Below the pieces are notes generated by a model. The model saw nothing but the letters and a program-made list of their open reading frames with translations. It was not told the DNA's origin and ran no database searches. 64,000 bases of DNA from Sulfurovum sp. TSL1 (GTDB lineage Bacteria > Campylobacterota > Campylobacteria > Campylobacterales > Sulfurovaceae), in assembly GCF_019972135.1 (NCBI RefSeq), contig NZ_BPFI01000001.1:665106-729105 (forward strand), in the 5' to 3' direction. Made by a program: the position numbers and the translations under genes. This document shows, in pieces, positions 1 to 64,000 of this stretch. Positions within the stretch are counted from its first letter, which is position 1, and each line of letters opens with the position of its first letter.

Positions 1-396
1 CATAATCCTACAAGAGATTTGAGTACAACAGCCGCACTTTCGGTCATAGTCTTTTTTTCAATACATTATTATGGGATCAAATTTAGCGGTTTTAGCGGCT
101 ATCTCAAAAAATACATCGAACCTTCGATCTTTCTGCTTCCGTTTAACTTGTTTGCAGATATTTCAAGAATTTTTGCGATGGCCATACGGCTTTTTGGAAA
201 CATGTTAAGCTGGGAAATGATCGTTGCGATCCTTATCGCATTGGTAGGTTTTTTAGTGCCGGTACCTATGATACTGCTTAGTATTGTGGGAGATGTATTG
301 CATGCTTTTCTGTTCGGGCTGTTGACCTATATCTTCATTATTGCCGGCATCCAGGTGGAAGAACTCAAATCAACTAAGGAGAAAAAAAATGGATAG
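1..396 (+). CDS. atpB: N-type ATPase subunit a (partial, 5' end outside window)
   Basis: Membrane stator subunit a of a rotary ATPase, which with the c ring forms the ion channel. The reading frame is open from base 1 and has no real start, so the gene begins upstream. The motif around RLFGN (Arg about residue 63 of the visible part) is the essential stator arginine region, followed by two long C-terminal membrane helices. It overlaps atpE by 8 bases. The order atpB-E-F-A-G with no separate delta gene matches the alternative N-ATPase operon (atpDCQRBEFAG), so atpD, atpC, atpQ and atpR are expected just upstream. That expectation is inference. Confidence 0.9.
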   Translation, partial: HNPTRDLSTTAALSVIVFFSIHYYGIKFSGFSGYLKKYIEPSIFLLPFNLFADISRIFAMAIRLFGNMLSWEMIVAILIALVGFLVPVPMILLSIVGDVLHAFLFGLLTYIFIIAGIQVEELKSTKEKKNG

Positions 397-655
397 TATG
401 ACTATAATCGTTGCAGTATCGATCATCACTGCAGGTTTAACGATCGCAATAGGAGGATACGGACCTTCACGAGGTGAAGCAGAAGCCCTCACTAAAGCCA
501 TAGAGACCATAGGAAGACAGCCTGAATCGGCTAACGAGATCACCCGTCTGCTGTTTGTTGGTATGGCGATGGTTGAATCAGTGGCGATCTATTCACTGGT
601 TATAGCCTTGATCATCTTATTTGCCAACCCTCTGCTAGATTTAGTCGGGAAATAA
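389..655 (+). CDS. atpE: N-type ATPase subunit c (rotor ring)
   Basis: 88-residue hairpin proteolipid forming the ion-carrying rotor ring. ATG 389 is chosen because AAGGAG (376-381) sits 7 bases upstream; an earlier in-frame start would give a poor N-terminus inside atpB. Helix 1 carries Glu30 in GPSRGE and helix 2 carries Glu63-Ser64 with Tyr68 in VESVAIYSL, so two carboxylates face the site. Glu, Ser and Tyr match Na+-ring ligands such as those of Ilyobacter, but the Thr after Ser is Val here. Whether it carries Na+ or H+ cannot be decided from sequence alone. RQPE is the conserved loop. Confidence 0.93.
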   Translation: MDSMTIIVAVSIITAGLTIAIGGYGPSRGEAEALTKAIETIGRQPESANEITRLLFVGMAMVESVAIYSLVIALIILFANPLLDLVGK

Positions 656-660
656 GTCTT

Positions 661-1410
661 ATGTTCAACTGGTGGACTTTTGCTTTTCAGATCATCAACT
701 TTTTTGTCGTTTTGTATATTTTATACAAACTCTTTTTCAATCCTTTGAAAAAAGTAATTCAAAAGAGAGATGAGCTTCTCAGTAAACGTTTAGAGGAGAT
801 AGAAGCCGGTGAGAACAACCTAGAAGAGAAGGAACAGGCGTATCAGGAAAAATTAAAAGAGATAGATATCTTAAAAGACAGAGAGCTCAGTGTTGCAAGA
901 AAAGAGGCGCAAGAGGAGAAAAAGCGTCTCTTGGAACAAGCAGACAAAGAGATCGAGAAAGAGAGGCTCAAACAAGAAAGTATTCTGGAGCTTGAGAGGG
1001 AAGAAGTAGAAAGTACTATCAAAGAGCGAAGTGTCTATTTTGGCATGGACTATATTAAAAGATTTGCAGAGGAATTGATAGATGAGGAGATGCATCAAAA
1101 ACTGATCGAAAAATTTCTTGATGAACTCAAGCGTGCAGATACAGACGAGATAGAGATAGTTAAAAAAGAGATAAAAACCAGAGAGTGCAAGATCAAACTG
1201 ACTACGGCACTAAACATAGAAGAAAAAACGATACATCAAATTAAAGAGACGCTTGAGCATACCCTGGATATAAAAATAGCCTCTCTAGAGACTTTTGTAG
1301 ATAGTGCACTTATAGGCGGCATAAAACTTGAGATAGAAAACAAAATACTTGATGGTTCGATCCGGCAAACTTTGGAACAGTTAAAAGACGAAGCTGTGAA
1401 GGAGTTATAA
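661..1410 (+). CDS. atpF: N-type ATPase subunit b with delta-like C-terminal domain
   Basis: Peripheral stalk protein of 249 residues, about 90 longer than ordinary b subunits. It has one N-terminal membrane helix (residues about 5-28), then a long charged coiled coil (about 30-125). The C-terminal 70 residues hold the delta-subunit signature VDSALIGG, followed by a KILDGSIRQTL block. N-ATPases lack a delta gene and have long b subunits, so this is a b-delta type stalk. It starts 5 bases after atpE and ends one base before the atpA start. Confidence 0.92.
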   Translation: MFNWWTFAFQIINFFVVLYILYKLFFNPLKKVIQKRDELLSKRLEEIEAGENNLEEKEQAYQEKLKEIDILKDRELSVARKEAQEEKKRLLEQADKEIEKERLKQESILELEREEVESTIKERSVYFGMDYIKRFAEELIDEEMHQKLIEKFLDELKRADTDEIEIVKKEIKTRECKIKLTTALNIEEKTIHQIKETLEHTLDIKIASLETFVDSALIGGIKLEIENKILDGSIRQTLEQLKDEAVKEL

Positions 1411-1411
1411 T

Positions 1412-2926
1412 ATGGAAACACAAGAGCATATCGATAAAACATTTAAAAAACTCTACCGTGTCTCTCAACGGTTTACTTCAACATTTACCACCAAAGAAGA
1501 AGGGTATATCTCCAGTATTAGCGATGGTATTATAGAGGTCAGAGATCTCTCCACTGTCTCTTACTTTGAACTTCTGAAGCTTCCACACAATCTTTTTGCT
1601 TTGACACTCAATATCAAAAAAGACTCTGTACAGGCTGTTGTTTTGGGTGATTACACCTCTCTTGATGTCGAAGATCGGGTAAGCTGCACCGACCAAAGCA
1701 TCTCCATCCCTGTAGGCTTCGAACTTCTTGGAAAGGTGATCGATCCTCTCTCCAAACTGGTCGATGCTGATCAAGAGGTAAAAACAAAAGAACGCTACCC
1801 CATAGAAAAAGAGGCCGTTCAAATGATAAAGCGTGATTTTGTCAAAGAACCCCTATATACCGGGATCAAGATCATTGATGCAATGATACCCATTGGAAAA
1901 GGGCAAAGGGAACTTATCATATCGGATGCATCTCTGGGAAAGAGTTCGATTGCCGTAGATACTATCATCAACCAAAAAGATAAAAATGTCTATTGTATCT
2001 ATGTCGCTATTGGGCAGAAGAAAGCGCAGATCGCCAGAGTGATCAATGACTTGAAAAAAAACGATGCACTTTCACATACGGTCATCGTTGCCGCACCCGC
2101 AGATACGTCGCCGGGTATGAAGTTCATAGCACCCTACTCCGGCGCTGCGATTGCCGAATATTTTGCCGATCAGGGGAAAGATGTATTGATCGTGTATGAT
2201 GACCTGACCAAACATGCAGATGCCTACAGAAGCATCTCTTTGCTTCTTGAAATTCCGCCCGGGCGTGAAGCATATCCCGGAGATATATTTTTCATACACT
2301 CAAAACTTCTAGAGAGAGCAGGTAAAAGAGCAGAGAAATACACGGGCGGCTCCATTACGGCTTTGCCTATTATAGAGACCCAATCAGGCAGGATCTCTGA
2401 CTACATCCCTACAAATCTTATCTCCATAACAGACGGACAGATCTATCTTGACAGGGAACTGTTCAACAAAGGCCTTTTACCTGCTATCGATATAGCTAAA
2501 TCTGTATCAAGGATCGGGGGTAAAGCACAGGCAGAGGTGCTTAAAAAAATAGCGGTTAAACTCAAGCTTGATTACTCCCAGTTTCTGGAGGTTGAAGTAT
2601 TTACAAAATTTGGTGCAAAAGTCGAAAAAGAGACACAAAAACTGATAGACAGAGGAAAAGCACTGAGGGTAGCCCTGAAACAGGATCGGTCCAAACATAT
2701 CAGTATGCCCATGCAGGTAGCGATATTTTTTCTGCATAATGAAGGCTATCTTGAAAAGTTGCCATTGGGAGAGGTAGAGCTGTTTATAGATAAATTCCGT
2801 CTACATTTGGAAACGGAGCATCAAGATATTTTACAAGCCATAAGTACAGCAGATCATATGGACAAGTACTTAATAAGCCTATTGAAAACGGTTGCAGATG
2901 CCTATGCAAAAGAGTGGCAGTCATGA
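1412..2926 (+). CDS. atpA: N-type ATPase subunit alpha
   Basis: Non-catalytic nucleotide-binding subunit of the F1-like head, 504 residues. The beta-barrel N-terminus, GKGQREL and the arginine-finger region SVSRIGG are present. The P-loop (residues 171-178, SDASLGKS) departs from the usual GDRQTGKT: the first Gly is Ser, while the GKS core remains. Nucleotide binding at this site may therefore be weakened. AAGGAG just upstream inside atpF is the ribosome binding site. The gene ends in an ATGA overlap with atpG. Confidence 0.95.
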   Translation: METQEHIDKTFKKLYRVSQRFTSTFTTKEEGYISSISDGIIEVRDLSTVSYFELLKLPHNLFALTLNIKKDSVQAVVLGDYTSLDVEDRVSCTDQSISIPVGFELLGKVIDPLSKLVDADQEVKTKERYPIEKEAVQMIKRDFVKEPLYTGIKIIDAMIPIGKGQRELIISDASLGKSSIAVDTIINQKDKNVYCIYVAIGQKKAQIARVINDLKKNDALSHTVIVAAPADTSPGMKFIAPYSGAAIAEYFADQGKDVLIVYDDLTKHADAYRSISLLLEIPPGREAYPGDIFFIHSKLLERAGKRAEKYTGGSITALPIIETQSGRISDYIPTNLISITDGQIYLDRELFNKGLLPAIDIAKSVSRIGGKAQAEVLKKIAVKLKLDYSQFLEVEVFTKFGAKVEKETQKLIDRGKALRVALKQDRSKHISMPMQVAIFFLHNEGYLEKLPLGEVELFIDKFRLHLETEHQDILQAISTADHMDKYLISLLKTVADAYAKEWQS

Positions 2927-3765
2927 TCCCCTCTTTTGCGCTAAAAAGAAAACTCCAAAGTGCAAAAGAGATAGAAGAGATCGTCTCATCCATGAAGGCA
3001 TTTGCCAATTTTAATGTACAAACAGCTAAAAAAGGCCTCTCAAATTTACGTATTTACCAAAACAGTATCGAAGATTCCTTTGGAGAGATCATCACTCTTT
3101 TTCCATATCTGATCAAAGAAAAGTTAAGTGAAACAAAAAAAACTATTTTTGTAGTCTTCATGTCTCAGGAGGGACTTTGCGGTTTTTTTAATGAAGATAT
3201 TTTAAATTTTTTTGAAAAAATCCCCCAAGGCAACTCTATTACGATCATCATAGGCACCAAAGGTGCCGAGGTGGCAAGATCAAGAAAGATATCATGCAGT
3301 CGCTATCTAAACGGCGCTTCAAATGTTGAAGCTATCGAAATCAATGCCATAGAACTCTCTTCCTACCTGATTGAAATATTTGAAAAAGAACACTTTAGTA
3401 ACCTCAATCTCATATATGCAGAGCTGGAAGCCGGAAGCTACAATATCGTTGAAAAAAAAGTGTTGCCTCCCGATTTCTCAAAGTTTCATAAACAACCTAT
3501 ACAAGAAAAGCCGCTCCTGTATCTACAAGCAGAGGATATCCTACACGCTCTCATCAAAGAGTATCTGCATACCTCGATCTACAGAGCATTTATTGAGTCA
3601 GTTGCCAGCGAAAACCAGGCAAGGCTTAACGCCATGGTACAAGCAAGCAATGCGATCAAGGAAAGAGAAAAACTTTTGATGCAAGAGTTAAATGTACATC
3701 GTCAGCAAGAGATCACAGATGAGCTTTTAGATATTGTAAATGCTTATCGCTCGATAATAAAGTAA
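2923..3765 (+). CDS. atpG: N-type ATPase subunit gamma
   Basis: Central rotor shaft, 280 residues from ATG 2923, which overlaps the atpA stop as ATGA; a GTG at 2914 is an alternative start. The N- and C-terminal coiled-coil helices are clear: KRKLQSAKEIEEIVSSMKA at the start, and an ENQARLNAMVQASNAI block followed by a LLDIVNAYRSI end. The middle is divergent from housekeeping gamma. It is the last gene of the operon and runs convergently into the P-type ATPase, with only 32 bases between them and no obvious terminator hairpin. Confidence 0.92.
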   Translation: MIPSFALKRKLQSAKEIEEIVSSMKAFANFNVQTAKKGLSNLRIYQNSIEDSFGEIITLFPYLIKEKLSETKKTIFVVFMSQEGLCGFFNEDILNFFEKIPQGNSITIIIGTKGAEVARSRKISCSRYLNGASNVEAIEINAIELSSYLIEIFEKEHFSNLNLIYAELEAGSYNIVEKKVLPPDFSKFHKQPIQEKPLLYLQAEDILHALIKEYLHTSIYRAFIESVASENQARLNAMVQASNAIKEREKLLMQELNVHRQQEITDELLDIVNAYRSIIK

Positions 3766-3797
3766 GATGTAAAGGAACAAACCTCCTCAAATTCTAG

Positions 3798-6305
3798 TTA
3801 CTTTTTCCACAGATACTCAACCCATTTACGAATTTCAATCATACCAAATACCCATAGTGCCAAGAAACCGATCATCAAAAGTGACTCATCATTTAAGGGA
3901 AGTGTATGAAAGAGGTCGGAGAGTACATAAATAGCAAATGTCTGCAGTACAAGTCCTATGCCTATTCCATAAAATATATAGGGGTTTATTTGTAATGATT
4001 TTTTAATATTTTTTAAAAAAGGTTCATGCTCTTTAAGAGATTGTAATCCGTTGATCCATGTAGAAATGACAAATGCCGTGAAAAGTGTGGAGATTGCACT
4101 CTCTTTACCGTAGTGATCCAACATCCATATATACATCAAGAGTGCACCTGAACTGATGATCAATGCTGCATAAAGTACACGTATGAGTTGTATTTTATCT
4201 AAAAATTGCTCGCGTAGCTTGGTGGGTGGCCCATTCATTACATCGACTTCATCCTTCATAAAGGGGAAGGTTTTGTCTAATGCACTGTCTGCAACAAGAT
4301 TGATCCACAATATTTGTACGGGATAAAGCGGTAACGGTAGTGCCATTAAGATCGCACCGGTGATAAGGATCACTTCATCCAAACTCGTAGAGACAAGAAA
4401 ATAGATCGCTTTACGAATATTACTGGCAATGGTGCGACCTTGTTTGATCGCATCAACAATAACAGAGAGATTATTGTCAGCAAGTACCATTTTTGCGGTA
4501 GATTTTGCTGCATCTGTTCCGCCGCCCATAGCAATGCCCAGATCAGCTGTTTTAAGGGCAGGAACATCATTCGCACCATCTCCTGTAACAGCAACAACCT
4601 CTCCTTGTTTTTGCAGTATCTTCACGATACGATACTTATGTTCAGGAAGGACTCTTGCCCAAACAGTGACCTTTGGCAACATGTTTTCTAATGTCTCATC
4701 ATTCATACTGTTAAGTTCTTTGCCGCTAACAACCAGATCACCTTCTTTATATATATTGACTGATCTTGCAACAGCTGCAGCTGTAAGCGGGTTATCCCCA
4801 GTGATCATCATCACTTTAACCCCAGCCTTTTGTGCCGTTTGTACAGCTTCTAAAACACCCTCTTTTGGAGGATCCAAAAAGCCTACCAACCCTACAATTT
4901 CAATTTGCCATTTTTCAATATCATCCGTTGTATGCTCTCCTGTTCCCAATGCAATGACTCTTAATCCATTGGAAGCCAAGCTGTCATGTTCTTTCTCCAG
5001 AGTATCAAAATCATCCCGATTGGTAGCAAACTGCTTAAGTGATTCAAACGCCCCTTTAACAAATATTTTGTGCTCTTTTTGGATCATATTAGAACTGGCC
5101 ATCAATCTGTATTTCGTATCAAAAGGATAAAGATTGACTCGGGGATATTTTGCTCTGATGCTTTGGTACTCTTGACCCAGCCAAAGTGCAAGGGCAGTAT
5201 CTAAAGGATCTCCTTTACCTTCTATGGATTCATTTGCAAGTGCTGAAACGGTTTGAGAGAATGTTTCATTGAGTGAAAAAACCTCTTCTACTTTGAGTTT
5301 TCCCTGTGTGATAGTACCGGTTTTATCAGATGCAATAACCGTAGTGCTACCTAAAGTCTCGACAGAAGGCAAGTGGCGAATATAGACTTTTCTTAGACTA
5401 AGTGTCATTGCTCCAATCGTAAGCACCAGTGTGACTACGATAGGCAAGCCTTCAGGTACAGCAGAGACCAATTCGGCAATGATGAGATAAATGATCTCAA
5501 TATTTTCTCTTCCTTGTCTATATGCGAGGAAAGCAGTTAACACGATCAATACAAGCAGGATAAGCATATGTTTTTTTATAAAAACTTCCAGTGCTTTTGT
5601 TAAAGGGGTGTCTGGAGACTCTTCTTCTGCTTTCCCTGCAATAGATGCGAGATAAGTCTTTTGTGCTGTAAATACGACAAAACCTTCTGCATTTCCTTTT
5701 GTTACTGTAGTGCCTGATAGTGCCATATTGTCTAATTCATAGGGTAGAGTCTCTTTTGGTAGAGTAAGATTTGAATCTTTTTCTACCGGTACAGATTCTC
5801 CCGTAAGAATCGATTCATCGATGACCAGTCCATTGGTATCAAAAAGACGTATATCGGCAGGAACAATATCACCTTCAGACAATAGAATGACATCACCAGG
5901 CACAAGCTGTGAAGATGGGATAGAAAATATCTGATTGTCACGTTTAACCTGTGTTTTGCTTTCAGTGAGTTTTTTGAGTGATTTAATAGAACTAAGCGCT
6001 TTAAGTTCCTGCCAAAATCCTATGAATGCATTGAACAGGAGTATGATCAGTATCAGTACCCCTTCATGTATATTTCCTAAAAAAAAAGAAAGTATCACTG
6101 CAACTACCAACACATAGACCAAAGGACTTTTAAATTGTGAAAGAAAGAGTATAAAAATATTATGCTTTTTTTCTGTTATCTCATTCAAACCATACATTGA
6201 AAGATTCTTTTCTGCCCTCTCTTTGGTTAACCCTTCTTTCGAAATTTCCATATTTTGGGCTAAGGAGTCTATCGTTTCAGCATGGGGATACTCTGGAATA
6301 GTCAT
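3798..6305 (-). CDS. P-type cation-transporting ATPase (type II, Ca2+-ATPase-like)
   Basis: 835-residue inner-membrane pump. In order it shows an N-terminal cation-ATPase domain, TM1-2, the actuator loop LTGES, TM4 with PEGLP, the phosphorylation site DKTGT (Asp327), MITGDNPLTA, the hinge VTGDGANDVPAL, and TM5-10. In TM6 the Asn and Asp of NLVAD match the SERCA pair (NLVTD), and the TM5 Glu is kept (STSLDEV), but the TM5 Asn of SERCA is Ser. Ca2+ is a reasonable guess; Na+ or K+ cannot be excluded. GAGG about 7 bases before the ATG sets the start. It is convergent with the N-ATPase operon. Confidence 0.88.
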   Translation of the reverse strand: MTIPEYPHAETIDSLAQNMEISKEGLTKERAEKNLSMYGLNEITEKKHNIFILFLSQFKSPLVYVLVVAVILSFFLGNIHEGVLILIILLFNAFIGFWQELKALSSIKSLKKLTESKTQVKRDNQIFSIPSSQLVPGDVILLSEGDIVPADIRLFDTNGLVIDESILTGESVPVEKDSNLTLPKETLPYELDNMALSGTTVTKGNAEGFVVFTAQKTYLASIAGKAEEESPDTPLTKALEVFIKKHMLILLVLIVLTAFLAYRQGRENIEIIYLIIAELVSAVPEGLPIVVTLVLTIGAMTLSLRKVYIRHLPSVETLGSTTVIASDKTGTITQGKLKVEEVFSLNETFSQTVSALANESIEGKGDPLDTALALWLGQEYQSIRAKYPRVNLYPFDTKYRLMASSNMIQKEHKIFVKGAFESLKQFATNRDDFDTLEKEHDSLASNGLRVIALGTGEHTTDDIEKWQIEIVGLVGFLDPPKEGVLEAVQTAQKAGVKVMMITGDNPLTAAAVARSVNIYKEGDLVVSGKELNSMNDETLENMLPKVTVWARVLPEHKYRIVKILQKQGEVVAVTGDGANDVPALKTADLGIAMGGGTDAAKSTAKMVLADNNLSVIVDAIKQGRTIASNIRKAIYFLVSTSLDEVILITGAILMALPLPLYPVQILWINLVADSALDKTFPFMKDEVDVMNGPPTKLREQFLDKIQLIRVLYAALIISSGALLMYIWMLDHYGKESAISTLFTAFVISTWINGLQSLKEHEPFLKNIKKSLQINPYIFYGIGIGLVLQTFAIYVLSDLFHTLPLNDESLLMIGFLALWVFGMIEIRKWVEYLWKK

Positions 6306-6353
6306 GGGTTTTTCCTCTATTTCATCTATATTAGTGTAACATATTTTATTTGT

Positions 6354-6359
6354 TATAAT
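6354..6359 (+). promoter_or_regulatory. -10 box for hydrogenase operon
   Basis: TATAAT in the 104-base divergent gap between the P-type ATPase and the hydrogenase genes. It would place the transcript start about 44 bases before the ATG at 6410, which has GGAG 7 bases upstream. No -35 element is visible. Confidence 0.5.
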
Positions 6360-6409
6360 TATCTAAGAAAGTTACTGTAAACTATATCATATGCTTAACG
6401 GAGAATATT

Positions 6410-8878
6410 ATGCGAATCGTGATCATAGGCGGTGGGATCGCTGCCGCTTACATGGCCAACTCTATTTTAGAGAAGGCGCCCAAGCATGAAATATTGATCG
6501 TATCCAAAGAATCAAATCCTCCCTATGATCGGATCCATCTGTGCTCCTTGATCAATGGTACTTCAGATATTAAAGACATTGCCTTGCCCCTTCCTCCTGG
6601 CGTCAGACTTGAGCTTGATTCAGAAGTCATCCAAATAGACAAGGAAGCTAAACGGATCTACACAAAGAATTCGAGTTTTAGCTATGATACCCTCATCATT
6701 GCGACCGGTTCTCATCCCAGAACTCTCTTTGACATTGAGGGAATCAAAAATGCCAGAACCTTTAGAAGTGCTGCCGACAGTGAATGTATAGCTAAATGCA
6801 GCAAGGGCAAAAATGTTGTCATGATGGGTGTGGGCCCTATTGGGCTGGAGCTTCTGGACACGCTTTGCGGATTGGACGGGCCTGAGAAGATCTATCTTGT
6901 CTCACGCGGTATGCATCTTTATGATAAAGCACTCACACCTGTAGCAGTAGAGATGATGAAGCGGATCTATGAAGAGAGTGATTCCCGCGTTCAGATATTA
7001 CTGGAAGAAGAGATCATCGATAAGAAGATCGAAGGCGATGAGATCACACAGGTCATTATGAAGTCACACACGATAGATCATCCTTTTGTTATTTTTGGAG
7101 TGGGGATTTCGCCGAGTACTGAGTGTGCGAAAGGGACCCTTGATATCGACAAAGGCATCCTTGTGGATGAACATATGCGTACCTCAGATCCGGACATATA
7201 TGCCGTTGGCGAAGTCGCACAGATGCCGGATGGTTATATCGCCGGTAGGGTCAGGGAGTGTACCCTTCAGGCAGATGCCGCTATAGCTTCTATCTTAGGG
7301 ATCGAAGATGAAGGATTTAAAGAGTTTGTGACAGTTGACGGACTCAAAGTCGGTTCTTTTTTGCTTGCTGATGTCACCTCCACACTGTATGATCCCAAAG
7401 ATAAAGATAATGAAGATATTGTGATCTCATCCAAGCAGGAAGAACGTATCGATCAGTATATTATGAATAAGGACAGGCTGGTCCGTTTTATCGGTATCAA
7501 TACGAACGTTGATGTGATAGAGTTGAGAAGAATGATGGAAGAGGATAAAAAGATCGATACCTCTTCTTTTTATTCCAATCGTCTTGTCAGTAAGCGTGGC
7601 AGACTTATCTGCAGCTGTGTAGGCAGCTATAAGAACGACCTTGTCGATATCATTAAGACACACTGTGTTGAGAGTTTTTCAGAACTTAAGCCCTTTAGTG
7701 AAGCCGGAAGGGTCTGCGGACGCTGCAAGAAAGACGTGGAGCAGTTGATCATAGATACTCCGGTCGATCCCGAAGAGGCACGACGTATCAAAGCGGAACG
7801 GGAAGAAAAGAAAAAGACAGAAGAACTGGAAAAAGTCCAGCGTCGTATTGACAAATATAATGCCTTGCATCCAAAGAACCAGATAGAAGATGAGAACCTT
7901 CAAGAAGCGATCAAAGCCTTTGATCTGAAGAAGGAATACAACAGCTGGGTCTCCATGATCACTGCAAATATGCGTCTGGGCCCGGAATATGAAGAGCTTG
8001 TCGGTCAAGGTCTTGAACAGTTGAACAAAATACCGATCATCTGGCTGGAACTGGCTGATTGTACGGGAAATTCGGAAGGCTTTATCAAGTCCGCTCACCC
8101 CAATGTAGAAGACCTTATTTTGAAATATATCTCTTTGGATTATCATGAACTTCTTATGGCGGCATCGGGAGATAAGTCAGAATCGGTACTTCAGAGTATT
8201 ATTGAAAATGATGCCGGAAGATATATCCTGATGGTAGAAGGTGCCGTTCCTTTAGGAATGGAAGGAAAATTTCTGAGGATCGGACCAAAGGGTGAAACAG
8301 GACATACCTTGCTCAAGCGTGTGGCACAAAATGCAGCAGCCGTGCTTGCTGTAGGCTCTTGTGCTTTTGACGGAGGAGTTGTAGCGGCAAAGCCCAACCC
8401 GACCGGTGCGGTAGGCGTTGCAGAAGCCCTGGGTAGAGATGATATCATCAATCTTCCGGGCTGTCCGGTCAATCCAATCAATATCGTAGGAACTTTACTG
8501 CACTACATCATGTTCGGTGAACTTCCGAAGCTTGATGAAAAAAACCGTCCTGAATGGGCCTATGGTTTCAGGATCCATGACAATTGTGAAAGACGCGGCC
8601 ATTATGAGCTTGGTGAATTTGTTGAGGAATGGGGTGATGAAGGAGCAAAAAAAGGCTGGTGTCTGTTCAAGATGGGGTGCAAGGGTCCTTATGCCCATCT
8701 GAACTGCTCTTTGGTGAAGTTCAATGAGGGAACAAGCTGGCCGGTTCAGGCAGGACACGGATGTTTCGGCTGTGCACTCGGAAAGATCGCATTTGACCAC
8801 TTGGCAAACCACAGAGAAGTGGACGATGAAACGAAAAAAATCTTAGAAGATGCAGGAACAAATCATGGCAAGTCGTAA
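6410..8878 (+). CDS. FAD/NAD(P) oxidoreductase - BFD [2Fe-2S] - [NiFe] hydrogenase small subunit fusion
   Basis: 822-residue three-part protein. Residues 1 to about 390 resemble the NirB/nitrite reductase-type flavoprotein: FAD motif GGGIAA at 7-12, second dinucleotide fold GVGPIG at 140-145, FAD-end DPDIYAVGE. Residues 399-447 are a BFD-like [2Fe-2S] domain with Cys401, 403, 436 and 439. A charged helical linker (about 452-535) leads to a complete hydrogenase small subunit. That part has proximal-cluster Cys551, Cys651 (GSCAFDGG) and Cys685 (PGCPVNP), distal His723/Cys726/Cys751/Cys757, and medial Cys766/Cys785/Cys788. The usual CTGC is CTGN, so Asn554 replaces a proximal ligand. No Tat signal or membrane anchor is present, so it is cytoplasmic. 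Inferred role: H2-linked NAD(P)+ reduction or the reverse. Confidence 0.9.
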   Translation: MRIVIIGGGIAAAYMANSILEKAPKHEILIVSKESNPPYDRIHLCSLINGTSDIKDIALPLPPGVRLELDSEVIQIDKEAKRIYTKNSSFSYDTLIIATGSHPRTLFDIEGIKNARTFRSAADSECIAKCSKGKNVVMMGVGPIGLELLDTLCGLDGPEKIYLVSRGMHLYDKALTPVAVEMMKRIYEESDSRVQILLEEEIIDKKIEGDEITQVIMKSHTIDHPFVIFGVGISPSTECAKGTLDIDKGILVDEHMRTSDPDIYAVGEVAQMPDGYIAGRVRECTLQADAAIASILGIEDEGFKEFVTVDGLKVGSFLLADVTSTLYDPKDKDNEDIVISSKQEERIDQYIMNKDRLVRFIGINTNVDVIELRRMMEEDKKIDTSSFYSNRLVSKRGRLICSCVGSYKNDLVDIIKTHCVESFSELKPFSEAGRVCGRCKKDVEQLIIDTPVDPEEARRIKAEREEKKKTEELEKVQRRIDKYNALHPKNQIEDENLQEAIKAFDLKKEYNSWVSMITANMRLGPEYEELVGQGLEQLNKIPIIWLELADCTGNSEGFIKSAHPNVEDLILKYISLDYHELLMAASGDKSESVLQSIIENDAGRYILMVEGAVPLGMEGKFLRIGPKGETGHTLLKRVAQNAAAVLAVGSCAFDGGVVAAKPNPTGAVGVAEALGRDDIINLPGCPVNPINIVGTLLHYIMFGELPKLDEKNRPEWAYGFRIHDNCERRGHYELGEFVEEWGDEGAKKGWCLFKMGCKGPYAHLNCSLVKFNEGTSWPVQAGHGCFGCALGKIAFDHLANHREVDDETKKILEDAGTNHGKS

Positions 8879-10559
8879 AATTGTGATAGATCCGATCACA
8901 AGGATCGAAGGGCATTTGCGTATCGAGGTCGAAGTCGATGAGAACAATGTGGTTACTGAAGCCTGGGCTTCCGGACAGTTGTTTCGCGGTATTGAGATCA
9001 TTTTGAAAGGGCGAGATCCACGTGATGTCGGACTGATCGCCCAGCGTATTTGCGGGGTCTGTACGAATGTGCATTACCGTGCTTCCATCAGTGCGGTAGA
9101 AAATGCGTACAATATCGCCTTACCGAAAAATGCAGAGATCATTAGAGATCTGGTAACACTGGCACTTTTTGTTCAGGATCATATTATCCATTATTACCAT
9201 CTGCATTCTCTTGATTATGTGGATGTGGTCTCTGCCCTTGAAGCCGACCCGGAAAAAGCATCACAGGTTGCAAAAGCATACCATGAACACCCCTATCTAA
9301 GTTCAGCTGCACATTTGAAAAGTGTGCAACAAAAATTGGATTCATTTGTCAAAGCAGGACGGCTTGGTCTTTTTGCCAACGGTTACTGGGGGCATTCGGC
9401 CTATAGGTTCACACCGGAAGAGAACCTGGTACATATGAGCCATTACCTCGATGCTTTGAATATCCAGCGTGAGATGAGCAAGGCTATCGCGATATTTACA
9501 GGCAAGACACCACACCCTCAAAACCTTGTGGTCGGTGGAGTGACAAGCGTGGCAGACATGCTTAACCCTCAACGTCTGAATGACTTTATGTTCATCCTCA
9601 AAGAAACACGTGACTTTATTGAGCGCGCTTATATCCCTGATATGAAAATGGCAGTCAAGGCTTATAAGCATGAGATAAAATCCGGTTTTGGACGGGGAAG
9701 CGGTAATTTTATGGCGGTCGGTGGTTACCGTTTCGGAAAGTCAGAACAGCTGTTTGAAGGAGGCGTGATCTATGCTCATGATTTTAAAACTATAGATGTG
9801 TTTGATGAAGCGTACATCACAGAAGAAGCATCACGTTCTTGGTACGAACAGGATGCACCCCTATCGCCGTATGATGGAGAGACCACGCCTTTTTATACGG
9901 ACTTGAATGATGATGGAAGCTTAAAAACAGAGGGTAAATACAGCTGGGTCAAGGCGCCTCGCTATAAAGGCAGACCGATGGAAGTCGGACCTGTTGCACG
10001 TATGATCATGGGCTACAGCAAAGGATCTAAGACCATAAAACCCTACATGCAGAACTTTATGGATGCAACGGGTCTCGAGCTTATAGATTTTTCTACCACA
10101 TTGGGACGCAATGCGGCACGTGCAGTAGAGTCTCAGGTCTGTTGTGACCATATCTTTGATTTTTGCAGCGAGCTTATCGAAAATATCAAATACTATGATG
10201 AAGAGACGTGGACAAAGTATGTATTCGAAGCACTTGCTCCACAGGCAAAAGGACATGGTATCTTTGAAGTTCCTCGAGGAGTACTGTCACATTTTGTCAG
10301 TATAGAAGATGCCAAGATATCCAATTATCAGGCCGTTGTTCCGACCACATGGAACGCTTCCCCCAAGGATGCCTCAGGTATCCGAGGTCCTTATGAAGAG
10401 TCGCTTATCGGTATCACACTTGCCGATCCCTCCAATCCTTTGGAAGTGTTGCGGGTCGTACATTCCTTTGATCCCTGTCTGGCATGTGCAGTGCATGTCA
10501 TGGATATAAAAGGCAATGACATCGGCCAGTATAAGATCAATGCCTCTTGTGCCATTTAA
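8865..10559 (+). CDS. [NiFe] hydrogenase large subunit
   Basis: Catalytic subunit, 564 residues, overlapping the fused small subunit by 14 bases. ATG 8865 is preferred over ATG 8850 because AGGA lies 7 bases before it. The L1 motif RICGVC supplies Cys63 and Cys66; the L2 motif DPCLACAVH supplies Cys538 and Cys541, with His544. Twenty residues follow the His and form the peptide normally removed by a maturation endopeptidase. No hyp or endopeptidase genes lie in the window, so maturation must be encoded elsewhere. The two genes form a short operon ending at a hairpin shared with metK. Confidence 0.93.
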   Translation: MASRKIVIDPITRIEGHLRIEVEVDENNVVTEAWASGQLFRGIEIILKGRDPRDVGLIAQRICGVCTNVHYRASISAVENAYNIALPKNAEIIRDLVTLALFVQDHIIHYYHLHSLDYVDVVSALEADPEKASQVAKAYHEHPYLSSAAHLKSVQQKLDSFVKAGRLGLFANGYWGHSAYRFTPEENLVHMSHYLDALNIQREMSKAIAIFTGKTPHPQNLVVGGVTSVADMLNPQRLNDFMFILKETRDFIERAYIPDMKMAVKAYKHEIKSGFGRGSGNFMAVGGYRFGKSEQLFEGGVIYAHDFKTIDVFDEAYITEEASRSWYEQDAPLSPYDGETTPFYTDLNDDGSLKTEGKYSWVKAPRYKGRPMEVGPVARMIMGYSKGSKTIKPYMQNFMDATGLELIDFSTTLGRNAARAVESQVCCDHIFDFCSELIENIKYYDEETWTKYVFEALAPQAKGHGIFEVPRGVLSHFVSIEDAKISNYQAVVPTTWNASPKDASGIRGPYEESLIGITLADPSNPLEVLRVVHSFDPCLACAVHVMDIKGNDIGQYKINASCAI

Positions 10560-10582
10560 AAGCGTGTAGCTACGCTTTTAAA
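10555..10582. terminator. Bidirectional hairpin terminator between hydrogenase and metK
   Basis: An 11-bp perfect stem (TTTAAAAGCGT paired with ACGCTTTTAAA) with a 6-base loop. A and T runs on both sides let it act in either direction. The stem contains the stop codon of the large subunit, and the metK stop overlaps the loop edge. Confidence 0.75.
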
Positions 10583-11775
10583 GAGCTAAACCAATCCAGT
10601 TCATCCAACACTTCCCATGGATACGCTGCATAGCCTATCTGGCCTTTTGCCGCGATATCGGCGTATAAAAATCGTTCTTTGCCTGGACGATCCAGACCAA
10701 ATTTCTGAGTGATCCATCTAGGCGTAAGCGGGAATTTGTCTGCGATGATCTGAGAGAGTGTTTCGTCTTTGAGCTCTGTTAACCCCGTATGCAGGGTATC
10801 GACAGTGACTGAAGAAGGCCTGGTCTCCGCGATCACATAGGAGAGCTGTACCAATGCCTTCTTGGCAAGCCCCGAAGCAACGATATGTTTAGCCAGCCAT
10901 CTTGCCGCATAAAGCGCTGTACGATCCACTTTCGTATAGTCTTTGGAACTTTGTGAGCCCCCACCGATAGGCGCATATCCCCCATACGTATCACACACTA
11001 CTTTCCTGCCTGTCAAACCGGAATCTGCGATAGGTGAATGCTGCACAAATCTGCCCGTATTGTTGATATAAAACTCTATATCTTCTTCATTAAAATGCCC
11101 TGCTGTAAACTTTACGTTCTCTGTGATGATCTTTTTGACCAAACGCTTTACTTCTTCCTGTGTTACTGCTTTGTTATGTGCAATAGCCACGATGATCTTT
11201 GCAATACGCTGAGGCCTGCAATGATCAAAGTTCTCTTTGGTTTCATAGTCCATGACCACTTGTGTTTTCATATCCACACCGAACGTCTCGGGATGTTTGA
11301 GCGCATAGGCATAGAGTACATCTCTGATCTCTCTGGCATAGGAAAAGGCACTGGGCATATAATCCTCTCTTTCAATACTGGCATAGCCGAACATCATTCC
11401 CTGATCCCCAGCGCCTATCTCATGATCTGCTTTCTCTACCCCCATCGTGATATCCGGTGACTGAGTACTGACATGGACATGCACCTCTGCCTCATCAGGG
11501 AAAAAGGTTTCCCCTCTCTCAAAGCCTGCTTCAGGATACCCGATCTTTTTGAGTGCTTTGATGGCAATCTCTTCATAAAATGCAGGATCAACAGGAACTT
11601 TGGTCCTCACTTCACCGCCTATGATGATATGATTTCCAGTGATAAATACTTCTGTGGCTACTTTAGCATCTGGATCACGTTGCAGCAACGTATCCACGAT
11701 ACTGTCAGCAATGATATCTGCGCACTTGTCAGGATGTCCTGCCGAAACAGACTCTGAAGCAAAAAGATACATCAT
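10570..11775 (-). CDS. metK: S-adenosylmethionine synthetase
   Basis: Makes S-adenosylmethionine from methionine and ATP in the cytoplasm. It has 401 residues, slightly longer than the usual 380-395. GHPDK near the start, GAGDQGMMFGYA in the middle and GGGSQSSKDYTKVDR toward the C-terminal third are the family's ATP/Mg/K+-binding motifs. Two ATG codons stand in tandem; AAGGA fits the second (11772) at 6 bases and the first at 3, so the true start could be one codon later. Monocistronic, convergent with the hydrogenase operon. Confidence 0.96.
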   Translation of the reverse strand: MMYLFASESVSAGHPDKCADIIADSIVDTLLQRDPDAKVATEVFITGNHIIIGGEVRTKVPVDPAFYEEIAIKALKKIGYPEAGFERGETFFPDEAEVHVHVSTQSPDITMGVEKADHEIGAGDQGMMFGYASIEREDYMPSAFSYAREIRDVLYAYALKHPETFGVDMKTQVVMDYETKENFDHCRPQRIAKIIVAIAHNKAVTQEEVKRLVKKIITENVKFTAGHFNEEDIEFYINNTGRFVQHSPIADSGLTGRKVVCDTYGGYAPIGGGSQSSKDYTKVDRTALYAARWLAKHIVASGLAKKALVQLSYVIAETRPSSVTVDTLHTGLTELKDETLSQIIADKFPLTPRWITQKFGLDRPGKERFLYADIAAKGQIGYAAYPWEVLDELDWFSSLKA

Positions 11776-11837
11776 AGTTCCTTTTTTTTATTCTTTATAT
11801 TTTCTTATCATAACAAACAATACATTAGCAGGTACTT

Positions 11838-12365
11838 TCAGTGCTCACCTTCTATCGTTTTAATAAATAATGCTCTGTCCTTCTCATTGTGAAATACAAA
11901 ATGCACATGTATATCCTTGTTTGCCTCCAAAAAGTGACTTACCGATTCATAAGCAATCATTGCTGCTTTATCTTTAGGATAACCGTATACTCCTGTAGAA
12001 ATGGCCGGAAAAGAAACATCCTTACACCCTAGTCTATGAGCCACTTCAAGTGATTTTCTATAGCAGGAAGCCAACAGCTCTGCACAAAGCTCACCGCACT
12101 GATGATAGATCGGCCCTACTGTATGGATGACATAGGTTGAAGGTAAATTGCCCGCACTGGTGACTACGGCTTCTCCCGTAGGCAGTCCTTCAGGGTATCT
12201 CTCCTGGCGTATCTTTTGGCATGCTTCCAGGATTTCAGCTCCCCCTGCTCTGTGGATGGCACCATCTACACCGCCACCGCCCATAAGAGAAATGTTCGCT
12301 GCATTAACGATCGCACAGACATTCTCTTTTGTTATATCACCTGTTTTTATAATGATCCTATCCAT
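11838..12365 (-). CDS. Macrodomain protein, probable O-acetyl-ADP-ribose deacetylase
   Basis: 175 residues, a single macrodomain of the MacroD/YmdB type. IVNAANISLMGGGGVDGAIH holds the Asn and the GGGG loop that bind ADP-ribose; FPAISTGVYGYP is the second ribose/phosphate loop. Expected role: hydrolysis of O-acetyl-ADP-ribose or of mono-ADP-ribose from proteins. AAAGG 7 bases before the ATG supports the start. It is divergent from the DUF2905 gene. No ADP-ribosyltransferase or sirtuin neighbour was seen. Confidence 0.92.
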   Translation of the reverse strand: MDRIIIKTGDITKENVCAIVNAANISLMGGGGVDGAIHRAGGAEILEACQKIRQERYPEGLPTGEAVVTSAGNLPSTYVIHTVGPIYHQCGELCAELLASCYRKSLEVAHRLGCKDVSFPAISTGVYGYPKDKAAMIAYESVSHFLEANKDIHVHFVFHNEKDRALFIKTIEGEH

Positions 12366-12392
12366 CCTTTTGCCTTTAAAAAAGATTTATCC

Positions 12393-12398
12393 TATAAT
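12393..12398 (+). promoter_or_regulatory. -10 box for DUF2905 gene
   Basis: TATAAT 26 bases before the start at 12425, followed by AAGGAG at 12409-12414. A second TATAAT at 12668-12673 precedes the DUF2238 gene, so the two small genes probably have separate promoters. Confidence 0.45.
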
Positions 12399-12424
12399 AT
12401 CATAAAATAAGGAGCAGAGTTATC

Positions 12425-12649
12425 ATGAGTGATATTGGAAAAAGTCTTATCTTTATGGGTATGGTGATCATCATAGTAGGTATGGTTTTACTCTTTAGTG
12501 ACAGACTTCCCTTCAATCTTGGCAAACTTCCCGGTGATATCTCCATCAAAAAAGAGAATTTTTCTTTTTATTTTCCGATCACAACATCTATCTTGATCAG
12601 TATCATTGTATCGCTGTTGTTCTATCTCTTCAACAGATTCTTTAAATAA
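12425..12649 (+). CDS. Small membrane protein, DUF2905 family
   Basis: 74 residues with two hydrophobic helices (about 7-25 and 50-70) separated by a short loop containing LPGDISIKKENFSFYFP, the characteristic segment of this family. Length and layout fit the family exactly. The function is unknown in the literature known to me; it is an inner-membrane protein. It is followed 47 bases later by another small membrane protein. Confidence 0.85.
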   Translation: MSDIGKSLIFMGMVIIIVGMVLLFSDRLPFNLGKLPGDISIKKENFSFYFPITTSILISIIVSLLFYLFNRFFK

Positions 12650-12696
12650 GAATTTCTAATCTGATGATATAATACTAAAGAGAGAAGGAGAGTACT

Positions 12697-13305
12697 ATGC
12701 CAAAATCACATAAACTCGCATTTGCAATCTATATTATTGTTTGGACCATCATGGCGATCGATCCAAAGTATCCACAGGATTGGCTGATTGAAAATGTGCT
12801 GGTATTCATTTTCTTTCCTTTTATCTTATGGATGGATAAAAAACATCAATACACACTGACAAGTCTTGTCTTTCTTCTGATATTTGCGAGTTTACACTCT
12901 CTGGGATCACACTATACCTATGCGGAAATGGAACACTTCAATGCGATTACACATTTTTTTGGATTTGAGAGGAACCATTTTGACCGTTTGGTACATTTTC
13001 TCTTCGGACTTCTGGTTTTCAGGATCCTGTTCGAAATGATCCTTGAGGTGACAACCACCGCTAAAACTGCGCTGCTCTTTACTTTTACGGTGATCCTTTC
13101 GATCTCATCACTTTACGAAATGCTTGAATGGTTGGCAGCAGTTATCCTTCATCCCGAACTCGGTATGGCTTTTCTCGGCACCCAGGGAGATGTATGGGAT
13201 GCACACAAAGACACGGCTTTGGCCATGGTAGGTGCTTTGATCAATATACTTTTTTATCCAAGATACAAACATCTGTGGCACGTAAGAAAAGAAAAAAGCA
13301 GATAA
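12697..13305 (+). CDS. Membrane protein, DUF2238 / YjdF family
   Basis: 202 residues with about five or six membrane helices. Family hallmarks are seen in order: HYTYAEM, RNHFDRLVHFLFG, YEMLEW and GTQGDVWDAHKD. The conserved His/Asp/Glu residues near membrane edges suggest an active or metal site, but no function is established. GGAG lies in the run AGAGAAGGAGAGTACT before the ATG. It ends 16 bases from the convergent lipoprotein gene. Confidence 0.87.
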   Translation: MPKSHKLAFAIYIIVWTIMAIDPKYPQDWLIENVLVFIFFPFILWMDKKHQYTLTSLVFLLIFASLHSLGSHYTYAEMEHFNAITHFFGFERNHFDRLVHFLFGLLVFRILFEMILEVTTTAKTALLFTFTVILSISSLYEMLEWLAAVILHPELGMAFLGTQGDVWDAHKDTALAMVGALINILFYPRYKHLWHVRKEKSR

Positions 13306-13321
13306 AAGAGGTTTGACCGGG

Positions 13322-14047
13322 TTACAGTCCCAACTTCTTTTTCTTGTATTTCACTACCCTGCCGTTATCATCGGCAAGATACACATTTCCTTTGCTATCA
13401 AAAGCGATGCCTTCCCAGGCACCCTTTTCCAATTTCACTTTTTGTACTATTTTCTTTTTTTGAAGATCATATTTGATCAAAAGATCCTCTTTGTCACTCA
13501 CCATGTAAAGATACCCATCATGATAGGTAAGTCCTGCTGTATCAGCGATATGATGTTCAAGTACATCAACGATCCTTGCAGGATAAGGCATCAATCTCAC
13601 TACAGCGATAAAAGATCTCTTTTTCTTTTTGGATTGTTTGGCAAGATAGACACTGTTGCCTACTTTCGTAATGCCCTCTACCCCTGATCTTTTATTAAAC
13701 AGAGAGATATTCCTTCCATGATAGATGGTATCCAAAGGAATCTCCTTCTTTTCACCTGACTGTGTCTCAACAGCCATCATTCCTTTATTTTCAAGCGCAA
13801 AGATCATCTGTGCCTCTTCACATACGACACCTTCAAGATCATACTTTCCCAACTTTCTTTTTTGAAGTATCTTTCCTTTTCGATCGATCTTATAGTACGT
13901 TCCTTCATCATTCGCGACAATAAGTGTATCATCACTGCTACAGTAACTTATCCCAGAAGCTTCCGGGATCTTTACGATCACCTTCCCCTTTGAGCCAGCA
14001 CAGGCACTGACACATAGTACGAGAGGAAGCCATACATAATATTTCAT
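13322..14047 (-). CDS. Lipoprotein, SdiA-regulated / beta-propeller-like
   Basis: 241 residues from ATG 14047; GTG 14056 would add three residues and overlap pfkA. The signal peptide ends in lipobox VSAC with Cys16, so it is a membrane-anchored lipoprotein. The rest is repeated strands of beta-propeller character (SGISYCSSDDTLIVANDEG, WEGIAFDSKGNVYLADD) like the SdiA-regulated/phytase-like family. Its substrate is unknown. It lies right behind pfkA on the same strand, probably co-transcribed. Confidence 0.75.
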   Translation of the reverse strand: MKYYVWLPLVLCVSACAGSKGKVIVKIPEASGISYCSSDDTLIVANDEGTYYKIDRKGKILQKRKLGKYDLEGVVCEEAQMIFALENKGMMAVETQSGEKKEIPLDTIYHGRNISLFNKRSGVEGITKVGNSVYLAKQSKKKKRSFIAVVRLMPYPARIVDVLEHHIADTAGLTYHDGYLYMVSDKEDLLIKYDLQKKKIVQKVKLEKGAWEGIAFDSKGNVYLADDNGRVVKYKKKKLGL

Positions 14048-14052
14048 ATATC

Positions 14053-15015
14053 TCACCCGAATTCCGATCCAAGTTTCAACAACTCTGGACTGATCTCGTA
14101 TTTTTTATAAGCAACATCTTCTATCTTTTTATGGTTGAATCCTCCATTATCATAGCAGATAACAGAGCTTTTATTTCCGTCAAGCAAACCATCTATGGCC
14201 TGTGTGACAAAATGAAAGGCCATAAGACGGTCATACACGGTAGGATTCCCGCCGCGTTGTATGTGACCCAGTACTGTAATACGGGATTCTATACCTATCT
14301 CTTTTTCAAACCACTGCGCGATCTGTTCTGAATTATTCAACGCTTCAGAGACCACAGCGATAAAATACTTTCTGCCCCCTATCCTCTGTCTTTGAAAACA
14401 TAATTTATAATCGTCCAGATCATAGGGAATTTCAGGTATCAAGCACATCTCTGCCCCTGAGGTCAGAGCTGAGACAAGTGCCAGGTATCCACACTCCCTT
14501 CCCATCGCTTCTATGACAAATGCACGGCTGAATGAAGAGGCCGTATCTCTGATAGAGTCTATGGCAGATTTAATGACATTGAGCGCGGTATCGACCCCAA
14601 GACAGTACTCTGTTCCGGCAATATCATTGTCGATCGTAGCTGGAATACCGGCAAAGCTCACTCCTTCACTCTCATCACTCAATGCCTGCATCCCTTTGAA
14701 AGAACCATCACCACCCAAAACGATCAAATATCCTATATTATGTGATTTGAGGTTATCCATTGCCTGTTTACGATACGCTTTTTCCATAAAACGTTTTGAA
14801 CGTGAAGTGCGTATCTTGGTACCTCCTCTGGAAATGATACCTGCAACATCATCGTAACATGCCTCATAGATGCTGTTATCTATCAACCCTTCAAAACCAT
14901 TATCAACGAAATAGGGTCTAAGTCCTTTTCGGATGCTGTATTCAACAAAACGCTTTAATGCAGCATTCATCCCTGAAACATCACCACCTGAACAGAGTAT
15001 GGCTATATTTTTCAT
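14053..15015 (-). CDS. pfkA: 6-phosphofructokinase
   Basis: Phosphorylates fructose 6-phosphate in the Embden-Meyerhof pathway. ATG 15015 is chosen because AAAGG lies 6 bases before it; this gives 320 residues, the E. coli PfkA length. An upstream ATG at 15033 lacks a site. Motifs seen: CSGGDVSGMNAAL, GGDGS (the ATP-type Gly rather than the Asp of PPi enzymes), ATIDND, MGRECG and GHIQRGG. The residue before TIDND is Ala instead of the ATP-type Gly or the PPi-type Lys, so the phosphoryl donor is likely, but not certainly, ATP. Confidence 0.92.
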   Translation of the reverse strand: MKNIAILCSGGDVSGMNAALKRFVEYSIRKGLRPYFVDNGFEGLIDNSIYEACYDDVAGIISRGGTKIRTSRSKRFMEKAYRKQAMDNLKSHNIGYLIVLGGDGSFKGMQALSDESEGVSFAGIPATIDNDIAGTEYCLGVDTALNVIKSAIDSIRDTASSFSRAFVIEAMGRECGYLALVSALTSGAEMCLIPEIPYDLDDYKLCFQRQRIGGRKYFIAVVSEALNNSEQIAQWFEKEIGIESRITVLGHIQRGGNPTVYDRLMAFHFVTQAIDGLLDGNKSSVICYDNGGFNHKKIEDVAYKKYEISPELLKLGSEFG

Positions 15016-15089
15016 ACTAAACCTTTTATTCATAAGTATAAAAATTATACCATGAAAAAGTATTCAAAGGAATTCATTCAAAAAGTATG

Positions 15090-15095
15090 TATAAT
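15090..15095 (+). promoter_or_regulatory. -10 box for LOG-family gene
   Basis: TATAAT just downstream of an in-frame ATG (15087) and 19 bases before the ATG at 15114. It argues that 15087 is not the start. AGAGG (15102-15106) is the ribosome binding site. Confidence 0.55.
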
Positions 15096-15113
15096 ATTCC
15101 TAGAGGTATCAGT

Positions 15114-15986
15114 ATGAAAAAAAAGTCCAATAAGTATTCTGAAACATTACAACAGATCAGAGCCATCGTGAATGATCCCTCCTATGAAATTGCAGAAGAA
15201 GATAAAAATTTTATCTATACCAATGAAGCCAGAGGCGTGAGACTTCAGCTTGACTATCTCAAAGCAGAGGTCAAGATGCAAAAACAGGGTGTGGACCATG
15301 CGATCGTTGTCTTTGGCAGTGCCCGTATCGTAGAATTTGATGTGGCTATAAAGGCATTGAAAAAGATCGAAAAAGAGTTGGAGAATTCACCTCATTCCGA
15401 AGCACTTCTCATTGCACTTAAAAAAGCGGAAAGTAGAGTAAGGAAGAGTCATTACTATGATGAAGCGCGTAAATTCGGCCAACTGGTGGGACAAAGCGGT
15501 AAAACCCCAGAGGATACCCATGTCACCGTAATGACAGGAGGGGGTCCGGGTATCATGGAAGCTGCAAACCGGGGAGCATCCGATGTAGGTGCCAAATCTA
15601 TAGGCCTCAATATCGAACTGTCACATGAACAGTTTCCCAACCCCTATATTACACCCGAACTCTGTTTCCAGTTTCGATATTTTGCCATGCGTAAACTTCA
15701 CTTCATGCAGCGTGCTAAAGCACTGGTTGTCTTTCCCGGAGGATTTGGCACCTTGGATGAACTCTTTGAAGTCTTGACCCTGATACAGACGAAAAAAACG
15801 CCCCCTATTCCCGTTATTCTACTTGGTAAAGAGTACTGGAACCGCATGATTGATTTTGAATTTTTACAGGAAGAGGATGCCATTGCGCCTCATGATCTGG
15901 ATATCGTAATGTATGTTGATAATGCAGAAGAAGCATGGCATGCCATTATCCAATGGCACAAAAAAAATAAAACCCCCCTCTTTTAA
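15114..15986 (+). CDS. LOG-family protein (putative nucleotide phosphoribohydrolase)
   Basis: 290 residues, of which the last ~190 form the LOG/'lysine decarboxylase-like' Rossmann domain. GGGPGIMEAANRGA binds phosphate and PGGFGTLDELFE is the family signature; FRYFAMRKLHF carries the catalytic Arg. Family members cleave nucleoside 5'-monophosphates such as cytokinin ribotides to base plus ribose phosphate. They do not decarboxylate lysine despite older names. The N-terminal ~90 residues are an extra helical segment. The physiological substrate is unknown. Confidence 0.88.
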   Translation: MKKKSNKYSETLQQIRAIVNDPSYEIAEEDKNFIYTNEARGVRLQLDYLKAEVKMQKQGVDHAIVVFGSARIVEFDVAIKALKKIEKELENSPHSEALLIALKKAESRVRKSHYYDEARKFGQLVGQSGKTPEDTHVTVMTGGGPGIMEAANRGASDVGAKSIGLNIELSHEQFPNPYITPELCFQFRYFAMRKLHFMQRAKALVVFPGGFGTLDELFEVLTLIQTKKTPPIPVILLGKEYWNRMIDFEFLQEEDAIAPHDLDIVMYVDNAEEAWHAIIQWHKKNKTPLF

Positions 15987-16018
15987 ACACGCCCATAAAA
16001 CAAAAAGCACCATTACGC

Positions 16019-16024
16019 TATAAT
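16019..16024 (+). promoter_or_regulatory. -10 box for valS
   Basis: TATAAT 31 bases before the valS ATG, in the 69-base gap after the LOG gene. A second candidate, TATACT, lies just downstream. Confidence 0.5.
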
Positions 16025-16055
16025 CGCGGCTATACTATTTTATGATGGACAAAAA

Positions 16056-18686
16056 ATGAGCGAAACGACGAAAAAAGGCTACGATCCTAAAGCCACTGAA
16101 GACACATACTACAAGATCTGGGAAGAGCGCGGATACTTTGAAATAGACGGTAACAAAGAGATCCAGGAAGAAGGTAAGAACTTTGCGATCATGATGCCTC
16201 CTCCAAATGTCACAGGAAGTCTGCACATCGGTCATGCACTTACATTTACACTACAAGACATCATCACACGTTACAAGCGCATGGATGGATATAAAACTCT
16301 CTGGCAACCGGGAACCGACCACGCGGGTATCGCTACACAAAACGTGGTAGAAAAACAACTTTTGGCTGAGGGTACGACCAAAGAAGCACTAGGCAGAGAA
16401 GCTTTCCTTGAGAGAGTATGGAAATGGAAAGAGTACTCTGGCGGTACGATCGTACACCAGATGAGAAAGCTTGGTGTCTCCCCGGCATGGTCAAGAGAAC
16501 GTTTTACGATGGATGAAGGACTGAAAGAAGCAGTGAAAGAGGCATTTGTCCATCTTTATAATGAGGGGATGATCGTTCAGAACAACTATATGGTCAACTG
16601 GTGTACGCATGACGGTGCACTCTCTGACATCGAAGTGGAACATGACGAAGTCAACGGTAAGTTCTACCATATGAACTACCATTTTGCTGATGGAAGCGGT
16701 CATGTGACAGTAGCGACAACAAGACCTGAAACCTATTTTGGGGATACTGCAATCATGGTTCACCCTGATGATGAGAGATACAAAGATATCATCGGCAAAG
16801 AGGTAATACTTCCCCTGACCGACAGAAAGATCACGATCATTGCTGACGATCATGTCGATATGACATTTGGTACAGGTATCGTAAAGGTAACCCCTGCACA
16901 TGACCAGAACGACTACGAAGTCGGTAAACGTCACGATCTTGAATTTATTACTGTATTTGATGAAAAAGGTATCCTCAACGAATACTGCGGTGAGTTTGCC
17001 GGGATGGAGAGACTTGAAGCAAGAAAACCGATCGTGGAAAAACTGCAAGCAGAAGGTTACATCGTCAAGATCGAAGATCACGTTCACCAGGTTGGCCACT
17101 GTTACAGATGTAAGAATATCGTAGAACCGTATATTTCAAAACAGTGGTTCGTACGCAGTGAGGTAGCGAAAAAGTCTATTGAAAAGACCTATGCAGGTGA
17201 AGCACAGTTCCACCCTCCTCATTGGCTTAACTCCTACAGAGCATGGATGGACGAACTGAGAGACTGGTGTATCTCAAGACAGCTCTGGTGGGGGCATCGT
17301 ATCCCTGTCTTCTACTGTGATACATGTGATCATCAATGGGCTGACAAACATGAGAACCCTGAAGCGTGTCCTCACTGTGCGAGTAAGGAGATACACCAGG
17401 ATCCTGATGTACTCGATACCTGGTTCTCTTCTGCACTTTGGGCATTCTCACCACTAGGCTGGGGGAACAACGGTAAAATGGAAGGAACATACAACGACAG
17501 TGACCTGGCTGACTTCTACCCGAATTCACTGCTGATCACAGGATTTGACATCATGTTCTTCTGGGTTGCACGTATGATGATGATGGGTGAACATTTCAGA
17601 GGCGAGTTACCGTTCAAAGATATCTATATGCATGCGCTTGTTCGTGATGAACATGGTGCTAAGATGAGTAAGTCCAAGGGTAATGTTATTGACCCGCTTG
17701 ATATGGTCGAAGAACACTCTGCCGATATCATCAGATTTACACTGGCATTCCTTGCTGTTCAGGGACGTGACATCAAACTTGGTGCAAAGAACCTCGAACA
17801 GTTTAGAAACTTTACCAATAAGCTCTACAATGCATCTAACTTCCTTCAGATGAATGTAGATACATTTGCTGACCTCAAAGATATAGAGATCAAGACACCG
17901 CTTGGTAAATACATGCAAACCCGTCTGGCAAAAGCTGTTGAGGAAGTACGTGAAACGCTTGAAGCCTATAAGTTCAATGAAGCTGCAACTGCACTCTACC
18001 GCTTTGTATGGAACGAGTTTTGTGACTGGGGTATCGAATACTCCAAAGCAAGCAAAGAGTCTATCGCAGAACTTGGTGCGGTCTTCAAAGAGACACTGAA
18101 AATGGTTTCTCCATTTATGCCATTTATCTCTGAACATCTCTACCATAAACTCTCAGGTACCCAACTGGAAAGCGGGAACTCGGTCATGGTAATGAACTTC
18201 CCTAAAGAAGTTAAACAGGATGCTGATTCTGAAGCAACCTTTGCCATTATCGAAGAAGCCATCACCGCGATAAGAAGAGCCAAGGTCATCATAGATATGG
18301 GTAACTCTAAGATCGCAAAGGCATACGTCAAACTTGGTACAAATATCGATACGGATGTAGCAAAACCGTTTATACAGAAACTGGCAAAAGTAGAAGAGAT
18401 CGAATTTGTAGATGCAAAAGTAGAAAACGCCGTTACAGATGTATCTGACAACCTTGAAGTCTATATCCCGACTGAAGAGATTGACCTAAGTGCGATCATC
18501 GGTAAACTTAGCAAACAAAAAGAGAAGCTGGAAAAAGAGATACAAAAACTCAGTGGTATGCTGAACAACGAAAAGTTCGTTGCCAATGCACCTGAACATG
18601 TCATTACAGAAAACAAAAAAGCTTTGGAAGATGCAGAAGTCAAAATGGAAAAAGTTCAAACTGAACTTGAAGGGTTCGGTGTATAA
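16056..18686 (+). CDS. valS: Valyl-tRNA synthetase
   Basis: Class I aminoacyl-tRNA synthetase charging tRNA-Val, 876 residues. HIGH is at 57-60 (PPPNVTGSLHIGHA) and KMSKS at 536-540. The editing (CP1) domain lies between them with the TTRPET motif, and a zinc-type Cys cluster (CDTCDHQW and CPHC) follows WWGHRIPVFYC. The C-terminal tRNA-binding coiled coil is present (about residues 812-870). It ends in TAATG, overlapping the Sel1 gene by one base, so the two are probably translationally coupled. Confidence 0.97.
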   Translation: MSETTKKGYDPKATEDTYYKIWEERGYFEIDGNKEIQEEGKNFAIMMPPPNVTGSLHIGHALTFTLQDIITRYKRMDGYKTLWQPGTDHAGIATQNVVEKQLLAEGTTKEALGREAFLERVWKWKEYSGGTIVHQMRKLGVSPAWSRERFTMDEGLKEAVKEAFVHLYNEGMIVQNNYMVNWCTHDGALSDIEVEHDEVNGKFYHMNYHFADGSGHVTVATTRPETYFGDTAIMVHPDDERYKDIIGKEVILPLTDRKITIIADDHVDMTFGTGIVKVTPAHDQNDYEVGKRHDLEFITVFDEKGILNEYCGEFAGMERLEARKPIVEKLQAEGYIVKIEDHVHQVGHCYRCKNIVEPYISKQWFVRSEVAKKSIEKTYAGEAQFHPPHWLNSYRAWMDELRDWCISRQLWWGHRIPVFYCDTCDHQWADKHENPEACPHCASKEIHQDPDVLDTWFSSALWAFSPLGWGNNGKMEGTYNDSDLADFYPNSLLITGFDIMFFWVARMMMMGEHFRGELPFKDIYMHALVRDEHGAKMSKSKGNVIDPLDMVEEHSADIIRFTLAFLAVQGRDIKLGAKNLEQFRNFTNKLYNASNFLQMNVDTFADLKDIEIKTPLGKYMQTRLAKAVEEVRETLEAYKFNEAATALYRFVWNEFCDWGIEYSKASKESIAELGAVFKETLKMVSPFMPFISEHLYHKLSGTQLESGNSVMVMNFPKEVKQDADSEATFAIIEEAITAIRRAKVIIDMGNSKIAKAYVKLGTNIDTDVAKPFIQKLAKVEEIEFVDAKVENAVTDVSDNLEVYIPTEEIDLSAIIGKLSKQKEKLEKEIQKLSGMLNNEKFVANAPEHVITENKKALEDAEVKMEKVQTELEGFGV

Positions 18687-19270
18687 TGACCCCTCTAGCA
18701 CAAGAAGCATACAACGCATTACTCGCAAAAGAATACGACAAAGCTCTTGAACTCTACACTGCTCTGGAAAAACAAAAGGACCCCGTTTCCTACTATTATC
18801 TGGGTTATCTCTGCTTCAGGGGACTTGGAGTGAATCAGGATACGAAAAAAGCTTTTGACTACTATCTGGAATCTGCAACCAGAGAAGTGCCATTGGCACA
18901 GTTTGAAGTGGCATTGATGCTGGAAAATGGTGAAGGTTGTGAGAAAAATGAATCAGAAGCAGCCTTCTGGTACGAAGAAGCAGCAAAAAGAGGCAACATA
19001 GACGCCTTTAACAATTTGGGTGCCATGTTCAAAGAAGGCCGTGGTGTACACCAGGACTACAAAAAAGCATTTATACTCTTCTCTAAAGCAGCGCAGGCAG
19101 GTAATGCAAAAGCCCAGTTTAACCTAGGCGCACTTTATGATATGGGATTGGGCTGTGAAGAAGACAAAGAAAAAGCCATAGAATGGTGTAGAAAAGCAGC
19201 GTATCAAGGCCATCAGATGGCACAAGGTATTATCAAACGTATGCAGCAAGACGGACAGATCGTTTTTTAA
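18686..19270 (+). CDS. Sel1-repeat (TPR-like) protein
   Basis: 194 residues built of four Sel1-like repeats of about 36 residues; examples of repeat cores are LGYLCFRGLGVNQDTKKAFDY and LGAMFKEGRGVHQDYKKAF. There is no signal peptide, so it is likely cytoplasmic. Such repeats mediate protein binding, and the partner is unknown. Coupling to valS gives no functional clue. It ends before a 112-base convergent gap holding two hairpins. Confidence 0.9.
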   Translation: MTPLAQEAYNALLAKEYDKALELYTALEKQKDPVSYYYLGYLCFRGLGVNQDTKKAFDYYLESATREVPLAQFEVALMLENGEGCEKNESEAAFWYEEAAKRGNIDAFNNLGAMFKEGRGVHQDYKKAFILFSKAAQAGNAKAQFNLGALYDMGLGCEEDKEKAIEWCRKAAYQGHQMAQGIIKRMQQDGQIVF

Positions 19271-19334
19271 AATACATTTTGAGAATTCTTTTAAGTAGCA
19301 CCAACGATAGAGATCCATAATGGAACCTCTATCT

Positions 19335-19365
19335 GCAAAGCCACATACACTGTATGTATCTTTGC
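19335..19365. terminator. Hairpin between convergent Sel1 and DUF4382 genes
   Basis: GCAAAG..ACATAC pairs with GTATGT..CTTTGC: 12 pairs with a 2x2 internal mismatch and a 3-base loop. A second inverted repeat (GATAGAG/CTCTATC, 19306-19333) lies beside it. Flanks are AT-rich but lack a long T run, so terminator function is probable rather than certain. Confidence 0.5.
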
Positions 19366-19382
19366 ATATTTAACTAATGATT

Positions 19383-20294
19383 TTAGTTTGACGTATTGAT
19401 ATCAACAAGTGTTGATTGTCCATTAAGTACTTCAACATTGTCTTCTTGATCAACAACAGAAGCAAATACATCACCTACAAAAAGTGCCGTAATAAGGCTA
19501 TAGTTACCTTCACCAAGGTATGACAACGTAAAGTTACCATCACTCATATTGACATCGCTGCTGCTTACAGAATTCTGGAAATTGATTCCATCTGCATTTC
19601 CATCTTCTTCACTGACATCATACTCGCCAGATCTGTAACTGTAAACCACTAAAGAATCTGAAGTCGTATTATAGTCAGCTATATCTACTACAGTCCCATT
19701 GATCATACCTGAAAGTTCAGTTACCACTAATCTGATAACAGGTTTTAAAATATAATCTCCGTTTCCTTGCACAACGATTGATTTATGAATATTGAAATCT
19801 GCAGTTACTGCAATTTTTGCATCAGCAGTGATATCAAATGCACCTTTTCCTTTATATCCACTTTGTGCTCCGCTTGGAACAAATAATGGTACTGAGGTAC
19901 CATCTGCATAGGTTACATTACAATCCGGATTAGCTTTAACTTCTGATATTTTTGAAGGTGCAGCCAGTTTGAAACGAATTTCAGAATAATGTCCTGCTGG
20001 TAGTATCATATCCCCTAGGTGAAGTGATTTACCATTTTGAAGATCAAGTAGGTTGAATGTTTGAGGTACAAAATCATCAGCAGTAATCCAGTTTCCATCA
20101 TGATTATATTCAATACCGATAACGGCAATATTGACTTCCGTCACATCAGGACCTAATTGAGGTGGTGCATCTGTCATACTGAGTGATAGAGTACCAGTTG
20201 GAGTAGAAGATGTAGTATCTCCACCACATCCAGAGATGAGTGTCATAAGTGTGAACGATACGATAATACCGATCAGCGTGTGAAATCTTTTCAT
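19383..20294 (-). CDS. DUF4382-domain lipoprotein under riboswitch control
   Basis: 303 residues. The signal peptide ends in lipobox LISGC (Cys23), so the mature protein is a lipoprotein of the cell envelope. Residues about 33-190 form a DUF4382 domain (GTLSLSMTDAPPQLGPDVTEVN at its start, ILPAGHYSEIRFKL in the middle); the remaining strands look like a second beta-sandwich. The molecular role is unknown. AAGGA lies 5 bases before the ATG. The 5' leader carries a c-di-GMP-I-like aptamer, which points to a surface or biofilm-related role; that link is inference. Confidence 0.85.
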   Translation of the reverse strand: MKRFHTLIGIIVSFTLMTLISGCGGDTTSSTPTGTLSLSMTDAPPQLGPDVTEVNIAVIGIEYNHDGNWITADDFVPQTFNLLDLQNGKSLHLGDMILPAGHYSEIRFKLAAPSKISEVKANPDCNVTYADGTSVPLFVPSGAQSGYKGKGAFDITADAKIAVTADFNIHKSIVVQGNGDYILKPVIRLVVTELSGMINGTVVDIADYNTTSDSLVVYSYRSGEYDVSEEDGNADGINFQNSVSSSDVNMSDGNFTLSYLGEGNYSLITALFVGDVFASVVDQEDNVEVLNGQSTLVDINTSN

Positions 20295-20300
20295 AAATAT

Positions 20301-20334
20301 CCTTGTGTAATTGGATGTTGCAGTTGCACAAAAG
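20301..20334 (-). promoter_or_regulatory. Possible ribosome-site-sequestering hairpin
   Basis: CTTTTGTG (20334-20327) can pair with CACAAGG (20307-20301) through five Watson-Crick and two G-U pairs, covering the AAGG of the DUF4382 ribosome binding site. As no T-rich terminator follows the aptamer, translation control is the simplest expression platform. This is a hand-drawn fold. Confidence 0.35.
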
Positions 20335-20349
20335 AAGTAAATTCATTTT

Positions 20350-20423
20350 GGCAGCCTGGCGATCTTCCCATTGAAGACCCATGGCTTTCCGTCCTTGCTT
20401 CACAACAAGTTTGGCACAACAAA
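20350..20423 (-). promoter_or_regulatory. c-di-GMP-I (GEMM)-like riboswitch, complete copy
   Basis: Read on the minus strand it has GCCAAAC, a 6-bp stem CUUGUU/AGCAAG capped by a GUGA (GNRA) tetraloop, the core GGACGGAAAGCC, then stem GGUCUUC/GAAGAUC and the closing GCCAGGCUGCC. This order, the GNRA loop and the core match the GEMM-I class (Vibrio Vc2 reads GGGACGCAAAGCC and GGGUUACC). The position equivalent to ligand-contacting G20 appears to be C. It lies 56 bases before the DUF4382 start. Confidence 0.8.
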
Positions 20424-20453
20424 ATAAGTTTGAATTAAATAATATTTGGAGCT

Positions 20454-20503
20454 AAGACCCATGGCTTTCCGTCCTTGCTTCACAACAAGTTTGGCACAAC
20501 AAA
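20454..20503 (-). repeat. Duplicated 5' half of the riboswitch (degenerate copy)
   Basis: Fifty bases identical to 20374-20423, exactly 80 bases away. It keeps GCCAAAC, the GNRA stem and GGACGGAAAGCC, but the 3' half (GCCAGG..UGCC) is missing. In its place is AT-rich sequence (20424-20453). It is transcribed before the complete copy. Confidence 0.85.
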
Positions 20504-20539
20504 CAATATTTAAAAAATCTCTTTACTATAAACAGAAGT

Positions 20540-20545
20540 ATTATA
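20540..20545 (-). promoter_or_regulatory. -10 box for riboswitch/DUF4382 transcript
   Basis: TATAAT on the minus strand, 37 bases before the half-aptamer; TATAGT at 20525-20530 is an alternative. The rest of the 325-base gap 20295-20619 is accounted for by the riboswitch repeats and this promoter. Confidence 0.45.
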
Positions 20546-20619
20546 TAGAATCAAAAATTAGATACATCTTTAATGATCCAATATATGAAAGGGAGATAAA
20601 AATCTAAGAACTTACATCA

Positions 20620-22896
20620 CTATTTTAAAAAACGTTCAGTAAACTCTTCTATATCAATGGCTTTGCAAAAATGATATCCCTGATACCTGAGTTTTGGATC
20701 TAACTCTCTAAGAAGCTCTTGCTGCTGTACATTTTCAATACCTTCGATAACGATGTTGTAGTCAAATTGTCTTCCTATGTCCAAAATACTTGAAATAAGA
20801 TGTACCTCTTTAGGAATGGATTCTATATTTTTTATAAATTCCTTATCTATTTTCAATGTATGGAAAGAAAGCTTCTTCAGATAAGATAGAGAAGAGTAGC
20901 CTATACCAAAATCATCAATGGCACATCTCACTCCCTGTCTGCGTAATTCATTAATTACATCTTCTGTATTATCAAAATTATCGATGAGTGACCGTTCTGT
21001 GATCTCTATCATGATATCTTGAGTCTCTAGACCATACTCTCTTAACTTTTTAAGGAATTCACTAGCAAAATCAGTTTCTACAAATTGCTGTGCATTCACA
21101 TTGATCGAAATATACTCAAGCTTCCACCTATTCTCTTTTTTCCACTGAGAGATATGTTGACATACATTGTCAAGAACCCACCATGTAATGTGTGAAAGCA
21201 AACCTGCTTTAATGGCCAATGGTATAAAATCCTGTGGTGACAGGAACCCTCTATCCGGATGTTCCCAACGTATAAGTGCCTCAGCAGAACTCACTACATC
21301 TCCATCTATGGAAACTACAGGTTGATACATAAGACCCAACTGATCTTTTTTGACTGCATAGGCCAGATCATGCTGAAGTATAAATAGCTCTTTTTGTTGT
21401 TTATCTAACGATGGATCATAATATGCAACATGTCCATTATCATTCTTTGCCTGATACATAGAGAGATCAGCATGTCTAATGATCTCGTTGATATTTGTAT
21501 AAGCCGGTTCCATAAGAACGATACCTATACTTGATTTAATATGTAAATGCATTTCTTGTATGATAAATGGTTCCAAGAACAGATCCTGTATCTCTCTGGA
21601 AAACGCTTCAGCTTCTTTATATGCCATATGTTTGTCTTCTGATACATGTGGAATGATAATGATAAATTCATCTCCCCCCAGTCTGCTTACCATACGATCT
21701 TCTCCTAAAAGATCTGTCAAACGTTTTGAAACAACAAGCAGCACATCATCTCCAACTTGATGTCCCAAAGAATCATTAATACTTTTAAACTGATTCAGGT
21801 CAAGATAAAAAAGTATGGAAAAATATGTTTGATGTTTTGCACTCGTTACAAGCTTCTCCATATAGTTTCGAAAACCTCTACGATTAAACAAACCGGTCAG
21901 CACATCATGCTGTACCATATATTCAAGCTCTGTTAAGGCGGCATGTTCGTTCGTTTTATCCTCTATGATGCCTACACCGCCCAAAATATTATTATCCAGG
22001 TCAGTAAAAGAGAACACTTTAGCATCGATCCAAAACGACTTATTCTTGAGAGATACATAAGGACCTTCATAAGACTCTGTACCCTCTATAATGGCATTTT
22101 CTAATACTTTTACTATATCCTTGTCCGGAAGTATATGAAGATCCATTCCTATCATCTCATCTTTTTCATACTCTAATAGTTTATTTAACTGTTCATTGCA
22201 CTCCAGGACCTTTAGATCTTTATTATAGGTAAAGATACCTAGCGGTGCATTTTTAAATAGACTGTTTAAAAGCATATGTTCTGACTGCAACATATTAAAA
22301 GCATTCTTCTGTCGATACATATTATAGATATTGGTCACTTGTGCAATAAAATACAAGATCAATGAAATGGTAAGTATGATATGCAAAGGTGTATCATAAA
22401 GAAATGCCATGGTATAAATAAGAGGTAATAAAAGAATAGCTGAATATATGATGTTGAGCCGTGCATCTACCGCTAAAGAGAGTGTAGAACACAAAGAGAG
22501 GCCTACAAGTACCGCAACGATATAAAGTTGATAGTAGTGATCCACTTGATGGATAAAAACAAAACCTAATGTTGAGAAAATAAGTGCGGTCAATATAGTA
22601 GTAAAGGCAAACTTTTTATACCAGAATGCCATGGAGTATTTTTTAGGGTTTTTTCTAAACATATAGGCAGAATAAAGCCTATATCCTGTTAGGAGCATCA
22701 AACCCAGTGCCCACACTAAAATACTGCCACTAAGTTCCGGATATAAGGCCACAGTGACTAAAATAGCTAACAGAACAACAACCAGGAGTGCCCTGGTTGA
22801 AAGTGTATAAAGTGCAATGACCAAAGAGTCATCCACCGTTTGAAGCTCTTTTATTTTCGAGAATAATCTTTGTAAATTCATATAGAATTGTAGCAT
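20620..22896 (-). CDS. Membrane PAS-GGDEF-EAL protein (c-di-GMP turnover)
   Basis: 758 residues. About six membrane helices (residues 25-195) form an uncharacterised sensory region. A PAS-like domain follows (about 205-320), then a GGDEF domain with intact GGDEF at 407-411 and an EAL domain with EAL at 539-541, IDDFGIGYSS and EGIEN. Both catalytic signatures are intact, so it could make or degrade c-di-GMP; net direction cannot be read from sequence. The gene lies directly upstream of the riboswitch leader on the same strand. No clear ribosome site precedes the ATG; an ATG five codons later is possible. Confidence 0.92.
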   Translation of the reverse strand: MLQFYMNLQRLFSKIKELQTVDDSLVIALYTLSTRALLVVVLLAILVTVALYPELSGSILVWALGLMLLTGYRLYSAYMFRKNPKKYSMAFWYKKFAFTTILTALIFSTLGFVFIHQVDHYYQLYIVAVLVGLSLCSTLSLAVDARLNIIYSAILLLPLIYTMAFLYDTPLHIILTISLILYFIAQVTNIYNMYRQKNAFNMLQSEHMLLNSLFKNAPLGIFTYNKDLKVLECNEQLNKLLEYEKDEMIGMDLHILPDKDIVKVLENAIIEGTESYEGPYVSLKNKSFWIDAKVFSFTDLDNNILGGVGIIEDKTNEHAALTELEYMVQHDVLTGLFNRRGFRNYMEKLVTSAKHQTYFSILFYLDLNQFKSINDSLGHQVGDDVLLVVSKRLTDLLGEDRMVSRLGGDEFIIIIPHVSEDKHMAYKEAEAFSREIQDLFLEPFIIQEMHLHIKSSIGIVLMEPAYTNINEIIRHADLSMYQAKNDNGHVAYYDPSLDKQQKELFILQHDLAYAVKKDQLGLMYQPVVSIDGDVVSSAEALIRWEHPDRGFLSPQDFIPLAIKAGLLSHITWWVLDNVCQHISQWKKENRWKLEYISINVNAQQFVETDFASEFLKKLREYGLETQDIMIEITERSLIDNFDNTEDVINELRRQGVRCAIDDFGIGYSSLSYLKKLSFHTLKIDKEFIKNIESIPKEVHLISSILDIGRQFDYNIVIEGIENVQQQELLRELDPKLRYQGYHFCKAIDIEEFTERFLK

Positions 22897-22931
22897 GAAA
22901 CACTAACAACTTGAATAGTTTTTATACTATT

Positions 22932-24215
22932 TTAAAATTCATTCCCTGTTTTAATAATATCCAGCCCAAAACGTGCCCTTAACGCATGTATATTTTGATG
23001 TAATGTTTTTTCTTTGCTGTCCTCATGAAAATCTATCAGTGAAAGTGTTTTTAGGTTAAGTGATGCAAAGTTTGAAACGTTCAGTGTCAGTTTGACAGCC
23101 CCTTTATTGGCCAGGGCTATCTCTTTATACATCTCTGAAAGCATGGACTTAAAAAGTGTTTCAGAAAATACTCTGTCCACGGTCATAGTCTTTTTTACTC
23201 TGGTACCATACTCATATCCTATTCTCAGATAATAGCTTGTAGGATTCACCTCCATGGCCATAACCATATAGATGATATGCCTTGCCATGATCATAATACG
23301 TCTCTTTATCTCATCACTCTCATGTATCGCATCAAACGTACGGCTGATGCCTATGGATTTCCTCTCCCCTCTGCTGCTGATACCTTCCTGATCTGTTCCT
23401 GTGACACGTCTATAAAGTTGAACACCGGGTTTTTTCCATGATTCAAAAAGTCTTTTATGCCGTTTTATATCACCCAGTGTAGAAATGTAATGTGCCTCCA
23501 GCCTCTTTTGAAACCCCTTACCTATACCCGGAAACTCTTTGATAGGGATATTTTCTATATAGCTATCTATGTCTTTCACTTCATAGACGCCGTAAGGCTT
23601 GGCAGACTCTGTTGCCAGTTTAGCGATCCATTTGGATTTTGAAATGCCTATAGAAACAGGAATGTCAAAATGTTCCAGTATCTTTGCCTGCAGCTCTTTT
23701 GCAAAAGCATACACCTCTTCATCTTTTTTCCATCCGCTGACATCTCCGAAAAACTCATCTATGCTGTACTGTTCCACCTGTGGTATATGTGCAGATATAA
23801 ATGCATGTATTTGATGAGAAAGCTTATGATAAAGTGGATAGTTCGAAGGTACAACCGTTAACTTGGGGCAAAGCTGTAAGGCCTGGGCGATAGGCATGGC
23901 TGTCTTCACTCCGTATACCCTGGCTTCATAACTTGCAGTGGTCACGATACCCCTTATCTTTTTTCTTCCTTCTATCTCATCCACAAAGTAAGACTCGAAT
24001 GTCTTCTTTTTATCACTATAGAACACAGGAGCCACAAAAGCACCGGAATTGTCATTCATAAGCCTGATATGGGTACGTTTTTTGTTAAAGATCTCAAGGT
24101 TACTGCGGGATCCGACACACATAGGTATACCTTTGAGCCTATGGCACACACTCCGTTCGGCAGAAGCAAAAAAACTGTCTATATCGATATGCAAAAACAA
24201 AGGTTTCCCCTCCAT
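22932..24215 (-). CDS. dinB: Y-family DNA polymerase (DinB / Pol IV type)
   Basis: Translesion polymerase, 427 residues. The palm motif HIDIDSFFASAE holds the first metal Asp; ASYEARVYGVKTAMP is the fingers motif, and YSIDEFFGDVSGW supplies the catalytic Asp-Glu. The FPGIGKGFQKRL helix-hairpin-helix and a little-finger domain follow. About 50 residues (roughly 36-85) are inserted between VGSR and the RGIVTTASYEAR block, where E. coli DinB has none. No beta-clamp motif could be picked out by eye. It lies 35 bases before the GGDEF-EAL gene on the same strand; no LexA box was seen. Confidence 0.9.
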   Translation of the reverse strand: MEGKPLFLHIDIDSFFASAERSVCHRLKGIPMCVGSRSNLEIFNKKRTHIRLMNDNSGAFVAPVFYSDKKKTFESYFVDEIEGRKKIRGIVTTASYEARVYGVKTAMPIAQALQLCPKLTVVPSNYPLYHKLSHQIHAFISAHIPQVEQYSIDEFFGDVSGWKKDEEVYAFAKELQAKILEHFDIPVSIGISKSKWIAKLATESAKPYGVYEVKDIDSYIENIPIKEFPGIGKGFQKRLEAHYISTLGDIKRHKRLFESWKKPGVQLYRRVTGTDQEGISSRGERKSIGISRTFDAIHESDEIKRRIMIMARHIIYMVMAMEVNPTSYYLRIGYEYGTRVKKTMTVDRVFSETLFKSMLSEMYKEIALANKGAVKLTLNVSNFASLNLKTLSLIDFHEDSKEKTLHQNIHALRARFGLDIIKTGNEF

Positions 24216-24375
24216 AAAATATATATCTCAATTATATCGATCATTAAGATCTATTCTCAAATATATGACATATTGTCATACTTGATCTTGTACGGATCAA
24301 AAGCAGTTTAACAATATTAGTTCTTCAAAATAATTTATCATAAGATAAAGTTTTACTTAACACTTAATTAACACT

Positions 24376-24381
24376 TATAGT
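24376..24381 (+). promoter_or_regulatory. -10 box for pentaheme cytochrome
   Basis: TATAGT in an AT-rich tract, about 113 bases before the ATG at 24494. The implied leader is long and contains the hairpins listed next. Confidence 0.35.
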
Positions 24382-24422
24382 TTAAAATTAAAATGGATTG
24401 TTTTTTAACGATCCATAGGGGG

Positions 24423-24464
24423 AGATATTAGTATTCTAATATCTAATGGTGGACACTCAGTGTC
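24423..24464 (+). promoter_or_regulatory. Paired leader hairpins before the cytochrome gene
   Basis: AGATATTAG-tatt-CTAATATCT is a perfect 9-bp hairpin (24423-24444). Eight bases on, GACAC-TCA-GTGTC is a second (24452-24464). Both are upstream of the ribosome site AAGGA (24484-24488) and outside any likely coding region. The lack of a T run argues against termination; an mRNA-stability or protein-binding role is possible. Confidence 0.45.
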
Positions 24465-24493
24465 TTAACAACATTAGACTAAAAGGAAGAAGA

Positions 24494-26821
24494 ATGAAGT
24501 TAAATGTTAAATCATTAACGCTCTTACTGAGTATGGGCGTTATTTTATCATTAAGCGGATGTGGTGGTGGTAGTGACCCCGCAACTGAAATAACGTACAC
24601 CGACTACAAAGGTGATACACGTACAGCAGCACTAACACCGGGTGATGCAGAGTACCATACAGGAACAGGTTTTGACCATACCTTGCTTGATAGTGCCGAT
24701 AAAAAGTGTCAACACTGTCACAATGAACTCTATGATACGTGGAAAGGTTCAATGCATGGTAAATCATGGGCTGACCCGATCTTCCAAAGTAAATTTCAAG
24801 ATTTCTTACGTACGCATTTGGCAAAAATTGGTTCAATCGGTTCAGGAGATACTGGTATAGAATATGAACAGGTAGAAGTTGGAGTTGGAACAAAAAATAT
24901 GTTTAGTGGTGCAGCACAAACCTGTATTAAGTGTCATGCTCCAGGTGCTTACTATGCAGGTGATGTACAAGTGCATGTAACAGAAGTACAAGATGCAACA
25001 GCTATTAACACTACAGAATTAGATGCATTGAAATTGGCACATGAAGTGAATGATCCAAATGGAGAAATAGCAGTTATTGCTGCAAATAGTTTTCAAAATA
25101 AGGTCTATAAAGCAACATTCCAAATCGGACATGAAGCAAACCGTGAAGGTATCAACTGTGCATTCTGCCATAGTATAGAGACACCACGTTTGATGCAGTC
25201 AGGAGATACATATACCTTGGCAAATACTATGAGAGTAGGACCACATGGATCGATTAAAGCTGACATTGGTGATATACTCACTTATAGTCCTGATGCAACC
25301 GATCAAGACATGAACAAGTTCTTTAGACTCTGGGGGCCTGAGAAACCAAAAAATTACGCTGCTCTTGGAAGTGCTACAGATATAACGAACAGAGCGAAAG
25401 ACGGACGTTATTCTATGGCCAGAAAAGATCTTAATGGTACTGATGGGAAAGTTCATTATACTGGTGGACCGTTCTATGGACCGTTCGGTGTAACAGGTAT
25501 CACAAATGAAAATGAAACCGATGAGTCGAACAGATCGGCATATATCAATCCACACTTTGCTGATGCACACCTAAATCCTGCATTCAATGGTGATGGGTCA
25601 GAGTTTAACCACTTTGCAGATCATGGAAAAGCATTATGTCTCTCTTGCCACCAAAGAAGTGCAGGTGCAGCAGATCCAGTAACTGGTGACTTTATGGAAC
25701 TATGTTCTACCTGGAATGCCGTCACAACAGGCGATGATAACAATATGGACGACACAATGACTTCTCCAAAATGTCAAAAGTGTCATATGGAGAAGATCGA
25801 AGGTACGGTACTTCACCAGTGGGCACGTCCGGACAAATTGTTTACTCTTGCAGATAATCCTGCACTCACACCACACTTTGACCCGGCAGATCCCGAAAAC
25901 CTTGGTGATGAAAGTCCAGTGGTTGGTAAATGGTTGAACTCACACGGATTCCTGGGTGCCTCAAAAACAGGAGGAGACAAAGTTGCAGCAGTTGCAAAAA
26001 TCAAAAGTGGTTTTGAAGGTAGCGTCAGTACAAGTATCGATGGTGATATCTTAACCGTTACCACAACACTTTCAAATAAAACCGGTCACATGTTCCCAGG
26101 TGCGCACCCTATGAGAAGAGTGCTTACACGTCTCATTGTTACAGATGGAGAAGGAAATAAATTCACCCCAACACCTACAAGTAGTATATCGACATTCACT
26201 GATGCGACCAATACCTTGGCGACACTGACTGGTAAAACACTGGATGATACACAAGCTACAACAGTAACAGTAATGGAGAATGGAAGTAAAAATCTTGACT
26301 TCCCAGGAAAAGTAGCTGATCTTAACGGTAGTGCTGTTCTTTCACAAAACTTCGCGAGTGCTGAGACAGGTCCAGTGACTATTTCAGCTACAGATGCGAC
26401 TGTAAAGAACCAAACAGTCACTGATGGTAAAACTACAGGAACAATATTTAATGCGGCGATCGTAGATGCTTCAGACACAACAAACTTTACACGAATCTAC
26501 GGACATGAAACGGGTAAAAAGTATGATCTTGATAACAATGAATCAACACCTAAAGTCTTTGTAGTGCGTCCTGGATTTGACTCAAATGTAGTGGATAAAG
26601 ACACACGTCTAAGTCCTAATGAGACGGAGACTTATACCTTTACCTATAATATCTCTGGTAAAACAGGGGTAAGTGCGACGTATAAGGTCTACTATATGCA
26701 AAAAGGTGCCAATGGTCAATTCATCGTTGATCCGGCGACTGGCTTCTTGGACCAGGCAGCAAGCGATGCTGCAAAACACTTGGTGACAGAAGTAGGAAGC
26801 TATACTGCACCTGTCAATTAA
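24494..26821 (+). CDS. Pentaheme c-type cytochrome lipoprotein
   Basis: 775 residues from ATG 24494 (AAGGA upstream; an earlier in-frame ATG at 24446 lies within a leader hairpin). The signal peptide ends in lipobox LSGC (Cys23). Five CxxCH haem sites start at Cys72, 144, 222, 382 and 427. The region after about 470 has no haem motif and looks like beta-sandwich domains. The exported, lipid-anchored haem protein is probably an electron carrier or oxidoreductase at the outer surface or periplasm. It resembles cytochrome c554-like multihaem proteins in haem layout, but no substrate can be assigned. A hairpin ends the transcript. Confidence 0.88.
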   Translation: MKLNVKSLTLLLSMGVILSLSGCGGGSDPATEITYTDYKGDTRTAALTPGDAEYHTGTGFDHTLLDSADKKCQHCHNELYDTWKGSMHGKSWADPIFQSKFQDFLRTHLAKIGSIGSGDTGIEYEQVEVGVGTKNMFSGAAQTCIKCHAPGAYYAGDVQVHVTEVQDATAINTTELDALKLAHEVNDPNGEIAVIAANSFQNKVYKATFQIGHEANREGINCAFCHSIETPRLMQSGDTYTLANTMRVGPHGSIKADIGDILTYSPDATDQDMNKFFRLWGPEKPKNYAALGSATDITNRAKDGRYSMARKDLNGTDGKVHYTGGPFYGPFGVTGITNENETDESNRSAYINPHFADAHLNPAFNGDGSEFNHFADHGKALCLSCHQRSAGAADPVTGDFMELCSTWNAVTTGDDNNMDDTMTSPKCQKCHMEKIEGTVLHQWARPDKLFTLADNPALTPHFDPADPENLGDESPVVGKWLNSHGFLGASKTGGDKVAAVAKIKSGFEGSVSTSIDGDILTVTTTLSNKTGHMFPGAHPMRRVLTRLIVTDGEGNKFTPTPTSSISTFTDATNTLATLTGKTLDDTQATTVTVMENGSKNLDFPGKVADLNGSAVLSQNFASAETGPVTISATDATVKNQTVTDGKTTGTIFNAAIVDASDTTNFTRIYGHETGKKYDLDNNESTPKVFVVRPGFDSNVVDKDTRLSPNETETYTFTYNISGKTGVSATYKVYYMQKGANGQFIVDPATGFLDQAASDAAKHLVTEVGSYTAPVN

Positions 26822-26830
26822 ACCTCTTTG

Positions 26831-26852
26831 TTCCACCCTCATTTGGGTGGAA
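26831..26852 (+). terminator. Hairpin after pentaheme cytochrome gene
   Basis: Perfect 8-bp stem TTCCACCC/GGGTGGAA with a 6-base loop, 9 bases after the stop codon. No T run follows, so it may also serve as an mRNA 3'-end stabiliser. The remaining gap to 27079 shows nothing recognisable. Confidence 0.6.
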
Positions 26853-27079
26853 TACACTCATATAAAGCCAACATTCTTAAATACCATTTATCTTACCTGT
26901 ACACAAAACAAATAGCGATCATACTTATTTTAAACCTACATCTGGAACTGGCACAAAAATAGAAAAAATGATTGTATAAAAAATAAGGTTAATAAATAAA
27001 TTTTGAAAGGTATATAGTAGATAATTGTAGTTCATAGCATCATACGAGCAGCATAATGCTATGATTGATCGATCTCAAA

Positions 27080-27514
27080 CTACGGAATAAAAAAAGCCAG
27101 AACAGTGCCAACAGTTACAACCAAGTATGCGCCGATGGACCATAGTTCAATGGTCGTAGGTACCTGCTCTAGAGTGAGAAAGTTATTGATCGACATACCA
27201 CCATAGAAGTAAAATAAGAAATAACTAATAACAAACCCCAACATATAAGGAATAACAACAATACCCAAAAGTAACGAGATCTCTGCATTTTGTTTGAGAA
27301 GATCAGACAATTCATTTTTAAAGGTGAACTTAGGACCCGTATTGATGCTGTTGTCAGGGTCTTTCAAAAATATTTTCTTTTTCTCAGGGAGAGGATCCTG
27401 AGCAATTTCCTCTTTCGTATCCTCTATAAGTTTATCTTGATTCTCTTTTGATACTTTTGTAAGCTGATCCCAGTCTAAATTTTCTTCTTCTATCGTCTCT
27501 TCTCTTATGTACAT
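27080..27514 (-). CDS. Small two-helix membrane protein, unrecognised, under riboswitch control
   Basis: 144 residues. The first 70 are acidic and hydrophilic (cytoplasmic by charge), followed by two membrane helices (about 79-102 and 121-143). I do not recognise the family. GAGG lies 6 bases before the ATG. Its 130-base leader begins with a c-di-GMP-I-like aptamer and a terminator-like hairpin, so expression probably responds to a cyclic dinucleotide. A small membrane partner of an envelope or signalling system is possible but unsupported. Confidence 0.7.
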   Translation of the reverse strand: MYIREETIEEENLDWDQLTKVSKENQDKLIEDTKEEIAQDPLPEKKKIFLKDPDNSINTGPKFTFKNELSDLLKQNAEISLLLGIVVIPYMLGFVISYFLFYFYGGMSINNFLTLEQVPTTIELWSIGAYLVVTVGTVLAFFIP

Positions 27515-27619
27515 GATGATCCTCTACTGTGGCATTGTATCTTTAAAAACTCTGCTAAAGTGTAATACGTTATTTGATATGGTACGTTTTGTCAGAATAA
27601 AAAAGGAAAGAAAATTTTA

Positions 27620-27646
27620 TACATAACAGATAAGTACCTGTATGTA
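27620..27646 (-). terminator. Terminator-like expression platform of the second riboswitch
   Basis: On the minus strand TACATACAG pairs with CTG-T-TATGTA (one bulged base), followed by a U-rich tract (AAAATTTTCTTTCC, then more T). Its 5' arm directly abuts the aptamer's closing strand, so ligand binding could compete with hairpin formation. Confidence 0.6.
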
Positions 27647-27718
27647 GCAACCTGGCAATCTTGATCTGCAAGACCCATAGCTTTCCGTCCCTGTTTCACA
27701 ACAAGTTTGGCTCAATCA
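27647..27718 (-). promoter_or_regulatory. c-di-GMP-I (GEMM)-like riboswitch, second locus
   Basis: It shares GCCAAAC, the stem with GUGA tetraloop, GGACGGAAAGC and GCCAGGUUGC with the copy at 20350. Stem differences are pairing-preserving: in the GNRA stem U-A becomes U-G and U-G becomes U-A, and in the second stem the closing C-G becomes G-C. That covariation supports a folded RNA. It lies upstream of the small membrane protein gene. Confidence 0.8.
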
Positions 27719-27748
27719 ATGATATTTAAAAATAACTTTTCGTCATTA

Positions 27749-27754
27749 ATTATA
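27749..27754 (-). promoter_or_regulatory. -10 box for second riboswitch transcript
   Basis: TATAAT on the minus strand, about 30 bases before the aptamer. The 471-base gap 27515-27985 otherwise holds the aptamer, its terminator and the divergent promoter (TATAAT 27959-27964) of the next plus-strand gene; nothing further was recognised. Confidence 0.45.
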
Positions 27755-27985
27755 TTGGATATTTAATTAAATAAATCTTACATACGATTCAATCACCAAG
27801 CGCATTCGTAAAGCAGATTTTAATAGGTATCATCTATTGTTTTAGAACTATTGATCGCACTGTGACCTGGATACAAAACCAATATATTCCATATCTACAC
27901 TTGCTAGTATTATTTTTCAAAAAAATAGACATCTATTCTTATTCTTTATAATATATTGTATAATATTAATAATGGAGGGAGTTGT

Positions 27986-28453
27986 ATGATAGAGCTGTTT
28001 AAAAAACTATTTGGCAAAAAAAAGGAACAACCTGATGTTTCAAATTCCCCTGGAAGAACGTTCAATAGGGTTCTAACAGGGAGATATTTTGGCTTGGAAG
28101 ATGTAAACGCAGATGAAGATGCCATTGCCAGAGCAAAACAGGAAATGATAGACCAGATCAAAGAACTGGAACTCGTACCAATGTTTATGAGGTACGATTA
28201 CGACCGTAAAAAGAAAAAAGCGTTTAATGCTGAAGAAGATCATCCAACGTCTGTTCACGTTGCATTCCAAAAAGAGGTGTTTGCCGAAAAGTGGAACATG
28301 GTGCATGTTACAGAAATTTCATTCACCGTCTTATCTGCTGATTTTGAGGAGTTTGAAAAAATGGCAGGGGTGAGTCTGAATGACGACTTTAGAGATCTAA
28401 CCTCTACTACTTTCAATGAAGAAGAGAGAAGAAGAGAGTCAAGAGAAGCATAA
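27986..28453 (+). CDS. Hypothetical cytoplasmic protein
   Basis: 155 residues from ATG 27986, chosen because GGAGGGAG lies just upstream; an in-frame ATG at 27956 is inside the TATAAT region. It is highly charged, with no membrane segment and no signal peptide. It begins MIELFKKLFGKKKEQPD, a possible amphipathic membrane-tethering helix, and ends in an acidic/arginine-rich tail. I do not recognise it. Its position between a riboswitch locus and a GGDEF-EAL gene is the only context. Confidence 0.7.
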   Translation: MIELFKKLFGKKKEQPDVSNSPGRTFNRVLTGRYFGLEDVNADEDAIARAKQEMIDQIKELELVPMFMRYDYDRKKKKAFNAEEDHPTSVHVAFQKEVFAEKWNMVHVTEISFTVLSADFEEFEKMAGVSLNDDFRDLTSTTFNEEERRRESREA

Positions 28454-28583
28454 CAAATTCTTGAAAATATATACCTTTCTTTCAGAACATCTCTTATACT
28501 ATAACGCTTCTATAGGCAATGGCTAAAGATCTCTTCACACTTCAGTTCCTACACATTAAAGTTAAAAATAAACTATTATAACC

Positions 28584-28589
28584 TATAAT
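28584..28589 (+). promoter_or_regulatory. -10 box for 7TMR-DISM GGDEF-EAL gene
   Basis: TATAAT 50 bases before the ATG at 28640, within the 186-base gap after the hypothetical gene. Confidence 0.45.
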
Positions 28590-28639
28590 AATTATTTTAG
28601 AGGCTTTTATTAACCAATTCATATACATAGCTGGACAAC

Positions 28640-31288
28640 ATGTTTAGAGAAATCTTCATCGTATTACTTTTATCTGCAGTGACATCCTATGCCACGGTCA
28701 CACTTTCCAATAAAACAGATACATATGACCACTTTACACTCCGCTATTTTTATGATGAAAGCAGTACACTGGGTATTCATGACATTGAAAAAATACATTT
28801 TACAAAGGTCATACCTAATCAATTTTCTCAAGGATATTATTCGGGAACAGCATGGTTCAAACTCAATATGACCAATCATAGCGACAGTGAAGAGTATGTC
28901 CTTTATTTTACAGAACCTTTTTGGTCAACGTTGGATCTGTATACCAAAATGAATGATACATGGAATATACAGAAAAACGGTCTCAAGGCAAGCCTTCAAG
29001 AGAGAAGTATTCAAAACTATAATCCCGCCTATAAACTCCATATCTTACCGGGTGAAAGTGCGACATATTATATAAGAGGTCAGACACTTTCCGGACATAT
29101 CGGTGAATTTAAGATCTTCACAGAAGACGAGTTCTTTAGACCCAACCGTATTGACATTACTGACATCTACATCATCTATACTTCCATCTTATTCATTATA
29201 GTCCTGTTCAGTGTGTATAATCTGATCATCATTAAAAATCGTATCTTCGCTTATTACATCGCATATATACTCTCTTTCATTGTCTTTATCGCTATGAAAA
29301 GTGGGTTTTACTTAGAGTTCGGTTTTCCCGGTTGGAGTCAAGGTCTGCATGTCGTAGGTACGATCGTGGTATTCTTTCTGGTACTGTTCTCAGGCCGTTT
29401 TTTGGAGTTAAGCACACGTATGCCAATGATCGATAAGCTCTTTAAAGTATCAGCAGCCATTTTTTTACTGTTTGCACTGCTGATATCACAGGATACACCT
29501 TTTGCCTGTTTAGCATTTAACATCTACGCATCAATGTTCTTTACCCTACTCCTTGTGGTTGCCATCAAAGCCTTGTACCAAGGTCTTATCGGTGCCAAAT
29601 ACTATCTCATTGCACTGATCATCTATATGCCTGCTATGGGTATGATGACTTTGACCTTTAATGGTGTCATGGACAATACAGACATACACAGATACGCTTT
29701 TCTTGCAGGTTCCTTTATTGAGATCCTCTTCTTTACACTCATATTGACCAGCAAGTACAATGAACTGAATCTCAAGAAAATACACAGACAAAAGCAACTT
29801 TTAAAAGCAAGAAAGAGCAATGAAAAATTTTTAGAATCCAAGATACAGGAAAAAACAAGTGATCTTATGAAGATCAATCAACAATTGTTAAAGAAAACAG
29901 AAGAACTTGAGATCACTAAAGAGCAGTTAACCAGAGATATTCTTGAACGCGCAGAAGCAGAAAAAGAAGTAGAAAAACAAAAAAATGTTCTACATCACCA
30001 GGCCAATCACGATTCATTGACAGGATTGCCAAACCGTGCACTATTCAGTTCTCGATTGAAGCAAGGGATCAAAAAAGCAAAAAGTAAAGAGAAAGGGTTG
30101 GCACTGTTTTTTATCGACTTGGACAAATTCAAAGAGATCAATGATTCATTGGGGCATGACGTTGGAGACAGGGTTTTAAAGATCATTACAAATATATTGA
30201 AACATTCGATCCGTAAAGAAGATACACTTTCCCGTTTGGCCGGAGATGAATTCACTATTATTATGGAAGATGTGACCTATGCGGAAGATGTCTCTAACTT
30301 AGGACATGCTATTCTCAATATGTTTGCAGAACCTATACGTATTGACGAGCATGTATTATATATTACCTGCAGTATCGGTATCAGTCTTTATCCCCAAGAT
30401 GCAGACAATGAAAAAGACCTTCTGAAGTATGCTGATACAGCGATGTACAGGGCAAAAGAAAGCGGACGTAACAATTTTCAGTTCTATCGTCCGGAAATGA
30501 CAAAACATGCACTGGAGCAAATGCAATTAAAAACCAGTCTACGTCAAGCGATTGACAATGAAGAGTTTATGATCCACTATCAACCGCAGATCGACATCTC
30601 CACCAATACGTTGGTAGGCATCGAGGCTCTGTTGCGATGGCGACATCCAACCAAAGGTCTGCTTATACCTAAAAAATTTATTGCTTTGGCAGAAGAGACC
30701 GGGATGATACTTGAAATTGACGACTGGGTGATGTATACTACGATGAAACAGGTTTCCAAATGGCATAATGATGGACTGGATCCTGGCATACTCGCATTGA
30801 ATATTTCGATGACACAGTTGGAGTCTCCCAACTTCATCTATAGAATTCAAAATACGATGGATATTTATGGTTTTAAACCAGAATGGCTTGAATTGGAGAT
30901 CACAGAAGGCCATATGATGAAAAATGCTATGGAGATCATTAATAAACTCAAACAGGTCAGTCAGCTGGGCATCAATATTTCTATCGATGACTTCGGGACA
31001 GGATACTCTTCATTGTCTCTTTTAAAACGTCTCCCTATCAACAGACTTAAAATCGATAAATCATTCATCGAAGATATCCCTGAAGATGAAGAGGATCTTA
31101 CTATTATTAAATCGATCATAGCGCTTGCAAAGAGTCTCAATCTTAAGGTCATTGCAGAAGGTGTGGAAACCATAGAACAGATCAATTTTTTAAAAAGTAA
31201 AAATTGTAAGTACGTCCAGGGACACTACTATTTTTATCCTATGGATGCAGATGAACTGAAGGAAATACTTTTAAAGAAAAATGCATAA
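28640..31288 (+). CDS. 7TMR-DISM sensor GGDEF-EAL protein (c-di-GMP turnover)
   Basis: 882 residues. A signal peptide (1-18) is followed by a periplasmic DISMED2-like beta domain (to about 170), seven membrane helices (about 175-375) and a coiled coil (about 383-450). A GGDEF domain with AGDEF at 534-538 and an EAL domain with EAL at 662-664, IDDFGTGYSS and EGVET follow. Ala in the first motif position is compatible with activity. DISMED2 domains are proposed to bind carbohydrate-like ligands, so sensing of an extracellular sugar or polymer is plausible. It is the second dual-domain c-di-GMP protein in 11 kb. Confidence 0.93.
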   Translation: MFREIFIVLLLSAVTSYATVTLSNKTDTYDHFTLRYFYDESSTLGIHDIEKIHFTKVIPNQFSQGYYSGTAWFKLNMTNHSDSEEYVLYFTEPFWSTLDLYTKMNDTWNIQKNGLKASLQERSIQNYNPAYKLHILPGESATYYIRGQTLSGHIGEFKIFTEDEFFRPNRIDITDIYIIYTSILFIIVLFSVYNLIIIKNRIFAYYIAYILSFIVFIAMKSGFYLEFGFPGWSQGLHVVGTIVVFFLVLFSGRFLELSTRMPMIDKLFKVSAAIFLLFALLISQDTPFACLAFNIYASMFFTLLLVVAIKALYQGLIGAKYYLIALIIYMPAMGMMTLTFNGVMDNTDIHRYAFLAGSFIEILFFTLILTSKYNELNLKKIHRQKQLLKARKSNEKFLESKIQEKTSDLMKINQQLLKKTEELEITKEQLTRDILERAEAEKEVEKQKNVLHHQANHDSLTGLPNRALFSSRLKQGIKKAKSKEKGLALFFIDLDKFKEINDSLGHDVGDRVLKIITNILKHSIRKEDTLSRLAGDEFTIIMEDVTYAEDVSNLGHAILNMFAEPIRIDEHVLYITCSIGISLYPQDADNEKDLLKYADTAMYRAKESGRNNFQFYRPEMTKHALEQMQLKTSLRQAIDNEEFMIHYQPQIDISTNTLVGIEALLRWRHPTKGLLIPKKFIALAEETGMILEIDDWVMYTTMKQVSKWHNDGLDPGILALNISMTQLESPNFIYRIQNTMDIYGFKPEWLELEITEGHMMKNAMEIINKLKQVSQLGINISIDDFGTGYSSLSLLKRLPINRLKIDKSFIEDIPEDEEDLTIIKSIIALAKSLNLKVIAEGVETIEQINFLKSKNCKYVQGHYYFYPMDADELKEILLKKNA

Positions 31289-31316
31289 ATTCTGTGAAAA
31301 CCTATACCGAAAATGA

Positions 31317-32150
31317 TCATTTAGATTCTTTTTTCAGCTTATCATAAAAATAGTTGGTTGCTTGAACAAAACCGTCAACGCTTCCGCAGTCAAAACGTTT
31401 TCCTTTGAACTTGTAGGCTAAGACCATCCCTTTTTTCGTATGATTCATCAAAGCATCGGTAATTTGAAGTTCTCCATTTTTTCCAGGTTTGGTCTCTTCT
31501 ATGGTTCTGAAAATATCAGGGGTAAGTATATATCGTCCAATGATCGCCAGATTCGAAGGGGCATCTTCCGGGTCCGGTTTTTCTACCATATCAGAGATGA
31601 TAAAAACATCATCTTCGATCTCTTTACCCTCGATCACTCCGTATTTGTATGTCTCTTCTTTAGGCACTTCCTGGATGGCAACCACACAACATTTATATTT
31701 CTCATAGATCTTTACCAACTGCGCCAGCACATTTTCCCCATCCTCATTCACACACAGATCATCTGCCAAGATCACGCCAAAAGGCTCATTACCGATCAAA
31801 GGTTCACCTTTTAAAATAGCATGGCCAAGTCCTAACATCTCTTTTTGTCTGGTAAAAGTAAAGGTACATTTATCCATCATCTCCCGAGTACTCTTCAGTA
31901 GATCTTCTTTGGAACTTCCTTTGATCTGATGCTCCAGCTCATAAGAGATATCAAAGTGCTCTACCAAGGCCCTTTTACCGCGGCCTGTAATGATCGCCAT
32001 GACATCCATACCCGCATCGCTTGCCTCTTCTACTCCATACTGTATCAGTGGTTTGGTCAAGATGGGAAGCATCTCTTTTGGTGTTGCCTTGGTTGCCGGC
32101 AAAAATCGTGTACCGTATCCGGCAGCCGGGAATAAACATTTTTTAATCAT
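31317..32150 (-). CDS. galU: UTP-glucose-1-phosphate uridylyltransferase
   Basis: Makes UDP-glucose from UTP and glucose 1-phosphate; 277 residues, normal length. PAAGYGTRFLPATKATPKEM is the nucleotide-binding loop, LADDLC the metal/nucleotide Asp region, and VEKPDPEDAPSN the sugar-binding segment. It overlaps the glucosylglycerate phosphorylase gene by 8 bases and ends the operon. In this context it can supply NDP-glucose for GpgS from the glucose 1-phosphate the phosphorylase releases. Confidence 0.95.
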   Translation of the reverse strand: MIKKCLFPAAGYGTRFLPATKATPKEMLPILTKPLIQYGVEEASDAGMDVMAIITGRGKRALVEHFDISYELEHQIKGSSKEDLLKSTREMMDKCTFTFTRQKEMLGLGHAILKGEPLIGNEPFGVILADDLCVNEDGENVLAQLVKIYEKYKCCVVAIQEVPKEETYKYGVIEGKEIEDDVFIISDMVEKPDPEDAPSNLAIIGRYILTPDIFRTIEETKPGKNGELQITDALMNHTKKGMVLAYKFKGKRFDCGSVDGFVQATNYFYDKLKKESK

Positions 32151-33885
32151 TTTTCTTTTCTCCTTCTTTTAATGGTTTCAACCACAATATCTCATACGGC
32201 TGCATAATAAATATTCCTTCTTGTAGCTGTCTATGAGAAATAATATCCATAAAAACACCTTCTTTATAGGGTGACAGATCGACTTCAACTTCTGTTTTTT
32301 GGAAATTGTGCAGAGCAATAATAAATTCATTACTCTCTTTACCGTAATGTTTTATCGCAAAAACCTCTTTATCCAGTGATAAAAATTCAAACCTGGTAAA
32401 AGGGTCAAAACAGGGTTCATGAATACGAATCGAAATAAGTTGTTTATAACGTTTAAACAGATTATTACGTAGACTTCCCTCTTCACTCAGCTCCTCTTTG
32501 ATGTTGTCAAAATTTAATTTCTCACGATTGATAGCCCGGTTTCGTCTTGTTTTTCTCACTGCTTCATGGTAATTTCTCGACCCGACCAGTGAATGAAAAT
32601 AGATACCCGGGACCCCGGGCATTGCCAGGACAACAGCTTGGGAAAGTATCATACGTTTAAGCCGTAACGTATCATCCTCATCAGGATGGGTTAAGATATC
32701 TATATAGCTGCAGTTCAACTCATAGGGAGATTGTTCCTCTCCTTCTACACTCCGATATGAGACCAAACCGCCATGTGCTTTGCAAGAGTTGACCATGAAG
32801 TTTAGCTCATCCTTATCAAGAATGTTACTTACTGCCCGTACACCGATACCATCATGACTGGCTGTAAAGTTAAAGAAACACACCTTGTCACTCGGAAGCT
32901 TTAAGGTCTTGGCCCAGGCTGTCAACTTGGTGGTGTCTCCCGATAAAATAGAAAATGCCAAGAGCGGAGGCAGAGCAAAGTTGTACACCATATGTGCTTC
33001 ATCTGATCCATTGCCAAAATAGGAGATGTTCTCATCGTGTGGTACATTGGTCTCTGTAATGATAATGATCTCAGGAGCCACGGCATGGATCACCTCACGC
33101 ATCAGTTGTATCAGTTCATGGGTCTGTGGAAGATGTACACAGTTTGTGCCTATCTCTTTCCAGATAAAGGCAATGGCATCAAGCCTTATAAGCGATGCAC
33201 CCTTTTCTATATACAGAAGTAATACATCCAGCACTTTGAGCAATACCTTATAGTTCGCATAATTCAAGTCCACTTGATCTGCACTGAACGTGGTCCAAAC
33301 ATGGCGAATACCTCCATCATCATCAATGAATTCAGTGAGCAGAGGAGTGGTTCGAGGTCGTATTACCGCCGTTAAATCGATGGATGGATCAAGTTCGGTG
33401 AAAAAGTTATAATATTCAGGATCATTGGCCAAGAACTTCTCAAACCAATGACTCAGTTGGCTCATGTGGTTGATCACACCATCAAACATAAGGCGGTGAT
33501 CCTGGTTCAAGGCTTTAATGTTCTTCCATGAACCTTTTAAAGGGCAGACGCCTTTATAATCAACAATGGAAAAACCATCATCACTTGAATATGGATAAAA
33601 TGGCAAAATATGTACACTGTTGATGCACTCCTGCACATACTCGTTTAAAAACCGGTGAAGTGTGGCTAACGCCGTTTCTCCTTCATGAAAGATCTGATCC
33701 CCATAGGTAATGAGTATCACATCTTTTTCAGTCATCACATAGGGTTTGCTTTCGACTTTCTCTTGGTACTCCTTGATCAGTACAGCTATAGCATCATATG
33801 CCATAGCTGCATCTTCTTTGTTGTAGATACTTTCAAGAGAATATTTAATGAAATCCAATCTTTCTTTACTGTCTCTTTCTAACAT
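32143..33885 (-). CDS. Glucosylglycerate phosphorylase (GH13_18)
   Basis: 580 residues, GH13 subfamily 18 (sucrose phosphorylase clan). Nucleophile Asp236 (IRLDAIAF), acid/base Glu278 (ITETN) and Asp345 (TASHDGIG) are present. Sucrose phosphorylases are about 490-505 residues, whereas glucosylglycerate phosphorylases are longer. The neighbours (GpgS, a MpgP-type phosphatase, glycerate kinase) make glucosylglycerate the likely substrate. Products would be glucose 1-phosphate and D-glycerate. The substrate call is by context. It overlaps gpgS by 7 bases and galU by 8, so it is tightly coupled. Confidence 0.82.
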   Translation of the reverse strand: MLERDSKERLDFIKYSLESIYNKEDAAMAYDAIAVLIKEYQEKVESKPYVMTEKDVILITYGDQIFHEGETALATLHRFLNEYVQECINSVHILPFYPYSSDDGFSIVDYKGVCPLKGSWKNIKALNQDHRLMFDGVINHMSQLSHWFEKFLANDPEYYNFFTELDPSIDLTAVIRPRTTPLLTEFIDDDGGIRHVWTTFSADQVDLNYANYKVLLKVLDVLLLYIEKGASLIRLDAIAFIWKEIGTNCVHLPQTHELIQLMREVIHAVAPEIIIITETNVPHDENISYFGNGSDEAHMVYNFALPPLLAFSILSGDTTKLTAWAKTLKLPSDKVCFFNFTASHDGIGVRAVSNILDKDELNFMVNSCKAHGGLVSYRSVEGEEQSPYELNCSYIDILTHPDEDDTLRLKRMILSQAVVLAMPGVPGIYFHSLVGSRNYHEAVRKTRRNRAINREKLNFDNIKEELSEEGSLRNNLFKRYKQLISIRIHEPCFDPFTRFEFLSLDKEVFAIKHYGKESNEFIIALHNFQKTEVEVDLSPYKEGVFMDIISHRQLQEGIFIMQPYEILWLKPLKEGEKKND

Positions 33886-35108
33886 GATGCATTATCCTTA
33901 TTGACAGCTTCTTTAAATTGATCTGATATCTCTGGCAGTACGGAACGCAGGCTTATCCAAGCTGAAAGGGACGGAACCCCGAGTGGATCGGCAAGAAAAC
34001 TTTCACACGCTTCTTTGAGTGCGTTATCAAAAGTTTCAACCGCATCTATCTCTTTTTTTCTATCGAAATTCAAAGCATTGAATTTCGCTACTGCATCATA
34101 GCGGGCAATGGCTTTTCGACTCTCATTAAAAAATGAGCTTCGCAGTGTGCTAAGAGACTCTTCAGAAAATGTCACCCCACGCTGCGACATGACCCTGAAA
34201 ATGGTTTGGGCAATATCGATAACCATCTTTGCCACACCGCCTTCAAGCCCTTGGGCAGTATTTTCTCCTGTGAGTTCCTGGTGTTTATGTTCATAACTCT
34301 CCATGATCTCTGTTTGACAAATGCGCCCTACCGAGCTCTTATCATAGACTTCACTCAATGTTGAGACCTCCAATCCCCAAGTAGGTGAAATACGGATCCC
34401 CCTCGCAAGTGTACGGATAAAAGCAAATTCTCCTGAGAGTGCATACCTGAAGCTGTCCATATAGTTTAAATAGTCACTCTCCCCATAGGTATTTTTCAGT
34501 GCTTTGATGAGCGGCGTGTAAAAGAGCCTTGTTGCACGTCCATGCAGTTTGTCTGTGACCCGTGAGTAGTAACCTTTGTTAAATTCAAAATCCAATGCCG
34601 GGTGAATAATCGGATAAAAAAGCCGTGCAGGAACATCACGGGTGTAGTTCACGATATCACAATCATGCAAGGCAAAGGCATAAGCGTTTTTATCAGCGAG
34701 GGCGTAGCCCAGCATCGTCCAGACATTTCGACCTTTTCCTTTGATGTCGATACTGTTAAACCCCAGATCTTTAAACTCCTGGTAAAGGTTTTGAACGCAT
34801 GGCCCGTCATTCCAAAGTACATCTACCCTCACATCAAGAGTGGACATGATCGCTTTCACATTTTCAAACTGCTCTTTCGTTGCACTGTCCAAGCCCAGAA
34901 TAATCTTGTAAAGATATTTCACCCCTTTAAGTTCTTTGAGGATCTGCTTCATGGCAGGCGTTTCAAACTCAGAGTATAGTGCAGGCAGAAGCAGTACCAT
35001 ATTGTGTCTATCTGAGAATTGTTCTAACTCAGCCTCCATATCTGCCAGTGTTCTCTTTGAGAGGTTTTGGAGAGTAGTAATCAGTCCGTTTTGAAAAAAA
35101 TCTGCCAT
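33879..35108 (-). CDS. gpgS: Glucosyl-3-phosphoglycerate synthase (GT81-like)
   Basis: Transfers glucose from an NDP-glucose to 3-phosphoglycerate, giving glucosyl-3-phosphoglycerate, the precursor of the compatible solute glucosylglycerate. 409 residues, GT-A fold; the metal-binding DxD is Asp149-Cys-Asp151 (ALHDCDIVNY). GKGRNVWTMLGYALA, SGEFAF and SPTWGLEVSTL are family-type acceptor and nucleotide segments. GGAG sits shortly before the ATG. It lies 10 bases after the glycerate kinase gene. Donor nucleotide (UDP, GDP or ADP) cannot be told from sequence. Confidence 0.83.
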   Translation of the reverse strand: MADFFQNGLITTLQNLSKRTLADMEAELEQFSDRHNMVLLLPALYSEFETPAMKQILKELKGVKYLYKIILGLDSATKEQFENVKAIMSTLDVRVDVLWNDGPCVQNLYQEFKDLGFNSIDIKGKGRNVWTMLGYALADKNAYAFALHDCDIVNYTRDVPARLFYPIIHPALDFEFNKGYYSRVTDKLHGRATRLFYTPLIKALKNTYGESDYLNYMDSFRYALSGEFAFIRTLARGIRISPTWGLEVSTLSEVYDKSSVGRICQTEIMESYEHKHQELTGENTAQGLEGGVAKMVIDIAQTIFRVMSQRGVTFSEESLSTLRSSFFNESRKAIARYDAVAKFNALNFDRKKEIDAVETFDNALKEACESFLADPLGVPSLSAWISLRSVLPEISDQFKEAVNKDNASC

Positions 35109-35118
35109 TGTTTCTCCT

Positions 35119-36276
35119 TTAATTTTTTAAGATGATCATAAGATCCATTACATTGGTCCCTGTTGGGCCCACAGTAAAGTCAGAATCCAGTGCTTTAAAA
35201 AAAGTGTAACTGTCACTGTTTTTTAAATATTTTTTGGGATCTAAGCCTTTTGTTTTCATTTTTTTATAGATTTCTTGTTCCACAAAGGCTCCCGTAGCAG
35301 GTGAATTTCCATCGATTCCGTCACTCCCTGCGATCAGGATAGAGATCTTGTCAGACACCAATGCATTATCTAATAACAGCCTTAACGCCAACTCCTGGTT
35401 CCTGCCTCCTTTACCCGTATCCTTCACTTCTGTGGTCGTCTCTCCACCAAAAAGCAGACAGAAAGAGTCATATTTTTTCTCGTACGCTTTGATCTTTTCA
35501 GCAAGATATCTGGCAGCCTCTTTCGAAGGTTCGCTGAGTCTATTCGTCACTATTTTTACCTTATCCACTTCGGATCTGATGTATTTTTTTGCCTCTTTTA
35601 AAGCAATGCTATTGTTCCCGACAATATGATGGGGTATTTTTCCATTCATCATCGGAGCCGAACCGATCGTGTTAAGATCATCACCGATCACATCACTCAG
35701 TACCAGAACCACTCCTTTGGCCTTCGTGTAGTCAGCCAGTTTGCCGCCTTTGATCCGGGAGATGGCTTTTCGTACACTGTTGAGTGTTTGGATATCGATA
35801 CCAGAGCCCAGCAGTGCGGAGGATATTTTTTGAAAATCCTCTAAACTTATGCCATCAATGGGCTTCTCTATCATGGCTGACGCCCCACCTGAAAGGCAGA
35901 AGATGAAAAAGTCATCTTTCCGCATGGTTTGCATCGCTTCGATCAGCTTATCTGCACCTTCGATACTCTTTTGTGAAACCAAAGGATGGGTTGAAGTATG
36001 GTGTTCAATGAAGCTGCATTGACCTTTTTGATGTGAAATGGCAAGCCCTCCCTTGATAAGAGAGCCCAAGATCTCTTCTACCGCCTTTGCCATACCTAAG
36101 CCGGCTTTCCCCACTGAAAAGAGGTACAGTTTATTGATCTTTTTCAAAGTGTAGGCTGTGTTGCAAATGGTGAGATCTTTCTCATCCAGAGTGATATTGT
36201 TTCTAATGATCGTATTGGCTTTTACCGCCTCAATAGCATGGTTATAGATCTGTGCCAGTATTTTTTTATTAGACAT
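35119..36276 (-). CDS. Glycerate 2-kinase (MOFRL/GckA type)
   Basis: 385 residues, with an N-terminal GckA domain (SVGKAGLGMAKAV; CLSGGASAMIE) and a C-terminal MOFRL domain (LFGGETTTEV, GRNQELALRLLL, IAGSDGIDGNSPATGA). It phosphorylates D-glycerate, in this class usually to 2-phosphoglycerate, feeding lower glycolysis. Next to the glucosylglycerate phosphorylase it would recover the glycerate half of the solute. It overlaps the upstream phosphatase gene by 8 bases. Confidence 0.88.
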   Translation of the reverse strand: MSNKKILAQIYNHAIEAVKANTIIRNNITLDEKDLTICNTAYTLKKINKLYLFSVGKAGLGMAKAVEEILGSLIKGGLAISHQKGQCSFIEHHTSTHPLVSQKSIEGADKLIEAMQTMRKDDFFIFCLSGGASAMIEKPIDGISLEDFQKISSALLGSGIDIQTLNSVRKAISRIKGGKLADYTKAKGVVLVLSDVIGDDLNTIGSAPMMNGKIPHHIVGNNSIALKEAKKYIRSEVDKVKIVTNRLSEPSKEAARYLAEKIKAYEKKYDSFCLLFGGETTTEVKDTGKGGRNQELALRLLLDNALVSDKISILIAGSDGIDGNSPATGAFVEQEIYKKMKTKGLDPKKYLKNSDSYTFFKALDSDFTVGPTGTNVMDLMIILKN

Positions 36277-37063
36277 TTTTCAATACCATTTCATTCCACC
36301 CTTTACTGCCTTGATAGCTTGACTTTTGTATATGGGGTACATTGGTCTCAAGGTAGCTTCCGTCATATTTTTGAATCACAATAGGTATATCCACATGTTC
36401 AAACATAGCAGTATCATTTTGGCTGTCACCTAAGGCAATGGAACTGACTCTCTCTTGATATAGCATTTCAAACAGTTCTATGGTCTTGATCACAGCAATG
36501 CCCTTATCTTGTGATTCGCTCATGATGTGATAAAATCGTCCACCCTGTATGATCTTTAACCCATAACGGTGAGCCGATTTTTTTAATGCTTCTAATTTTG
36601 TCTCATCTTTAAGGATGAAGGGTTCCGTGAAATCACGCTGTTTGGCAAGAATCACATCTCTCTGGGACAATCCGGTTAAATGTCCAATTTCAGTATCCGT
36701 CATATCACTCATACCAACGATATTAAATGTATCTTTGTGGCTTCTATAGAATTCCAATATTTTTGCATAGGCTTCACCAAAGACCATGACCTTTAGATGA
36801 TCATCATCTTTTAAAGATGAGAGATCAAATCCTTTATACCCATCAGGTATAAAAAGTGCTGCTCCATTCTCGACAATGAAAGGCTCTGATATTCCGACTT
36901 TTGCTTGTAGATATTCAACTTCAGCTTTCGTTTTACTGGTAGTGAATATAAGAGGAACGCCTGCTTCTTTGATCTTTTGCAGTGCCTCGAGAGACTCTTC
37001 AAAGGAGTAATTATGATGATTTAAAAAAGTACCGTCCAGATCAGTGAATATTAAACGTTTCAT
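36269..37063 (-). CDS. HAD phosphatase, glucosyl/mannosyl-3-phosphoglycerate phosphatase type
   Basis: 264 residues from ATG 37063 (an ATG two codons earlier is equally possible; the frame stays open farther upstream but without a ribosome site). HAD motif I is FTDLDGTF (Asp8, Asp10), motif II is TTSKT and motif IV is ALGDSQNDTAMF. Family: mannosyl-3-phosphoglycerate phosphatase (Cof-like, C2 cap). Beside gpgS it most likely removes the phosphate of glucosyl-3-phosphoglycerate. First gene of a five-gene operon; TATAGT at 37116-37121 is a candidate -10. Confidence 0.83.
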   Translation of the reverse strand: MKRLIFTDLDGTFLNHHNYSFEESLEALQKIKEAGVPLIFTTSKTKAEVEYLQAKVGISEPFIVENGAALFIPDGYKGFDLSSLKDDDHLKVMVFGEAYAKILEFYRSHKDTFNIVGMSDMTDTEIGHLTGLSQRDVILAKQRDFTEPFILKDETKLEALKKSAHRYGLKIIQGGRFYHIMSESQDKGIAVIKTIELFEMLYQERVSSIALGDSQNDTAMFEHVDIPIVIQKYDGSYLETNVPHIQKSSYQGSKGWNEMVLKNV

Positions 37064-37226
37064 GTACATACTATAGCACATTAGTGACATATCATTCAAG
37101 AATATCTGTATAATAACTATACAATTGAAAATTATTTTCATTATCTATCATTATTTATTAAATAATACGCCAGCCTGGGGACATACATCCGTACGTACCG
37201 GCTATTTACTACGTATCGCTGTCAGA

Positions 37227-38447
37227 TCACAGTGCTTGCAGTTTACTCTTCAAAATAATTTTCCCTGCCTCAACGCCCGGTTGGTCATAGGTATTTACAT
37301 CTATCAGTTCTCCCACCAAAGATGTAAGCAGTTCATAATAGAACATCAGAGAACCGATATTGGATTCTGTTACACTTTGGATGGTGATCGTATCCAAAGG
37401 GATATTATTTTGATCCAATAACGCTTCTATCACAGAATCACATTGCATATTGATCAGTTTTGAAAAAGGAAGATTATTTAAACTGTCAAGCATTTCCAAA
37501 TGCGGAAGGGTAATATCAGGGATCATGGTATTGTCATGAAAATCTTCGATCTTTATAAAGGTGACCGATTTGTCTCTGGTACCTTCCATGATCAGTTGTA
37601 AGAAAGAGTGCTGGTCCTTTGGCCCGATCAGACCGATAGGTGTCAGCCCTACATGAAAGGCACTGTGACGCTGGTGTTTTCCCAAACTCTCCCCCCAGAG
37701 TTGCACATACCATTGACAAAAATATGTCAGTGTTTCTGAATAGGCAAAGATACAGTTAATACTGTACTGTGCATGATTTTCCGCATAATAGACAGCTTTT
37801 TCCAGAAGCATGTCATAAACATACCCTCTGTCAAAGAACCTCTCTTTGATCATTTGTGCACCCGTCAAAAGATCTTTGATATCGATACCACACAGGGCCA
37901 AAGGCAACAATCCTACCGTTGAAAGAACAGAGAACCTTCCTCCAACATTATCTGGGAGATAGAGCACAGAAGCTTCTATCTCTTTGGCATATTTTTCAAG
38001 TGGAGAACCGGGATCTGTAATAAAGGTATAAAATGAGGGATCCATTTGTAAAGAGTAGATATATTTATAGATAGAAAAGGTCTCTACCGTACTTCCTGAC
38101 TTGGAAATGACCAAAAAATGTGTTTTATTGATATCGCATTTGGAGAGCAGTTCATTGATATTGATAGGGTCGGTACTTTCAAAAAAATAGAGTTTTCTGG
38201 AGAGCTCTTTGACCGGTTTCATAAATTCATAGACTGCTTTGGCACCTAAAGAACTTCCTCCGATCCCGATCACCGCGATCGTTTCTATGGTTTCAGGAAT
38301 ACTGCTGCAATACTCATGTATAGGACCAATGTCCTGATCGGGTAACGCATAATATCCAATCGTTTTTTGTTCTTCAACGATCGCATCGAACGCCTTTTCT
38401 TCTGCTCTTTTACTGATCGAACTAAAATAGAGTTTATTTTTTATCAT
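37227..38447 (-). CDS. pgi: Glucose-6-phosphate isomerase (short form)
   Basis: Interconverts glucose 6-phosphate and fructose 6-phosphate. 406 residues, much shorter than the ~550-residue enterobacterial enzyme, as is common in Campylobacterota. GIGGSSLGAKA, SKSGSTVETF (phosphate site), GGRFSVLS, WGESLGKHQ (catalytic Glu) and DQHSFLQ are present. It overlaps eda by 14 bases and closes the zwf-pgl-edd-eda-pgi operon, linking ED and EMP routes. Confidence 0.96.
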   Translation of the reverse strand: MIKNKLYFSSISKRAEEKAFDAIVEEQKTIGYYALPDQDIGPIHEYCSSIPETIETIAVIGIGGSSLGAKAVYEFMKPVKELSRKLYFFESTDPININELLSKCDINKTHFLVISKSGSTVETFSIYKYIYSLQMDPSFYTFITDPGSPLEKYAKEIEASVLYLPDNVGGRFSVLSTVGLLPLALCGIDIKDLLTGAQMIKERFFDRGYVYDMLLEKAVYYAENHAQYSINCIFAYSETLTYFCQWYVQLWGESLGKHQRHSAFHVGLTPIGLIGPKDQHSFLQLIMEGTRDKSVTFIKIEDFHDNTMIPDITLPHLEMLDSLNNLPFSKLINMQCDSVIEALLDQNNIPLDTITIQSVTESNIGSLMFYYELLTSLVGELIDVNTYDQPGVEAGKIILKSKLQAL

Positions 38448-39081
38448 GTTGTATTTCTCCTTTGATAACCTGCATCGCTTCTGAGCAAAGCTTTGTGATC
38501 TCTTTAAAGTTTTTTTCTTTTAGTGCCTGCTTGGGAACGATCCAGCTTCCCCCTGTACAGAGTACATTTTCAAGTGAGAGAAATTCATTGATATTCTCAA
38601 GATTAACGCCTCCTGTAGGGCAGAATCTCATACTTGAAAACGGTCCGCTAAAGGCCTTAAGTATCTCAATACCTCCTGCAAGTGTTGCAGGGAAGAGTTT
38701 ACAATGTTCAAAACCGTTATTTTTCGCAAACATCACTTCAGAAGCCGTTGCTACACCTGGGATCAATACAACATTCAGTGCTTTTGAGGTCTCCATCAAA
38801 TCATGACTGATACCCGGACTAAAGACAAACTGTGCACCATGAGCCACTGCTTGTTGAAAATCACTGCCATTGAGTACGGTTCCCGCACCGACATGCATCT
38901 GCGGCAGTGCTTTTGAGATAGCTTCTATAGACCCAAGCCCTGCATCCGTACGCAGTGTGATCTCCATGATATTGATACCACCCTCAAGCAAAGCTTCTGC
39001 CAATGGCACAGCATCATCCATATTTTCCAATGCGATCACCGGAACGATCGGTGAGATCTGCATCACTTCTCTGGCTGTCAT
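38434..39081 (-). CDS. eda: KDPG aldolase
   Basis: Cleaves 2-keto-3-deoxy-6-phosphogluconate to pyruvate and glyceraldehyde 3-phosphate; 215 residues. Schiff-base Lys128 lies in HCKLFPAT and catalytic Glu40 in IMEITLRT; the phosphate-binding CPTGGV is present. It overlaps edd by four bases (ATGA). Confidence 0.96.
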   Translation of the reverse strand: MTAREVMQISPIVPVIALENMDDAVPLAEALLEGGINIMEITLRTDAGLGSIEAISKALPQMHVGAGTVLNGSDFQQAVAHGAQFVFSPGISHDLMETSKALNVVLIPGVATASEVMFAKNNGFEHCKLFPATLAGGIEILKAFSGPFSSMRFCPTGGVNLENINEFLSLENVLCTGGSWIVPKQALKEKNFKEITKLCSEAMQVIKGEIQHDKK

Positions 39082-40907
39082 GCGCGCTCCTTACCGGAAA
39101 TATCAAACAGACTTGCGCCCTCCTCTGCCATACCTACACTCTGACGGACAGCGACAAAAAGCTCTCTACCGAACCCATGGGTATTGGCACTAAGATCAGG
39201 CACATCAAGAGTACGTTCTTGTAACTCCGTATCCTCGACCAAAAGCATGATCTCCCCTTTTTTTGCATCAAAACGGATCCTGTCGCCTGTTCTGACCTTT
39301 GCCAGCAACCCTCCATCCAGTGCTTCGGGAGAAAAGTGAATGGCTGAAGGCACTTTACCCGATGCACCGGACATCCGTCCATCTGTGATGATGGCAACTT
39401 TATACCCCTTGTCCTGAAGTGCACCAAGCGGCGGCATGAGTCCGTGTAACTCAGGCATTCCGTTGGCCTTTGGACCCTGATAACGCACTACAGCGATAAA
39501 GTCTCTTTCCAGTTCCCCCTTATGAAATGCCTCCTTTAAAGCCTCCTGAGATTCAAAAACGACCGCCGGTGCCTCTATAAAGAACTGTTCAGGTTTCAGT
39601 GCCGAGGTCTTGATGACACTTCGCCCAAGGTTTCCATTGAGCAGTTTCAGCCCTCCCTCTTCACTAAATGGTCTCTGCGTACTTGAGATCACCTCAATGT
39701 TGCGTGAGACCCGAGGACCTGGTTCAAAGCTCAAAGTGTTTTCGCGCATAGCAGGTTCAACGATATAAGCATCCAGACCTCTGCCTACGATCGTCTCCAC
39801 ATCGTTATGTACAAGTCCGGCATCCAGAAGTTGTGAGATCACGACGCTCATACCGCCTGCATCTCTAAAATGGTTCACATCTGCCTGCCCGTTTGGATAC
39901 ATTTTACAGAGCAGAGGCGTGACTTTGGATATCGCATCAAAATCATCCCAGTTCAGTATGATCCCTGCAGCTCTTGCCATCGCAATAAGATGGATCGTGT
40001 GATTCGTAGATCCCCCTGTGGCCATCAGCCCTACGATGGCATTGACAAAACTTTTTTCATCAACGATCTCTGCGACAGGTTTGTAGGTTCCCCTTAACTC
40101 TGTCATCGTTACAACCGTTTTTGCCGCATGTGCGGTCAATGCTTCCCGCAAAGGCGTGTTTGTATTGACAAAAGAGCTGTTTGGAAGCTGTAGCCCCATC
40201 ATCTCAAGTAACATCTGGTTGGAGTTTGCCGTACCGTAAAAAGTACAGGTTCCGCTACTGTGATACGAAGCAGACTCGACTTTCAGCAGTGCATCTTCAC
40301 TCACCTTTCCTTGAGCAAATTCTTGACGTACTTTTGCTTTTTGCGCATTGGAAATACCCGAAGGCATAGGACCTGCAGGAACAAATACCCCCGGAAGATG
40401 ACCAAAGGCCAATGCACCGATCACAAGTCCCGGAACGATCTTATCGCACACACCAAGATAGAGTGCACCATCATAGACATTATGTGAAAGCGCTATCGCA
40501 GTGCCCATGGCAATATTGTCACGGCTGAAAAGACTCAACTCCATACCAGGCTGTGACTGGGTGACACCATCACACATTGCAGGTACCCCGCCTGCGACCT
40601 GTGCAGTGGCACCCAGATCCATCAAGGTACGTTTGATCAATGGCGGATAGAGTTTATACGGCTCATGTGCAGAGAGCATATCGTTATAGGCTGTGACGAT
40701 AGCGATATTGGGACTTTCCAAACCTGCAAGCGATGCTTTTTCACGCTCTTCCATCGGTGCCATAGCATGTGCTAAATTACTGCAACCCAATGCATTACGG
40801 TTGACACCGTGTCCTTTGGCTGATGCAATGCGATCCAGGTAAATCGCTCTACTCTCCAGAGAACGTTCACGAATTCTGTCTGTCACTTTTTGTATAACTT
40901 CATTCAT
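39078..40907 (-). CDS. edd: 6-phosphogluconate dehydratase
   Basis: [4Fe-4S] dehydratase of the ED pathway, 609 residues, standard length. MCDGVTQSQPGMELSLFSRD and GVCDKIVPG hold two expected cluster cysteines; TGGSTNHTIHL and DGRMSGASGKVPSAIH are IlvD/Edd family motifs. ATGA overlaps occur at both ends (pgl upstream, eda downstream), indicating translational coupling. Confidence 0.97.
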   Translation of the reverse strand: MNEVIQKVTDRIRERSLESRAIYLDRIASAKGHGVNRNALGCSNLAHAMAPMEEREKASLAGLESPNIAIVTAYNDMLSAHEPYKLYPPLIKRTLMDLGATAQVAGGVPAMCDGVTQSQPGMELSLFSRDNIAMGTAIALSHNVYDGALYLGVCDKIVPGLVIGALAFGHLPGVFVPAGPMPSGISNAQKAKVRQEFAQGKVSEDALLKVESASYHSSGTCTFYGTANSNQMLLEMMGLQLPNSSFVNTNTPLREALTAHAAKTVVTMTELRGTYKPVAEIVDEKSFVNAIVGLMATGGSTNHTIHLIAMARAAGIILNWDDFDAISKVTPLLCKMYPNGQADVNHFRDAGGMSVVISQLLDAGLVHNDVETIVGRGLDAYIVEPAMRENTLSFEPGPRVSRNIEVISSTQRPFSEEGGLKLLNGNLGRSVIKTSALKPEQFFIEAPAVVFESQEALKEAFHKGELERDFIAVVRYQGPKANGMPELHGLMPPLGALQDKGYKVAIITDGRMSGASGKVPSAIHFSPEALDGGLLAKVRTGDRIRFDAKKGEIMLLVEDTELQERTLDVPDLSANTHGFGRELFVAVRQSVGMAEEGASLFDISGKERA

Positions 40908-41602
40908 CGGTAAAATACCTCTATCTCTTTAATCTCTTGGTTCAATACGCTGCGTATAGGCATCGCATAAATATCTTCTCCTGTGATCGCTTCTTCAAAC
41001 ACAGCAATTTTCTCTTTGCCTTCAAAATGGATATAGATATGTTTGGCACTCAAGATCGCATGCAGGGTTAAACTCATCCGTATATAAGGTGCGCTTTTCG
41101 GTTCGATCGAGATGCAAAAATTTGGATTTTTAAGATCAAAAGCCTCTTCAAGTTTGATATTCTCAGGGAAAAGAGATGCCGTGTGTGCATCGGTCCCCAT
41201 ACCCAAAATGAGTACATCAAAAGGATAAAGCATCTCTTTCATCTTTTTTGAACATCTCTTTTGAGCCGTATAGATATCTGTATCTGCACAATACATCCCT
41301 ACAAAGTGAGCCTTCGCTGCTTCTTCTTGGAGCAGATATTTTTTGACAAAATGTTCATTGCTCTCTTCTTTGGAAACATCGATCCATCGTTCGTCACAAA
41401 GACCTACCCATACTTTATCCCACTCCAATGCTGCTTTTCTGAGTGTTTCAAAAAGAGGTTTGGGTGTACTTCCTCCTGAAACGATCAAAGAGGCCTTTCC
41501 TTTTTCCTCAATCGCTTTTTGAAGATTGTCCACTATGTTTTGACTTAGTGCTTCTATAAGTGCTTCTTGTTCGCTAAAAGCATGTACAGTTCTACTCATC
41601 AT
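40904..41602 (-). CDS. pgl: 6-phosphogluconolactonase (DevB type)
   Basis: Hydrolyses 6-phosphogluconolactone, 232 residues. SGGSTPKPLFETL is the phosphate-binding region, CDERWID and the LGMGTDAHTASLFP block the family signatures, with the catalytic His in the latter. It overlaps zwf by 11 bases; GGAG lies before tandem ATGs, so the start could be the second one (41599). Confidence 0.95.
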   Translation of the reverse strand: MMSRTVHAFSEQEALIEALSQNIVDNLQKAIEEKGKASLIVSGGSTPKPLFETLRKAALEWDKVWVGLCDERWIDVSKEESNEHFVKKYLLQEEAAKAHFVGMYCADTDIYTAQKRCSKKMKEMLYPFDVLILGMGTDAHTASLFPENIKLEEAFDLKNPNFCISIEPKSAPYIRMSLTLHAILSAKHIYIHFEGKEKIAVFEEAITGEDIYAMPIRSVLNQEIKEIEVFYR

Positions 41603-43055
41603 GCCAGCTCCTGCCGCTTCTTGCGATCAGCTGTACCGCGGCACTGGGTCCATCCGTTCCCGCATTGTAGCTTTTCATAGGTACCATATCTTCAGCCCAG
41701 CCGTCCAGTATCACATCGGCCCATTTCCACGCTGCTTCCACTTCATCCAAACGCATAAAGAGTGTCGGATTCGCACGGATCACATCCAGAAGCAACCGTT
41801 CATAGGCGTCCGGTTTATGCGCTACCTTTAAAGGCGTATTGAGCTCGAGCTCCACAGGTTTTAACATCATCTGTTCACTGAGACCGGGGACTTTATTCAT
41901 CAGTTGCAGATGGATACTCTCTTTGGGCTGCAGTGCAATGACCAGTTTGTTCTCTGAAATAGATTTACCCTGGTTGGCAAAAATAGAATGCGGTACCCCT
42001 TTAAAATGGATCACGATCTCAGAATTCCGGCGTCTCATGCGTTTACCGCTTCTCAGATAAAAAGGTACACCGTTCCATCGCCAGTTATCTATATCTACAC
42101 GAAGTGCGGCAAAGGTTTCAGTGGTACTGTTTTCCACGCCCTCACCCTCAAGGTAACCCGGTACAGGCATGCCTTCACTTGAACCTTTTGCATACTGTGC
42201 ACGTACTGTTTTCTGTTCGATATCCGCAGGGGTCATCTTACGAAGTGAACGGAGTACCTTCACCTTCTCATCACGTACACTGTCCGCATCAAGGGAACAG
42301 GGAGGCTCCATCGCTACAAGACAAAGCAGCTGCATCAGGTGATTTTGTACCATATCACGCATCGCACCATAATCATCATAATATCCCCACCGTCCTTCAA
42401 CACCGACACTCTCGGCCACAGTGATCTGTACATGATCAATATGATTTGAATTCCACAACGGCATAAAAAATCTGTTTGAAAAACGCAGTGCCATAATATT
42501 TTGCACGGTATCTTTACCCAGATAATGATCGATACGGTAGATCTGTGACTCCTCAAAATATTTAAGTACTTCCACATTGATCACACGTGACGATTCAAGA
42601 TCTCTCCCTATAGGTTTTTCAAGTACGACCCTGCTTTGCGGAGTGACCAGATCCAGTTTGCTCATAGACCTGCAGATCGTACCAAAAAAATCCGGTGCGG
42701 TGGAGAGATAGTTCACTCTTTCTCTTTCCGGATACGCATCCAATAACGCTTTGAGCCCTGTATAGCTCTCTAAGATATCAAACTCAATGGTGACCACATG
42801 AAGTTGTGCTCTAAAGTATTCAAATTTTTCCTCTTCAAACGCATTATCGGATAAAAATTCTTTCAGTTTGGACTTTACCAGATCACAATGTTCATCATTG
42901 CTCATGGGTACTCTGGTCGCGGTGATAATACGACACTTCTCATCCAGATAGCCACTGTTGCTCAGATGATACAGTGCAGGCATCAATTTCCTGAATGCCA
43001 GGTCTCCATGCCCGCCAAAAATAGTAATATCACATAAACTTACCATTGCATCCAT
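41592..43055 (-). CDS. zwf: Glucose-6-phosphate 1-dehydrogenase
   Basis: Oxidises glucose 6-phosphate with NAD(P)+. 487 residues from ATG 43055, with AAGG 8 bases upstream (GTG 43064 lies within the ribosome site). The dinucleotide fold is FGGHGDLAFRKL, His replacing the more common Thr/Ala/Ser in GxxGDLA. The active-site motif RIDHYLGKD is intact. First gene of the ED operon; the 178-base gap upstream carries two minus-strand TATAAT boxes (43129-43134 and 43156-43161). Confidence 0.96.
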   Translation of the reverse strand: MDAMVSLCDITIFGGHGDLAFRKLMPALYHLSNSGYLDEKCRIITATRVPMSNDEHCDLVKSKLKEFLSDNAFEEEKFEYFRAQLHVVTIEFDILESYTGLKALLDAYPERERVNYLSTAPDFFGTICRSMSKLDLVTPQSRVVLEKPIGRDLESSRVINVEVLKYFEESQIYRIDHYLGKDTVQNIMALRFSNRFFMPLWNSNHIDHVQITVAESVGVEGRWGYYDDYGAMRDMVQNHLMQLLCLVAMEPPCSLDADSVRDEKVKVLRSLRKMTPADIEQKTVRAQYAKGSSEGMPVPGYLEGEGVENSTTETFAALRVDIDNWRWNGVPFYLRSGKRMRRRNSEIVIHFKGVPHSIFANQGKSISENKLVIALQPKESIHLQLMNKVPGLSEQMMLKPVELELNTPLKVAHKPDAYERLLLDVIRANPTLFMRLDEVEAAWKWADVILDGWAEDMVPMKSYNAGTDGPSAAVQLIARSGRSWHDE

Positions 43056-43128
43056 TTGATCCACCTTCCTTTCACGCGCTTCGTAAAATCATTGTTCTAT
43101 CAAATTCCAGTTGTTCACCCATACTTTT

Positions 43129-43134
43129 ATTATA
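43129..43134 (-). promoter_or_regulatory. -10 box for Entner-Doudoroff operon
   Basis: TATAAT on the minus strand about 74 bases before the zwf ATG; a second TATAAT lies at 43156-43161. The gap to glk shows no other structure, and no operator-like inverted repeat was found. Confidence 0.45.
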
Positions 43135-43233
43135 ACACTTTACTCTCTATTAATGATTATAACCCAATATAATTATATATTATCATTTTTTTGCCTATAT
43201 TTTATGCAATAGCCATTTCAAAACACACTGCCC

Positions 43234-44217
43234 CTAAAGTCTGTCGAGTGCATAATGGGCGGCTCCCAGTAACGCAGTTTCAGGATTTAAAGAGACCTTT
43301 ACCTGCATTCCCTGTAGCATCTCATTAAAGCGGCCTTTACTCAAAAATCCGTTCATAAAATGGTTATTGGCAAGTACAGGGAGGATCTTTGGGGCGATAC
43401 CACCACCGATATACACACCGCCCAGTGACATACTTTTTAAGGCAAGATTCCCGGCTTCAGCACCATAGATCTCTGAAAAAAGTCTCAGTGCCTCCATACA
43501 AAGCGGGTTGCGTTCTTTTAACGCGCATTCGCTTACCATGACACTAGGGTCTTTTCCTTCGGGTATGTTTAACATAGATGTCGGTTGTGCAGCAAAATCG
43601 CTTTCCGCTAAAAACTCATACAGTATATAGACCCCCGGACCTGACAGTATCCTTTCAAAACTGACATGCCCCGGATAACGATTACGCATCCATTTCAACA
43701 GTGCATCCTGCTGCGGTGTCAAAGGTGCAAAATCACAATGTCCTCCTTCCGAACCGATAGGATGATATGCGCTGCCGTCATAATAGAGCATCGCTTCTCC
43801 AAGTCCTGTACCTGCAGCGATGACAGCGCGATTTCCATGCATACTGCGACCTTTGGGATTGAGATCCGCAAATTCATCTTCAGGAAGATACAGCATACCA
43901 TAGGCTGTGGCTTCAAGATCGTTCAGGAGACGTACCTTTGAAATGCCCAAATGTCCCTGCAGATCCGATGTCACAATATCCCAGGGCAAATTCGTCGTAC
44001 GGCAGCGTCCTTCAATGACCGGTCCAGCGATACCAAAACATGCTGCATCTATAGATAGCAGTGAAGTCTTTTCCTTAAATAACGTGATCACCTCATTGAG
44101 ACTGCCAAATTCTCTACTGGGAAACTGATGCTGTGCAACGACATGCAACGTGTTATCTCTGAGTTCAAAAAGTGCGAGATCCGTTTTTGTACCGCCAATA
44201 TCTCCTGCCAATATCAT
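43234..44217 (-). CDS. glk: Glucokinase
   Basis: Phosphorylates free glucose with ATP, 327 residues, E. coli Glk-like. GDIGGTKTDLALF is the ATP phosphate loop, LLNDLEATAYG holds the catalytic Asp, and GTGLGEA and SEGGHCDFAP are substrate and ATP motifs. It lies 17 bases after the phosphorylase-kinase-like gene and is probably co-transcribed. In this cluster it would capture glucose released by GH57 or maltodextrin hydrolysis. Confidence 0.94.
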   Translation of the reverse strand: MILAGDIGGTKTDLALFELRDNTLHVVAQHQFPSREFGSLNEVITLFKEKTSLLSIDAACFGIAGPVIEGRCRTTNLPWDIVTSDLQGHLGISKVRLLNDLEATAYGMLYLPEDEFADLNPKGRSMHGNRAVIAAGTGLGEAMLYYDGSAYHPIGSEGGHCDFAPLTPQQDALLKWMRNRYPGHVSFERILSGPGVYILYEFLAESDFAAQPTSMLNIPEGKDPSVMVSECALKERNPLCMEALRLFSEIYGAEAGNLALKSMSLGGVYIGGGIAPKILPVLANNHFMNGFLSKGRFNEMLQGMQVKVSLNPETALLGAAHYALDRL

Positions 44218-44234
44218 GCTAACCCCCTGTACTT

Positions 44235-47200
44235 CTATACTGTAAGATCATGCAAAGCATCCTGCGGTGACAACAGAAACATAAACGCTTCCAGGAATGC
44301 TTTATCTGTTTCTACAGGTGAACGTTTATAAAATGCTTTCCAAGCTTCTGAACGATGTTCATTATAATGCAGTGAAGCACTCTCCTTTTCCCAGGATATG
44401 CGCACCGCATGACCTATGAGTACATCCATAATGAGGTCATTTTCAAGATGCAGGTCAGGGTTTTCCCTAAAAAGTCTTGCCAGGCTCTCGATCAGTTCAA
44501 TATTCAACTGACGGTAATCAGGGGCATCGATACTTTGCAAAAGTGCATCGATCTTCAAGGCAAAACTTTGTTCACCTGCGGTTGATTCCAATGTCAATTC
44601 TGAACCGATCCTGTTTTGCACATTGTATTTATCTCCGATGACCAAGCCGCTGCATTGATGTAACAAATACCATATATCCTTATAGAAAACAGGGGAAAGC
44701 GGACCTACCATACCCCTTTCATATCTCCATTGCGACCAGTCAGTGACTTTGCCAAACTCCCTAACGGTCGGACCTTCTTTCATCGATTCAAAGGAAGGTG
44801 TACCCGATGCATGTAAATTTTCATGAACAAGAAACAGTGAGACCTCTCTTTTAAATGATTTTAATACCCTATGCAAACGGTCATAAATTGCGTGAGGCGC
44901 TAAACTGAGCAACGTTTCATAAGCATCAGCCATATGCAGGTTCTCCTCCCTGCTTATCTGTCCTACAAGCAACTGAATAAAGTACCAGGTGCGAATCGTT
45001 AGCATATTTTCAAAAAGTTCAGGTTCATTTCTGATCATATATCCAAGATGTAAAATGATCTCCTGAGTCAAAACACTTTCTGCTGTATTATTACCACAAT
45101 ATAGTATGATTGTTTTAACGATATCACTACTTTCATACGGTTTTGAAAATGTCGCTTTTCCACTGTATGACCGTCCTACTGCAAGACGCTTTTGCCGTAT
45201 CACTATATCAAGCAATACATCTTCAATACGATCATCATATTTTTCGGTAAGATCAGCGATACGCCGTACCAGATTCCACTCATGACACACGGTAGCTAAT
45301 TCATAAAGATTTTGGGCGAACTGTGACAATGTGACATGTTCCTGTTCCACGTAAAATACAAAATCTGCACCCTTACGTTGCCACATTTCTTCAAGTACAT
45401 AGGTTTTATATAAACGATTTTTTTCACCCAAAAGTATCTCTATCAATACAGAGTCATCCTGATCTCTGAGATACTGTATTTCCTCCTGGTTCAAGCATTT
45501 ATGGATCTCCGTTTCCTTCAAACAGATGCCCAATCTATTATTTGTCACAATTTCTGCAGCTTGCAAGGTAAAACCGTGAATCTCTTGTATATGTTCTATA
45601 CACGCCAGACCCAATAATGTTTTCAATGGACCTGTCTGAAGAGTGATCATACCGCTCTGCTCTTTTTGTATATCATCCAATAGTCCAACCAGTGCACCGC
45701 GTTCACCATCAGAAAACATCGATTCACGAACAAAAAACGGTATGATAGGATTGCCTCTTGCATCCCACTGCATGGCAAGGAACTTTAATGATGCACGAAA
45801 ATGTTCAACTAACAATTGATTGTCAGCTGAGAAATAAAATCCATGCGGATTAAAATAATAAGGAAGAAAAACGATCTCTTCACCTCCATAGAAGTGCACC
45901 CTTGCAGTCGTCACGGTTCTTGCAACCATCAATCTCCTACCGCTTAAAGAAAGTTTTTCATTTTGACCCAAAAACGTATGAAGCATGGAGAGCTGATCAG
46001 CATGTAAGATCCGTACAGGCTTGATCTCTTCGATCGTTTCACTTTCAAAACCAAGCGCTGTCAATTTTTCTTTCACCGAAGCATTTTCAGCGATCACCGG
46101 GACCAGAGGTTTTGTACTGAAACTGTGTCCGATACGTTTGTGACGTTTGAGCGGATCTATATCTTCCGGAGTCAAAAGACCGTCAAGCATCATATCACAG
46201 AGCATATAAAGACTTTGTGCCCATACCAGAGGTATATTTTCATTGGCAACACGTATTTGACTTCCCGGATCTTCTTTTTCTGCAGAGATGCTCTCTTTGG
46301 GAACGATATAGAGTTCAGGTAAAAGTTTTGTCCCTTCCTGTTCAACAAAAAGCGGCTGCAGTTTTTTCTTCCAATGCTCGATCTCTTCTTTCTCATCACG
46401 CATCAATGCATCAAGCAGTAAATAGGTGAAAAACAGAGGCCATTCTGATTCTATGTGTTCAAATTCGCGCAACTCTGAAGGTTCATAGTGCAAGCGGTTC
46501 GGATCTTCAATACTGCTTTGATGACCATCAAGTAAAAAACGTTTACACCCGTAATTGCCAGCAAGTTTTTTGATGATCTTGTCACGCGTACGTTTGACCA
46601 ACTTTGTATCTTCAACCGCATAGGCTGGATAACCTATGATACTCAGCAGTGCTGCATCCGTCTCTTTGGAATTGGATTCTCTAGGCAGTAATCCCTGCAG
46701 TGTAAAACGGGAACGGGCGATATCACTGGGGACCACATGGATCACAGCTTCATGGTTTGGCAGATCGGCAAAAAGATTAAAACCGTCCAGGGCCTCAAGT
46801 GCTGCTTTTGCCATACCCACTGAACTGCCGTTGACTTCTGTATTTCCATGATTGATCTTATTTCCGCGCTCCCAGATACCAAAATCAGGTGTACAGTAGG
46901 TGTGGCTGATATAGTGCACCATATTTTGTACAAAATCAACCTCGTCCATCGTATAGATGATATGCAGTCCAGAAGCGGTCATTTGTGCGATCATCAATAA
47001 AAAAAGAGAGCTTGCATCAAGTTGCAAATGCCCCCATTCCTCATCTCCGACCACTGCCAAACCTGTGTGTGTACCGTACTTCGCATGCAGTGCATCTATG
47101 GGATCGTGTGTTTTTTTAAATGCTTCGATCCTGTCTGACTGTCTCATCATGGCAGTGAGCAGTCCCCGCATCAGTTTCACCACACTTTGGCTCAAGAGAT

Positions 47201-47429
47201 AGGTACGATGATGGTCAGGATCACATTTTCTATAGGCAAGTGCGAGTCCCCAGACACTCAAAATGCTGTACACATTATCTCTTACCCAGGCATCGGTATA
47301 ATCCCCATGGGCATTTACCGCCGTACTTGCAGGTAACAGCCCGGTGATAGGGTCTTGCCGTGAGAGGATGATCTTGTCAACAACCAGAAAATGTCGATCA
47401 AGTGTAGCCTGAAGTGTATCTTGATTCAT
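44235..47429 (-). CDS. Phosphorylase kinase alpha/beta-subunit homologue (GH15-like)
   Basis: 1064 residues from ATG 47429 (AAAGGTGAG upstream; a GTG at 47438 lies inside that site). Residues 30-330 closely follow the glucoamylase-like N-terminal domain of animal phosphorylase kinase alpha: GLLPAS, DAWVRDNVYSIL, QSVVKLMRGLL, DALHAKYGT, VVGDEEWGHLQLDASSL, IAQMTASGLHII, SSVGMAKAALEALD, SIEDPNRLHYEP. The C-terminal ~110-residue region from about 901 (GPLSPVFYKDIWYLLHQCSGL; DYRQLNIELIESL) also matches the kinase subunit C-terminus. There is no kinase domain and no CaaX end. It lies between glgP and glk, so a role in glycogen turnover, regulatory or hydrolytic, is inferred. Confidence 0.88.
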   Translation of the reverse strand: MNQDTLQATLDRHFLVVDKIILSRQDPITGLLPASTAVNAHGDYTDAWVRDNVYSILSVWGLALAYRKCDPDHHRTYLLSQSVVKLMRGLLTAMMRQSDRIEAFKKTHDPIDALHAKYGTHTGLAVVGDEEWGHLQLDASSLFLLMIAQMTASGLHIIYTMDEVDFVQNMVHYISHTYCTPDFGIWERGNKINHGNTEVNGSSVGMAKAALEALDGFNLFADLPNHEAVIHVVPSDIARSRFTLQGLLPRESNSKETDAALLSIIGYPAYAVEDTKLVKRTRDKIIKKLAGNYGCKRFLLDGHQSSIEDPNRLHYEPSELREFEHIESEWPLFFTYLLLDALMRDEKEEIEHWKKKLQPLFVEQEGTKLLPELYIVPKESISAEKEDPGSQIRVANENIPLVWAQSLYMLCDMMLDGLLTPEDIDPLKRHKRIGHSFSTKPLVPVIAENASVKEKLTALGFESETIEEIKPVRILHADQLSMLHTFLGQNEKLSLSGRRLMVARTVTTARVHFYGGEEIVFLPYYFNPHGFYFSADNQLLVEHFRASLKFLAMQWDARGNPIIPFFVRESMFSDGERGALVGLLDDIQKEQSGMITLQTGPLKTLLGLACIEHIQEIHGFTLQAAEIVTNNRLGICLKETEIHKCLNQEEIQYLRDQDDSVLIEILLGEKNRLYKTYVLEEMWQRKGADFVFYVEQEHVTLSQFAQNLYELATVCHEWNLVRRIADLTEKYDDRIEDVLLDIVIRQKRLAVGRSYSGKATFSKPYESSDIVKTIILYCGNNTAESVLTQEIILHLGYMIRNEPELFENMLTIRTWYFIQLLVGQISREENLHMADAYETLLSLAPHAIYDRLHRVLKSFKREVSLFLVHENLHASGTPSFESMKEGPTVREFGKVTDWSQWRYERGMVGPLSPVFYKDIWYLLHQCSGLVIGDKYNVQNRIGSELTLESTAGEQSFALKIDALLQSIDAPDYRQLNIELIESLARLFRENPDLHLENDLIMDVLIGHAVRISWEKESASLHYNEHRSEAWKAFYKRSPVETDKAFLEAFMFLLSPQDALHDLTV

Positions 47430-47504
47430 ATATCTCACCTTTTACAGCATACTATGCATGAGTTCAGCTTATGTAACTATAGTACATTTTTATTACTTAA
47501 GCTA

Positions 47505-47510
47505 ATTATA
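47505..47510 (-). promoter_or_regulatory. -10 box for PhK-like/glk unit
   Basis: TATAAT on the minus strand about 76 bases before the ATG at 47429, in the 126-base gap after the glycogen phosphorylase homologue. Confidence 0.4.
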
Positions 47511-47555
47511 ATCCAATTTTGGAAGAAAAGCATAATAGTATTGTTTCAATTTTAA

Positions 47556-49237
47556 TCAGGAGATAGTACACTCTTCCTCATCATCATACATCCTCTTATA
47601 GTATTGGTGTGCCATACGGGTTGAATTAAATTCTCGCACTACATCATTCATAGCATATTTCATAATTTTTACCCATGCCTTCATGTTATTATAATGCAAG
47701 GGTAAAATAACGTTTTCAAGTTTATCCATCATCGCTTTATGATCATGATAATCTTGCTCATGGGTAGGTAAAGAAGCATCTGCTGTTTCTATAGAAAATG
47801 CATTTACTCCGTCTTTGGCAAATTCTGGATGCCATCCGTCATTGATAGAAAAATGGATCGAAGCATTCATACTTGCGGACATACCACTTGTACCACTGGC
47901 TTCACGTGTTCGACGTGGTGTATTAAGCCATATATCACTTCCTTGTTTAAGCATTTTAGAAAGGTTTAACTCATAACCGGTCAGCACAGCCATATTTTTA
48001 TAGCCATGGCTCAACTCAATAAGTTCATTAAACATATTGATGGCACCCGCATCATTAGGATAAGGTTTTCCTGCCCATATAACCTGTACAGGATATGTTG
48101 TGTTATGCATTAGATTATGAAAGCGTTCAAAATCATAAATGAGTAATTCTGGACGTTTGTAGTCAACAAAACGACGTGCCCAGACTATGGTTATGATATC
48201 AGCAGAAAACACTTTTCCTGTTTGATTGGATACCTCCTCAAAAAGAATTTTTTTAAGGTGTTTTTTACGTGCAATAATTCCGTAGTCTTCATGCTCTTCC
48301 AGTGCTCTTAGTAATGGTTTATCCACCCAGAATCTACGATTTTGTGCATTGGTAATCCCAATTATCTTACATCGTCCATCAACATTTTTCCACATTTCGT
48401 TTGCGACTTTTTCATGTATTTTAGATACAGCATTGGCACGTTTAGATGTTTTCAATGCACCGATTGTTAAACTGAAATTTTCATCATAATAATGAAGTTC
48501 AGCTTGGATCTTTTTTAGAGAATGTCCGTTAAAAAATCCCATTTGGGCTAAAAAATAGACATTGTGTTCTTCATTTCCTGCCTTTTCGGGAGTATGTGTC
48601 GTAAATACCACATGTTCACGCACTGCATCAAACGTTTTATATGTATTTAACAACTCAAATACCAATGGTAATGCATGTCCCTCATTCATATGATAAACAT
48701 CGACTTCCTGATTGAGTGATTCGAGTGCTTTCACACCACCGATCCCCAAAACAATTTCTTGTGCTACACGTGTTTCTTCATTTGGATCATAAAGTCTATG
48801 TGTGATAGTACGGGAAAGAAAATCATTTTCAGGAATATCTGTTGTGAGTAAAATAAGCGGTGCAGAACCGAACACACTGCTAGGCATGACTAGTACCTTC
48901 ACTTGGACAGGTTGACCATGGACGTTTACGGTTACTCTCACTTCAGGATCTTCAAGAAAAGAATAGAATTTACGGGTATATTTTATATCTAAAGTGCGAT
49001 CTTTATGCCGATCCTGGTCATAATAACCATAACTCCAAAGTATACCCACACCAACCATATGCTGTTCAAGGTCATATGCACTACGCATATGAGATCCTGC
49101 CAAAAATCCCAATCCGCCAGAATAAATTTTCAGCGATTGATCTATCGCAAATTCCATTGAGAAATAAGCTACTTTTGTTGCATATTGGCTGTTAATTTCA
49201 TAATGCACCAAATCTTTCATTCTATTTTTTCCTAACA

Positions 49238-49238
<1 letters not shown>
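47556..49238 (-). CDS. glgP: GT35 alpha-glucan phosphorylase homologue lacking the PLP lysine
   Basis: 560 residues, short (TIGR02094-type) alpha-glucan phosphorylase. Family motifs are clear: SGGLGFLAGSHMRSA, VYHMNEGHALPL, FTTHTPEKAGNE, FVDYKRPELL and IWLNTPRRTREASGTSGM. The next residue, normally the PLP-binding Lys (GMKA), is Ser454 (codon TCC, 47877-47879), and the following Asn-Gly is Asn-Ala. Without that Lys the cofactor cannot form its usual Schiff base, so phosphorolysis is doubtful. ATG 49238 overlaps the stop of a gap remnant; ATG 49220 with AGGA 9 bases upstream is an alternative start. Confidence 0.85.
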
Positions 49239-49342
<104 letters not shown>

Positions 49343-49374
49343 CTATTGAATCTATCTAAAAAACGCTAAAATAA

Positions 49375-49380
49375 CATAAT
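49375..49380 (+). promoter_or_regulatory. Candidate -10 box for pgm
   Basis: CATAAT 23 bases before the pgm ATG, followed by AAAGG at 49393-49397. Weak match; assigned by position. Confidence 0.3.
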
Positions 49381-49402
49381 TAATTCTTCTTAAAGGTAAA
49401 CA

Positions 49403-51037
49403 ATGCGTCTTCATCCCTATGCTGGAAAACTGGCACCGAAATCAATGCTTGTAAATGTGCCTGAACTCATCAGTGATTACTATACTAAGATTCCCGATAC
49501 ACAAGACAGAGCCCAGTGTATCAGCTTCGGAACCTCTGGGCACCGTGGTTCTTCACTGCATAAAAGCTTTAACGAGATGCATATTTTTGCTGTGACACAG
49601 GCTGTCTGTGACTACCGTAAACAAGCAGGCATTGGGGGGAAACTCTTTATGGGTATGGATACCCATGCACTCTCCTATCCGGCACAACTCACTGCCATTG
49701 AAGTCCTGGCAGCCAATGGTGTCGATCTCTATATCGCCGAAGAGTTTGGCTATACACCCACACCTGTCATATCGCATGCTATTTTGACACACAATGCAAA
49801 AGGCGGACCGCTCTGTGACGGTATCGTGATCACACCCTCACATAACCCACCGGCATACGGAGGATTTAAATACAATCCTCCGCATGGCGGACCCGCAGAT
49901 ACAGATGTAACGGATTGGATCGAAGCCCGTGCCAATGAAATTTTAGAAAATGACCTGCATGATGTCAAAAGAACACCCCTTGAAGAGGCCTTAAATGCAA
50001 AGAATGTCACCCAGTATGACTATGTGACGCCTTATGTAGATGATCTTGAGAATGTGATAGATATGGATGCCATTGCTGCATCAGGAATTCTCATCGGTGC
50101 AGATGCCATGGGTGGATCGGGTATGGCATATTATGCTGCGATCAAAGCACGTTATGGACTCAATATGGAAATATTTCACGACACATTGGACGCTACCTTC
50201 TCTTTTATGCACTGTGACAAGGATGGTAAGATCCGTATGGATTGTTCTTCCCCTTATGCGATGGCAGGGCTGATAGCTCTCAAAGAAAAGTATGACATTG
50301 CGTTTGGAAACGATACGGATTTTGACCGTCACGGCATTGTCACCCAAAGTGTCGGTCTTATGAACCCCAACCATTACCTCAGTGTCGCCATCAGCTATCT
50401 GGCACAGAACCGTCCTGAATGGAAAAGTGACCTGGGTATAGGCAAAACACTCGTAAGCAGCTCTATGATAGACCGTGTCGCCAATGACTTAGACAAAAAA
50501 GTGATCGAAGTACCCGTCGGTTTTAAATGGTTCGTTGATGGTCTTACCACCGGCACTCTCTTCTTCGGAGGAGAAGAGAGTGCCGGTGCAAGCTTTTTAC
50601 GTAAAAACGGTTCGGTGTGGAGCACCGACAAGGACGGTATCATCATGACACTTCTGGCTGCTGAGATACTGGCCGTGACAGGAAAAGATCCCGGTGTGCA
50701 TTATCAGGAACTGACCCAAAAGTTCGGAGCGCCTATCTACGCACGTATCGATGCACCTGCGGATGCCCGGCAGAGAAGCATCCTTAAAAAACTCTCCCCG
50801 GATGATGTAAAGGAAAAAGTACTTGCAGGTGAGCCTATTGAAGCGATACTGACCAATGCCCCGGGTAACGGCGCTGCCATAGGCGGACTGAAAGTGGTAG
50901 CAAAGAACGGATGGTTTGCACTCCGCCCCTCAGGAACGGAACCGATCTACAAGATCTATGCCGAGAGTTTCATCGATGAAGCGCATCTCAAACAGATACA
51001 GCAAGAAGCACAGGCCATGGTCAGTAAGCTTTTTTAG
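49403..51037 (+). CDS. pgm: Phosphoglucomutase
   Basis: Interconverts glucose 1-phosphate and glucose 6-phosphate, 544 residues, alpha-D-glucose-specific bacterial type. FGTSGHRG at the start, the phosphoserine loop TPSHNPP, metal loop [10 protein letters not shown], sugar loop GGEESAG and phosphate loop RPSGTEP are all intact. It is the only plus-strand gene in the 32-kb carbohydrate island. It joins glycogen, glucosylglycerate and ED/EMP pathways. Convergent with glgB, 28 bases apart. Confidence 0.96.
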
Positions 51038-51065
51038 GTTCTTATATCAGGTACAAACCTCTTCT

Positions 51066-52985
51066 TTATACTTTTTTCAAGTAGATCACACCCAAAGGCG
51101 GCAGTGTCAGAGTGATCGCATATTCACGTCCGTGCATCGGTTCTTTGACCGCTGTAAGCGGTCCAACATTGCCGATATTCCACCCCTCATAAACACTGGA
51201 CTGAGAGTTAAATATCTCCACATACTCACCTTCATAAGGCACACCGATCCTATAGTTCTCCCACGTCTCATCTGCAAAGTTGCACACGACATAGACTGTC
51301 TCATCAGGGAGATCACTTTTACGCATAAAGCTGATACAGTTATGCTGATAATCCCCGTCATCTATCCACTCAAAACCGGCATGCTTTTCATCGTGCTGGT
51401 AGAAAGCACGTTCATTGCGATAGAGCAGGTTAAGGTCACTGAGCATCTTTTGCAGTTTGGCATGGTAGGGATCTTCAAGAAGATGCCAATCAATACTTTC
51501 CTCAAAATTCCACTCACTGTACTGGGCGATATCTCCTCCCATAAAAAGAAGTTTTTTGCCCGGATGAGCCATCATATACGCATACATGGTTCTCAGATTG
51601 GCAAACTTCTGATTGGTGTCTCCGGGCATCTTGTTGATCAGAGAACCTTTCATATGTACCACTTCATCGTGACTGAGAGGCAGCATAAAATGCTCATCAA
51701 ACGCATACCATAGGCTGAACGTGAGCTGATGGTGATGATGCTGACGATGAATCGGATCATAACTCATGTACTTAAGCGTATCATGCATCCACCCCATATT
51801 CCATTTAAACCCAAACCCCAGACCACCGATACTTGTAGGTCGTGTGACCATCGGCCATGCTGTGGATTCTTCAGCGATCATCATAATATCAGAGAATTGG
51901 GCATAAACGCTTTCATTGAGTTTACGTAAAAATGCCACCGCTTCAAGGTTTTCATTTCCCCCGTTGACATTGGGTGTCCACTCCCCCTCTTTTCTGGCAT
52001 AGTTCAGATACAACATGGAAGCCACAGCATCCACACGAATCCCGTCAATGTGGTATTTGTCAAGCCAGAACATGGCTGAGGAGATAAGAAATGATTTGAC
52101 TTCGTTACGCCCATAGTTAAAGATATAACTTCCCCATTCAGGATGAAAACCCTTTTGCAGGTCTTCGTGTTCATAGAGTGCCGTACCGTCAAAGTTGACA
52201 AGTCCATGCATATCTACGGCAAAATGGGAAGGCACCCAGTCCATAATGACACCAAATCCGTTCTCATGCAAGACATCAATGAGATACATGAGATCTTGAG
52301 GCTCACCAAAACGCGCCGTAGCGGAAAAATACCCTGTGACCTGATACCCCCATGAACCAAAATACGGATACTCCGTTAAAGGCATGAACTCCACATGGGT
52401 ATAATGCATTTGTTTGAGGTACGCCAGAAGTTCTACGGCCAATTCTCTGTAGCTGAGATAACGATTCTCTTCTTCTACCTTTCGCTTCCATGAACCAAGG
52501 TGCATTTCATACACGCTGACCGGAGCATCATGAGCATTGACCTTATGGCGTGTTTTCATCCACGTGTCATCCTGCCAGTCATACCCGTCGATGTTCCAGA
52601 TACGGGAGGCTGACTTGGAAGGTTTTTCTGAGAAAAAAGCAAAAGGGTCGCTCTTGTCATGGACAATATGATGGAACTTTGAGACGATATGGTACTTATA
52701 GGTCAGCCCCTGCTCCACACCTTCAATAAAACCTTCCCAGATACCAGAGTCATCTTCCCGTAATTTAAGAGGGTGACTATCGGTTGCATAGGCATTAAAA
52801 TCACCGCGTACGCTCACACTCTGTGCATTGGGTGCCCACACAGCAAAGTGCACTCCGTCCAGGCCTTCATGCTGCATGGTATGCGCACCGAATTTTTCAT
52901 AGAGTTTCGTATGATTTCCTTCTTTGAACAGATAGATATCAAGATCACTCAATGTTGATACATTGTAATGCATAGCATATGTCAT
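51066..52985 (-). CDS. glgB: 1,4-alpha-glucan branching enzyme
   Basis: 639 residues: N-terminal CBM48 (about 30-125), GH13_9 catalytic barrel and C-terminal beta domain. It lacks the extra N1 domain of the 728-residue E. coli enzyme. WGYQVTGYF, IDGIRVDAVASML (nucleophile Asp), MIAEESTAWP (acid/base Glu) and LPLSHDEVVH are the four GH13 regions. It overlaps glgA by four bases and is the last gene of the eight-gene glycogen operon. Confidence 0.96.
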   Translation of the reverse strand: MTYAMHYNVSTLSDLDIYLFKEGNHTKLYEKFGAHTMQHEGLDGVHFAVWAPNAQSVSVRGDFNAYATDSHPLKLREDDSGIWEGFIEGVEQGLTYKYHIVSKFHHIVHDKSDPFAFFSEKPSKSASRIWNIDGYDWQDDTWMKTRHKVNAHDAPVSVYEMHLGSWKRKVEEENRYLSYRELAVELLAYLKQMHYTHVEFMPLTEYPYFGSWGYQVTGYFSATARFGEPQDLMYLIDVLHENGFGVIMDWVPSHFAVDMHGLVNFDGTALYEHEDLQKGFHPEWGSYIFNYGRNEVKSFLISSAMFWLDKYHIDGIRVDAVASMLYLNYARKEGEWTPNVNGGNENLEAVAFLRKLNESVYAQFSDIMMIAEESTAWPMVTRPTSIGGLGFGFKWNMGWMHDTLKYMSYDPIHRQHHHHQLTFSLWYAFDEHFMLPLSHDEVVHMKGSLINKMPGDTNQKFANLRTMYAYMMAHPGKKLLFMGGDIAQYSEWNFEESIDWHLLEDPYHAKLQKMLSDLNLLYRNERAFYQHDEKHAGFEWIDDGDYQHNCISFMRKSDLPDETVYVVCNFADETWENYRIGVPYEGEYVEIFNSQSSVYEGWNIGNVGPLTAVKEPMHGREYAITLTLPPLGVIYLKKV

Positions 52986-54472
52986 TTGTGCTCCTTGCTT
53001 TTAAGACGGCCCTGAATAATATGACGATAGAGGTCTTCATAACCGTGTGCAGCTTCTTCCCAGTTAAAACGCTTTGACATCGCATGATGCTGGAGTTGTT
53101 TGAAAGCGGATCTCTCATGATACCAGGTATCGACTGCCCATTGTACCGTTCCTATCAATGCCTCAGGGGTTGCGTTGTAAAACTTGAACCCTGTTCCGCT
53201 TTGATCTGCACTGTTATAATTTTCTATGGTATCATCCAATCCGCCCGTCGCATGTACGATTGGCAGGGTGCCGTAACGCAGACTGTAGATCTGATTGAGT
53301 CCGCAGGGTTCAAAAAGCGAAGGCATAAGGAACATATCACTGCCTGCTTCGATCTTATGGGCAAGGTCATTGCGGTATCCGATATAACAGGCGAATTTTT
53401 CAGGATATTTGGATGCACATTCTGAGAAAAAGTGCTCTGCCCACTTCTCTCCTGTACCCAACAGTACGATCTGAATATCCATTTTCATCAATGCTTCCAT
53501 CGCAGCTGAGAACAGGGTAATACCTTTTTGTTCCACAAGACGGCCGACCAGGCCTATGAGCGGTATTTCGTTTTGCTGTGGGAGATCGAACTCTTTTTGC
53601 AAAGCTGTTTTACAGAGTGCCTTGCCCGAAAGCTCATCCAGATCATAGGTCGCAGGAATGAAAGTGTCTACGGCAGGGCTCCACTCTTCATAATCTATCC
53701 CGTTGAGGATACCGTAGAGCTTATATGCCTTTGCATCGATAAGCCTGTCCAGCCCACACCCAAACTCCGGTGTACGTATCTCCTGGGCATATTTCTGACT
53801 CACTGCATTGATGGCATCCGCATGTACGATACCGCCTTTAAGCAGATTGATACTGTCAAACTCTTCGAGTTCATCTGCGTTAAAGTGCTCCCATCCTACA
53901 CCCAGCACATCCATTGCACCTTTGTAAAATTTACCTTGGTACTGCAAATTATGGATGGTCAAAAGTGATCCGGTGTATTTAAAGTCAGGATCAAATGCAT
54001 AGGTCGTATTGAGCAAGACCGGTATGGCTGCTGTATGCCAGTCATTGGCATGGATCACGTCGGGTCTGAAATGCAGCTTTTTGGCTAACTGCATCACCGC
54101 TTTGGAGAAAAAGATAAAGCGATTGTCATTGTCCTCATAGCCCTTTCCCTCTTCATCATATAACCCTTTTCGTCCAAAAAAACCTTCATGCTCTATGAAG
54201 TAGACAGGAACATCACTCCCGGGCAGCGTACTTTCATACACACCTGCCCACACTTCCCCCATACTGCCCATGGGAACACCCAGGGAACCTTTAAGTGCTT
54301 TCAATCCATACTTTTCTTTATCTACAATATAATAACGGGGCATCACCACACGCACATCATGCCCCAAAGCCCGAAGTGCTTTGGGAAGTGCGCCGGCAAC
54401 ATCTGCCAAACCGCCGCTCTTTGCAAAAGGAACCACTTCTGAGGCTGCCAGTAAGATATGTAACTTATCCAC
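52982..54472 (-). CDS. glgA: Glycogen synthase (copy 1)
   Basis: GT5 starch/glycogen synthase, 496 residues. The N-terminal KSGGLADVAGALPKAL is the ADP-glucose-binding loop, HANDWHTA is a conserved mid-domain motif, and LFEPCGLNQIYSLRYGTLP is the C-terminal catalytic segment. It overlaps the second glgA by 8 bases and glgB by 4. The full set of motifs suggests an active polymerising enzyme. Confidence 0.95.
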   Translation of the reverse strand: MDKLHILLAASEVVPFAKSGGLADVAGALPKALRALGHDVRVVMPRYYIVDKEKYGLKALKGSLGVPMGSMGEVWAGVYESTLPGSDVPVYFIEHEGFFGRKGLYDEEGKGYEDNDNRFIFFSKAVMQLAKKLHFRPDVIHANDWHTAAIPVLLNTTYAFDPDFKYTGSLLTIHNLQYQGKFYKGAMDVLGVGWEHFNADELEEFDSINLLKGGIVHADAINAVSQKYAQEIRTPEFGCGLDRLIDAKAYKLYGILNGIDYEEWSPAVDTFIPATYDLDELSGKALCKTALQKEFDLPQQNEIPLIGLVGRLVEQKGITLFSAAMEALMKMDIQIVLLGTGEKWAEHFFSECASKYPEKFACYIGYRNDLAHKIEAGSDMFLMPSLFEPCGLNQIYSLRYGTLPIVHATGGLDDTIENYNSADQSGTGFKFYNATPEALIGTVQWAVDTWYHERSAFKQLQHHAMSKRFNWEEAAHGYEDLYRHIIQGRLKSKEHK

Positions 54473-55907
54473 GTAGACCCTTTTCTCTCAATTTTTCATA
54501 TTCTTTAATATATAGTTTGCCGCTCTCTCTCCATGAAAAATCACACTGCATATTATGGTTCACTATTTTGCTATATGTTGTTTTCGTGCCATACAGCAGT
54601 AAAGCTTGTTTCACAGCATCCAACAATGCATCGTGATCTGGTTTGGTAAAGACGATCCCGTACCCTTTTTGACTTTTGCTATCAAAGGCTGCATGATCAT
54701 ATACCGTATCTGCCAACCCTCCCACACTATGTACGATAGGTATCGATCCATAATGCATGGCGATCATTTGTGCCAATCCGCAGGGTTCGAACAGTGACGG
54801 CATCAAAAAGAAATCAGAAGCTGCGTACATACGGTGTGAGAGTGCTTCATCATAGCCTGACTCCAGGTAGATATTGTCATGTTTCTGTGCTATCGCTTTG
54901 ATCGCATCATAGTATTGGGGCTCTCCGTCTCCCAGGACGACAATATTGCATGCCATTTGAGCCATATCAGGCAAAGCATCAATAAAGATCTCCAAGCCTT
55001 TTTGCCAGGTAAAACGTCCTATAAAAATGATCAGAGGTCTTTGCTCTTCTTTCATCTTTATCTCTTCAAAAAAAGCGCTTTTATTGACTGCTTTTCCTCT
55101 TAGATCTGTATAGGGTTTTAGAAGCATCTTGTCATTGTATGGTGAAAAATGTTCGGTATCAATGCCGTTCACGATGCCTGTGAGTTTGTCACTGTGGTAT
55201 TGCAGGAATCCTTCAAGACCACATCCGAACTCTGGGGTCAATATCTCTTTGGCATAGGTAGGACTGACCGTTGTGATCTTGTCAGCAAAGGCGATCCCTG
55301 CTTTCATAAAATTCATCTTCCCGTAAAATTCCAGACAATCCATATGAAAATATTTTTCATCGATGCCCAGTCTGGCAAGTGCTTTTTTTTCAAAAATACC
55401 CTGGTAGGCAAGGTTATGAATAGTAAAAAGACTTTTTGTTTCTATCTCAGGTTTGTTCTTCAGCAACAAAGGCAGCAGAGCAGTTTGCCAGTCATTGAGG
55501 TGTACGATCGCATAAGTGTCCCGTTTCACCATTTCCAGAATGGCATAATTAAACAGTGCAAAGCGGATGTCATTATCTTCATAACCGCCTTGAGGCGGTC
55601 CATAGAGAAACTCCCTGTCACATAGGAGCGGAGTATAGACAAAAAGACAGCGCATCTCTTCATATTTGCAAATATAAACCCTAACAGGATAGATTTTCTT
55701 TCCCATAATGATATCGAAGGTTTCCCCCATTTCCTGTATACCAAATGCTTCACGGTCAATAAACTGATACAGGGGCATGATGACATCAACGTCATACGTT
55801 TCATTTAATGTTTTGGGCAAACTGTATGCGACATCAGCAAGTCCGCCGCTTTTAGCAAAAGGATACACCTCACTTGCTGCAAACAGTACCCGTGCATTAC
55901 CCATCAT
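54465..55907 (-). CDS. glgA: Glycogen synthase paralogue (copy 2)
   Basis: 480 residues from ATG 55907 (GGAG 4 bases upstream; 55904 also possible); the open frame starts earlier, but that part lies in galT. Also GT5: KSGGLADVAYSLPK, HLNDWQTALLPL, LFEPCGLAQMIAMHYG. It diverges clearly from copy 1, so this is not a recent duplication. Two GT5 enzymes side by side suggest different donors, primers or an initiating versus extending role; this is inference. Confidence 0.93.
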   Translation of the reverse strand: MMGNARVLFAASEVYPFAKSGGLADVAYSLPKTLNETYDVDVIMPLYQFIDREAFGIQEMGETFDIIMGKKIYPVRVYICKYEEMRCLFVYTPLLCDREFLYGPPQGGYEDNDIRFALFNYAILEMVKRDTYAIVHLNDWQTALLPLLLKNKPEIETKSLFTIHNLAYQGIFEKKALARLGIDEKYFHMDCLEFYGKMNFMKAGIAFADKITTVSPTYAKEILTPEFGCGLEGFLQYHSDKLTGIVNGIDTEHFSPYNDKMLLKPYTDLRGKAVNKSAFFEEIKMKEEQRPLIIFIGRFTWQKGLEIFIDALPDMAQMACNIVVLGDGEPQYYDAIKAIAQKHDNIYLESGYDEALSHRMYAASDFFLMPSLFEPCGLAQMIAMHYGSIPIVHSVGGLADTVYDHAAFDSKSQKGYGIVFTKPDHDALLDAVKQALLLYGTKTTYSKIVNHNMQCDFSWRESGKLYIKEYEKLREKGLRG

Positions 55908-56925
55908 TACTCTCCCGTAAAAGCTTTGCCGCATATTCAGGTGCAACAGGATTTATATTGATGCCTGTAGTCACTTCGAACCCGGCCAAATGATAGAGAC
56001 GCGGCATAATGCGGATCGCAAAACGGCATATCTCATCTGTATGTGTGAGTATATCATATTCAAATGCTCTCGACTGTAAAGGCGGAGTGCTGATGGAAAG
56101 ATTAAAAGTAAAACAACCCAACTGCTTTCCCATATTTTTTAGTATAAGAAGTAGAAGCGGTGCGACCTCTGCTATCGTCTCATCATGAAGGGTATCTATC
56201 TGTCCCAAAGCTTTTTTGGAACTGATGATCACTTCAAAAGGATAGGCACTTGCATAAGGACAATAGGCTGTAAATGCACCATGTGTGGCTACAATGCGTT
56301 CACTGGATGCTTCCTCCTGCTCGATCTCTGACTCCAACAAAGCACACGCATTCTGTTTATAGTAAGTAAAGCTGCGCTGATACCTCTCTTTGAGTAGCTT
56401 TGGGACAATGGGCAGTCCTATGAGCTGTGTATGACAATGCTGCTGTGAAGCACCCGCCTCACTTCCCTCATTTTTAAAGAGTGAAATGTAGGCAATACGT
56501 TCATCTTTTCGCAGGTCAGCAACCCTTGCCCGCAATGTTTGCAACCACTGCACCACATCACTCTCACTCCATTGTGTGATGGAAGTATGATGTTCAGGCG
56601 TATCGATGATCAGTTCATGTGCACCAAAGCCTTCCCAACGCTCAAAAAATCCATAATGATGTTCATACGGTGCTTCGATCTGAACCGCTTTATAAAGATT
56701 TGGCACCACCCGTGTCTTCCAACCTTTTTTATTTGGAAGTGAACCTTGTTCTCTGATAGCAAAGATCTCAGGAGGCGTCATAGACTCATTTCCTTCACAA
56801 AATGGACAATGCTCTTTGGCTGTCTCTTCCTTCGCTTCGACACCGTAACAATGGGGCCGGTGTAAACGTTCGGGTGCGATGATCACATGTGTGCCATGTA
56901 CTCGGTCATGTCTAATATCAGACAT
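55897..56925 (-). CDS. galT: GalT-family hexose-1-phosphate nucleotidyltransferase
   Basis: 342 residues, HIT superfamily. Zinc-site HCPFC (Cys40, Cys43) and the nucleophile motif HCHTQ (His163/His165), a variant of HPHSQ. Classical activity exchanges UDP between glucose 1-phosphate and galactose 1-phosphate. No galactose genes (galE, galK) are near, so a role in nucleotide-glucose metabolism in the glycogen operon, such as phosphorolysis or exchange of ADP- or UDP-glucose, is possible. It overlaps genes on both sides. Confidence 0.85.
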   Translation of the reverse strand: MSDIRHDRVHGTHVIIAPERLHRPHCYGVEAKEETAKEHCPFCEGNESMTPPEIFAIREQGSLPNKKGWKTRVVPNLYKAVQIEAPYEHHYGFFERWEGFGAHELIIDTPEHHTSITQWSESDVVQWLQTLRARVADLRKDERIAYISLFKNEGSEAGASQQHCHTQLIGLPIVPKLLKERYQRSFTYYKQNACALLESEIEQEEASSERIVATHGAFTAYCPYASAYPFEVIISSKKALGQIDTLHDETIAEVAPLLLLILKNMGKQLGCFTFNLSISTPPLQSRAFEYDILTHTDEICRFAIRIMPRLYHLAGFEVTTGININPVAPEYAAKLLRESNDG

Positions 56926-58960
56926 CTTCTACCTCCAGGGTGCCCGTGATGGATATATACTTACTGAACGGTATCACCATAGCGAAACTGATACCCTGTA
57001 CACTAAGATCAAATCCGTCTTCACTTTGAGAAAGGGTTTTGAGTTGGAAATAATGGATATCACAGGTCTGATCGAGAGTGATCACGATATTCTGGTTGAG
57101 TTCTGCATCATAGATCTCAAGCCTATCGGTACCCAAAAGCGTTCCCTGATCCAATAAGGGAACTGTGTTTATGGTGATGGATTCATAGTCACAAAAGTGA
57201 AAATTATGCTCAAGTATATAGTTGAAATCTCCTTCTGCATGTGTAGACAGGCTGATCTCAAAATCAAATCCGTGTTTATGCGGGATATAACACTTCTCAA
57301 TCTTAGACGGTACTTTTTGCGGGAAATACAAACCCCCTTCCCTGGAGAAGCGTACGCTCTTGTTATCTACAAACACATCGAAAGGCTGGTTGGAAAAATC
57401 CCCAAATTCGTGAAAATCACAATGTTTGAAACTCTCCGTGCAGAAATGCTCATCCGAGATATGATCGATAAAAGAGTTTTTAAGATACCAGTCATAAATG
57501 ATCTCATTACGCAAGGTATCATCGATCTTGACAGCAGCATGGTGGATCGTATCGATCCCCTCTTCTGCCATAGGCACTTTCTCCTTAGGTGTATTTTCGA
57601 ACAAACGCTGATGATAGGCTTCTTTACGACGGGTTAAACTGTTCTGCCAGTTAAAGCAGGCTTCCCGATTGTCAAATTCGACCAACTGCCCCCCATGTGC
57701 CGCATCAAATCGAAAGATATATTGTGGTGTCACAGCTTTCACTTTGTCATAGCCGTCCAATTCATTTTGATCGGTCACCAACACACTTTTTTTCTTATAA
57801 CGTATATTCTCTGCCTCGATGATATAGTGATAGGCATTGTCTCTGAGGTTTGGCAGATACAGCCCTCCAAACACCCCATGCCATAAAGCATCATTCGTTT
57901 GTGCTTTATAGAGTGCTGTATCAAAAGCAGGTTTTTTTACCTCTTTACGCACTTTTGCAAGCTCCATCATACGTTTATGGATACGGTTGCTCTCTTCATA
58001 CTTCACAAAGAAATTTTTCCAGATGCCGCCTTGAAGGAACTTCACGCCCTCTTTTTCATAACGGTCATGTCCCATCTCTTCTTTAAAGGCTTCGAGTTTC
58101 AGTGTATCATCAGCACGAAGGCTCCACTCACCCATCTCATAGTAGGAGACATTGGGCAGATAGGCAATACCGCGTGTACACGCCTCTTCATAATAGGTAC
58201 CATAATGCATCGTCTCTATCTCATCATCGGCCAAAACAGTCTGCACAAATTTTTCGAGCCACCCTTTTTCATACACCCATTCATAGGTACCCGGCCACAT
58301 ACCGAACTTCTCTGCATCATCGAAGATGATCGCTGCAGCATTCTCTTCCCGTTTGTATGATTTGATCGCTTTAACGGCGGCATCCACATTCAAAAAAGGG
58401 ATCGCATAACGCAGCTTCTTACTGATAGGGAAAAGACCGATCTCATCTCCTCCCTCTTCACTCATATAATACCCATCCAAGACCTCTTCATCAAAACCGG
58501 CACACTGAAAATGGTAATCATCCATGACCGTATATTGGATACCTGCACGCTTCAGATCAGGGATGAGAGAAGACTCCCAAACACGTTCTGTCAGCCAAAG
58601 TCCCTTTGGTGTCTGTTTAAACGCTGAGGCAATGGAGTCACTGAGCATGTTGATCTGTGTCACACGGTCTTCTGAAGGTATCACGCTTAAGATCGGTTCA
58701 TAATACCCTGCAGAAAAGAACTCTATACTTCCCTTCTCGGCCAATGTTCTGATCTGTTTATAGAGCTTGGGATGAAATGTTTCTATCTGTTCCATGAGCC
58801 ATCCGCTGCAATGGACCGCAAAACGAAACTCCGGATACTTGCTCATCACTTCAAAAAAAGGACCATAACAGACAGCCACACCATGTTTGATCACCCATTC
58901 GAAATTATCGACGGGTTGATGCATATGAATGCCAAAAAGCAGTTTTGTATTATTTACCAT
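56918..58960 (-). CDS. GH57 4-alpha-glucanotransferase-like enzyme
   Basis: 680 residues from ATG 58960 (AAGG 8 bases upstream; a TTG six codons earlier overlaps the ribosome site). N-terminal GH57 barrel: IHMHQPVDNF at the start, nucleophile Glu125 in WLTERVWE and Asp214/215 in FDDAEKFG. Positions nearly match Glu123 and Asp214 of Thermococcus litoralis 4-alpha-glucanotransferase. DUF1925/1926-type beta domains follow. It probably rearranges malto-oligosaccharides within the cell, as no signal peptide is seen. Confidence 0.88.
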   Translation of the reverse strand: MVNNTKLLFGIHMHQPVDNFEWVIKHGVAVCYGPFFEVMSKYPEFRFAVHCSGWLMEQIETFHPKLYKQIRTLAEKGSIEFFSAGYYEPILSVIPSEDRVTQINMLSDSIASAFKQTPKGLWLTERVWESSLIPDLKRAGIQYTVMDDYHFQCAGFDEEVLDGYYMSEEGGDEIGLFPISKKLRYAIPFLNVDAAVKAIKSYKREENAAAIIFDDAEKFGMWPGTYEWVYEKGWLEKFVQTVLADDEIETMHYGTYYEEACTRGIAYLPNVSYYEMGEWSLRADDTLKLEAFKEEMGHDRYEKEGVKFLQGGIWKNFFVKYEESNRIHKRMMELAKVRKEVKKPAFDTALYKAQTNDALWHGVFGGLYLPNLRDNAYHYIIEAENIRYKKKSVLVTDQNELDGYDKVKAVTPQYIFRFDAAHGGQLVEFDNREACFNWQNSLTRRKEAYHQRLFENTPKEKVPMAEEGIDTIHHAAVKIDDTLRNEIIYDWYLKNSFIDHISDEHFCTESFKHCDFHEFGDFSNQPFDVFVDNKSVRFSREGGLYFPQKVPSKIEKCYIPHKHGFDFEISLSTHAEGDFNYILEHNFHFCDYESITINTVPLLDQGTLLGTDRLEIYDAELNQNIVITLDQTCDIHYFQLKTLSQSEDGFDLSVQGISFAMVIPFSKYISITGTLEVEDV

Positions 58961-59006
58961 CTTTTTTCCCTTCTTCAAGTGATTGCTTTTGCGTATACCT
59001 GTTCAT

Positions 59007-61043
59007 TTATACAAACCAGTTATGGACATAGGTTTCATCCATATCAATAAAAAGTGCGCCATAACCCGGCATCGTCTGTATGATCTCACTCCCCTTGAGT
59101 ATTTCCAAACGAAGATGCACGGTACTGTACTCTTTAAAGTGTGCTTTTGAAATGGAGAGTTCTATACGCTCATCCATAGCAAAACGTATACCTCCCTTTT
59201 CATAAGGGGTGTCCAAGGGAAAATTGAAATTAAAATGTTCTCCGGTCTCTTCTATAATGATCTCCAGTTTCATATGCGACATTTTCAAAGATGCGATATC
59301 CCCTTCCAGAGCCAGAAAAATATGTTGGTCATCATGACCGTAGTAGATCATATCTATAGGTCCGCGTACCCTATCCATCGTTGAGTAGAGCTTGGTTTCA
59401 TCAACAATGCCGCAGCCGATCCATTCAAAAAAAGTACTGTGTTTTCCATCGATCACCGGTGAAATGTGTGCGTGCGGTTTGACCAAAAAGGAGCCTGTAC
59501 TTTTTTGTGAAATGATCGGCATGAAAAGATCTGAAGGCGGCTGCATATGCATCAGGCGGTAAATAGTGATCAGATGTTCTCTAAAGAGTTTATCAAATTC
59601 CAACCCGAATTCTGTAACATGGTCATCACCGTACCACCAGAACCAGTCACTGCACTCCGAAGCCAGGAAGTGAAATTTTACTTTTTCTTTCACCTCATCG
59701 GAGACCTCTCCCTTATGGTTATTCACATCACGCCGTGTCTGATAGATCATTTCCCATGCACGATTCTTTTCGCTGTGTCCCGACCAGGTATCAAAGTTGC
59801 CATGTATCCAGCTGCCTGGTGCAAGCTTCTCCAGTTTTCCCGGATCTAATAAGCGTGACACTTCATCCATCGTGACCGTTCTGCACCATGACGTTTGCAA
59901 AATGCGTCCATAGAGTGCCGTAAAAAAATCATAGGCATTATTTTCAAAGAACTCCCAGGCATTTTCACCGTCTAAAATAACGAACACGGTAGCATTCTTT
60001 TGTGTATGCCTAATATGTTCCATTGCATGTATAAAATGCTCACTTGCGTCATGTCCGGATTTAAAACGATAGTTAAATCCTATCAGGTCACTGAGCCCAT
60101 GGTCACGAAATCCTATCGTCACATCATTATACACATAGGGTTTATAGAGGTTCGCACGCGTATCGTCCCCAAGCGATCGAAACAGGATCGCCTCATCCGT
60201 GGCTATCCAGGAGATCCCACGTTCCTTATAAATGGCTACACTCTCTTCATCGACTGCACCCTCTGCGGGCCAAAATCCTTTGGGCGTAGTCCCAAAGGTC
60301 TTTTTATAGAGTGCAATAGAACGTTCAACCTGTTCAACGGCATCTTCTCTAAGGGACATCGGATTGTCAGGCAGCGTGGTATGTGCATTGGCACGCTTTG
60401 CATTTTCCATATCAAGCAGCAGCGGCAATATAGGATGGTTGTAGGGTGTAGTGGAAAGTGAGATCACACCCTCCTCCTGCAACTGTGCATAAAAAGGAAG
60501 AATGGTTGCCACAAAGTCGCACAAACCCTGAAGCAGGTGCGCTTTATCTGCCTGGGTAAAGGCTTTGCCTTTTTGGAACAGTGTTTTTACCAGTGCATTT
60601 TCCTGACGCAGGTAATTGCCGCACCAGGCGAGCATGAAAAGCATCTCAAAGTCGATCAGCTCTGCATCACTGAGCTCTTCCTTATGATAAAGCTGACTCA
60701 AATACGCTATAGGTCTGATCATCGTCTCATACTGTGTCGATTTACACGTTTTAATGAGCCACGCTCTTTCGTCATGCGCTAGTGTTGAGGGTTCTTTTTC
60801 CCACAATGAGAGAAAATAATCATTTTTCAGAGGATCTCCGTAAAGATGCAACTGTTCAATCAATGGTGGGGTAATATTGAAAGTCGCCTTTAGGCCTTTA
60901 TATTGACTTAACAGCCATGGCATCTCATAATAGTCTTTTATCGCATGGAGAAATACCCACGGCATACTCATCACTCCATCACTGTCCCTGTAATCGGGTT
61001 GGTGCATATGCCAGAAAAAACAGAGATTCAGTGATGGTTTCAT
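59007..61043 (-). CDS. GH57 alpha-amylase/amylopullulanase-like enzyme
   Basis: 678 residues from ATG 61043, with AAGGAG 5 bases upstream; a GTG at 61049 overlaps the previous stop. GH57 motifs: FFWHMHQPDYRD, nucleophile Glu261 in GFWPAEGAVDE, Asp358 in ILDGENAWE, WIHGNFDTWSG. About 180 C-terminal residues form a beta-rich domain. No signal peptide, so intracellular glucan hydrolysis or debranching is likely. No isoamylase (GlgX) gene lies in the window; this enzyme may fill that gap (inference). Confidence 0.87.
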   Translation of the reverse strand: MKPSLNLCFFWHMHQPDYRDSDGVMSMPWVFLHAIKDYYEMPWLLSQYKGLKATFNITPPLIEQLHLYGDPLKNDYFLSLWEKEPSTLAHDERAWLIKTCKSTQYETMIRPIAYLSQLYHKEELSDAELIDFEMLFMLAWCGNYLRQENALVKTLFQKGKAFTQADKAHLLQGLCDFVATILPFYAQLQEEGVISLSTTPYNHPILPLLLDMENAKRANAHTTLPDNPMSLREDAVEQVERSIALYKKTFGTTPKGFWPAEGAVDEESVAIYKERGISWIATDEAILFRSLGDDTRANLYKPYVYNDVTIGFRDHGLSDLIGFNYRFKSGHDASEHFIHAMEHIRHTQKNATVFVILDGENAWEFFENNAYDFFTALYGRILQTSWCRTVTMDEVSRLLDPGKLEKLAPGSWIHGNFDTWSGHSEKNRAWEMIYQTRRDVNNHKGEVSDEVKEKVKFHFLASECSDWFWWYGDDHVTEFGLEFDKLFREHLITIYRLMHMQPPSDLFMPIISQKSTGSFLVKPHAHISPVIDGKHSTFFEWIGCGIVDETKLYSTMDRVRGPIDMIYYGHDDQHIFLALEGDIASLKMSHMKLEIIIEETGEHFNFNFPLDTPYEKGGIRFAMDERIELSISKAHFKEYSTVHLRLEILKGSEIIQTMPGYGALFIDMDETYVHNWFV

Positions 61044-61045
61044 TG

Positions 61046-63553
61046 TCACTCCTTAGACCATTGTTCAATTTTAGCAGAATATTCAGCCAAGATCGCTTCC
61101 CCTTTTTCCTCATTTTCAGACTGGATATACAAGTTAAGGTAATCTCTGTACTGATCGGGGATCATAAGGATCCAATCATTTTTGTCCAACCATATCTTGA
61201 CACCATCCAGTGTGGATGACTCTTTTCCTTTGGCATCTGCAAGGAACATACGCATCATCTTTCCTTTCAGTGCCTGTCGACATTCAATCTTCGTTGTTTT
61301 ATAATAAAAACTCGGTAAAGATGCGATCATTTCAGAAAGTTTTACCCCATGATGCAATATCATTTCAAGTATTTTCAAAGTTGCAAACATTGAATCCCGA
61401 TGCGTCGCAAATTCGGTAAAAGCAAAATTACCTTCACCCGTAGCCACAAGGTCATACGCTCTCATCTTTTCTGCTTTAAAGTTTGCATATTGACCCCGTT
61501 CTATTTCAAGATTTTCAAACTGGTCGATATCTGCTGCCCATGTTGGCAGGAAAACGCGTTTTTTAGTTCCTGTTTCTTTCGCTTCCATATTTAAAAGTAA
61601 AAGAACCACATTTAAGGCGTCTTGTTTGCCAAGCACAATACCTTTATCACTTACGATATCCAAACGCTGACCATAAGGGTAAAGAATAAATCCTGCATTC
61701 AGTTTCAGTGCATTGATCACAGCATGCATATCTTGTTTTGATTGTTTGATCAAAGCATTGATATTGGCAAGACGGTGTTCATCCCTGTGTGCATTAAACA
61801 TAATATTCTCTACGCCAAGATCATTTAAAATATCCGGGAAAACATCTGAAGCCATTCCATGCATCATATCCACTGCAACACGACAATCTAAACATTTAAA
61901 TATATGTGGGTTCACTAATTGAATCATTCCCTCTTTATAGACTCTATATTCTTTTTCATGACTGGACTCACGAATCTCGCCGATCAGAGAATACTCTACA
62001 CGTCGGAATGTTTCTTTGAAAAAGGCTTTTTCTATTTTTTTAGACATTTCATTATTGATACGTAGCGCTTCACAGTCAAAAAAGGTCATTACCGTACTGG
62101 TGGGATCATCAGTTTTTTGACGGAAATGGACACCTGCAATGAACTGATCATGCGAAGATAAATTACAACGTAACACAGCAGAAGGAATATCACGGTAGTC
62201 GATCGCGTTTATACCTGCAGAAAGAAGTCCTCCCAGAAAAGCACGTTTGAGCATACGTGAACTTTTATGATAATCTCTAGAAACGACTACACATGATCCC
62301 ACAGGAAGTTGTGCACCGAAAGCTTCAGCAAGTTTCGTCGCCATTTCACAAGAGAGTTCAACATTGGACTGTCCGAACACCGTCCCATTGACAAAAATAG
62401 AATTTTTGTATTTATTTCCAAGGATCAAACTGTGGTTAACGATAGAAGCATCTTCAATTTTTTTATCAGGCCAGATGGTAACATCTTGTTCGACCTTGGT
62501 TAACTGACCGATCTCGCATCCCTCTGCCAGGATCATCCCTGCATTTGCTGTAACATTATTACCGATCACACTATCATTACAGATCACACAACCATCCAGC
62601 TTGACTTTAGCATGAATCTCCACATCATTCCAGATCACAGTGTTTCTGATCTTACTCTCTTTGCCGATGGTAACATTATCGCCGATCACGACATTATTGA
62701 GCTTCACGCCCTTCTCCAGCGTAACATTCTTTCCCAGTACCACCGTACCGATAAATTCAATACTTTGATCAAAACTGTACGTTTCATCGCTGTAAAGCAC
62801 CCCATCAGGAAATTGTGTTATTTCCCCATCAATGTTGAACTTGACCTTACCTGTCAATATATCATCATAAACGTCCCGGTAGCTTTCAGGGTTTCCCACA
62901 TCACGCCAATACCCCTCAGAATATCCGGCCATCAGATCAATGCCCTTACGCATCAGTTTAGGAAAAAGGTCTTTACTAAAATCATAATTTTCATTTTTAG
63001 GAATATACGCCAGGATCTCCGGCTCTATGATATAGATACCCGTATTGATCGTGTCACTGAAGACTTCACCCCAGCTTGGTTTTTCAAGGAACTTTTCTAT
63101 TTTCCCCTCTTCATTGGCGATCACGACACCAAATTCCAAAGGATTATCGACCGATGTCAAAGTAATGGTCAATTTGGACTTTTTCTCTATATGATAGTCA
63201 AAGATCTTCTGGAAATCAAAATCCGTCACAAGGTCGCCACTGATGATAATAAAGTTCTCATCTCCTATGTATTCCTGTGCCAGCTTCACTGCACCTGCCG
63301 TACCATAATCTTCATCTGGAACTACATACGTGATCTTGATACCAAACTCACTTCCGTCCCCAAAATAGGCTTGAATGATCTCGGGCTTGAAATAAAGCAG
63401 CACGATAAACTCTGTGATCCCCAGCTCTTTCAGGGTCATCATTGTATGTTCCATCATCGGTTTGTTCATGATCGGGAGCATCGGTTTGGGACGTGAGTTT
63501 GTAAGTGGCTGGATCCTGGTTCCAAAACCACCTGCCATGACAACAGCTTTCAT
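61046..63553 (-). CDS. Nucleotidyltransferase - hexapeptide - degenerate PMM/PGM fusion (GMP/PMM-like)
   Basis: 835 residues in three parts. Residues 1-230 are an NTP-transferase (MAGGFGTRIQPLTNSRPKPM, ISGDLVTDF, VGNPESY). Residues about 250-370 are left-handed beta-helix hexapeptide repeats (VVIGDNVTIGKES). Residues about 375-835 are a phosphomannomutase-like region. There the phosphoserine loop (TASHNP) is replaced by GVHFRQKTDDP (474-484) and the metal loop DGDxDR by YGQRLD (627-632), so mutase activity is unlikely. It is annotated in relatives as mannose-1-phosphate guanylyltransferase. In a glycogen operon without glgC it may make ADP-, GDP- or UDP-glucose; the base and sugar are undetermined. 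Confidence 0.85.
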   Translation of the reverse strand: MKAVVMAGGFGTRIQPLTNSRPKPMLPIMNKPMMEHTMMTLKELGITEFIVLLYFKPEIIQAYFGDGSEFGIKITYVVPDEDYGTAGAVKLAQEYIGDENFIIISGDLVTDFDFQKIFDYHIEKKSKLTITLTSVDNPLEFGVVIANEEGKIEKFLEKPSWGEVFSDTINTGIYIIEPEILAYIPKNENYDFSKDLFPKLMRKGIDLMAGYSEGYWRDVGNPESYRDVYDDILTGKVKFNIDGEITQFPDGVLYSDETYSFDQSIEFIGTVVLGKNVTLEKGVKLNNVVIGDNVTIGKESKIRNTVIWNDVEIHAKVKLDGCVICNDSVIGNNVTANAGMILAEGCEIGQLTKVEQDVTIWPDKKIEDASIVNHSLILGNKYKNSIFVNGTVFGQSNVELSCEMATKLAEAFGAQLPVGSCVVVSRDYHKSSRMLKRAFLGGLLSAGINAIDYRDIPSAVLRCNLSSHDQFIAGVHFRQKTDDPTSTVMTFFDCEALRINNEMSKKIEKAFFKETFRRVEYSLIGEIRESSHEKEYRVYKEGMIQLVNPHIFKCLDCRVAVDMMHGMASDVFPDILNDLGVENIMFNAHRDEHRLANINALIKQSKQDMHAVINALKLNAGFILYPYGQRLDIVSDKGIVLGKQDALNVVLLLLNMEAKETGTKKRVFLPTWAADIDQFENLEIERGQYANFKAEKMRAYDLVATGEGNFAFTEFATHRDSMFATLKILEMILHHGVKLSEMIASLPSFYYKTTKIECRQALKGKMMRMFLADAKGKESSTLDGVKIWLDKNDWILMIPDQYRDYLNLYIQSENEEKGEAILAEYSAKIEQWSKE

Positions 63554-63605
63554 TTACACTCCTGGTTTATAATATATCTGACACGCTTACCTATGAAATG
63601 ACTAT

Positions 63606-63887
63606 TTACAATTCAAGTAAAGAATTTTGACTTCCAAAGGGAGAAGGCACAGAAGAACACATATCTTCTGTTAGCCATTGCTCACCATTGACCATATATC
63701 CAAACTCGAAACTTTTACCTCTATTTAGCACTTTTGTTAGATAATAATCACCGTTTTTTTTCTTTTTCATCGGTTCACCTTTCCAAGTGTTCCACTCTCC
63801 TAAAAGCGTTATGCCTTCTATGAGATCCATTGAAGAAACTGTAAATGTAACCCACACTTTTGCACCGTTCTTTTTAATCACAAGCAT
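63606..63887 (-). CDS. Stand-alone glycogen-binding module (AMPK-beta/CBM48-like)
   Basis: 93 residues, a single early-set beta-sandwich: KVWVTFTV, LLGEWNTW with two Trp at 32 and 35, GKSFEFGYMVNGEQW. This follows the AMPK-beta glycogen-binding pattern (GDFNNW, YxYxFxVDG). No catalytic domain is attached. It likely tethers a partner to glycogen or marks the granule. AAGGA lies 6 bases before the ATG. First gene of the glycogen operon. Confidence 0.85.
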   Translation of the reverse strand: MLVIKKNGAKVWVTFTVSSMDLIEGITLLGEWNTWKGEPMKKKKNGDYYLTKVLNRGKSFEFGYMVNGEQWLTEDMCSSVPSPFGSQNSLLEL

Positions 63888-63914
63888 ATTTCATCCTTTT
63901 TCAAAGTATTTTTA

Positions 63915-63920
63915 ATTATA
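63915..63920 (-). promoter_or_regulatory. -10 box for glycogen operon
   Basis: TATAAT on the minus strand 28 bases before the CBM gene. The surrounding gap to the window end is very AT-rich and shows nothing else. Confidence 0.45.
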
Positions 63921-64000
63921 TACTAAAAGTTATCCAACTAATTTTTATAAAGTGATTGATAATTAAGCAATAATAAAACTTCATGCTTAATGCAAAAAAT

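Follow-up and report, generated by a model that had tools for sequence, protein, structure and literature searches.

One of the described arrangements closest to the locus studied here is that of pilM in Geobacter metallireducens, presented in PMC9262584 as an ON switch in which the terminator strand sequesters the C that pairs with the ligand. The likeness lies in mutual exclusion: the aptamer and a hairpin on the terminator side compete through the strand that closes the aptamer. The difference is that pilM senses cGAMP and its terminator has been described (PMC9262584), whereas here c-di-GMP is the predicted ligand and no canonical terminator was found. For Campylobacter jejuni, PMC3847290 gives TPP as the only metabolite riboswitch. 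In the open-licence PMC literature, we found no paper on a c-di-GMP riboswitch in Sulfurovum, and a search of it on PilZ and GGDEF in the group returned nothing on the subject.

We analysed a window (the whole stretch of DNA under study, 64,000 nt of Sulfurovum sp. TSL1) and compared one of its loci with related loci in the genus and the phylum. The leader and gene in question comprise the following features, in the direction of transcription:

27749-27754, minus strand: putative -10 box TATAAT (read from the sequence; its surroundings are conserved in orthologs)
27643-27721, minus strand: c-di-GMP-I (GEMM-I) riboswitch aptamer, RF01051
27620-27646, minus strand: alternative hairpin whose 5' arm is the P1 3' strand (from folding and genus-wide pairing tests)
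27599-27614, minus strand: 16-nt all-pyrimidine tract after the hairpin (read from the sequence; kept in orthologous leaders), a possible Rho-type or atypical termination site
27521-27525, minus strand: Shine-Dalgarno-like AGAGG, 6 nt before the ATG (read from the sequence)
27080-27514, minus strand: gene (open reading frame) for a 144-aa two-helix membrane protein

In the window, the Rfam model RF01051 matches 27721-27643 with 55.9 bits, where the gathering score is 35 (E 3.1e-8; 2.7e-10 in the whole-genome search), and the match spans model positions 1-87 of 87, without truncation. When the Rfam pairs were mapped onto the RNA, 21 of 22 were standard, i.e., the P1b/P2 and P3 helices are able to pair. 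Judged by its sequence, the RNA is a further member of the known class of c-di-GMP-I riboswitches, with which it shares the full-length match over the gathering score, the core helices, the bases G20, A47 and C92, and a GNRA-type (GUGA) loop on P2. It differs from the RF01051 consensus in three respects: (i) it has C12-G37 in place of the G12-C37 pair, with a G at position 37 of the motif in nearly all of the genus set; (ii) the canonical tetraloop-receptor segment is a gap in the alignment; and (iii) P1 is weak, with four pairs, one of them G-U, plus a bulge. The nearest-neighbour energy is -15.8 for the core and -9.2 for the core with P1, so that P1 costs rather than gains; across the genus, P1 has a mean of 3.15 of 6 pairs, compared to 2.2 to 2.65 in shifted registers. 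The preliminary description, which had proposed a GEMM-like riboswitch spanning 27620-27718, is thus upheld on the class, and its span agrees within a base or three.

The Rfam alignment places G20, A47 and C92 in this aptamer, and we take the ligand-pocket roles and the numbering of these bases to be those of the Vc2 structure. We also assume the selectivity rule by which G20 predicts c-di-GMP. Among 178 aligned aptamers from the genus and the phylum, a G is found at position 20 in 177 and a C at position 92 in 177; A47, scored through the fixed AAA motif that holds it, is represented by that motif in 171. The conservation of the three bases here and across the genus set is the c-di-GMP pattern, and c-di-GMP is the ligand predicted from the pocket. 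Specificity for cGAMP, or that of the GGC variant, was considered and rejected because the pocket bases are those of c-di-GMP-I.

The window holds two further aptamer-like elements:

20346-20424, minus strand: the window's other full c-di-GMP-I aptamer, followed after 52 nt by a DUF4382 lipoprotein gene (20294-19383)
20444-20505, minus strand: partial second aptamer (5' half), 29.8 bits, below the cut-off, just upstream of 20424-20346

The full copy, an Rfam match, corresponds to what had been described as the first GEMM locus. It scores 60.2 as c-di-GMP-I-GGC (RF03167), just over the gathering score of 59. However, the RF03167 consensus has a G at the position of A47, where both full aptamers of the window have an A; since a G at position 47 is, as we take it, the defining change of c-di-GMP-I-GGC, the label looks wrong for that copy. 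Two other loci (L204 and L205) also received the c-di-GMP-I-GGC label narrowly, at 59.5 and 63.3 versus 59. The partial copy is nearly identical to the full copy directly downstream, and because related DUF4382 genes in genomes G003 and G027 carry two aptamers, it seems to be what is left of a tandem pair. Stem changes between the two full aptamers had been said to preserve pairing, and they do, as wobble changes (U-A/U-G, G-C/G-U); no pair differing on both sides was seen when the two alignments were compared by eye. Elsewhere in the same genome (G000), three aptamers lie within 2.2 kb (L059, C1:905058-907196), two of them preceding one lipoprotein-like gene and one preceding the next gene.

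Upstream of aptamer 27721-27643, the stretch 'ATATCCAATATAAT' is kept in G000, G266, G003 and G027. TATAAT-like hexamers peak genus-wide at -30 to -27 from the aptamer G20 (48 starts in these 4 positions; 177 aptamers), and the box of the present leader lies at -43; transcription probably starts near 27742, about 20 nt before the aptamer. The gene of 144 codons begins 128 nt after the aptamer and looks monocistronic, since the open reading frame that comes next (24446-26821) runs in the opposite direction. That neighbour encodes a multihaem MtrC/MtrF-like cytochrome (Pfam, 3.7e-7), and the neighbour on the aptamer side (28640-31288, plus strand) a 7TMR-DISM GGDEF-EAL protein; the orthologous loci in G003 and G027 likewise have a GGDEF protein nearby, and its open frame is identical in length. 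Folding of the leader as a whole was uninformative, as its 231 nt fold no better than shuffles (z 0.86).

Immediately after the aptamer, the RNA can form a hairpin (27646-27620, TACATACAGGTACTTATCTGTTATGTA) of -7.7 kcal/mol with one bulge, nine Watson-Crick pairs, a G-U and a U-A. The P1 3' strand serves as its 5' arm: the hairpin consumes four of the four P1 pairs and clashes with no pair of the core, so that the hairpin and P1 exclude each other. Aptamer, hairpin position and tract are kept in the orthologs G266, G003, G276 and G027 and, in diverged form, also in G055 and G260; it should be noted that the hairpin is faint in two of them (-1.7 in G276, -0.4 in G027). The bulged 9-bp hairpin and the U-rich tract of the preliminary description are therefore real, the latter as sixteen consecutive pyrimidines (27614-27599); its "terminator platform", in the usual sense of the term, is not supported.

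A standard intrinsic terminator, in which the hairpin and U-tract alone would terminate RNA polymerase in vitro, is the likeliest of the other explanations, and we consider it unlikely. Both of its elements are present, and terminator-like scores above -30 are more frequent among related leaders (15.4% of 175) than among shuffles (4.2% of 525). However, the scan of 26800-28700 gave 0 intrinsic-terminator sites, the d'Aubenton-type score of the locus at 27646-27599 is -58, and the stem has only three G-C pairs apart from wobble pairs. In a standard intrinsic terminator the U-run follows the stem at once; this tract begins five bases past the stem and so does not qualify. A canonical terminator after this aptamer was rejected on the score and the empty scan. 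By the same measure, only 2 of the 23 gene ends of the window score above -30, and standard intrinsic terminators are rare at gene ends there. The terminator reading should give way to a P1-competing hairpin followed by a pyrimidine tract.

The competition between P1 and the hairpin was evaluated across the genus, using 180 aptamers from the genus and the phylum for which surrounding DNA was obtained, rather than all of the at least 391 genus matches; 2 of the 180 were left out because the last column was missing. Windows of 40 nt starting from the P1 3' strand are more stable than their dinucleotide shuffles by 1.72 +- 0.18 kcal/mol (178 aptamers), and this excess fades to 0.06 +- 0.12 kcal/mol when the window starts thirty nt further on (177 aptamers). 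In the 116 leaders of at least 80 nt, pairing of the P1 3' strand with the segment +14 to +40 is -4.15 when matched versus -3.04 when permuted (sd 0.15; 0 of 2000 permutations), whereas pairing with the segment +60 to +86 shows no excess (-2.93 versus -3.10 permuted). The excess holds with one leader per gene cluster (-4.25 versus -3.03, sd 0.23; 54 leaders). Thus, the P1-competing hairpin in long leaders is not due to chance. A pyrimidine tract (at least 7 pyrimidines in 8) is found in 39 of the 52 windows that follow the hairpin, compared to 130 of the 447 control windows from the same leaders.

Taken together, these results suggest a monocistronic mRNA that encodes a small inner-membrane protein with two helices and carries a c-di-GMP-I riboswitch in its 5' leader. 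At high c-di-GMP, the ligand, placed between G20 and C92 as in the known structure of the class, would hold the weak P1 closed; at low c-di-GMP, the P1 3' strand would turn into the 5' arm of hairpin 27646-27620. Exclusive pairing of this kind is possible in the predicted RNA and has statistical support genus-wide. The hairpin and the pyrimidine tract would then shut the gene off, most likely by ending transcription early in a non-standard way, perhaps with Rho. Rho assistance is a reasonable guess given the run of pyrimidines, the scarcity of standard terminators and a rho gene in the genome (683.8 bits); for B. subtilis, an excess of C and T richness has been linked to Rho targets (PMC13323073). 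A weak aptamer-like match (L208:502-428, minus strand; nhmmer E 5e-4) lies roughly 1 kb downstream of the rho gene and shares its strand; it is absent from the Rfam search of the genome and possibly a decayed copy. By barring the hairpin, closure of P1 would turn the gene ON, as in pilM-type GEMM switches, and it is these pairing alternatives that point to an ON switch like that of Geobacter metallireducens. We assign a probability of roughly 0.62 to the whole model, i.e., an ON riboswitch with a P1-competing hairpin and atypical termination, one output of a large Sulfurovum regulon.

The same elements can be arranged in the opposite sense, with bound c-di-GMP causing termination or low translation; among c-di-GMP-I riboswitches, Cd1 is such an OFF switch (PMC9262584). 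Such an arrangement is improbable here: the sole downstream-enriched hairpin overlaps P1 itself, and windows at offsets of 20 to 100 differ by -0.45 to -0.01 kcal/mol, so no second competing terminator-like hairpin is seen.

Control of translation or of RNA stability instead of termination has a comparably small chance. For example, the hairpin covers the Shine-Dalgarno sequence in some short leaders (e.g., U113, U143 and U149). However, hairpin 27646-27620 ends about 95 nt before the Shine-Dalgarno sequence, and in the 22 short leaders the P1 strand pairs with its own Shine-Dalgarno region no better than with permuted partners (p 0.46). A single translational rule for all short leaders was rejected on this result: single cases are convincing, the set is not.

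It is very unlikely that the aptamer has decayed and lost binding or switching, as its weak P1, its lack of the canonical tetraloop-receptor segment and the partial copy in the same window (20505-20444) could be taken to indicate, because orthologs with 74-76% protein identity retain the aptamer, the ligand-contacting bases and the promoter-like box and differ elsewhere in the leader.

Turning from the proposed ON riboswitch to its gene, the unrecognised 144-residue two-helix membrane protein of the preliminary description is the product of a real open reading frame (27514-27080, minus strand) with homologs, the nearest named relative being in Sulfurovum sp. AR. It has a charged N-terminal part followed by two confident helices (77-105 and 121-142); two AlphaFold models have mean pLDDT of 65.3 and 68.6 and are confident only in these helices. 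No Pfam or NCBIfam family scored over the cut-off, none is common to more than 3 of 26 family members, and the PDB gave no convincing relative by sequence or fold, so the search for a known family yielded nothing usable. P89, G93, W125 and G128 are invariant in the 26 members. The protein belongs to a previously undescribed family of two-helix membrane proteins, predicted to reside in the inner membrane. PgaD is a small two-helix membrane protein of the c-di-GMP world; the 144-aa protein resembles the PgaD type in being small with two membrane helices and differs in having no family match over the cut-off.

A single-sequence search found homologs in 17 of 78 genus genomes. An aptamer lies directly upstream of seven of the eight that have E below 1e-19 (counting the one in the window), the exception being that of G010. 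By profile, the wider family extends to 64 of the 78 genus genomes (94 matches) and to 12 of 150 phylum genomes, own included. Among 59 distinct copies with DNA, three had too little upstream DNA and were excluded; of the 56 examined, 14 of 48 in the genus have an aptamer directly upstream versus 0 of 8 outside it, a sample of 14 that is not blind, since the second copy of G055 was first met via its aptamer and the window locus itself is counted. Mapping the presence of an aptamer onto a tree of the 59 copies requires five changes, of which at least four fall on well-supported branches; the link has therefore been gained or lost several times. The riboswitch had been called the best clue to the role of the protein, and the comparative data make that link much stronger. 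Wider-family copies at L226, L230 and neighbouring loci stand beside a divergent DNA polymerase I-like gene (by eye), with an aptamer in some only.

The present aptamer is one of 14 over the cut-off, plus one half copy, in its 2.35-Mb genome. Riboswitch numbers are lower bounds, with up to 59 (genus) and 20 (phylum) candidates scored per genome: the RF01051 family is present in at least 56 of 61 genus genomes with at least 391 matches, at least 21 of them in the richest genome, whereas in a phylum draw of 200 genomes at least 15 were positive including our own, i.e., at least 14 of 199 others, mostly with one match each. Downstream of the aptamers we found 153 distinct genes, 18 of them preceded by two aptamers (a gene call was lacking for 7 of 178 aptamers). 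After the exclusion of three doubtful open reading frames, a domain scan of the remaining 150 gave PAS (16), LysM and NlpC/P60 (11), DUF4382 (10), CAP (7), DUF11 (6) and NIT or PilJ (5). Such domains belong to proteins that are secreted, lie at the surface or act as sensors, in keeping with the riboswitch class.

Of the 61 genus genomes, 59 contain GGDEF domains (718 matches; 25 in G000). Among protein receptors of c-di-GMP, which also include MshE-type, FleQ-type and degenerate GGDEF/EAL proteins, the search covered PilZ; PilZ over the cut-off was found in 0 of the 61 genomes, with two sub-threshold matches in one genome, and in 5 of 14 control genomes. Neither of the two genomes that lack GGDEF has a riboswitch, and the other three riboswitch-less genomes have 6, 1 and 11 GGDEF matches. 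Riboswitch and GGDEF numbers correlate (Spearman 0.59 in 61 genomes, 0.51 in the 34 with completeness of at least 90%), uncorrected for relatedness. Sulfurovum makes c-di-GMP, but RNA switches, in place of the usual PilZ proteins, seem to be what reads it. A joint reading, in which RNA would be the main c-di-GMP reader (up to 21 riboswitches per genome replacing PilZ receptors), acting as ON switches via a non-intrinsic, probably Rho-assisted hairpin-plus-pyrimidine platform with the two-helix family as a core output, is tentative, and we lean somewhat against it in full.

The element is of a known kind; its setting is unusual, a riboswitch-rich, PilZ-less network with a membrane-protein family that is repeatedly riboswitch-linked. 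Should c-di-GMP be sensed mainly by these riboswitches, the genes behind them would provide a ready list of its outputs in these sulfur-oxidising bacteria, and the two-helix family would become a concrete target to test.
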